Shown: positions 1 through 64,000 of the stretch, in pieces
Layout of the letters: the number at the start of each line of letters is the position of its first letter
Numbering within the stretch: the stretch's first letter is position 1
Source: Brachyhypopomus gauderio
Lineage: Eukaryota > Chordata > Actinopteri > Gymnotiformes > Hypopomidae
Reading direction: 5' to 3'
Assembly (NCBI RefSeq): GCF_052324685.1
Contig: NC_135214.1
Span: 29,671,206-29,735,205, forward strand
DNA length: 64,000 nt
Notes under the pieces: generated by a model
Database searches by the model: none
The model's input: only the letters and a program-made list of their open reading frames with translations
Told to the model about the DNA's origin: nothing
Program-made: the position numbers and the translations under genes

Positions 1-3699
<3,699 letters not shown>

Positions 3700-3700
<1 letters not shown>

Positions 3701-4423
3701 ACTAAAGTCTCGTTATGTACTACAGCCCTCTATCGCGTGATCTCCATCCTAGGCCCACCGCCATTGCAAAGAATTATTTGTAAGTATTTTGCCATATTAG
3801 AGTGTTTTGCATGTTTAGGCAAAATAAATTAACGGGTAATAATTTGTTTAAGCATGCGCTTTATCTTTAGTAATTCCGGAAATTTCTGTGTCAATTCAAG
3901 CGCGCAAAAAGTCGGCATGTAAGTTTCAGGCTTCAATGTTTTGCTTCCTATCAAGGCCACAGTTATTTTTATTATTACAACGCCGACAACTCTCACGATA
4001 TATGTTAACATTCGGCCGTGAAACTGGTTATCCGGAATATCTTTTGGTTCAAAATGCATTGGCTAGCTATCTCCATAATCACTTATCTTCAACTGCGGCG
4101 TAGGCAGTTAGCCGGCTAGCCAGCCAGCTAACACTCCTACCAGGTGGCTTCTGTGTTGCGTTTACTTGAACACGGGACGGAAAACGCCGCGAAAATACGA
4201 ACGCCGTCTCGTCTTATTGCTGACCACTCGCCTCATGTACCAGAAACGAGCGACCCACACATCCCCACGGAACCTCCTAATACTGGAGCCGTAGCTAACA
4301 GCAGTAACCGAAGCGCCAGGCTGCGTTTACAAGTTCAAGTGAGATTCGCCTGTTATGACAACGACTTTTAATTTCTGTTCACTGAAGGTGCAGCTTGACT
4401 TTCGAGCGACGTGGGTATTCATG
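3700..4423 (+). promoter_or_regulatory. gid8 promoter and 5' untranslated region (approximate)
   Basis: This stretch is richer in CpG than the DNA on either side and ends at the gid8 start codon. A possible donor (AA then GTGAGA) near 4340 and a possible acceptor near 4386, just upstream of the coding ATG, would fit a non-coding first exon. The exact transcription start is not visible. A short open frame at 4144-4371 looks like untranslated first-exon sequence rather than protein. Confidence 0.45.
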
Positions 4424-6132
<1,709 letters not shown>

Positions 6133-7190
6133 AAACTGTCAACAATGGACACCAATGCCATTTTTTCCCTCGTATTTATAAAACCGTCAGTGACTGCACC
6201 GTATATATATATATATAAATCATATATATGAATATGAATCATATATATGAGTTTAATGATCATATAAGAGAACGAACTTAACTGTATATGGTATTATTTT
6301 TGAGAGAAGTTATTCTATTCAAAAAGAAAATATCAGCATCATTTAAAATTACATTTTCTGGCCACCCATTTGCAGAAGGTGAAAGAGCTGTGAAATGTTG
6401 ACTTTATTTTTGTTATTGTTGCTTAGATGAATCTTTTTAAGTACTAGCATTTTGTGTTCTGTCCACTAACTCTGTCTTGACTCAGTGCAGTTTTTTAATG
6501 CCTAAAATAGGCCCTAAGTTAGACGGGTAATAACATCTCACGGTTTTTAAGTTTCATTTTTTTTTGTTTTGTTTTTGTTTGATTGTTTTTTGTGTGTGTA
6601 AAAGAACATTTCTGGTATTGTGATGCTGTCTTTGGTAACATTCATTTGTTTTCAGCCTCCCCTGGAAAGTGACACTGAATTTGTGTCTTGTGTTTTGCCA
6701 CTGATGTGCTGTGCATTGCTGGACAAACATGGGTATGGTCTTCTCTTGTATATGTTAGGCTTGTTTGAACCCCCAGCCTTGTTTAAGCTCCTTTCAGCTC
6801 TATTTGTTGTAGTCGTGTGTCTGTCATTGCATTTTCACTTGGAATGAAAGCGGGCTTAATCAAATGGGGCAACAGGATAGCATAACATTTCATGCGGGTG
6901 ACCTGGTGGAGTTGAAGGTTTTAGGCTTCCACAGCATAAGCTATTTTTACTTTAAATGCACATATTTGTATTGTCATTATAGTCACTACAAAGCCACCAT
7001 GCCTTGTAAAAGTTGACCATACCTTGCCTCCTTGTTTTCTGATTCTACTTGCTGCTGAAGTTAAAAGTTTATTCGTGCTAGGCATTATAAAAATTTTTAG
7101 TTTTATTTATTCATGAACAGCACATTCCTCAACAACTCCCGTTTTTAAAGTCAGATTTACAGGTACAATAAACTGTTTTCTTTCAAACTA
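6133..7190 (+). other. gid8 3' untranslated region
   Basis: This runs from the stop codon to just past the AATAAA at 7167-7172. It is AT-rich with a short (AT)n near 6206-6220 and no sustained open frame. The extent is inferred from the polyadenylation signal only. Confidence 0.6.
7167..7172 (+). terminator. candidate polyadenylation signal of gid8
   Basis: A canonical AATAAA hexamer lies about 1 kb after the gid8 stop. I saw no clearer candidate closer to the stop codon. Confidence 0.55.
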
Positions 7191-7979
7191 AATTGTCTGG
7201 CTCTCTTCTCTTGTGCCTCATTGCCTTAAAATAAATGTATGCTTTTGAGTAACTGCTTTTCAAATCCTTTTCACCAGACACATTTCACTTTTGTCTCTGT
7301 CACCCCTGTATTTCTATGGGACTATCATTACATTTAATGTCTTTTCTGCCATGTTGGAATGTTCTGTTTTCTGTGGATGAGTTCTACCTAGAGGTACCGG
7401 ACTATACATCTAAACAATAGCTTTTTTACCATGTCTGATTACTCATGCATGGTCTCCTAAATAGGTGTGACTTTGTAAATAGTAAAACAGGTCTGTTATT
7501 TGGCTAAAGCAGTGTAGGTGTGAATTTACTGAAAACTGACATTCTGAACCTTAACCTCATGGTTGTTGTTTCATTCAAAATTCAGTGCACCAGTGTCTGA
7601 TTTCCTAAACTTTGCTCTATATTATATAATCATCTTTTATGTCTTTATTACAGTTTTACTCAGTCAATTTGGTCATTTCTCAGATTAGAATTGAAATTCT
7701 CAAAACTGTTCATTCAATCTCCACATCTTGTCACTTGTGCACATTGTAATTGCATTTCTCATTGTGTTTCACATTTAGCAAATGGACAATTGTCTGTTGT
7801 TTTTTGCATTATCAATTGCTTGTCATGTTTATCAAAATGTGTTGTACGGATTGTCTATTGAATTGTCTTACCCTCCAAAACATTTAGTCTTTAGGTAATC
7901 GCCTAGGTCATTACATGCAAAAGTGCTGAACATGTCATAATCTCTAAAGCATCATTAAAAATGTATTTATTTTGTCTTT

Positions 7980-8758
7980 CCACCACCAATCTTGGCTGTT
8001 TTCTGGGTGAATCTTGGATCCATACGGGCTCCAGTAGGTCTTCTGCAGTATTTGCCGCGGCTGTGGTGTAATAAGTAAGTTTGGTGGTGGAAAGATCATG
8101 GTCTGGAGTTCCATTCAGTATGGGGGTGTGCGAAACATTTGCAATGTGGAAGGCAATATCAAGAGCCTAAAATATCAAGAAGTATTAGCTACATCTTACA
8201 TTCACAATCATAAAAGGGGTCAAATTCTGCAGCAGGATGGTGCTCCATCTCATACATCAAAGTTCCTCAAGGCGGAGAAAATCAAGGTGATCCAGGACTG
8301 GCCAGCCCAGTCACCAGACATTAACATCATTGAGCATGTTTGGGGTAGGATGAAAGAGGAAGCTTGGAAGACAAAACCAAATAATTTTGACTGCATTCTT
8401 TGCTATTCCTGATGACTTCATCAATAAATTGTATGAATCATTGTTGAACCGCACGGATGCGGTCCTTCAAGCTCGTGAAAGTCATACAAAATATTAAATA
8501 TGGCTCTAATAGCACCACAGCGGCATTCACCAGTGTTATGAAGCATATATTTGTATATGAAGTGAATTATTTGTTTGATTTTCACCTTACTTTCTGTGGG
8601 TGACAAAACTTTTGTCTTGCCAAAATCTGCCCTTTCTGTGTTCATTAAATGATCAATATTTCTGCAGTAAAGCAGAATCGATGAATTTAAAGTCAGGTTA
8701 TAAGCTTTTGTTTCCACAACATGGATAAGCGACATAACTTATGTCAGGGACTGTATAG
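7980..8758 (+). pseudogene. Tc1/mariner transposase relic (C-terminal part)
   Basis: A frame at 8098-8412 encodes the catalytic half of a Tc1-like transposase. QQDGAPSHTS carries the second catalytic acidic residue, and DWPAQSPDINIIEHVWGRMK carries the third (an E, in the DDE pattern). A frameshift near 8390 moves the remainder (PDDFINKLYESLLNRTDAV and onward) to another frame, and the N-terminal DNA-binding half is missing. Downstream sequence to about 8758, ending in CAGGGACTGTATAG, looks like the element's right end. It is a dead copy, unrelated to the host genes beside it. Confidence 0.85.
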
Positions 8759-9329
8759 TTGAACTGACAACATGACTAAGTATTTTTACTGCTTTGTTCA
8801 TAGGCAATGGCACACAGACTAGATACTCTGATTTGACTGACCTAAAAATTAGCTTTTGGGGCAAAAACAAAGAATTTTGAATGAAGTATCTGCTTTTGCA
8901 GGTATTTCATTGAGTTTTGATGTTTGCACTAACTGTTTTGAGAAATGCACTTGTTGTGATGTCAATGTAAACCATGATGTGAGACATGTACCAAATCGAC
9001 TGAGTAAAAACTGTAACTCTGCTGACAATAGCACAAGATTGAGCTATAAGGGTTTGCTCTTTAATAGTTGATATTGTGTTTTATTCATTGGTCCCTGTAT
9101 AGGGGAAATCTAGAAAAACTGCATTTGTATGCAGAAAAGGAATAGCTTCATTCATGTGGGTGGTTTTCTTTATCCTATTTTTCCCTCTGTGTCTCCAGGC
9201 TAAGGTCTCCACATCTTTGCCTTAGCAATGCTATTTATTTCTCGTCATGGTCGGTGGCTTCATCAAAGTGACCTGTCCTCCTGCAGAGGTAACTCTCACT
9301 TAATGGATTATTGCCTGGGATTTGACGTC

Positions 9330-9490
9330 TCAGCCACAGTTTGATTGACCTGTAGTGCCCACAGAATGTGAAGTAGCTCATCCAACCAGAGTGTGAGAGG
9401 CTACCAAGGTCGTGGGTTCCAGGGAGTGCAAAACTGTCATCCTGATAACGTAAGTCGCTCTACGTAAGAGTCTGCCAAATGCTGAAAAGA
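9330..9490 (+). mobile_element. tRNA-derived SINE fragment
   Basis: A tRNA-like head with a degenerate B-box (GGTCGTGGGTTCCAGGG) is followed by a tail reading GTAAGTCGCTCTACGTAAGA then GTCTGCCAAATGCTG. That is the common 3' tail of fish tRNA SINEs, which resemble their partner LINE. The family name is inferred. Confidence 0.6.
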
Positions 9491-10254
9491 TTAGAGGTAA
9501 AAATGTTTTTGCTTGGTGTGTTTTCTTTGTATGTCATGGCTTTTGCTTTTATATTAAATCATGAAATGACTAAAGGCTGTAAAAACACTACTTAAATCAT
9601 GCCATTACTTCTTTATAGGAAAGTGGAACATTGTTTTTCTTTCAAGTAAAAATAACTTTGCAGGGTTCAGAGCAGGCTCATGACTAGCTATGAGGTCTGG
9701 AGCTCAGAGTGCTTTCGCACCCCATATCTTTAATTATGTCATGAATTTATCTGTTAGACCTAATTGCTGAACTAGAGCTGAACCGATGGCATACAATATT
9801 TTTTCCTCAAAATAACTTATTCAGATAATCACTGAACTGTTCAAGGTGTTAATAACCGTAAACTTAAATGCTTGCTATGTAGTGATGCTCCTGTTAATGA
9901 ACAGGCTCTATCAACACCTTACAAATATGGCACATTTCATTTTTCATTTCACATGTTAAAGAATTTGATTTATTGGGATTTTTGAGACATGCCTACTGAC
10001 AAATAATGCACAGGGAAAGAGATTATTTTGCACATTTTCATATCATACTCTTATATAGGCCCTACTAGTATATAAATAATCTTCACAACAAAACAAATGT
10101 TAAGCTATAGAACTTTATAATATTTAGGTAAATAAAAATAATGTATTATTAATGTATTAATAATTGAAATGAATAACTAAAGTTAAATATGAAAATTAAG
10201 TATGAAATGATTTGGCAAAAATGTGCCATATTTTGTCAATTGTGATTTTTTACA

Positions 10255-10506
10255 CCGCAATCAGAATTTGTCCTCCGCTTTTAACCCATCTGTGCAGTTA
10301 ACACACACACACACCAGTGATTACTAGGGGGCTGTGGTGCACACGTGCCCAGAGTGGTGGGCAGGCCTAGCCCGGCGCCCAGGGAGCAGTTGGGGTTAGG
10401 TGTCTTGCTCAAGGGCACCTCAGTCATGGCCTCAGTCTGGGAATCGAACCCACGACCCTCTGGTCACAAGACCAGTTCCCTACCACCAGGCCATGACTGC
10501 CCCTAG
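10255..10506 (-). mobile_element. V-SINE-like tRNA-derived retroposon
   Basis: Read on the minus strand, the element begins with a Pol III promoter: an A-box-like TGGCCTGGTGGT, then a B-box GGGTTCGATTCC. It continues into a conserved central block containing GCCCTTGAGCAAGACACC and a tail near 10,260-10,285 that reads TTAAAAGCGGAGGAC on the minus strand. This order of parts matches the vertebrate V-SINE superfamily as I know it. The tRNA-like head has no acceptor-stem pairing, so it is not a functional tRNA gene. Confidence 0.75.
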
Positions 10507-10794
10507 AAAGAAATGTTAAATCCAGCAGTCTAACTTTAGCTAAAATCATTAATGTAAATAAATAAGTAATGGTTTATTAATGGGTAGAGTGGTAAGAAAA
10601 ACTAAACACAGAACACAATAGTCCTACATAATTCCCTGTTTAAAAGTTCTCTCACAAACCAAATGATATTATTTGAATATATTCAAATGCACTGCCAAAT
10701 CTTAATGTTCTTAGTATATGCATAGTAAAATGAAATGTGAAGTGTGTTTCCAATTATCATCATCATCACCTTTATGTATTTATACATATATAAA

Positions 10795-13800
<3,006 letters not shown>

Positions 13801-13809
13801 AAAGCTTAT

Positions 13810-14060
13810 TGTTAAATCTAACATTACTGGCTCTGAAGGGGTATCTAGAACAGCCTGTGGTGTGTAGAACAGCTTGTGGTGATTCTAGAGTTTGTTGGGG
13901 CCCTATAAGCAAAACTTCACAAGGATCCCTTCGGAAATTCAGGTCTCAAACAGTCACTGCAAACTTTGCACATCAGCACAGTTTATTGTTTGTCAGCTCT
14001 AGGGGGCCCCCACTGGTCTGGGGCCCCAAGCAGTTACCTTATGGCAAGTGTTGCCTCTGA
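13810..14060. repeat. possible dispersed repeat fragment
   Basis: The stretch contains paired GGGGCCC-rich blocks (TTGGGGCCCTATAAGC near 13895 and GGGGCCCCAAGCAGTTACC near 14020) that look like a dispersed fish repeat. I could not define ends or target-site duplications. Low confidence. Confidence 0.3.
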
Positions 14061-14699
14061 GAACAGCTGGAAACAGAAGCAGCTAACTCCTAAATGGTAT
14101 CTGATGAGCAAGAGGCATGCTGTGATGTGAAAATAAAGTGCTTTCAAACTAGTTGTTCCAGAGAGGTATTCTGAAGTTCTGACTGAAGTACAGATTATAC
14201 GTATGGGGTTTGAAAAAAACTTTTTGCCTTCACCAATAAAAGCCATGGATTAACACAAAACCAAGTGAACGTCTATGATCATGAACAGAACCTATAACCT
14301 GGTGGATGAAATAAAAGGAGTCTGACCACAAATGTAAAAGAACAACTATTATGAATATTTAAACCATTCAGAATGAATGTTGGCCATTATAGTTACTGCA
14401 TACAAATATTAATTGACGTATGTATGCCCGCATGTAAATCAACAATGCAGGTGTTAATTCATCACTATAGATGTTAATTCAAAACTTGGAATTTTACCGA
14501 ATATTATTAGCAAAATTCGAGTAAGCGTTTCTCCTAACATTAGGGCAACGACGATAAGACATTTTCAATCCAAAATTGGGAGCCGTTCTCGTCCTCCTGC
14601 GTTCCTATAAAAACAAAACAACAACAAACAAGCTGTTTTGCCATAGGTTATGCAATAAATAAAAGGCAGAATTATCTATACAGAACTGTACTTCGAAAG

Positions 14700-15660
14700 G
14701 TTTTAGCGCTTGACGTCGAGGTAAAACTGGTTTTACGCCTATGAATCGTGCGCTAGTTCTAGCGTCCTCCCAGCGCGATGGGGAGCGCGCACGCACGTAC
14801 GAGAGTGCGGAGGGGCGGAGTCGAGCGAGATCCGCTGCTGCAGCTGCCCGTGCCCGTACGTGTGCGCGCGGTTCCTGGGGATGCGACCACAAATTTAACA
14901 TTAGTATTACCGCACTGAAATTAAAATCAAGACACAAGTCTGTCGAGGCCGACAAAACGGTAAGGAGCGCCTGTGCTTAAGCAGTTTTTTTTAAACGCCT
15001 CATAATAAACAATTTTAACTGCCCTTGAGATATACTCTGTTTTGGCTAGAAAACGTTTCTTTATTCTGTGCAACGATAGACCGAGCTAACAGGCTAACCA
15101 ATATGGATGCTATTGAGCGCACCGCTAGCCAGTGCACGGCGTTCATGTGATGCAGTGGCTAGCAAGCTAGAGATTAGCGGCTCTAAATCCCGTTCGTTTG
15201 TAAAAAGTAATCCACAGTTAACATTGTGGAGCCGTGTTTGTAAGTGTGTATCACGTTTGACTCTACGGAATATTGACTCGCTTTTATTGCAGCCACAGTC
15301 GTTGTCGTGATTTAAAACCCGTAAGCCTCCCTTGGTCGTGTCTTCACAGTGAATGAACGGCAGGGCCATTTGCTCGTTTCCCTTTCCGAGTGGAGAAGGC
15401 TTGAAACGCGAGGATAACGGCACAAGTGCGCCATTTCTCCTGCCCAAAAAGCAGCGCCCCGGCGTCTGAACGGTTTTCTGCGTATAATTTTGGCTCTTTA
15501 ACGCGACAGATATGTTTCTAGATACCGAGAAACGGCGCTGACATCGTCCTGTCTTTGATATGAGCTCGCCTCTCTTTTCATGGAGGATGCTCGAAAATAC
15601 TGGACGAGCGCACTCGGTAACTGTTTCCAGGTTGTGACTTAACTGGGAATGCATTTGGAA
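14700..15660 (+). promoter_or_regulatory. CpG-rich block, candidate dnajc5 promoter and first exon
   Basis: CpG density rises sharply here, for example in the GCGCGCACGCACGTACG-like stretch near 14,785, against an AT-rich background. The next plus-strand gene is dnajc5, whose coding exon at 22.3 kb is preceded by a good acceptor and therefore needs an upstream non-coding exon. This block is the best candidate for that start. Open frames on both strands here, including one of 186 codons on minus, have no family resemblance and look like CpG-island by-products. Strand and assignment are inferred. Confidence 0.4.
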
Positions 15661-16429
15661 AAAAGGTTTCTGTCACACCATTGACCGTTGTTTCCTTTAA
15701 ATGTGGTAATGTCCGCATTTCACACCCCAATCCCCCAGAATACTAGGCAACTGTACGACCACTGTACCGATGTCGCTTCTACGGGAGAGCCGTTTTGAGT
15801 CGTTTGTGATATTAGTGTATATGTATTTACAAGCCAGCCTATATCACAAATTTGTATTCATATTTCCCTGATACTAAAGCGTCTGCACATGATCACAGTT
15901 GGTTGGTTTTGTTATCATCTGAAGTGTAAAATGGTAGAAAACATTTAATGCATTCTGATTTCTCTGTTGTCAGTTGTGCACAGTATGGCTGCTTACCCGT
16001 GGTGCCACCCCAGAGTTCCCTGTCTCTCTCACAGTAATCATGTTTATTGGTGGGGAAATCAGTGGTTGACAATGCTGAGTAAAGTAGCTGAAACAGGAGA
16101 TTCAGCTGAAGGATGCCTAGTGGAAGGAAACGAGAACCTCTTATGATAATTTGAAACTGGCCTAAACATCTTTAGACATGCAACTGCTCAGCACAGCACA
16201 ATACTTACAAGCATGATTCCTTCACACATCTATAAATGTTTTTTACTTAGTGCCTTAGTCTATAACCTAACATTAAGATACTTTATACTATTGTAATTCT
16301 GTGTAAATACAAGGCTATTATAAATGACAGGATATAGATTTTAAAGTGATGCACTAACATCCATCCTTTACAGCTTTTACCATATTCATATTCTTTTTCC
16401 ATTGTAAGTCTTGTGCCATTATTGCCAGT

Positions 16430-17145
16430 CCAGAAAGGTGTGTATGTACATATGACTTTGAACGTGGCGTGGTTGTTGGTGCCAGACAAGCTGGTCTCAG
16501 TATTTCAGAAACTGCTGATCTACTGGGATGTTCACGCACAACCATCTTTCTAGGGTTTACAGAAAATGGTCTGAGCGGCAATTCTGTGGGCGCAAATGCC
16601 TTGTTGATGCCAGAGGTCAGAGGAGAATGGCCAGACTGGTTCGAGCTGATAGAACGACAACAGTAACTCAAATAACCAGTTGTTACAACTGAAGAGCATC
16701 TCTGAATGCACAACACATTGAACCTTAAGGCGGATGAGCTACAGCAGCAGATGATCACACCGGTGCCACTCCTGTCAGTTAAGAACACGAAACTGAGGCT
16801 ACAATTCACTCAAGCTCACCAAAATTGGACAATAGAAGATTGGAAAACGTTGCCTGGTCTGATGAGTCTCGATTTCTGCTGCGACATTCGGATGGTAGGG
16901 TCAGAGTTTGACGCCAACAACATGAAAGCATGGATCAATCCTGCTTTGTATCTACGGTTCAGGCTGGTGGTGATGCTGCAATCGTATGGGGGATATTTTC
17001 CTGGCACACTTTGGGCCCATTAGTACCAATTGAGCATCATGTCAACACCACAGCCTACCTGAGTATTATGACCACAGTGTACCCATCTTCTGATGGCTAC
17101 TTCCAGCAGGATAACGCGCCATGTCATAAAGCGCAAATATATACA
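16430..17145 (+). pseudogene. Tc1/mariner transposase relic (N-terminal and middle part)
   Basis: A frame begins with a Tc1 helix-turn-helix segment (VGARQAGLSISETADLLGCS, then RTTIF). It continues in shifted, stop-interrupted frames through the linker and the first catalytic region, up to [12 protein letters not shown] at about 17,100-17,135, which carries the second catalytic D. It then stops abruptly in a (GT)n(TA)n(CA)n microsatellite and the third catalytic segment is absent. Several in-frame stops show it is dead. The same family is found at 44.1-44.55 kb. Confidence 0.85.
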
Positions 17146-17151
17146 TTTGTT

Positions 17152-17261
<110 letters not shown>

Positions 17262-17989
17262 TGCATATAAACCTCATGAAATATATGACTGGCTTGTCAT
17301 CAAGGATGTATGAGTCTTGGTGGATATCAGTCTTGGCAATGTAGACAGTGCTGGCAGCAGGCTTTGGAAACGGGCATCTTTCTACCAGGTTAGGGTCACA
17401 TAGGTTATAGTGAGCGACGGTGAGTTAGAAACTGAGTGGTGTGGCCTGTGATCAGTATTGATTTCTGCAAGTGAAAGGCAGCTCTAAAGAAAAGCACTGA
17501 GTCAGCTGATGAATCATGGGTAATTCCTCTGATCACTGCACCGGGCTAGTGCTGATGTCATTGTGTCAGCAGGTTTGGCCAAAGTCAGGATTTGCGAGAA
17601 ACGGGAAAACCAACTTTAAATCACATGTAGACATTTCTGATTTCCTTCTTCTTTATGCAATGTTATATTATAGTGGATTATAGTACTGACGTTATATTCC
17701 AGATGTTTTCTAAAACAGCTTTGTAAGCTAAGCAGAAGCAATGTGCCACATTCTAGCCTTGCTACACCTTTGTGTCTTCCAGCTCACTACATAGGCCACA
17801 TGTAGTGTTCTAAGTTGGTATCATAAGGTCATGCTAAATAGAGCATAATTTTGAGCCAATTTCTATAGGTATTCCTATGATGTGGATTTGTCTTGAACCT
17901 CAAGTCTAAACCATGCAGTGATTAGAAAAATGAAAATGGATTAGCACTGCATTCTTAAGACCATGGTAGTCCTTGTCATTCTCAAATAG

Positions 17990-18310
17990 ATGAAGTTTGT
18001 TAAAACCAATAACACGAGGTGATGTTTGGGACGTCGGTTTGGATCTCAACAAGACAGTGACCCACAGCATACTGTCAGGAAAACAACTCAGGAAAACTGA
18101 AAGTCCTGGAGTTTCTCAGCGAGAGCCTGGACCTAAACCCAGTAGAGCATCTCCAGAGAGACTTGGAATTGGCGATGCACTCCCCATCCAACCTGCATGA
18201 CCACAAGCAGTTTTGCTAAGACCAATGGGAGAAACGTCCAACAGAAAGATGTGCCAAGCTTGTAGGATTGTAGGCCATTGCTGCCAAAAGGTGCATTAAC
18301 CAAGTAAAAA
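17990..18310 (+). pseudogene. second Tc1/mariner transposase fragment (C-terminal part)
   Basis: Stop- and frameshift-broken translation gives QQDSDPQHTVRKTTQE (second catalytic D region), then remnants of the PSQSPDLNPVEHLQRDLE-type region spread over two frames, and a degraded C-terminus. It belongs to a different Tc1 subfamily from the copies at 8 kb and 16.5 kb. It may be the remainder of a separate insertion. Confidence 0.75.
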
Positions 18311-19215
18311 GTGAACGATGCACTTATATAGGTGTAATATTTTGGTATGTTTTTAAAACAAATGTACAGTGCATTTTAAAAACTTGCATTTACTTTGACA
18401 TTGTAGCGCAGTGTGTGTAGTTTGCCTAGAAAAAATAGTACATCTTAAGACTAATCTGAAACAAACCAAAATGTGGAAAACTTGAAAGGGTCTCAAAACA
18501 TTCAACATGCACTATACCAAATTTATTTTTTGTAAAGTCATTGCTCAGAAAGAATTGCTCAGAACTACTGAAAAATAAATATAAAATAAACTGTAGTCTG
18601 GTCTTTATAAGCCAGCAGTTTACCTGGACTAGATATGGTGCAGTACCTCAAAATGTTCATGAAATAATGAACCAAAAGTGTAGGGTAGCTCCAAATATCA
18701 TGAAAAGATGCTTGAGATGCTCTTTTAATATGAGCAGAGGAGGAGGTCATGCAGTGGTTTGTTGCATTATTGATCGGCCTTTCATTTAAACCACTAATTA
18801 ACGCAAGTGGCTTCAGTGTTTAAATCTCATGCTGCTGTATAGGAAATTGCTGCTGCAGGGTTTGGGCTTCTCTCTCTTGGCAAGGTAGATGGCAAAACTT
18901 TGGATTTTAAAAGACAAATCCAGTTTTGAAACAGGTTTAACAGCCTACGCAAATTGTTTGCTGAGATTCACTTGTTTAAGCCAAAAGACTCACTTGTGAA
19001 AAATGCCATCCGGAGACAATAGTTCAGCTGATTTTTAAAATTGTGACAATGAATGCATTACATCTTTGGCTGTTCTAGAGAGACTTCATGATTCCATTTG
19101 AATACAGTCTTTGGTAAAAAAAAAAAGCGTCTTTGTACAGTTTATTTCACATGGAAAACAGGGCAGCTGTGTTTATACGTTCTGGGGGCTGTGTTGTATT
19201 GCATTTGACTGACTA

Positions 19216-20010
19216 AAGCCTGGTTTATACTTTCGTGTGACCATAGCGTGTGACTCCGCCCACCTCGCGCGACCCTGCGCGACCCTGCGCGACCCTGCGC
19301 GACCCTGCGCGACCCTGCGCGACCCTGCGCGACCCTGCGCGACCCTGCGCGAACAGTGTAGGCGTTTATACTTTCCGCGCGTCGTGTTCTCCGAAACGAT
19401 ATGTGGTAGTATAAAGAAACACCCCTCAAAAACAGGGGAAGGAACATTTACTTGATGAATTTTAATGTTGCTTTCGGTTTCAAGTTTGAAAGTGCTGGAA
19501 TTTAGGCTAAAGTACTTTAAAATGCTTGAAATTGTAACTACTTTGTTTCACAACAAATATCTGTCTGACAGAACAGTTCTCTTGTATTACGTTAACAAAT
19601 ACGAGCCTCTTGTAATTCCAGGACGAAACATGAGAGAACGTGAAGACGTTAAGATTTGGCGTTTTGAAAATAAACCACCATTAAATAATGTGATTAAAAG
19701 CGAATTATTTCGAATCATTTCGAGTATATGTATAAATATCTAACTTATTTCAGTTTATCGTGCTGGGAAATATTGAAATGGACCTTGAAAGTGACTTACA
19801 AGTGCTTTAATTCCACCTTGTAAAGGTGTATGAACCCTGCAAACATGACTTTGTTCATTGCGCGTGGCGCGCGCAAAGTTACAAAATTCGAGAGGTGCAC
19901 GACCTCGCACATCCACTGCGCGCGAGGCCCTCACGCACGGGCGGAGCCACAGCGATGACGTCATTTTCGCCGCGCGGACCCTCGCGACGCGTCAAGTACA
20001 AACCAGGCTT
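19216..20010. mobile_element. non-autonomous DNA transposon with internal 10-bp tandem repeat
   Basis: The two ends are near-perfect inverted repeats: AAGCCTGGTTTATACTT on the left, and AAGCCTGGTTTGTACTT when the right end is read on the minus strand (16 of 17 identical). TA flanks both sides. No transposase frame is visible inside. Near the left end lie eight exact copies of the decamer GACCCTGCGC. From about 19,360 to 19,985 the interior is shared with a second, nested copy at about 51,308-51,960. Superfamily is uncertain; the flanking TA would suit Tc1/mariner-like integration. Confidence 0.75.
19271..19350. repeat. 8 exact copies of a 10-bp unit (GACCCTGCGC)
   Basis: Eight consecutive identical decamers lie inside the left arm of the transposon at 19,216-20,010. 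The unit resembles the CGCGCGGACCCTCGCG sequence near the right end. Frames through it give repetitive Arg/Pro-type peptides on both strands, which are not genes. Confidence 0.97.
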
Positions 20011-20507
20011 TACAATCAAAGCTGTTTACTATGATATTTACAATACAAAATTTACAATATTATTATTATTATTATTATTGACAAACATATGCCTAGGTAA
20101 AAGATGTTTTCTTATCAGAGATGGGTTGATCAATGAAAGTTTACTGAAGTCATTTCAGTTTTTCACGATCACCTACATGCAAACTGAATGTTTTAACCAG
20201 TGTCGAAGGTAACAGCGTAGGACCGGGTTATTTGGGTCTTTCTTTGTTAAGGATGAAGTTTGTTTCTGCCTCTGAGTATTTAGCAGGGCTCTGTTCAAGA
20301 GTTCTGTGTTATACAGGATTCCATCTGGCTTTGTGTAATGCCTGGTCTGTCGCCCCGAAAACAAACCTTGCCAGCCGAGACGCTGGGCGAGGAGAAAGAA
20401 CCTGTACATGCCACTACGCATTAGCCCAGCTCATGTCACAGATGGCAGACAGCCTGGGAAAGCCTAAGCAGTCGTGGCATTGTGCCGTTTGAGGGCTGCA
20501 CATGTGG

Positions 20508-20531
20508 GAGGGAGGGGGGGGGGGGGGGGGG
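20508..20531. repeat. poly-G run
   Basis: An interrupted run of about 20 G, in spacer DNA upstream of dnajc5. Confidence 0.9.
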
Positions 20532-20729
20532 CTTCAGTGGGCGACGCCCACTGTTTAGAAGTGGCGTAAATGTGACCCTTTGTCATGCTACGTTTCTTTC
20601 TGCTCCGTTCTTTAGCCTGGCCTCCGTGACCTGTGCTCAAAGTCGGCCCCGTATTGGAGGTGTATGGCTCTGAGTGGAGGCCCGTGCACCCGCTGCAGTT
20701 CTCTTGGCCCATTTAGATTTTTTTTCTTT

Positions 20730-21180
20730 AAAACATGCGACTGACCGAAAGTGATTTTGGCCGGTTCCGATTTTCTTTCTTTAATAACGGAATTATAAAT
20801 GACAGTATACAGAAACAGTTTTGTTCAATTTGAATGGAAACTTCTTGCCTCTCAACCTAAAAATGTGTACTAGGTTGTAGTTGACAAACTTCCAAAGAAA
20901 ATAAAGAGCAATGTTTATCCTTTTCTGAAATAAAACAAGTTTACCGGGTAATACAAATAAAGAAATCAAGGCCTTTATGTTGTCAAGATCTAGACCCGGT
21001 GCAGTCATCATTTTGCCTATGTGTGCCTGTGTATCTATCATCCTTGTGTTACAAATGTGACTGGCACAGCATCGGTTATATGACACTGTATATGTACTCT
21101 ATATATACTATATAAGAGATTATGCTGCAAACCATCCGATTCCAGTCACCGGCCGATCAATTGGTGCATCTCAGTTTTTC
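20730..21180. mobile_element. possible hAT-like non-autonomous element remnant
   Basis: Both ends carry related GGCCGGT/ATCGGCC-type sequence in opposite orientation: TTTTGGCCGGTTCCGATT near 20,755, and CCGATTCCAGTCACCGGCC then GATCAATTGGTGCATC near 21,135-21,172. This is reminiscent of a common fish hAT family. Ends and target duplication could not be fixed. Confidence 0.4.
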
Positions 21181-22302
21181 TTGCATGCATACTTTTTGGC
21201 ATTGAAATATTGCATCAGAATTGGTTTGACTTGCTGGACTAATATTGAGTTAGCTGCATACTGAGTTATAATAACTTATTTATGAGGCTGATTTCTAGGT
21301 CAGTGGGTATTCTGAGGATAAGCACAGAATGATAAGCCTAGATTTGGACTAAAAGGTAATGTTGATTGTGCTTCTTTGTATAAGGTTATGACTAATCTTG
21401 GTCTAAAAACTGGCCAAAATGTATTTGAAACTGTACACAAAGATTATAGCAAAATATAATCCAGCTGCGCCAAGATAAATACTTTGTGACAGAATGATTG
21501 TTAGACAAGACAAATGCAACCAACCACATTCATATTTCGTGTAAGGTATGCTGCAGCATTAAAAAAAACATGTTTTTAAAAGAAAAGCACCTGGTTGTTC
21601 AGTTAAACCTCCCCTCAGATTATGTCTGCTGAGTTTTATTCCTTAGTCAAGCTCTCACCCTGCCCATTGCCTGCTATGAGCATTTTGACAGTACAGAGTA
21701 CACATGCACGTTGCAACCCCCTATCGTTTACTACGATTACTGAATTCGGTCCATTTGGCTGATATGCTACCTGCTGAAACCATGAGATCAGGCAGAGCGT
21801 GACCATACAACACACTTAATCAGACCTGTAGCTCCCAGCTCCATGTGATTAGCAGGCAGCTTGGGTGGGGTGGGGTGGGGGCTCAAGAGGGATGAAGAGA
21901 GCTGGATTAGGTGGATTAGGTGTAATCTGATGCTTGGTGTGCGTCGTCTTGCTCAGCGGTGAGTGGAGGATTCTCATCAAAATGGGGAAAAAAATGTTTG
22001 ATGCTGGTGGAGATGATGGACATTTCTGTTAATTATTGACATTTCACATAAAAATGGCTTGATGGGATCAAAAACTTTAGCTAACCCTAACCAATAATAG
22101 TGAAATATATAAAAATTTAGTCAAACATTGTACTGAAAATGTGATTCCAACCTGAGAGATTGTCAGAATCACAATTAAATGCAAACTTCATGTCCACATG
22201 AAGGTCAGGAGAGCAGCAGGTGTGTGGCTTTGGGGCCCTCTGTGCTGTGAGGGGTCATTACGCTGCTCTGTTTTCTGCAGTTTGTCGAGGACCTGAACCG
22301 CC
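21181..22302. other. intergenic or dnajc5 5' intron, nothing recognised
   Basis: No coding exon is visible. A good acceptor (TTTTCTGCAG at 22,271-22,280) closes the stretch 22 bp before the dnajc5 ATG. Most of it is therefore probably the last part of the dnajc5 5'UTR intron. Confidence 0.5.
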
Positions 22303-23641
<1,339 letters not shown>

Positions 23642-26091
23642 TGGCCCCGCCCTCTGCCACCTCCACCGTGTGGCCCTCCATCTGCCAATCTGTGCTCCCA
23701 CCTACACCCAGCCCCACCCCACCATGGTCTGAGGAACTACCAGAGGATCAACTCCTTCGACAACCTAAAAGAAAAAGCCAGCGTTGGAAACGAGAGAAGC
23801 CAGTGACGGCGGAACGCAAAGCTGAGCTCTGTCAGACATCTCCCTCCCCTGCCTCCTCACGTTCGCTGTCGCCAGTCATTATTCTTCCAGAGTGGCATAC
23901 GTGCGCCTCAGTGTAGCTTGAAAACAACAAAGAGAGTAAAAAAAAAAAAAAAAAACAACAACAAAAAAAATCCACCAGATGTTCGTTCTCCTGTTGTACT
24001 CTGATTTTTGACCTTTGAAGTCCAAACTTGCCTTCCCAAGCCTTTCTCCTCTGGCCACACCTGCTCGCTGTCACTGTAGCATGCACCGTTTCCCCACATT
24101 GCTAGCTGAGGTCGAACACTTTTATCTTAACAGTGGGTTTATTTATGTACACTCGATCACTCAGAAGGACGGAGGTAGTTCACGAGTGCTGTTTGCTGCC
24201 CGATCCCTTGACCTGCGTGTGTATGTAAGGAAGGCCAGATGGGAAGCCAACACTGGTTTTTGGTTATTTCTTTTCCAGCGTATCATGCTGTTGTTCTTCC
24301 CATTGCATTTCTGAGAAGAGAGAAGCCCAACACAAATTTGGTTCAATCAGTAGCCCTAATTTGGACTTGAGGTCTTCATTCGGTGACCACCTCATATGGC
24401 TGTCCAGAGTCCCCCCGTGTCTTATCTGAGAGCCTAAAACAAGTCCTGTCCTAGTCTTAACCACCTTGTTTTTTTTTTTTAAGTGATGCAAAAGTTGCCA
24501 CACACAACATTTCAGAATGTCTATTTTCTTAAATGCTTATTTATGCCATCTGTTAAAAATAGATGTGCTGCGTTGAGGTGTCGGCCAACTGAAAAGGCGG
24601 AGCCAAAATTAGTGTCAACCAATTAAAAATAACTTTTCACATCATAAGGTTGTGCAGTGTGTGGATGTTAGTATGTGTCCTAGCCAGTCTTTGCCTTAGT
24701 CTGGTTAGGCTGCTTAGTCCTAGTTCTTAATAGCATGTTCAGAGGCTTTAGCATTGTTCTGTTTCTTTAGTTCTGGCTTAGTGACGTCTCTTCTCATATT
24801 TCAAGGGACTCGTTGACACAAACCCCATATTCTGTTCCATCATTTCTGACTATACATCGTAAATGTATATCTAAGAAGGAAAGAAAAAAAAAATGTTTTT
24901 ATATAGATATACACTATACACACATTGTGTGTATGTACAGTACATGTATATTTTGTGCATTTTTATTTTGTAATTGTTGGCTCATATTTATTATTATACT
25001 GTGTTATTGATCTTTGTGATATGTGACGATGGTTAACTAGAGTGCCCCTCCCTCGTGGTCACGTGAGACCCTTGCGCAAAGAGCTAACAGTGATCGTGAG
25101 TGTCTGTGGTAGTGGAGGTTCTTTATTCTGGGGCAGAAAATGTCTTCTATTGCTATTTACTTACCAATTTTAAAATCTGACTAGCATTTAATACATTTAA
25201 TACAGGAGAGTAAAGAAGTTCACATGTTTAGCTTCTATATTAGAACCCAAAACCTAATTTTGCCCCAGTCTCTCAGATTAGTACAGGGAGTACTTTCAGT
25301 AACTAATTAGAATTACAGAATCAGAATTAGAATTATTAAAATCAGGCATCCATGTTAACCTTTTTTTTTTCTCTTCCTTTCATTTTCATTTTGTTTGTTT
25401 GAAATGACTCCGATAACTCCACAGGTTTTGCATCATCATGGCCATGACTAATTTCTCTTCGGTGGCATTTCAGGTTTCCAAGCTGCTGGGTTACCAAGCC
25501 AGTCAAAGGGAGATACCTGTCAGTGCAGGCTAAGCACTGAGTGACATTTCTCCCGTTAGCTTAAGGATTCTCATTTTGTCAAGTTTTTTTTCATATATAT
25601 ATTTTGAAATGGAATCAGTCTTAACAATTTGTGGCATTTTGTTTTCCTTTTGTGTTCTGAGGGGAAAGTAACTTGGATTTTTATGGTTGCGCTAGCAGTT
25701 TATGGCATATGTGCACATCTCCCCACCCAATTAAACTGAAGTGCTTTAAACTCCTACAGGGTTTCCTTAATCAGTCGTGGCAGTTAAGCATTCATAATGA
25801 CAGTGTTAAATGGTTATCATTTCTACACCATACATTTCACATGAAAAATTTCCAGTGTCACCTTACCAATCCTGTAGCCCAAGGTGTTGTGACATGTATG
25901 ACTGGCTGACTGACCTACATTGGCTCTGGTCAGACCCAAAACGTAATGACATTGTCACCAGCCAAGTGCTTTTGCTTTTATTTGCTTGTTTTATGGAGGT
26001 TAAAGGCTATTTGGCAATCATGTTTTACTGAATTGTGTAGATTGAGCTTGTCAGCGCAGTTCTCTGCACACACGCATCCTCAGACATGTTC

Positions 26092-26093
26092 TG

Positions 26094-26175
<82 letters not shown>
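26092..26175. repeat. (CT)n microsatellite
   Basis: About 40 CT dinucleotides inside the inferred dnajc5 3'UTR. Confidence 0.97.
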
Positions 26176-26177
<2 letters not shown>

Positions 26178-26657
26178 GTTCACTCTTGTTCCTCTGCTCT
26201 CGGTGGTTGTTGATGGTTGTTTGCCTCTGTGGTCCTTTCCTGTGCATTTAGCTGTCCCCTCCAGAATTATACTGACATGCCTATTAATGGCTTCTACATT
26301 GAAATGTTGGAAAATGCAACGTTTTAAGTTGAATGCAGTTGAGTAACACAACCAGGAAGCAGTTCCTTGTAGTCTTCAGAAAGAAGAAAATGTGTGTTAT
26401 TATAGTGAAATGGTAATTTGATGCGTTTTTTATTTTATTTTATTTATTACCTTATTTTAACATGTTTTTAAAAGATTTGTCCTTGTTTCAGATATGTTAT
26501 TTGGATGTGGATATGAAACTATGCTACTTCTAGTTAAATGGTTAAGGTCTCATGTACATACATGGAATAATGAAGATTAATAATAGACCTTTATGTTGTA
26601 GCATGGTTATTGTCTGTCTGAAAGAAAAATGAACATTTATCTGATTTGCTGGTGTAA

Positions 26658-26663
26658 AATAAA
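26658..26663 (+). terminator. candidate polyadenylation signal of dnajc5
   Basis: AATAAA on plus, about 3 kb after the dnajc5 stop and 76 bp before the opposing signal of the crh2-like gene. Confidence 0.5.
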
Positions 26664-26738
26664 TGTTTATGAACATTTCATTTTGTTTGCTCTTAATGTA
26701 ATGTAAAAACCAAAACATCCATTCATCATTTTTAGTAC

Positions 26739-26744
26739 TTTATT
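26739..26744 (-). terminator. candidate polyadenylation signal of the crh2-like gene
   Basis: TTTATT on plus reads AATAAA on minus, about 130 bp after the stop of the crh2-like gene. The two genes therefore converge tail to tail. Confidence 0.6.
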
Positions 26745-26874
26745 GCTGTGCTATTATGACATCCTACAGTGTATGTTCATAAACATAGATAAATATAAGT
26801 ATTCAGTAACACAGAGCATATATGTAACGTACCTGACTGTGTAATCCTATACACACACAGAATCTTCCTTCACA

Positions 26875-27276
26875 CTAACTATTAGATCTCTTCCCGAGAG
26901 CTTTGAGCAAGTGCTGGTTCATCATCGCCTTCTGTGACATCCTCTCTGCTCTCGATGTCTCCATCAGTTCCCTTAACATGTGGAAAGTGAGGTCCAGCGA
27001 TGTCGGTTTCCCAGGCAATAACCTCCTTGCCCTCCTCGGATTGTTCTTGTGGACGTGAGGCCGTTCCGTCGTAGTCTCGGGGAGAAAAGCTGCCGCGCTG
27101 GTGAGAAACGACGAGCCCTCCTCCGCGCCGCCGTCCGTCGGCGATGCGCCGTGCTGGAGACCTCGCACGAGTTTGCTGCTGTGGTGAAACCCCATAGCAG
27201 CAGCACTCTCAGCACTCCATAGTAAGCAGGTTAAAAGGAGCGCGGCACACAAAAAATGGGCAGTTGTTCTCATCAT
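26875..27276 (-). CDS. crh2: corticotropin-releasing-hormone family prepropeptide (CRH2/teleocortin-like)
   Basis: A secreted neuropeptide precursor of 133 aa encoded in one coding exon. Residues 1-27 form a signal peptide (hydrophobic AALLLTCLLW core). A short cryptic propeptide follows. Dibasic sites at 81-82 and 84-85 release a peptide of about 42 residues (86-127). It contains PTSLDLTFHMLRELME, the CRH-family signature (SLDLTFHLLRE in CRH), and RAERMSQKAMMNQ, matching CRH RAEQLAQQAHSN. Gly128-Lys129-Arg130 is the amidation and cleavage signal; three residues (SNS) follow, whereas CRH precursors usually end at GK. The start was chosen because a strong acceptor (CTTTTTCTGTGCTGCCCAG) lies 2 bases before the ATG. 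CRH genes have just such an intron in the 5'UTR, with the whole precursor in the last exon. The upstream frame is intronic. Position between dnajc5 and tpd52l2 argues for the CRH2 paralogue rather than crha, crhb or urotensin-1. Family membership is very secure; the paralogue name is an inference. Confidence 0.9.
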   Translation of the reverse strand: MMRTTAHFLCAALLLTCLLWSAESAAAMGFHHSSKLVRGLQHGASPTDGGAEEGSSFLTSAAAFLPETTTERPHVHKNNPRRARRLLPGKPTSLDLTFHMLRELMETSRAERMSQKAMMNQHLLKALGKRSNS

Positions 27277-28399
27277 GACTGGGCAGCACAGAAAAAGAGT
27301 TAAAACACTTAGCACAGGATTATTCAATTATAGATACAAGTGATTATTCAATTACATTTGCCTATTTTGTGAATTTTACATTTATTAACTATTTTATGTA
27401 AATGTATACTGACTTTTGGTTAATTTCCTTAGCCTTTTTCTTTCTGGCTTTCGTAGACCCCCTACACTAGTGTTACACTTACCTAATGTTTTATGGTAGC
27501 CTTTGTTTGACTGATTAGCAGCAGATTGGTGATTTATAGTTCCTACCCCAAACGGTGGAGTCCTTGAGGATTTAGAAGTAGTGCATTTTAAATCACTTCA
27601 TATTCACACTTTACCCAAGGGTCCCATATGATGTAAGGAGAGAATTGGGATACTTTGCATCAGTGAACTGAGAATGGATTTATTGAAAACAGACCTAAGA
27701 CAAGGGAACAGTTTTTGCAGACTGCTAACATTAAGACCTCAAATCAGCCCGTAAACGTGCTTTACCTGTAACCTATTGTAAATTGGTAATATGCCCTTCA
27801 AAATTGCTAAAAATCTATTAAAAATGGATGAAAGGCTAATGTAATTAATCAAAATCGTCTCATTAAGGCACAATTCCCAAGGTCAGCTGTTAAATTCCCT
27901 AAATATTTTTGGTTTATTTCCCATTTGGGTGATGCTGTCCAAGTTCTGAGAAAGTGTGCCTAGCTGTCAAAAGCAATGCAGGCTCCATTCCTGTCATACT
28001 GTGCAAAAGTGGTGGACAGCTTTGACAGTTCTGGGGTTTCCTTCTAAAGCAAAGGTGTTTCAGTTCTGAGCTTGGGGTCACACAGCCAGATTTTTGTTTG
28101 TTTGTTTCCCATGATGCCTGTGATGACGCGTTCTGCCTTTGAAGTGAGTTTGGTGCTAGAACAGTAAATAAATGTAGACTAGGGATCCATGAAGAAAGAA
28201 ATAGTCCTATTTGTGACATGGTATTAAGCCTGCTTTGCCCCTCTTATAGTTAATGTAACACACTTAAAATGGTTTGCTTATAGTGGGTTCATACCCCTTT
28301 ACTTGACGCCTGACACAATCTGTTGTACATTGCCTTTTCTACCCATCCACCTACACTTAATCACTCAACCAAGGTGAGGACATATTTTTGAAATTTCTA

Positions 28400-28660
28400 A
28401 TTAATGAAATAAAAAATATTTTATTCACAAAAATATTCACAACCTTTATTTCTATATCCCTGTGTTTGGCTGTATTTATCTCTCAATCGTTACCAGTCTC
28501 CCTTCTCCAGCCTGTGAAAGGCAACAACCCCATATAATATAGCGTTCGCCAGGTGATTTGATGTACCTGTTTTTCACAGGACATAGGGCTTACTTTTTTG
28601 CTTAAAAAATTTCATTTTCATCTCATCAGACCAGAGAATTTTTTCATGTTCCTCCAAGGA
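28400..28660 (-). pseudogene. Tc1/mariner transposase fragment
   Basis: Minus-strand translation across about 28,590-28,650 gives ILWSDEMKMKFF, matching the WSDET motif with the first catalytic D of Tc1 transposases. Upstream and downstream frames are stop-broken. It is a short dead fragment. Confidence 0.6.
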
Positions 28661-28969
28661 CATTTACATGTTGTTTAGTAAGCACTGCCCACCACTGGTG
28701 ACACCACTGCACTCATAACTGTGGTATACGTTCCCTGCCCCCCCAGCGCTAATGCTAAAGAGGCACTGTGAGCTCTGTGATGCCATTATCAATGAACTGT
28801 TGATTAAACTGTTTAATCAGTCATGCAAATCTCAAGTCTGTGCTCCTGAAATTCCATCAGCATGTGGACTTTGCAACAAGAGAGTTGAACATGCTAGAAC
28901 TTGTTTACACCAACACACCCCAACTAATTTGCATAGGCGGTAACGCAGTGTCAGTCAGCTTAGTAGAGG

Positions 28970-30130
28970 GACACTGCTCACACCACCCAACCTAACACAT
29001 ATGAGTAGTGAGAGGAGGAATTATTGTGGGGAAAATGACCAACTCCTCCACCCCAAAACTATGCCTGTGCCACAATACATACCAGACAGCCACCTGAAGA
29101 AGTATACGGCATCATTGCCTGGCTATGCTGACGTTACCATCTCCAAGACCATCGCCACACACCACAACCAGAAGCTGTAGATGCCTGCTGAGCGGTGTGC
29201 ACTGCTGAGGACTCGTCACTCACCTTTCAGAGCTGGTGATAACAGCTCTGAGGAGAGTATGGGCCAAAATGGTGAGAGCAAGCCCAAAGACTCCATGGGC
29301 ACTTTTAAGACACACACAACACACGTGTGCTCACGTGTGTTCAGGCCATCACCAAATACCGGACAGCATTGCCTGCCTGTAACAGTGATGCCTCCCTTCC
29401 AGATGCATTGAATGACCGACACATGGCATGAAGTACGGAACAATGTCATGTAGAGAACAACACCTTCCTCCCAATGATCAGGTGCTGTGTCTGAGACCGC
29501 ACAGCTTACTCACAGGAGCCTGTTGGACCTGACAACACTCCTAGCCGAGTGTTATGATTATGTGGAGACCAGCTGACGGATGTTCTCACAGATATCTTCA
29601 ATATCTTTGAGCAGCACCATTGTCATCGGGTTCTTCAGCTTCAACAATCACCATCTTGTCACAGATCTACCCAGCATCATGCAGTGCTTCAAGGGATTTA
29701 TCCTCACCCACACGAAGGTCCAGCTGTCCCCTGGACCTCTCACTGTTAACCTACAACTGTGCATCAATTCACATCTCGAAACGCATCAAGTTTGCTGATG
29801 ACACAACTGGTGTGGATCTTATGAACACGGATGGCATGTCAGCATACAGAAAGAGGGTGCAGCAGTTAACGGTCTAGTGCAAATTCAACAACCTGTTCCT
29901 GAATGTGAATGAAACAAAAAAGATGCTTGTTGACTTCAGGAAAGTACAGAGTGATGACTCGGCATCCACAGATCCTCCAGGGAAATTGACACCTAGCGGT
30001 TAATCTCACCTTGCACTTCACATCAGCTCCATAGCCAAGAAAGACCAACATTATATGCAGACCAACTGACAGATGTTCTCACAGATATCTTCAACATTTT
30101 TGAGCAGCACCACCATCCCTATCTTCCAAT
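28970..30130 (+). pseudogene. non-LTR retrotransposon (LINE) reverse-transcriptase fragments
   Basis: Broken frames resemble an L2/Rex1-like reverse transcriptase. One segment near 29,570 reads DQLTDVLTDIFN-like sequence. Another, at about 29,790-29,960, gives FADDTTGVDL (the F/YADD catalytic box) and then CKFNNLFLNVNETKKMLVDF. Multiple stops and frameshifts are present. A second copy of the DVLTDIFN-encoding segment stands at about 30,058-30,110, so the region holds two overlapping or rearranged pieces. Confidence 0.7.
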
Positions 30131-30734
30131 CAGGATGTGTGTTCTTCATGAGCACACACACAGTCACTTAACTGATATTTACTCCCTCATCTCATCTCTG
30201 TATAGCTACTGGTTGAAGTTGCTCTATGTCTTTGTCATTGTTGGTCCTGGGCCGACTCTAGGACGGTTCACAGTTGTTCCAAGATTCTTCCATGTCAAAA
30301 CAGTTGAAATGCCTTGCCACAGTTTGCCACATTCAGACCAGTTCCTTGGACCTCGTGTCTTGTTTTTCCCCCTGAGACTGCAGTATAAACTGTGAAACCC
30401 AGACACGTGTCTTTCCAAACTATATACAATCTATTACAATGGCAGGTGAACTTCAACTGAGTTAGATACATCTCAAGGATAATTAAGTCAGAGAGGATTC
30501 ACCTGATCACAATTTATAGCGCTACAGCAAAGGGAATATTTTTGTGAACAAAATAATTCAGTGTTTTTTTATTTTAGGTGTGGATTGATTGAAAAAAAAA
30601 ATCACATAAAATCACATAAAAACATAAATTCACAGCACAGTAAAGTGTGCAATAAGTCAAGTAAATGGATCTGAATACTATCATAACCCATAGTACAGTG
30701 TAGCGTATATTTATAAAACATATTGTTGAAGTGC

Positions 30735-30914
30735 CCCGGGGAGGAGGGTGTTGGTGCGGGACTTTTACGTCACTACCCTCTCCGGAAGTGCGAATCTCGT
30801 TGGTCAATAATTCGAAAGCTGCTTTTACTAAACGTCAACAGCGCAGGGACCAACGACTCACTTTAATATTAAACTTTTGCGCGCTAACGTCATTCTGTCT
30901 AAATATCCGATACA
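30735..30914 (+). promoter_or_regulatory. tpd52l2 promoter candidate
   Basis: GC-rich DNA upstream of the tpd52l2 start contains a CRE-like TACGTCA (30,767-30,773) and an ETS-type CCGGAAGTG (30,782-30,790). There is no TATA box. The start site is inferred to lie between about 30,790 and 30,900. Confidence 0.55.
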
Positions 30915-33553
30915 ATGGATTCAGAGAACCGAGGTAAAGTGGCCAAAGAGATTAGCTTAACACGAATGTGTTCCGATACATGTCAGCTGTAGCCTACTTT
31001 GTTAACTAGCCAGCATAGCTAGCTATCTATCTCTTGTTAAGTGTAAAAGTGTAAAAGTAGAGAACGAGTAAAGTGACCTAGCGGTAGTTTGTCGTCGATT
31101 GTGAAGCATTTATAAAATGGCTCGTTGCAATAATTTGAATGAAAAAACAACAAAAACTTGGCCGTGTTACAATATATTTGATTGTTTCGGTCAGTTGTTA
31201 ACTAAATTTAACTAAGTGAGCCTTCTTTCCATGTTTACTAGAGTAGGCATCACGATGACACACAAATCCGTGTCCGTCTCTGAAGTCTTAGACGCTTATA
31301 ACACTGACGTGTAACCGGCTGTCCTGTGTGGTTTGGGTGTAGGCTTCTCCACCATGAACACGGAGAGCGCCAGTGGCGGAACCCTGCCCCCAGGCATGAC
31401 CGAGGATGAGTCGGTGGAGGTGCAGGTGGAGCTCTTCAAGGTACTGACTGCACTCTCGGGCCTCCCAAACCTCTCCGCTCCCATCGGACAGCGTTTCCTG
31501 CTCACCTCCACAGGAAACTCCAGCCTGTCCACTTTCTTTTTGTGCTTCATTGCCTTATAATTAACATTTTCATTGCTAAATCGATGATGCAAGGTGGCTT
31601 AGGCTTAGAAGCGTGAATGATGTACAGTATTTTAAGTCATGTTTGCATGCAGCTGTGTTGCTTATTTTGTACTTGCCTTTTCCAGGTGGAGGAGGAGATT
31701 CTGACACTTAGGCAGGTTCTTGCTGCGAAAGAGAGGCATGCTGCAGAGCTGAGGAGGAGACTGGGTATAAACCCTCTCTCTGAGTTTAAACAGAACATCA
31801 GCAAAAGCTGGCAAGAGGTCCAGTCCTCCAACGCGTGAGTACTGAAAGGCACTCCCTCTTATCCTTAAGTCATGATTGATTTCTACACAAATGTCCTCCC
31901 CGTAGCCATAGGAAACACCTATTTCCAGCTTCGCTTTTATGGGGATTTCTTTTTTGGCCATTCATCTGTTCATCTGTAAACTTGATTTTATGGTGTGAGT
32001 CTAGATCACTTTTTCCCTGAATCTTTCTCTCCATCTCTAGAGTTGTCTGTTAACATCCTGTTAGGGAACATAGCAGCTAGACTTGATGTTTCTTTCTTAT
32101 TATTTTCTTCACAATATTTCTTCTTCTAGTTATATGAAAACCTCACAGACTCTTGGAGACTTGAATGACAGAGTTAAGTCATCTAACCTGTGAGTTTTCC
32201 CCTTTACTTACTTCCCTAACGTGTACGTGAGAACTAATACTTCTCCCTCAGACAAGTTAGGAGTTGGCCTGATTGTCCCTTCAGTTATGGCTAACATATT
32301 TGCCTACTAATATATGTGTAATTTACTAGAATAATGGAAATCATTTGCCAAGTTCTGGCCTATCAAGTCATCTAACTATACTTTTTGTTAGCGCTAACTG
32401 AACCTGGCTAACTTCTATAACTTCATGATGGGCACTCTAGTCACAATTTAAGCCTACAGGAAGTTGACTATATTAGAAACTGAAATTATTTTTAAAGGAA
32501 TATCCATTTAACATTTATGAATGCCACCTAATGTTTGTTATACATGGCATTTTGAAACAGAAAATTTTAAAATGTCAGGAGAGACAGTATCAGAATTAAA
32601 CAGGATCCAGACATTTCCTGGTGTTTCCATTATTTTCTCTTCTCCTCGCATGCAGTCACAACAGTATACTATCTCTGCTAAAATTCCTACATATATTTTT
32701 AGGCTGTGCTATATCTGAGAACTTAAGTAACAATTTCTCTGAAAAATGAAACCGTTCTTTTGCTTCTTATTTCCCCAATGATATTGAAATTGTTGGGGTT
32801 TTTTTTTTTTTTTGCTTAAAGTCAGAAGCTTCTTGGTTGGGCAAAGACATCTGTGCTATGCTTTTTTTAGCAACTGGAACACTCGTACACAATTAGATGA
32901 ACTGAAGGTGAGGAATGTGACTTCAGCTCAGCCTGTGTGTGACGCTTTTTCTTTGCAGTTACCCAGTCATTAAAAAACATTTCCTCCCAGTACATGGAAG
33001 GTTGAAAATGAATGAGGTTATGTTGCAACATTTGGTCAAGAAAGAGAAGTCTAACCTGTTTTAGGAATCTGTCAACTTTGAGGGCTGGGCTCATGTGATG
33101 ATGTTTACATAATACTTTGTATACCTAGACCTTAATAAAGTCCCACAGATTTCCTAGCTAACCCAGTTTTCTTTTATAACCAGGTTTAAGAAAAATATTT
33201 GTATTTGAAGCTAAATGTGTTTAGTTTGACCTATTTACCTTTCCCCTTTTTATTCTTTTATTGTCTTTTTCATTTCAGTGTAGACCAACTTTTGTTTTTT
33301 TTTTTTTAAAGTCCTTTTTTATAAAAGTCCTGATCTACAACTAAAGCTGGAAGTGTTGCCACCACCACAACAAAACTGGGAATTGTGATATGTTGATAAA
33401 ATTAGTCACATAAATATATAGGTGCATAAATATATAGTCATTATGAAATGTTTATTATTAATAAACATTTGTTTCCTTTTACAAAACACCATAGTTTATC
33501 AGTAAAACATATACATTGTCATAATGTAATTTGAAGATTTGTTTATGCCTGCT

Positions 33554-33588
<35 letters not shown>

Positions 33589-35838
33589 TTATCTTACAGC
33601 TTCTGCTACTTTGGATGACATTAGCCACTCCGATGCGTGAGTTTGATTCTTCTGTTGTATTTAATTTTAATGTGTTCTGTGTCATTGTAAATTTGTCTCA
33701 GTTCTATTCGGACGTTTTGAAAAGATTCATTTAAATTTCCTAAAGCTGTCTTCACAGGCTGAATGTTTAGGGTCGAAGATGAAAGAATTAGTGATAATTC
33801 TTAATCATGGAATTATTGAAGTAGTAATTTATATAGTAGATTTTTCACAGGATAGGGCACTTTCAAAGCAAAGTATAAAAAACTAAAAAGCAAAATGACA
33901 AAATGCAACTAATGCTTCAGTATTAATGAAAATAAATTTAAACTACAGCTGATAAAGTATAATATAGTATAAAAATGTTGGCTTGTATTTATTCTTGAGC
34001 GAGGAGAGACTTGGAGTCTCACGCATGGTGGAAGAAGGTGTTCCAGAGTGTGAGGACAGTAGCACTGAACGGTTTAGTTTAGTGTTTGGATCTGGCTGAG
34101 GGAGGCATGAGGACGTGAAGCAGAAGGAAGCTCAGTTCAGACTGCAGAGGGCATATCTCTGTTAGCATTGTGACAGGTATGCTCTGATTTTATTAGTATT
34201 AACATTGCCGCAAAAAAAAAAAAAACATTGGAATTAGTTGAAGCAAATTAGTAATTTGAGTTAACGTTTATATTTGAAGGTGGTTTTAGATCCTTATAAA
34301 AAAAGAATATTTTTTGTGTTCTATAAAGTTCCCTTCATTATTTCCTTAATATTATTTTTAGTAATGGAGTCTAGAGCAGAGAATGTGAATATTGGTCTCT
34401 TTTTGTAATTTTTCAATTACTTTTTAATATGTATAATAATTAGTGGTGGGGCGTTAACGGCGTTCGTTAATTTGATACTCTTATCGGGCGATATAAAAAT
34501 TATCGCCGTTAATCTATTCTTAAAGTTGGGTTGGGAAATGGATCAAAATGGGTGAGCAAACTATGATGAGTTTCAACTTGATAGTTTAGCTCGGCTGTAT
34601 TCCTAACCAAATTGCACAGTAGGGGCGAGAACGAGTTTTCAAACCTGTGAATTACAAATCGGACGTGTGTTTACATGGATGCAGCCACGAAGTCGCCCGG
34701 TTTGCTTCATGGAAAATTCATTTTAGGAACGTAAAGTGTTATTGGAGCGGAGCTCGGAGCGGTCGTTTTCTGCACGGTCCTAGCGCTAGATTCGTCGATA
34801 TTTAAATATTTCTTTTTAACCGTTAAAACTGCAGAGGACCAAAACCGGCTTTTGAAAAAGTCCCCCCCAAATTACTTCCGTGAGGTTAAATGTACTAAAT
34901 ATTGGCTTACATTTCAAATATCATGTTTAGCTGAATAAACATGTTATCAACCCCTTTTAATGTACAGTATGTAGGCTTACAAATTCATGTTTAACTGAAT
35001 AAACCGTTGAACATGAGTAGCCTACATTTTATTGAGCATGTTTTTTTTTCTTCAAGTATCAAAGTAGAACAGCTTTCTCAAGCAGTCATTGATGCATTTT
35101 GGAAACAGGAGATGAGCCCCTGGTCTAATGCACCCTCTGTATTAAGAAACCCTATCTCAAAGACTGACTTTTAGTCATTACTTGGGTAGCACGCATATGA
35201 GCCATTTTTATATAGATTAATCTAAATTAATTTCAAGATTTCAGTGAGAATAATCTAGATAAAAAAATTTAATCTATGCCCACCCCTAATAATATGTGCT
35301 ATTATGACCTAGTCATACTAAGGCTGGTTAGTTATGTCTTCTGAGGTTTGATGAGAATATTGACTGTTGCTGACATCTAAAATCTGTCATCCACTTTAAT
35401 CTCTCTTGCTGGGTCAGGCCTATTATGGTTAGGGGTTGTCCACAATTTACCTCTGAAAGTGGAGAGACTGGTTGTTCTTGCCCCATTCCCACGTGCAGGT
35501 TTCCTCCGCCCCCCTTCACGTTGGCTTTGCTCTGGTGCGTTGCCGCACGCGTGCTCTGAAAGATACCCAGCACACTGGCACAAACTTAATGTGCTTTTCT
35601 TTGTTTTGGGAAGGTCACACACGTGGACAAATTGACCTTATATGCTCTTGCTTGTGGTCGCTCTGCGTTTCCAGAAGTTGTCGACCAACCCTTTTGTTGT
35701 TTGATGACTCTTGGCAGAGCTGTTGTACAGACGTTTCAAGAGCAAGTGAACAAAAAGGTTCTCGAGTGCACAGGACAAAATCTGAGTTCGCAAACCTCTC
35801 TGAACGAGATTGCAGCAGGTTCAGTTTGAGCGTTCTCT

Positions 35839-35876
<38 letters not shown>

Positions 35877-38634
35877 ATCAAACTCGTTGAAAGTGCTCTT
35901 GAACCTTGGCGAGTAAGCAAATGCCATATGGAGGCATGTGCCACGGTCGGGAAGAGCATGCAGAGCTTGTAAAGTGTGTGGAGGCAAAGTGGATGATTGT
36001 GGCTGTAGCTCAGCCAAGCCAGTGGAGTAGGACGGGAAGTTGTGGTCTCCCATCAGCTCAGCCATGTGCATAGGAGAACACGCCAGGGGATCAGCTGATG
36101 GCACTGGGAGTTTAAACTGGCTGAGTGGCTTCTGATAATAGCATCTTATGACTAAGGTCATTGGGAAGGGCATTGGAGTTGCTGTGTGTTTTGGAGAGAT
36201 TACTGTATAGGCATGGGCTTGTAGGAGACTGAGTAAACTGTAAGCAACGTCACACTGGTTGACCTAAGGTCATGTCTGAAAAACAGGTGCTTGTTTGACT
36301 CAACTGTGACCCTCGGTCATGTTGCTGCTACTGCCTACGTTTGGTAAACCAGTGACAACTGTGATTTAATGAGGACTGAATCTTTTTGATTTGTGTCTAG
36401 GTGTTGTGGAAGTATACAGAGTCCCTGTGCCTATTGTCCTCTGTTTGGTAGCTAGAGAAGTACTTTTGTTTCAGTTCACAGAGGAATTAGTAGTATATGC
36501 AAGTTGAACATTTATAGAAGAACCCATTTAAACGCTATTGTAACCCTAACCTTAAAGCTAAATATATCCTAGTTAAAAAACGATTTTAGTCTTAATCCTG
36601 ACCAGCCTCACAAAGTGTATACTCGTTTGCCATAAGAGAGACACAGACATCTAATCTCTCGCATGACTGGTGCAGTTTTTCCTCTTTCAACCAAGCAGTT
36701 ATTTTTGAGTAAAAAAAAAGCTACAGTTTACCAATATTCTTGTCTACTCAGCAAGCTGTGTGAAAGAGCATCTTCCACCTCTCTGCAGATATAAGAAGAC
36801 ACAAGAGACCCTCTCCCAGGCTGGTCAGATGACCTCATCAGCTTTGTCCACAATGGGCTCAGCCATCAAGAATAGACTAGGAGATCTGAGGTAAGATTTC
36901 TCTTCCTTTATTTCACACTCATCTCAATCAGTTTTCCTTCTACACCTTGACATTTTCTTTCCTCTTTTTCATTGTCCTTTAATCAACTTAATGTTCTTGA
37001 TTACTAACTACACTAATGCATTTCTTAAAAATCTAAATTTTTCATTGAGAAATGTTCTAATTTGACTGTTGGATCTAGATTGTCTTTTGCTGACAAGCAG
37101 TAAATGTTTATTTAAATCCTCCAAGCACAAAAAAACACTTCATGATAACCTTGGATTTTTTTTTACATATTATTTTAATATGTCAAATCCACAGAAACAG
37201 CTACAAATAAAGAGTATTTCCATGTTGTCACAACACTACCAAATAGGTGCCCTGTACGAGAGGTCCAAAGGCTTGAGTTGAATTCTGTGTTTCATAATCA
37301 TACAAAAACCATGTTTGCATGTTGCATTAATAATCTCATGAATGGGAATTTGACCTGTCTTGTAGTGTCCTCTGTACAAACAAACACTACACCTGTGCAA
37401 ACAGACCACAGCCTGCCTTTCCAGTTTCATTAGAAAGCAGTGATGCATTTTCCTAGCTCTCAGACTGCCTCTCATTTCACCTTTTCCTCACAACCGATTT
37501 GACCTTTCATACGAAGGTGTGCTCCGACAGTAACTCCTTAGCTGGACCAGTTGTTGCCTTTTATCCATTGAAATGCTCCGTTGTTTATGATTTTGTTTCC
37601 TTTATTGCTGCCTTGGAATGGTCAGAGCTCTAACTTACACTAACCCACCTGGGTAAGATCCTACTGAGGACCTCCTTCATACAACCCATAGCTGTAGCCG
37701 AGATTTTTGTCATTTCTGTTACACTTGCTGATATTGGTCGGTCTGTATTGGTTACATAACACACCTGCTGCCTATAGTTGATTTGCTGTGGGTTCTTTGC
37801 TCTGTGCTCGGCTAACCTTGTCTGCCTGCTTTAATGCTCCTGCCTCTGTTTCCGCACTGCTCCCTGAAGTAACAGCTATAACGGCTACTCCATGCGCCAG
37901 TCCCTAAGTATGCCAACTATGAGGTAAAGTACCGGGTGCTCCAGGTCTCTCAGCCAAACTCTTGCCTCTCGGCGGTGGGTGTGTCCGGGGGAAGCTGGGC
38001 TGAGTTCACCCCTGCTCTCCCTCAGACACTGTTCTCCCGCTGCGACCACACCTCACTCTCAGTCTCGGGCTACATCTCCACTGCACTCTTCTCAAACGCG
38101 CTGATTTGGCTCGCGCAGTACGGGTTAGCCCCAGTACTTGAGACTGAGAACACACATCCTGTATTAACAGAAGTTCATGGCAAATATCTAACAGCTTTTT
38201 TTTTTGTTTCATTCTTGTTCTTCAGAACTACACATGTGAGATGTTTCTTTCTTTTTCTTCTGCATAATTGTTTAAAATCTGAAATCTCATACATGGCAAG
38301 ATTTTTCGGTTTGTTTTAGGAGTGCATTTCTTAACTTCCCTTAGGAACTCATCGACCTTTAAAAACATTGAAGACAAAATGGTAAGCATTGCAAGTGACG
38401 GCCTCATTTTTCAAAACATTATGAAATTATTACATAACCTATTCACAATGAATCTTAAAGCTCATAGTTTCATATTGTCCCTGACAACTTTTAGATGCAC
38501 TGCACACAGCTGTTATGATCAATATACATGCATTTTCACATCTGATGACTCTTTGTTGCTTTAAGACCAAGGCCATGACGGGAAAATCAGATGATGACAC
38601 ACCTCCCCCACCTGGCGACAACTCCACCATCTGA
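30915..38634 (+). CDS. tpd52l2: tumor protein D52-like 2 (D54), 8 coding exons including one alternative
   Basis: This is a D52-family coiled-coil protein implicated in vesicle trafficking and small-vesicle association. Exons are 30915-30933, 31343-31440, 31686-31834, 32130-32189, 36789-36890, alternative 37870-37923, 38345-38381 and 38566-38634. The frame closes at 195 aa with the alternative exon and 177 aa without it. Hallmarks are a short divergent N-terminus, the coiled coil VEEEILTLRQVLAAKERHAA (from residue 40), LYKKTQETLSQAGQ, and an acidic and proline-rich C-terminus ending DNSTI. The alternative exon encodes SMRQSLSMPTMR, matching the alternative SIRHSISMPAMR segment of human TPD52L2. 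It has two possible in-frame acceptors six bases apart (after AAG at 37,869 or CAG at 37,875). The 4.6-kb intron holds a hAT element. L2 rather than tpd52 or l1 is chosen from the alternative exon and from dnajc5 next door. Confidence 0.95.
33557..33589. repeat. (GT)n microsatellite in tpd52l2 intron
   Basis: About 16 GT dinucleotides inside the large tpd52l2 intron. Confidence 0.95.
34441..35288. mobile_element. hAT-like non-autonomous DNA transposon in tpd52l2 intron
   Basis: The left end reads TAGTGGTGGGGCGTTAACGG and continues TTCGTTAATTTGATACTCTT. The right end, read on minus, is TAGGGGTGGGCATAGATT, a matching inverted terminus. The internal AATTATCGCCGTTAATCTAT is characteristic of a hAT family common in fish. 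No transposase frame is present. An imperfect 8-bp flanking duplication (ATAATAAT against ATAATATG) is consistent with hAT insertion. Confidence 0.65.
35841..35871. repeat. (TC)n microsatellite
   Basis: About 15 TC dinucleotides in the tpd52l2 intron. Confidence 0.95.
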
Positions 38635-39740
38635 GCCGGAAGCATGCTGACCTCTGACCTACATGAGCCCTTGGCCACTGGAGCTGACAGCAGAGAGATT
38701 TATAAACGAGCCAACAAATAAGGTCCTTGTACTAAAGCCCCAAATGCTGTCATTGAGGACACGCGTTTCATCTCATTCTTCTAAAAGAAACCCACTTAGA
38801 GCTAACCTTGTGTGAGTGTGTAAATCTTGCAGGAACTCAAACTGTGAGAATCCCAAAGGTTGATGTGCTTTTGAATGTGTCAAAAGGGTATTGCAGTTGG
38901 GTCTGGTCTGGGATGAATGCGGTCATTGACTGCCATTCACACAAGCTGTGAATCATGCCAGTCTGATGCAGTGTATCCTCTCTAGGAGACACACTAGGCG
39001 AAACACAAAGGCTTCTTTGGCAGTACAAAATGCTACTCCATCTGATTGTTACTTTATTACACTGCTTCTTAAACGCTTATTTCTCAGGGCTAAAGGTGCT
39101 ACACTTTAGACTGTAATGTGGTCAGCATAACGGGTGTCTTAACAGTTTTTACTGCTTTGAGATTTCTGAGGTAAACGCCACCTGGTTTGATCTGAATTTA
39201 TTTTTGTCAAATTATACAGTAGTCCAGTCATCCCACTTTCTACTTGTTTTATAAACGAAGTTTATATTCACATTTATTTCTGTTACAGTGAAGGATTTTG
39301 TTAGTTGTGCATATAGTTTTGGTATGGGGTAATATATGTTTTGTCTTTTGCTTTTGTTAAATGAATGGTGGAGAGAAATATTTGGGCATTCAGATAAAAG
39401 TGCAAGGGCTTAGTTTATAAAACTGACAGATAATACAAAACCAGTAGGTTGAAGATGTTTCATGCATATTTTTGGGTAGGGGAAAAAGTGAAATGCAATA
39501 TGAATTGAACTCACCGGTATTATTTTGTTACATTATTTTTGAAATGATCTCATCTGAGGATTAATGAGTTTGCCAATATGATTTGTTTAATGTGCTTAAA
39601 CTGTTGCCTTGATCCTGAACACACATGAACCAGACCACTGTATCTGTGCGTAGTGCTATAATGCTGTAACATAGGTTTTGGGTTATTTAAAATGAACATT
39701 GTTAAAGAAATGCATAAATAAAGGGAGGTGGTGAAAACAT
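38635..39740 (+). other. tpd52l2 3' untranslated region
   Basis: No coding potential is visible. The extent is inferred from the AATAAA at 39,717. Confidence 0.6.
39717..39722 (+). terminator. candidate polyadenylation signal of tpd52l2
   Basis: AATAAA about 1.1 kb downstream of the tpd52l2 stop, followed by a GT-rich and T-rich stretch. Confidence 0.6.
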
Positions 39741-40069
39741 TTTCTTTGAGAGTTTTCCTTTTAGTTTGAATCCATAGTTTATGGCGTTAATGTTCATGAT
39801 GCTCAAACCATATCATGTTGGACATTCTAATGCCGACGTTAGACTGTTGGTTGCAATCGCTTTTTTGCCAAAATCGGTTGTCTGGTTGTATCGGAGTAGG
39901 TATATGAAACAGCAGATGGCGTCAGACGACGTTACATTTAGTCTTCCATGCAGGTAACTTTTAATCTGGGGCAAAATGTAACCGATGGCTTGCTTTGACT
40001 AAATGGTTTATTTTTTTCTGAACAGTTGGCATGCGTGATTTTCCAAGAGGGCCCAAAAGGAAAACTTCA

Positions 40070-40141
40070 TTCCCTGACCGGGAATCGAACCCGGGCCGCG
40101 GCGGTGAGAGCGCCGAATCCTAACCACTAGACCACCAGGGA
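40070..40141 (-). tRNA. tRNA-Glu (anticodon CTC)
   Basis: The 72-nt minus-strand sequence begins TCCCTGGTGGTCTAGTGGTT (containing the A box) and has the B box GGTTCGATTCC. The acceptor stem TCCCTGG pairs with CCAGGGA-type sequence at the 3' end (TCAGGGA), and the discriminator base is A. The anticodon arm CGGCG-CTCTCAC-CGCCG places CTC at positions 34-36, reading GAG codons. There is no intron. A run of four T on the minus strand (40,064-40,061) provides the Pol III terminator. All arms are intact, so I judge it functional and not a SINE head. Confidence 0.95.
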
Positions 40142-40309
40142 TGTTTAAATGGTCTTTGAAATACATTATTATATTTCTAATAGAAAGTTAAAAACGCCAT
40201 TTAATGACGATAATTAAAAACATTATTTGTGTGATTCATGCGTGACTGACATCGATAGTAAGTTAATACGGCGAAGCTCAAGAAGTCAGGTAAGTCGTTA
40301 CTATTTGCC

Positions 40310-40567
40310 AAACCACGCCCCTTGGTACGAGTCTTCTGCTCTTGCGCTGACGTATTTTTTTCTAAAGGATAAAATGCTGCGGAGCGCAACCTGCTCTAGA
40401 GTTCGGTACTGAGACAACAGGAGGACCTTGGAGGGTTCTGCCCCAAAACCTACACACAAATGGGCTCCGACGCCTAGCACTTATCCCACCAAATATCGTC
40501 GACCAGTTGAGATCCGGAATTGAACAGCTGCGTTCTGAACACCAGAAGATTCAGATATTAAACAACG
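40310..40567 (+). promoter_or_regulatory. candidate ppdpf promoter and non-coding first exon
   Basis: A KLF/CACCC-type CCACGCCCC (near 40,314), CTGACGTATT (near 40,347) and a TATA-like GGATAAAAT (near 40,368) precede a stretch ending in a plausible donor (AACG then GTATGA at about 40,568). ppdpf has its ATG within 50 bases of a likely acceptor at 42.08 kb and so needs such an upstream exon. Assignment by position; the start is not proven. Confidence 0.45.
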
Positions 40568-42124
40568 GTATGATTCACTTAGATTCGTTTTAATTCAATA
40601 CATTTTTGAAGTTAAAATGTGCCACGTTTTGTCATTAACTGGATTTTATGTATGCGACGTGTAGAACAAAAATGTTTAGTGAACTTGGGACCTGCCATTT
40701 TGTGTTTAGAACTTACTGAAACTTATTTTAAAACGATTTTCATCTCAATGTTTCTTTGTTTTCAGCCTCAAGATGAATTAATGGCCTAGTATTTGTAAGA
40801 CTTGCTTCAGATGTTTAAAAACTTGACGTTTGTCTCTCCTCCCTGTCTATTTAAAAAAAATGTCTAAAACCTACACTGTAGAACAGTTTACACAACCCTG
40901 TGGTGTGATTGGTTTATCCTTGAGACTGTTTACCTGCTGTGTAACACATGCAGGTATTCTGTAGGTTTGGCTCGAAATCCCTGGTCCTGGGGTGTTTCCA
41001 TGTGCTTGGTTCTACATGCTGTCAGCAACTGTATCTTTTAGAAAAATGTAAAAAAAAAAAACAACCAAAAACCCAAACAATATAAAGACTCGTATATGGA
41101 TGTGCCATTTAACATAAAAGTCCTTTTTGTTTGTTGTTACCCTCTGCACTTTTCCAACTCGTACATGATTAGTGATAATAACATGTTTATGACGGTTTTG
41201 GAGGATAAAGTTGCCATAAAGGCTTATGTTTCTTATCATACATTTCAGGTTCACTCCACTGTCCATTATCTCAGGTGTCATCTTTGGTTTTAATACCAAA
41301 TTTTTCCATGTTCTTAAATAAAGCATTAATCTTCTCATGATGATAGGGTGTACACTGCAATTCAGAGAAATGTATTGCCTTTACAGAACCACCTCACCTA
41401 GAGCAGGCATTCTTCCCTGTCTCTAAGTCAGAAAGGACTAATGTCCATTGTGCTTTATTTCCATGTGCAAACACAACCTCGGTGAGTCATTGCAGTTCAG
41501 TGCATATAGGGCTTAACGAGGACACCCACATGGTCTCGCTGTCCTTGTCCTAGCCAGAGTGCCTTTCTTGGTCCATTGGAGAGTTCCACGCAGTGTGAGC
41601 TGACGCGTGCGCACCCTCTGTAGCCCTTTTGGGGCCTTTTCAAAGCTAGGCGGATAGGTGGACTCGGAAATCCAACTCTCCTGACTGCAGCTGTCTGCAT
41701 ATGCCATTAGAGTCCGATCCTAAGGAAGCATTTGCCTGAGATGGTCATCGGAAAACGTTCTGACTGTGCTGCTAAATGTAGTGCTTACTTTTCTGCAAAT
41801 ACTCTGTGAAATCTTACTTACTCATCAGCAAGACACATGCTAGCTGACCAAACCTAACCACCAGTGCACATGTTGTGTGAGCATCAATGTCCTGCTTCAC
41901 AGGAGTTGTTATGGGTTCTAAGTTGAGACCACTAGCAAACTTCTGTCTTTGCAGGATGCTTTCTGAGCTTTCCTGTCCTGCTGGGGAAAGCTATTTTATT
42001 CTGCTATAGTCATGTGGCATAAGCATCTGACCCATGCCTCCTTTCTGTCCCATCATAACCATTCCTATCTTCCACAGGGAGGGTTTTCATCTTCTCCTCG
42101 GTTAACACTTGAAGGTTAGGAAAC

Positions 42125-42850
42125 ATGGCAGCTATTCCATCTGGAGGCTCCCTCGTTGCAACCCATGACTACTACCGAAGTGAGTTCTCAACTCTTACAT
42201 TTAGCATATGTTATGTTGTATGTTTACATATATTTCATATTTTTAAATCTTTTTTTCTGCACATAATGGACTTGAAGTGGTTTACTCAGAAGTAACCTCT
42301 CTTTGGCGTTTGTCTATTTACTCACTGTTGATGTAAATGTTTCAGGGCGCATAGGATCAACATCCAGTAACAGTTCCTGTGGCAGTTCGGAGTATTCTGG
42401 GGAAGTCATTCCACACCCCCCAGGTACAAACGCAAGCCATTTATTTATTTCTATTAAATTCTGTATTAAAATTTTAAGATCACTGCCTAATGTATTAGGG
42501 TATTATGGGATCCATTTGCAGGTCTACCCAAGCAAGATTCAGGTCACTGGTGGTCCAGTTTCTTTTTTGGGAAACAGATTCAGACAGTTGTTCCAAATGG
42601 ATCTGACACCCAACATAAGTGAGTCTAATGGAGTGGCACTTTGACTGCTAGTTGATCGCATGCATCTGTTTCCCTTGGTGACTCCTTCCTGACTGGCTGC
42701 CCTGTGGTTGATAATGTTAGGACTGGAACGTACACGCTGGCTAACGGTCAGGTGACTTGCGTGGCCCAGAACATGGTGGTGAAGAGGAAACTAAGTGACA
42801 GCAGTGACTCTGGGAAGCAAGAGATCACCACCAACCCCCCTGCCTCCTAA
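42125..42850 (+). CDS. ppdpf: pancreatic progenitor cell differentiation and proliferation factor, 4 coding exons
   Basis: A small, probably intrinsically disordered vertebrate protein, first studied in zebrafish as exdpf, where it promotes exocrine pancreas differentiation downstream of ptf1a. Coding exons are 42125-42179, 42346-42423, 42522-42618 and 42721-42850, all GT-AG and phase-consistent, giving 360 nt and 119 aa (human 114). The start MAAIPSGGSLVATHDYYRRR, the serine-rich GSTSSNSSCGSSEY block, and the motif GHWWSSFFFGKQ are the conserved family core. The C-terminal third (VKRKLSDSSDSGKQE) diverges from mammals, as usual. It sits downstream of tpd52l2 in the same direction and tail to tail with ptk6. 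Confidence 0.96.
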
Positions 42851-43106
42851 ACTCCACCCACCTCCCAACCCTCCACCCTGAAGTCACCGTGTGCTGATGC
42901 AGGCGATGGAGGCTCCATCTTCCCACCAATATTTTTTCTTTTGTTTTTTTTTTACTTTCAGTAGAACGGGCTGCTTTTTTTTGTGTTTTTAATGCCACTA
43001 TTTACTGATGACCAAAACCATTTCATGAAGTCCAAAGAGGAAAATGTTAGCATGGCTTTGACCACTTTGTAATTGTCTGCTCTGTCATCATATTATTTTG
43101 CCTTTG

Positions 43107-43112
43107 AATAAA
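43107..43112 (+). terminator. polyadenylation signal of ppdpf
   Basis: AATAAA about 260 bp after the ppdpf stop, followed by TG-rich sequence. Confidence 0.75.
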
Positions 43113-44099
43113 TGACTGCAGCCTGTGTTTCGGTATCCTTTGTGATTGCTATATAACTAGATGTTACAACCACATTATGATGTTCCTTCAATTTCTCAGG
43201 CAGTAGCTTTTTTTACATGGATGCATTTACAGTATGTAGGCTTTGGATCAAACTTTAAATGATCTACTGCAACATTTTTATCACAACCAAGCCAAAGGCT
43301 ATTCATGTAAGAATGTACGTTATATATTTCTCATTAAAGAGAACATACTCTCTAAATATGCTATACTTGTGGTATAACAAAGTACAATTAATAATGAATA
43401 GAATAATGAATATGAATTTTAAAACAACATGATAAAATCTCCCATTATGATTTACCTTGAATGATTGTATGTCATTTATATCCATAAGATATCCTGTAAA
43501 ACTCAGTTTGGGGTGGCAGCACCATGAATACCCAAATATATGGCCTCTTGATAATGTCTTGCAAATACATGATTTGTGGTGTGTATATGCAAAATTTATC
43601 CCATAAAGCCCACAAACTTCCGCCTACTCCTACCAGAAGCAAAAAGGCAAAAAACTGATTGGTATTTTCAAAAGCCAAGAATGTTTTTGTTACTTTCTGC
43701 CCAGAAAATGTCTCTCTACACTTTTTTATGATCCTTTCTCTGATGAACTGCCTGGGAACACAGCAGCTGAGATTAAGCAGGCTTTCGCCCAGCTGGATAA
43801 GCCAGTGATGACAAGCAGCCACTGCTAATGCTGCTTGTGTAATTGCACACCTGTTTGGAAAAATAAGTCAGGACAGACATACCATGATGGAGCCGGCATG
43901 TGGAGTGTCTGAGTTATACTGTTCTGTTCCAGATCCCTGGCTGAGTGGAGTTTGTCCATATGGTTCAGCACAGATAATCTGTTGCTCGAGCATATGTGCA
44001 TGTTTTTTTTGCAATTGTTTAAATACACTTTCTGAACGAGCTGCTATTTCCAAAACATCTGACCCAGATGTCAGAAAACTGCAAGAGAATGATGACTAT

Positions 44100-44560
44100 C
44101 AATAGCGCATATACCGAGACACACTTACCACTTACCTGTTCGAACGGCTTATTAATGCAAACATCGAATCAGCTAATCCCATGAAAGCAACACAGTCAGA
44201 AAATGACACTGGGGATTTCACACACAACCATCTCTATGGATTATAAAGAATGGTCAGAAAAAGAGAACAAGTCCTGTGAGCAGCAGTTATCTGGGCAAAA
44301 CTGCCATTATTGATGCCTGAAGGTCTGAAGAGAATGGCCAGACTAATCTAAGCTGATAGAAAGACAATGATAACTCAAATGACCCCCTATTACCACTAAG
44401 GTATGCAGAAGAGCATCCCTGAAAGCACAACACGACGAACCTTGAAGCAGAAGGGCTTCATGCCAGCTGCCACTCCTATAGACCAACAAGGCCATAGCTT
44501 TGTTGTTGCTTGAAAGGGAGTCTAACCCAATACTAGCAAGGTGCACCTAACACACTGGCC
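44100..44560 (+). pseudogene. Tc1/mariner relic, same family as 16.4-kb copy
   Basis: Stretches such as AGAGAATGGCCAGACT followed by GAGCTGATAGAA-like sequence, and the AAGAGCATC-CTGAA-GCACAACAC block, align base by base with 16,620-16,770. Every frame has stops. This is a degraded middle segment only. Confidence 0.7.
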
Positions 44561-46394
44561 AGTGAGTGCATGCTATTATAAGTATAATTACGTATACATA
44601 GACAGTTTCATGTTAGGAAGTTTGCAAGGACATGTTCCTTTGACTGAAGGTACACTTCTGATGACAGTGTGGATACTCTACCAATAACTATTCCACGTCT
44701 GACTCCATCTCTAATAAAAGCAGAAGCCAGAAACCATGTCTGGCATCAAACATAAATTCCTGGTGGGTTTTCCATTGGATGTTTTTCCACCCGTCCAAAG
44801 AACCAGTTCTCTGTCCTGGCAAGCAGAACACACACTTGCCCTCGTTGGTGATGGTGTGCATCAGAATGCTCTCTCCTTCAGGGGGTGGCTGCCTCTGTGA
44901 CACTGTAATCGTGTCTTTAACTTGCCACTGGCCACACAACTGGCCACATTTCAATGGTGTTAAGTTCATAATATATTATATATAATAACAAAATTAAAAC
45001 ATGAACTGGGGTGTTTATACCTATATTTATTATGATTTTGAATTTATAATATGATGGTCTATTTTTAGAATGAACTTGAGGTACATTGGACATGCAGACC
45101 TTCAAATGTAACAGAGAGATGACATGTGGGAGTTTTATACAGAATGCCTTTATAAATAGATTAGTAAGTTACCATGTTGAGACCTTGTTGTACTTGTTTC
45201 CATATGTTAAGTAGTGTATCTATCACCAGCCATGAACCTGAAGGGCAAACAGCCCCAGAGAGTGAGTAGAGAGGATGTAGCATAGCTGAAAACCACATCT
45301 CCATAAGAACTGTTACATTTTTCATTTTTGGGGTGCTGCTGTTCCACTGTGCCGATGCATGTGCCTTGTGCTGTATAAATGTTGTTAGTCATGTATACCA
45401 CATGACCACTCGACAGTCAAAAACATACAAAAGCCTGATAAAATTTGGTTAAAATCTTAGGTCGTGGTAGTATAGGCTTGACATTCATTGGAAAAGCCAT
45501 GCAATATTTAAACATTTTAAAATTGGTGTAAACAATTGCTGTTAACAATGCCACGGTTAAAATCTCTTTATCCAATCTCAGTCAATGTAGGTCACATGTC
45601 CAGGTCCCTTCCCCCACCCATGTAGCGCTGAGCAGAGCTCAACACATTTGGCTTCAGTTGTTCCATTTATAGCAACAGAAGGCGCTTCGATTGGCACGCA
45701 GCCGCAGTATATGAACCCACGGGAATCTCCCGACAAACTGCGCTGGGCCCCCAGACATGCCCAACAGGGCCTTTCCTTTTCAGCCTACGAGGTTAGTGTG
45801 TACAAAGTTGAATGGGCTCAGAGCTAACACTCAAGGCTTGGGGACTGTCAGGCTGTTTACTTTGGTGTTCAAACAAGGTCATTCAGTCTCATTTGGTCAT
45901 GTCCTGTTGTTTCATTTTTCAATGGCTTTAATCCTTAGGTGACGGATGGAAGAACCAAGAACATTTTGAATCTCTCAGAATGTTACTTCTTGTAAAATGG
46001 CTGTACTGTTCTTCACTGTCCTGAATAAGAGACAGTAACAGATACTGGCATGCAACCCTGGGGGTGGGGGTAAACCACGGTGACAGGCCTCAACACAGCG
46101 TGCTCTCACCTTTGCCCTCATGAAACGTACACGAGACCTACATACACGTGGCCTGCAAACTTTCCCCGTATTAGCAATGTTTGCTTAACATGCTCTGTGA
46201 ACACAGTTTCTCTGCCACTGTGTGAGTTATGGGTAACAACAACACACGGGAAGCCCGTGGTCATTCCTCCCCTTGGTTAACTTTTTCGGAGTTGGGTTCT
46301 CGTTGGGAATAACGCACAGGTCTTTCACGACAGCTCAAGAAACAGAAACAGTAGCTTATCTCAGGCTGCTGAGATAAAAGTGCAATCTGGGATG

Positions 46395-46395
<1 letters not shown>

Positions 46396-46490
<95 letters not shown>
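46396..46490. repeat. (AC)n microsatellite
   Basis: About 47 AC dinucleotides in spacer DNA. Confidence 0.97.
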
Positions 46491-46492
<2 letters not shown>

Positions 46493-47498
46493 TGCACACG
46501 CAGACTCAAACATGAATACACTTCTCATATTAACAGCATGACTTTGCTATCACTGCTGGAATAATGCAACGTGTGTGTGTGTGTATATATATATAGATAT
46601 CCAGGGCATTACCGCAGAAAATTTCGGCCACTGGCCATGCCGTATTAATGAGGACATCAAAGAGGTGTGAGAGAGTCATAGAGAGAGAAGGTGCGCATTT
46701 AGCCTGGAACGCTTTCGCTCAGCCTGAGTGAGGGTCCCTCTGCCAGGAAGAGTGAGTACCGAGACATGTAATTCCACCCATCCAGCATGCACGCAACCGA
46801 CAATCTGTTTTCCTCAACACCATCCCTATTTTAAAAACGAGGTCAGGCGGGACGCGTGCAGAACTATAGTGTTCCCTGTTCTACGGGACGGATGGCGGTG
46901 GTCTGTGTCTGCACGGGGTGCATCGCCACGATGTGCTTGCGACACGCAGTGTCCCTGCATGCATGAATCAATGACTTTTACTTCACTGCTTCATTTGTTG
47001 GACGTGTGAGGTGCTTCTTCTGGAATGAGGATGGAATGTAAGAGAGTTGATGCTAGAGTTGAAAGTAGGATTGCCCCAGTGTTTCTCCTCTTTTGGACCA
47101 TGGATAGGTCCATAGGGAATTGAACTGCACTGATTGATAGAACATTGCTCAGGGATCTATTAGGAATGATTAAGAATTCTACAAAAGAGGCTCCTATTGT
47201 ACTGTATTGTATTCTGTTTACCTGGATAATTATAGTAAAACATTTCTCATGGCAGTGTCACCCAAGAAATGCATTTTAATTATTACATTTAATATCTAAT
47301 TTTCTGATATAGCTAACATCCAGTTGTCCCATGAATCTTTAATGGTATGTGAGGGTACTGCTGTACATAGCAAATTCTTTGTGATCTAGCAAAGTATCAG
47401 TAGTAGCAAATGTCTTTTTAGTTTTAAAAATGCATTTGTGATCTAAAACTGAGTTGAACATAAATTCAAGTATTTCTAGGACATCTCAAAATGTCTGT

Positions 47499-47502
<4 letters not shown>

Positions 47503-47570
<68 letters not shown>
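47503..47570. repeat. (CA)n microsatellite
   Basis: About 34 CA dinucleotides, about 280 bp past the ptk6 stop and possibly within its 3'UTR. Confidence 0.97.
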
Positions 47571-47572
<2 letters not shown>

Positions 47573-47845
47573 AAAAGGAAGGAAAGAAAGAAAAATAACC
47601 AGAAATATTCTTCAGAGAAATTCCTTGAATAGTTTAAAATATTATTCTTAGTTAGCTGTGGCTAGAAATGTATACTTTAATTGGTTGCAAGCACAAATTT
47701 TAGGGTGGATGGCAAAGTCAAATGCATTGATACCTCGAAAACACATGCTAAAGAGTTTGGTTTAAAGTCCAATCTAATTCTTTCATAGTTCACTGAAGCT
47801 AATGCTGAAGCTAATAAAGCTAAAGAAATCTAACATCAACCCTCT

Positions 47846-53118
<5,273 letters not shown>

Positions 53119-54940
53119 TTGGGCAGATGTGTGAGGGAAGAGAGGTAGAGACGTTCGTAGTGCTAGCGCTACATACACTTTCTGTGAGATCCCTGAGATG
53201 CCATTCCAACGAAACGCAGGGCAAATGGGAGGAGCAGATGAAAACCAGTGTAACATAGAAGGAGTACGGACTGCATGTGTGTCAGCCGGACAGTCCGGTT
53301 TTAGGCTACAGGGAAACATGCACAAACATCGTGTCTCTCGTTTCGTTCAATTTTAGGCCCACCTAACCTGTGCAGGGAAAGTCATGTACAAAATCCCTAT
53401 GGAACACACTAATTTGTCTTATTGACAATGTTTCAACCCTAACCTGTACATATCCTCTGCAAGATTTTATTTTCAATGTTCACCTTTTCGACTCTGGTAA
53501 TATATGAACGCGACAGATAACACAGACTGACAGACTGACTCTGCAACAGGACCACCAGAGAGGATGAAGTAGGCTACACCATATTGGTGACACTCAACAC
53601 ATTACTACAGAAGAAAGATAGATCACATACCCCTGCAACAAAAATAATGTATTTACTTCAAGAGCACCCGTAGTTACACGCTCACATATTTTCTTTTCAT
53701 TGGCTTAAGTGTTTTAATTTTCAACTTGGAAAAAAGTTGGCTAAAATGGTTTAAGTACACTCTAAATATTGTTTATTGATTATTATTAATGCACGTGCTG
53801 ACTCTCTCGGGGAACAGTCTAGCCAGCGTTAGTTTGTAATTGCGTTGTTTTCCCTTAACTGGGTGTAAATTGAGTATGGATCTGGACTCTTTTTTTTTTG
53901 CTGTGCAGTTATATTCTGTGGATATGAAATTGGACTGAAGGCTCGACGTCTGATCGCTCTGAATGGAAGGCTAACATATATAACAAAAATACACTAACGA
54001 TCGTCTTTTCGTTAATTGCTATCAAAGGAACATATTCAAGATATATATTCATTCAAGATACATATTCAAATCACATATTCAAGCATTTTGCCTATATGTA
54101 GAAAGTCCATTTACAACAAGCCCTCAAATCTCAGTCTCCACTCATTCATAAATGGATATAGCCTACTGAATACAACTTCAGGGCCTTTTACTACTATCAT
54201 CACTATTTCATTGGACACCTCATAATGCTTTGATATGTTTACCTTAAGCTCATACCCAAGGTTGCATTGATTAAAGCGCTATGTTCTCAATTACTCTGTA
54301 GGACATAGGTGCATTTTATTACTTTTTCTATTCACCAAGGAATTTTGACTAGGCATAATGCTTTAATAAACTCAAATGCATCCCAATATGCAACAGTGTA
54401 ACAGCTGAGCAACGTAACAGCTGCGTAGCGATGTTTCCGCATGTCATCACTCTCTCCTGTAGTTGAAACTTGTGAACTAGTGCATGGAGTTGGCAGGACA
54501 GTCAAGGCGAGATATTGTGATGTACCAATTAAATTAAATAGTGAAAACGATAAACGATTAGGTGTAACCCCACCTGACCTACATAGGTAAAACTGCTCTG
54601 TAAAGTTCCACATGGAGTGTATGCAACCTTTGGTACATTGATAATAAATAGTACCCCCCCCCCCCCCCCCCAAGTAAAAAATACTAAATCCCCTTAGTGT
54701 ATTGCTCTCCGTAGTTTAACTATTGTAGTTTCTGTCTATTAAATGAAAATTTAATGCTGAAACATTGCAGCATGTTGCTTATAATGAGCTTTCCTGGCCA
54801 ATTAAGCACTATGGTGAAACAGTGGTGAAACAGGGTGCTGTGTTTACAAGTGACTCCCAAACATGAGCGTCCCCAGAGCCGGACTCCTGTGGTGAGCTGC
54901 TGAAAGTACAGGCAGGGCGCGGCATGATTGATCAGTTCAC
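53119..54940 (-). other. ptk6 upstream region and spacer to nol4l
   Basis: No coding exon is recognised. The part nearest 53,118 must hold the ptk6 5'UTR and promoter, but no TATA box or clear initiator stands out. A poly-C run lies at about 54,653-54,671. Confidence 0.45.
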
Positions 54941-54943
54941 TGT

Positions 54944-54949
54944 TTTATT
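54944..54949 (-). terminator. candidate polyadenylation signal of nol4l
   Basis: TTTATT on plus reads AATAAA on minus, about 5 kb after the nol4l stop. A 3'UTR of this length is plausible for the gene, but closer signals may also be used. Confidence 0.35.
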
Positions 54950-57900
54950 CAGCAACTCAGTGACACACACCTCTGGAAGAGGGAGCCTAGCAACTCTGCA
55001 GCAGACAGTTTTTCAGACCGTAGCGTTGACACCACACTGAAAATGTAAAAAGAGTCCTTTTCAGACGATTATGAGTCTCATCAAAGTGATATGTACGAGG
55101 CGGGAAACCCTCCCACCTGAGCTTTTTTTTTTCTATTAATTTTTTTCCTTTTAATTTTTTTTCTTGTTTTTTTCTCTTTTTGCATGAAACAAACAGAAAT
55201 GGAATTACCTGCCATATTTTCCATCTTTTTGTCATTCACATATATTCATATATATATTTATATTTATCAACACTTCTCTAAAGAATTCAAATATTCAGCC
55301 ACATGTACTGAAAAGAATGTTCACTTTTAAATCACAATAATAAATATAAAAAAAAGATATATAGCAAATCCAATATAAATGACATGGGAGCAGAGAGCGG
55401 GCACGGACTGGTCAGTCAGGACGTATTGGCCTGGATTAAAAAACAAACAAAAACAAAAACAGAATAAACTCAGAGAGTCAACGTTTCCTGAGGTTCCTAT
55501 GTTCCCCATATAGACAAACAGCATGAGGGGAATGGCTTTTAAAATCACAGAAGAGCTTCTCTAGAAGGTCAAAGTGCAAATTCTGTCGTTACAGTCATTG
55601 CAGACAATAATCACATTGTAACTGAAATTTTGAATTTTGGCCCAGTCGGAAGAGCACGTCCCTTTGCCTCAGATGGCATATATATATATATAACTTAAAG
55701 AGCATTAACACATAATTTAATTTAACATTTGGGCAGTTTAATTGGTATCTTGCACTTTGAACTTATAAGAAGCTCTCTGTCTCTCTGTTTTTTTTTTTCT
55801 CATTCACCACCTTCACCTTCTGTCGGTGACTGCAGCGATGCCTCTCAAGGCCCTTGCACATGGATCCCAACCCTGATTCACACCGGGCTTGCGCTGAGGA
55901 AGCAACACACCTCTTGAGTGCAAAAAAAAACTGAACAGTGTTTGAGAGAGAGGAGAGGTAAAGCCGACCTGCAAATGAAAACAGGCTCGGCTTACAGGTG
56001 CACTAGAATGCAGAAATAGTGAATCCTTTTTAAGACACGGAGACTGAACAAGAATGTGTTAAAAAGAAAAGATGCCTGTGCAGAAACAGTTGGTAAGGAA
56101 GGCACACTGAGAACACTCTCATTTATAAATGTGCCCTGGGATACTAACCACCATGGAGAAATGACAGTCAAAAATATACATTTATGCATTCTGAGTGTAA
56201 AGTGTGCAAGGACCTTAACAGTGGTTTAACCAAGTCTCTGTAACCTTCTAACATTGCCCCTGCATGCACTAGATCAAAGAAACAATTGAACAGCTGAAGT
56301 CATAGACAAAGGCTATGGGGCTGATTGGGGGGCGGGGCTTCAACAAATAAAACAACAAAAAGAATCTGATCCTCTGTACATGTAAACATCACACACTTCC
56401 ACTGAGTCAAAAAACCAGAAAGAAATAATACAAAGCTTCACATTGGTATACAAAGAGAAACCAGGCTTCAACCTAAGGTTTCTGGTAGGTACAGGAGTAG
56501 AAACCAATAAAATACAATAATCATATTAATAACAATAACAATAATATTACAAAGCACCACAAAATTAAAAGAACACAGGCAATGGTTGTTACCACATTTT
56601 GATTGCAGACCTCAGCTGCACTTATAAAAAAATAAGTTGTAGCATCTCTTTTTTAACCCTCCAGATTTTCGTTATTTTCTCTGTCTGCATGTGTGAATGT
56701 GTCGGTGTTTGTATATATGAATATGCGCTTTGTGTATTTTTATTTATTTTTCTTCTTTACTTGCAAAAATGATCATGGAGCTCTCAGGGCCTGTTCTCAA
56801 ACATGGATTCTGATCATTATACCACTGTTATTTCACAGGAAAGGTAGCTAAAAAAATAAAGAAAGAAGGAGAGTATCAGACATACATCGATGTTGACGTG
56901 CCACGTTGGACTGATTGAAAACTCATAGTGATTCCTACTGATTTCTGGGATTGACTAGTAGAGCCTTAACTGCCAGGTGACCTCACTGGGAAGTCAGCCT
57001 GGTCGTCTGAGCCGCCATCAGTTTACACACTAGAACTCCATTAGCTACACGAATGGTTTCAATAAAACAATGGTTTTTACAAACTAAGGACTTTTCTTTA
57101 ATCTGCACTAAATGTTTATGAAATAAGTATTCTCCAAAGGTTTGGCTTGAGTGTGCTGTTTTTTTTTTTTTCGACCATTGCAGACTCCACTCTGTAATTC
57201 AGCATATAAGCATATTATTTAAATTTAGCTAGCAATAAAAGTGCTATCATGTTTTAGGCTAATTTACAAGATAAAATTTGGGTAAAAAGAATACATGATT
57301 TCTCATGTCATGTGACATCTTCATCAGGAAATTCACTGTAGTAAAATTTAATTTACAGTCACACAAAGATGATTTTTTGCTCAGAATTTGTTGAGGTTGA
57401 GTATTTTCTGAGTATTCTGCTCATACACTAAGTTTACGTTCAATGGCCAGCTCTCAGTCTGGAGCAGTGGGCACAAGGTCAGCTCCTTTCAGCCATACAA
57501 AAAGAACTTTATAAACCTCACGGACATACACAATTAAGAAGAGTACATATATACAAAGAAAAATTAAAAAGAAAATGAATATAAAAAATATGCCAAGACA
57601 AGTTAGTGGAGTATAGTTAGTGGAAAAGAAGTGGTTCCCCTTAACTGAGCCCCCAGAAAGAACAGTGTATCTCTGGGCTGAATAATTATCTGGTTATGGC
57701 TACAACACTTGAAAGGTTGCAAAATACACTGCCCTTAAAAAGGCTTGAGACAAGGAGCAAGTGCTACCATAGCATTACGTATTTTAAATGAACCGCTAGA
57801 TTGTCTTTTGCTTTTTTATACAATATGATTTTATCTGAAGAATCTGTTGACGTTATGTTTGAAATTCACACAGTGGGGGAGATAACAGAAGGGGGCGTTT

Positions 57901-59985
57901 CAACTGTAGTCTGCAATGTAGAGTAGATGTGTGCAAGCCACAGATCTAACTTCCATGAGAAGAACAGGAGACATACGCTTCACTCCTGTAATTAAGCATT
58001 TCCTCCTTGATCTGCCAATCACTGAGGTGTCCAGCCAATCACAACCTACTCTCCGGTAAGACTGACATCACATACATTATGACATAACCAGTCTGGAGGT
58101 TTTTTTAAGCTTTGGCCTCCGTCTACTGATAATTAGGTCCCTTTTCTTAAACTTGAATGCATATGTACATAATAAGTCCCTCTTACAATTCTGATTGGTC
58201 CCCGTGCAGTATGAAAGTGACTCAGTCATGAGGTTAGAAAACAAGAGCAGCATTCACAACTTAACAAAACTTGTTTGCAATGCAGCATGGGAAATGCAGT
58301 TCTTTGTCTTTTTTCCATGTATGGATATGCCAGTTCATCTGAAAAGCACCTCACAGCAAGACTGTTGTTGCCAATCTGCTCCTTCTGTGAGTGTTTCCCA
58401 GAATGCATTACTGTGCTGAGGGTGAGAGGTTGCCAAGGCGATGGGGTGTGTAGGAAGGGTTTAGAGTAGAGTGGGGTTTTTAATTTCCACTCAGCACAGT
58501 TTCATTTGCATAATGTCCAACAGTCTGACATGCCCATTCGATATAATTTCAACATCTACAGCAGTCCACATCAGTCATCAATTCTTTAAAGTGAAAATTT
58601 TGTTTCTATGCTTGTGTATATATGAAAAAGAGATAAATGTATGTAAATAATGGACATGTCTTAGAAAGTCTATGATATGCTTTCTGACAACACACTATTA
58701 CGATTATCATCTACATTGCACCTTATCCCCAACTTCAGTAACATTGATCAAACATCAAATATCTTCCTCTTCCTCTTGAGTGGTATCTCTGGTCTCCAGC
58801 CTAATCTCACCATGACTGTACGTAGCGTACACAACATGCTCATCTCTGTGGCATATTATCTTTGACGGCTGAGAGTTTGCCACCCCGCCGGATAACGCTC
58901 TTCAGATGACAGGAACTGAACCGAGCCCTTGAATATACACTGCGCACCTGAAGGTGTGGGGTGGGGGCTCCGTTTGCACGGGGGGCGTGTGGCCATCCAA
59001 AGCCACTTGGGTGTGCGGTTTGTGCTTGGTGTCAAGCTCTCCGGCCCCGGGCTGCACGGGCCCACTGAGAACGTGCGGTGACTAAAAAGCGTGCGTCTGA
59101 GCAGAAGTGGGGGCACCAGTGTTTTTTGTAGGCTGACCTATCTGTGCAAGTAACCTCACAAGGACCCTTCTCATCGATCACAACGATCACGATGATATAT
59201 TTAGGATGCATGAAGTGTAATGGACTGGCACAGCCACGCATCTTCGCTTTCCTTGTGACCGCCATCTGCATAATCGCAGCTGACTTCTGGGTGCAAATGA
59301 TCCTGCCCTACACGCATGAGCTTTGGGTGGCGATGATCCAATCGCGTTACACAGGAAATGACATCGCGTGTCTGTTCTGGGAACACTCCTGATGTTGGAG
59401 AAGGATATTAGGTAATGATTGTGTCGACTGGTGTAAATCTCCACAAGTGCTGCAATGTTTCTCTGTGGTCAGCCATCTGATGGCTTCGTGTGTCACAGAT
59501 TGTGCTCTGTACAGTGCTATGTTGTGACATCGTTGCCAGAGACAAGCCTTTCTTCCCCATGCAGCTACACTGCCTCACGGAGCCAACTCAGCTCGTGAGC
59601 AAAGTCATCGCCGCCTCGTGCAGAGAGTCGAGCCCTGCTGCAAGTCTAATCATGGGCTAAGGGAATTTGGTAAAGACACTAGAATTAAGATAAGGCTATC
59701 ATGAAGAAAGTCGTAGGTAGCTCTATAGAGAAAAGGGGTGGGGTGCATGTTTTTGTCTGTGTGTGTGTGTGTGTGTGTGTGTCGCACATGTATGTGTGTG
59801 TGCGTCTGCTTGTGGCCAAGTAGCTACATATATGATTTCTGCTAAGGTGTGCATATCCCAATTGACGTACACTCCAACGTGTGTGCCGGGCTGACCACTG
59901 GCTGTGCATGCTTGTGCGTGTGTTCTAGGGGGCACATATGTTTACACGTGTGTGATGGGACTGAACCGTGCGCAGCTTGCAGTTC
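54950..59985 (-). other. probable nol4l 3' untranslated region
   Basis: No exon of another gene is recognised. Mostly AT-rich with T/A runs, plus a more GC-rich part at 58.9-59.4 kb. A (GT)n microsatellite lies at about 59,756-59,782. Open frames up to about 85 codons show no family resemblance. The extent as UTR is inferred. Confidence 0.4.
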
Positions 59986-60206
59986 TCAGTTCTGCTGCAG
60001 GATGAGGTTCTCCAGCTCGTCGGCCGAGCGGAGCAGGAAGGCGGCGGACTCGCGGTACCCGGCGATGAGCTGCCTGACGGCGCTCACCTCGGGCGGGCTG
60101 AGCTGGGCAGATGCCCCCCCGCCCCCGCCGCCCTGCCCGTGGCTGTTCGAACTGGACGATGACGACGAACTGGAGCCCAGAGACTTCATGCTGAGATCGG
60201 TGGGGC

Positions 60207-60251
<45 letters not shown>

Positions 60252-61143
60252 TGCATGAGGAAGACAGGGGACAGGAGGTGGAGGGAGCAAGGTCTGTGTG
60301 CAGTTCAGGTAAAATGAACTTGCCACCAGCAGACACTTACCATTGCTCTGAGTCGTCCCGCTGTTTGGCAGGCTGTTGCCTAGGGTCCCGTAACCACGGA
60401 AACTGTAATTGAGCCCACCATTGGTGTAGAGCTGGTCTTGGGAGTAGGTTGAGGCAGCCAGTGAGAAGCCTGAGTGGGCCAGGGCAGCAGGGTCCCTGGA
60501 ATTGGGCTTATCTGCAGTAATGGGCTCATCCTGCAGAGGGCAGTAGGTGGAGCATGGCAAGAGAGAGACGTACACAAAGTCTATTAGTTGGGCTCATCCT
60601 GCAGAGGGCAGTAGGTGGAGCATGGCAAGAGAGAGACGTACACAAAGTCTATTAGTTCTGAAAACCAACCAAAAAAATTCAACAACTACCATCAATTATC
60701 ATGTATTACTGCTGATCCAGTTTAAATCTCAAAGCACGGGCAAATGTGACTCATTCTTTCTCAGTTCTTTAGTGACAGTTCAAAGCCATATTACTTTTGA
60801 ATTCAAGTATTATGCCTTATTTTTATAAGTGCCTTATTATGTGCCTTATTATTAAAAATTGGCAACTCTCCCAGTCCACTTTGTTCTCTTAGAGCTGCAT
60901 CTGTAGACTCTGACAGCAGCTGTGAAGTGGATGTGAATTGCAGAGAGAAACTTGTAATGTCAGGTTTAGTTTTCCCCATATGTTTCTGCATTTTCAGATG
61001 CATTTTAGGAGCAATTTTTCTTGTTTTTTTTCCACTACACCCTCCCCCCCCCACACTCACATATACACACACACACACACACACTCACTCACTCACTCAC
61101 TCACTCACTCACTCACTCACTCACTCACTCACTCACTCACTCA

Positions 61144-61209
<66 letters not shown>

Positions 61210-62843
61210 CACACTCACACTCACACTCACACTCACACTCACACTCACACTCACATGGCTCTGGTAGATGTCGAGGCGCATCCTCTTGGCAGCGTTGCGT
61301 GTCTCACTCTCACAGGCAGCTGCCAGGATGTTTTCAGCCATGGCGGAGGTGAGATGGGGGGGTGTGGGCCGCGTCTGACCACAGGAAGATGGACATATGA
61401 CCAGAGTGTCAGCACACCACAGCTATTATGCAGCTTTTTCAAGCCTCTCGAAGAGATCTTAAAAGCAGTGATCTCTTGAATCATGTTATTTGGTCTAAAA
61501 CAAAAACAAATACATATTTTTTTTCAATCCAGGAATATGTCTCTTCCACACATCTCAACTGACTAGAATTGTTAAGCACATTAACAATTTATATAGCTTA
61601 TCTTATAACAGTAGGAGCAACTACAGATATATGCTCCACTGTGCAGATGTTTTTGACTAAACTGAGGTCAGCACTGAGTTAAGGTGAATGACAACATTGA
61701 TAATGACAACAGTAAACAGTATTCCTAAGCTGTTTACCTAAGCCCACTCTGTAGATCTATGCAATGAATTCATCTTAGGTATTATATTAGGTTTGTCTGC
61801 CCGATTATTTGAGTTTGCCTAGCAAAGCCTGCCACATACATCCAATCCTGTCCAGGCAATAAACACTATGTGCTTTCGGATCAGACTACAGTCACTGAAG
61901 AGCCCTCCTGCATTATGGCAGGTCAGACAGGATGGTCAACCTTAAACACGTGTGACCTCAGACCTCACAGCTCTCCGAGGGGCTTTTTTAGATGTGTAAC
62001 ATGCATGAATTTGGATTAGAGGGTCCGCACCTCGAAGCCTCCCTTCTTCATACGTCTGCAGGACTTGAGGTAGGTGCGGATGCGTTTGCGAGCGCGCTCC
62101 TGAAACTCGGGGAACTGCCGGCCACAAGACTCGATGATGGCCTGGATCTTCTCCTTCGGCTGCTTGGAGATCGGCACCATCCGGTCCAAGTTCTCATCCA
62201 CAAACAGCCGCACGAACATCTGAGAGGAAATTACAGTAAATTTGAGCAAATGAGAGTAAATGAGAGAGAGAACAGGCAGAGAGGGAGAGGACGAGAGGAG
62301 AAAGTGGAGGAAGGAGAGGGGATGTGGAGGAAACAGAGAAAAAAAACAACAACAACAAAGATGGGGCCTGCCGTGCTGCTTCTTAACCCTAACCTTCTAA
62401 AAGGCCTCATGAATACGAGATGGCGGAGAGATGGGCGAATGTTGTTCATGAAAAATAATATGAAGACAGAGAGGATGCTGGGAAATGGAAGCGCAGAGAA
62501 ACGTATGGGGAAACGAAGGCGACTGTGGGAGACTTTAAGATGAAAATGAAGTAAGTAAGGAGCACTCAGATGTATGATGCCATGAGCAGGAGAAACACGT
62601 AAATGTAAACAAAGAGACTGTTCAAGGAGGCATGAAGAAATGTTTGATTAATCTTACGTTGAAAGCTTTGAGTCTCTCGGGGTCCAGGCCCTCTGCATCA
62701 TTAATCTTGTCGCTGTCGTCGTGATCATCGTGATCGTCGTCGTCATCATCCATGACCTGAGCGCGTGGTGTGTTCAAGTCCTCCGCACACATGCTGACTT
62801 CGGTCTTAACTGAGTCATAGCTTCCTGAGCTGTACTGAGGAGA
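59986..62843 (-). CDS. nol4l: nucleolar protein 4-like, C-terminal 5 exons (5' end beyond window)
   Basis: A nuclear protein of the NOL4 family. Exons read on minus are 62843-62658, 62219-62031, 61374-61255, 60530-60341 and 60206-59986, all GT-AG and in phase, giving about 301 aa. In order they show [14 protein letters not shown] and an acidic Asp/His run; [48 protein letters not shown] (basic, NLS-like); [55 protein letters not shown] (a PxDLS-type CtBP-binding motif); and the conserved end [33 protein letters not shown] and [12 protein letters not shown] fit NOL4L better than NOL4. Three of its splice sites are made of simple repeats and one acceptor is duplicated. The N-terminal exons lie past 64,000. 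Confidence 0.95.
60209..60246. repeat. (GA)n microsatellite forming a nol4l polypyrimidine tract
   Basis: Nineteen GA on plus, read TC on minus, end directly in the CAG acceptor of the last nol4l exon (60,206). Confidence 0.97.
60521..60656. repeat. 68-bp exact tandem duplication covering a nol4l splice acceptor
   Basis: Bases 60,521-60,588 and 60,589-60,656 are the same 68-bp sequence. Each copy contains the minus-strand acceptor CTGCAG followed by GATGAGCCCA, the start of the fourth exon present here. Confidence 0.95.
61060..61254. repeat. compound microsatellite (AC)n(TCAC)n(AC)n(ACTCAC)9
   Basis: The block consists of AC repeats, about 16 TCAC units (61,083-61,148), more AC, and nine exact ACTCAC hexamers (61,201-61,254). 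Read on minus, the hexamers are nine GTGAGT copies starting at the first intron base after a nol4l exon. Confidence 0.97.
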
Positions 62844-62852
62844 CTGGACACA

Positions 62853-62899
<47 letters not shown>

Positions 62900-63094
62900 C
62901 AGAAATAACATCTTTAATTCATACACGGAAAATCCAGTGAAATCCCTTTTTTGGACTTATGATACTGGATCACACCATGTTTTCTGGCATCACCAAAGAG
63001 ATCACTAAATACAATCACTAAGCATCTCTAAACACATCACTGACACGATCACAAAATAGATCACTGATCTGATGACTAAACATCACAGCTTAAA

Positions 63095-63360
63095 CAGTAC
63101 CGGCCTAAAGTTTGGACACACCTACTCCATCTTTTATACTTATTACTTTCTACGTACAATGCAATGTTTTTTTACAATCACAGTGAAGATCAAAACGTTG
63201 TGTGTTTTAGAGTCTTCAGAGTTCATTCTCTCAAAAGACTTCAGGGGGCAGCTACCTTCAACATTCTTGAAGAAATTCCCACATATGCTGAGAACTTGTG
63301 GACTGAAGGTTTTAATAAGTACCATATCAACCACATACCATTTTTTTTCAAACAAGTATT
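63095..63360. mobile_element. Tc1/mariner-type terminal fragment
   Basis: It starts GTACCGGCCTAAAGTTTGGA followed by CACACCTACTCC, a sequence common at the ends of fish Tc1-like elements. It runs on through ACTTCAGGGGGCAGCTACC-type sequence. No transposase is visible; family assignment is from recognition only. Confidence 0.5.
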
Positions 63361-63659
63361 TGACTTGCTTTCTATTCTTGGCATCATCAAGTCACCTTAA
63401 CAAAGAATTTAAGGTTAATAAATTCTTAAAATTATATCAGGTCTCTCCTGAAAAACGCAATCTCGACCCAATTATACTCAGGAAGAATAGAACAACTTCA
63501 AATATGCAATCCCATGACGAATTCACTGAAAAGGTGGTTCCTGTTCAATTGTACGATTATCTTAATTTTGAACGTTTAAACGATGAGTTCTGGCGCAGCA
63601 AACGAATTTGGCCACCTGAGAAATCTCTTCAAGGGCCGTCAACTCCCTCAGCAGTGGGG

Positions 63660-64000
63660 AGCTGTTGCACGCGTCTGAGACGCCTCATCTGAAACCCTGC
63701 AGAGCTCCTCCTCCTTCGCTCCAGCTGCACTGGCTACCTGTGTCCTTCAGAATTGATTTTAAGGTCAATTAAGTCTTAATGACCTTCGCAGGTCTTCATG
63801 GGCTCACCCCCTGTACCTAAGAGCATTGATTATTCTGTATGTTCATGTGAGAGCTCTCAGCTCTTCCAACTGTAACAGACTGGAGAGGAAGCGTCATTTT
63901 ATGCCCATAAGCTTGGGAATCTTCTTGGAGGATTTTTGATGATCTAGGCACTTTTCAGAGGAGGGTTAAAACTTCACTGTTGAGATTAATGTTTATTTCC
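63660..64000 (+). pseudogene. LINE (L2/CR1-like) ORF2 C-terminal fragment
   Basis: A broken translation includes SSSFAPAALATCVLQN in one frame and LQLHWLPVSFRIDFKV in another. The latter is the LHWLPV-RI-FK motif near the C-terminus of fish L2/CR1-type ORF2 proteins, followed by LHGLTPC and RVKTSLL-like remnants. The copy is frameshifted and runs off the window. Confidence 0.65.

Follow-up and report, generated by a model that had tools for sequence, protein, structure and literature searches.

A probable crh2 gene among its ancestral neighbors in a 64,000-base genomic window

The window, by which we mean the whole 64,000-base stretch of DNA analyzed here, carries gid8, dnajc5, crh2, tpd52l2, ppdpf, an SRMS/PTK6-type tyrosine kinase gene, and nol4l, in that order and within 59 kb (Table 1). 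Vertebrates have repeatedly lost CRH2, the second copy of CRH, which is the brain's main stress hormone. The gene that we read as crh2 lies on the minus strand (start ATG, 27,276-27,274; stop, 26,877-26,875) between the plus-strand genes dnajc5 and tpd52l2, where an earlier note had placed a complete CRH-family precursor; its 133 codons are intact, and the CRF domain (PF00473) is recognized in its product with an E value of 2.1e-8 and 34.6 bits, exceeding the curated Pfam cut-off of 22.1.

Table 1. Features of the crh2 locus and its neighbors (positions in the window)
Feature	Position	Strand	Basis or remark
gid8 (some exons)	4343..5777	+	Pfam CTLH, E 8.6e-9 and 1.1e-14; LisH under cut-off
dnajc5	22303..23641	+	201 aa, intact; exons 22303-22412, 22513-22726, 22999-23170, 23532-23641
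Candidate polyadenylation signal, AATAAA	26739..26744	-	Consensus match only
crh2 CDS	26875..27276	-	133 codons plus stop, no interruption
GKR amidation/cleavage site	26887..26895	-	Sequence; followed by SNS and stop
Predicted mature Crh2 peptide	26896..27021	-	42 residues; precursor residues 86-127
RRARR proprotein-convertase site	27022..27036	-	Precursor residues 81-85; sequence, function inferred
Predicted signal peptide	27199..27276	-	~26 residues; hydropathy; cut site inferred
Predicted 5'UTR intron	27279..27482	-	204 bases; AG|GTAAGT donor to CAG acceptor; consensus match only
Candidate TATA box, TATAAA	27533..27538	-	Consensus match only
tpd52l2 (some exons)	31315..36891	+	Pfam TPD52, E 3.1e-22 (31617-31835) and 2e-11 (36709-36891)
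ppdpf	42113..42847	+	Pfam PPDFL, E 9.1e-12 (42276-42458)
SRMS/PTK6-type tyrosine kinase	47849..53346	-	SH3, SH2, and kinase exons; either SRMS or PTK6
nol4l	59989..62918	-	Pfam HTH_NOL4_2nd, E 1.6e-39 (62019-62396)

We read the CTLH gene as gid8 and the TPD52-family gene as tpd52l2, the L2 assignment resting on its neighbors. Pfam gave no match for one piece of tpd52l2 (31315-31557) or one of ppdpf (42656-42847), and no NOL4 match for three pieces of nol4l (59989-60336, 60189-60593, and 62625-62918). The outer limits of ppdpf were set from the PPDPF sequence; likewise, we take the last gene to be NOL4L in preference to NOL4 from the human sequence and from its position. GID8 and NOL4L both lie on human chromosome 20. 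The dnajc5 product scored 195 bits to solved DNAJC5, and its top match under another name scored 79 bits. We looked closely at which dnajc5 copy this is because dnajc5 relatives are also described near crh1 and ucn1 (PMC9353778). Neither DNAJC5B nor DNAJC5G chains were found among its 43 solved-structure matches; it is the other neighbors, and not the structure-match scores alone, that exclude those two identities.

A study of the human 20q13.33 locus included DNAJC5, TPD52L2, PPDPF, PTK6, and SRMS in the set of genes that it tested (PMC7839675), and dnajc5 and nol4l are named as neighbors in the crh2 region of ray-finned fish (PMC9353778). As identified here, then, the neighbors point to the CRH2 paralogon, on human chromosome 20, and to neither that of CRH1 nor that of UCN1. 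Of the genes that bear on assignment to crh2a or crh2b, the two copies from the teleost duplication, commd7, trim101, and nkain4 were not found by Pfam in 30 hand-picked neighbor pieces.

The window also contains repeats and mobile-element remnants. A Tc1/mariner-type remnant with a DDE_3 domain lies at 8038-8409 (+), and another, with helix-turn-helix matches under the Pfam cut-offs, at 16358-17020 (+); a 108-base piece at 44277-44384 is 79% identical to the latter. Two copies of a dispersed repeat (19383-19990 and 51361-51953) share 88% identity across ~600 bases, the second sitting in the SRMS/PTK6-type kinase gene with coding exons on both sides, and a 37-base unit repeated 6.3 times (50374-50605) adjoins an exon of that kinase gene. 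An exact 24-base pattern taken from the dispersed repeat gave 0 matches in genome_contigs and in viral_contigs. Three compound microsatellites, in which an AC or TG run abuts an AT or TA run of 33-40 copies, occur at 3321-3426, 10799-10926, and 17148-17249. Compact genes, Tc1-type elements, and microsatellites point to a teleost as the likely source of the window, and a bony fish is very probable. A tRNA-Glu (CTC) gene or tRNA-derived element (Rfam, 56.9 bits) lies at 40070-40141 (-) between tpd52l2 and ppdpf, and a perfect 68-base tandem duplication at 60521-60657 overlaps the presumed start of a nol4l exon.

The crh2 reading frame stands out from the rest of the window. We scored stop-to-stop segments of at least 20 aa in all six frames with a small profile of the CRH family, constructed from six peptide sequences: among 2,107 segments, the precursor came first at 36.7 bits, and the runner-up reached 7.2. 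In 50 randomized windows (112,618 segments), drawn from a first-order Markov model that keeps dinucleotide content on average, the maximum was 12.3 bits, and we rejected a chance ORF on this basis. The coding sequence has a GC content of 0.55 and a GC3 of 0.65; the adjoining 500 bases on either side have 0.28 and 0.36. A search of NCBIfam returned 0 families, the null result expected of a bacterial and archaeal library.

Candidate signal, RRARR, and GKR processing signals are all present in the crh2 product. The signal peptide was judged by hydropathy only, the peak of the precursor being an 11-mer at residues 9-19; the middle part of the precursor has no Pfam match. The predicted mature peptide begins with LLPGK and carries SLDLTFHMLRE. 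That N terminus and the 42-residue length had been put forward as unusual. The length is ordinary: eel and gar Crh2 have 43 residues and the coelacanth and shark peptides 41 (PMC9353778, PMC6727040, PMC4602089). LLPGK falls in a stretch that has been modeled as a variable loop preceding the helix (PMC9353778). The three-residue SNS tail after GKR, also singled out, is a minor peculiarity that is not known to have any effect.

Candidate splice signals are consistent with a two-exon gene. A polypyrimidine tract followed by CAG ends at 27,279 (-), as the earlier note had indicated, and 27,482 (-) carries an AG|GTAAGT match to the donor consensus; we regard the donor as suggestive but unproven because AGGTAAGT occurs 3 times in the window, counting both strands. 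As consensus matches, donor and acceptor fit a layout in which the precursor lies wholly in exon 2, as described for chicken CRH2, whose two exons keep the coding region entirely in the second (PMC6727040), and for gnathostome CRH-family genes, with a noncoding exon 1 and the whole precursor in exon 2 (PMC7406891). Exon 1 would be just ~25-30 bases long, provided that the TATAAA at 27,538 is a genuine TATA box. A full CRE (TGACGTCA) was not found in the 1.3 kb upstream of crh2.

Peptide comparisons place the product on the CRH side of the family. The best match of the mature peptide among solved structures was human CRH (37.6 bits, E 9.9e-9), followed by CRH analogues and then by urocortin 1 (24.8 bits); chains of urocortin 2 and urocortin 3 were absent among the 9 matches with E values up to 10. 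Across the CRH-family peptides compared, identity was highest to human CRH (19/41), followed by sucker urotensin I (15/41), sauvagine (14/40), human UCN1 (13/40), UCN2 (11/38), and UCN3 (9/38). Eel Crh2 is described as 54% identical to human CRH1 and 36% to UCN1 (PMC9353778), and the window peptide, which likewise ranks CRH above UCN1, resembles it in these values; the same source gives far higher identities to human CRH1 for the eel (86% and 95%) and salmon (76-82%) crh1 peptides.

Sequence motifs agree with this placement apart from a few substitutions. Members of the CRH1/CRH2/UCN1 subfamily are described as sharing an LTFH(L/I)LR core and, outside the UCN clade, an S-L-D motif (PMC7406891); the window peptide has both, with a single substitution (Met at the L/I position). 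The Arg near the C terminus, described as conserved in the CRH family (PMC7406891), is replaced by Gln (NQHLL in the window peptide versus NRKLM in human CRH), which we judge to be a point change and no family-defining loss, and the C-terminal residue is Leu, not Ile or Val. Together, the Gln and the terminal Leu could alter receptor affinity. Ten residues of human CRH are listed as receptor contacts (PMC9353778); after alignment to the human sequence, 7 of the 10 are identical in the window peptide, and the other 3 are hydrophobic swaps (L14M, V18L, and L19M).

Because its neighbors are those of the CRH2 paralogon, we identify the gene as crh2; synteny decides the matter, and it bears out the CRH2 reading proposed earlier. 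An ortholog of the CRH2 genes of gar, sharks, sauropsids, and basal mammals that has kept its ancestral neighbors is, in our assessment, very probably what the window holds. Such a gene would give a two-exon mRNA spliced just 5' of the ATG, and its precursor would enter the secretory pathway, where it would be cleaved at two places, after RRARR and at GKR, and would be amidated. The resulting 42-residue helical peptide would act on the class B receptors CRHR1/CRHR2 and raise cAMP, probably locally or as a neuromodulator, and not as the chief stress hormone of the hypothalamus.

The most serious alternative, which we nevertheless consider unlikely, accepts descent from crh2 but supposes that the gene is decaying or silent. 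Repeated losses of crh2 among teleosts and its weak expression in eel (PMC9353778) lend this idea some weight, as does the missing near-C-terminal Arg; against it stand the intact ORF, with its signal-like segment, convertase site, and amidation site, and the GC3 of 0.65 between AT-rich flanks.

That the gene might instead be a teleost duplicate of crh1 (crh1a, also called teleocortin, or crh1b) seems to us very improbable. Human CRH1 is the nearest of the compared peptides, and the crh1 paralogon also holds dnajc5-family genes (PMC9353778), but gid8, tpd52l2, ppdpf, the SRMS/PTK6-type kinase gene, and nol4l mark the CRH2 paralogon, and 19/41 identity to human CRH falls far below the values quoted above for the eel and salmon crh1 peptides. 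We rejected the crh1a/teleocortin identity in particular, the gene lying in the CRH2 paralogon and not at a crh1-paralogon position. The label "CRH2/teleocortin-type" in the earlier note merges two genes: according to PMC4602089, teleocortin is medaka crha (crh1a), with no separate teleocortin gene. A ucn1/urotensin I identity is extremely improbable. Common family membership and a shared LTFH-LR core speak for it, but the window peptide has SLD where the compared urotensin I and UCN1 peptides have SID, its UCN1 score among solved structures lies 12.8 bits under its CRH score, and the markers described for the teleost ucn1 paralogon are different ones (mpv7, trim54, nkain2, and eya4; PMC9353778).

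The earlier note had cited a proposed loss of CRH2 in teleosts, a view overturned in 2022, when crh2 was described in elopomorphs, osteoglossomorphs, clupeiforms, gonorynchiforms, characiforms, and gymnotiforms, in species that include European eel, tarpon, milkfish, Mexican tetra, electric eel, and herring (PMC9353778). With survival of crh2 in several teleost groups already published, the window gene is real but mostly expected. The same report gives no crh2 in the Siluriformes (catfishes), Cypriniformes, or euteleosts examined; there is only a small chance that the host belongs to one of these lineages, and if it does, the loss would be neither as early nor as complete as published. Our search of the open-access literature, which was not exhaustive, found no further reports of teleost crh2. 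An intact crh2 among its ancestral neighbors contributes one more data point to the record of fish that retained the gene, and it would be of greater importance if the host belongs to a group believed to have lost crh2 or if the altered C terminus shifts receptor choice.

As for function, chicken CRH2 is described as active and as preferring CRHR2 (PMC6727040), and eel crh2 expression as weak and widespread (PMC9353778); in gar brain, crh2 is confined to one hindbrain nucleus. Taken together, these observations favor a local, modulatory role over control of the pituitary stress axis. Since eel crh2 is weakly expressed, the function of crh2 may also be modest.

Set beside known systems, the window gene resembles the teleost crh2 genes described in PMC9353778 in its single-exon coding precursor of similar length (149 aa in eel, 133 in the window), its predicted amidated peptide (43 aa in eel), and its dnajc5 and nol4l neighbors; unlike eel Crh2, it has a peptide shorter by one residue and a GKR-SNS tail. 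With chicken CRH2 it may share a two-exon structure with all coding in exon 2 (PMC6727040), and with both chicken and spotted gar CRH2, the latter with a 43-residue peptide, it shares conserved CRH2 synteny (PMC6727040, PMC4602089); it differs from them, as they are described, in the Gln that replaces the conserved near-C-terminal Arg. Teleocortin, whose peptide is active on both receptors, is likewise a CRH family member, but, unlike the window gene, it is a crh1 duplicate and belongs to another paralogon.
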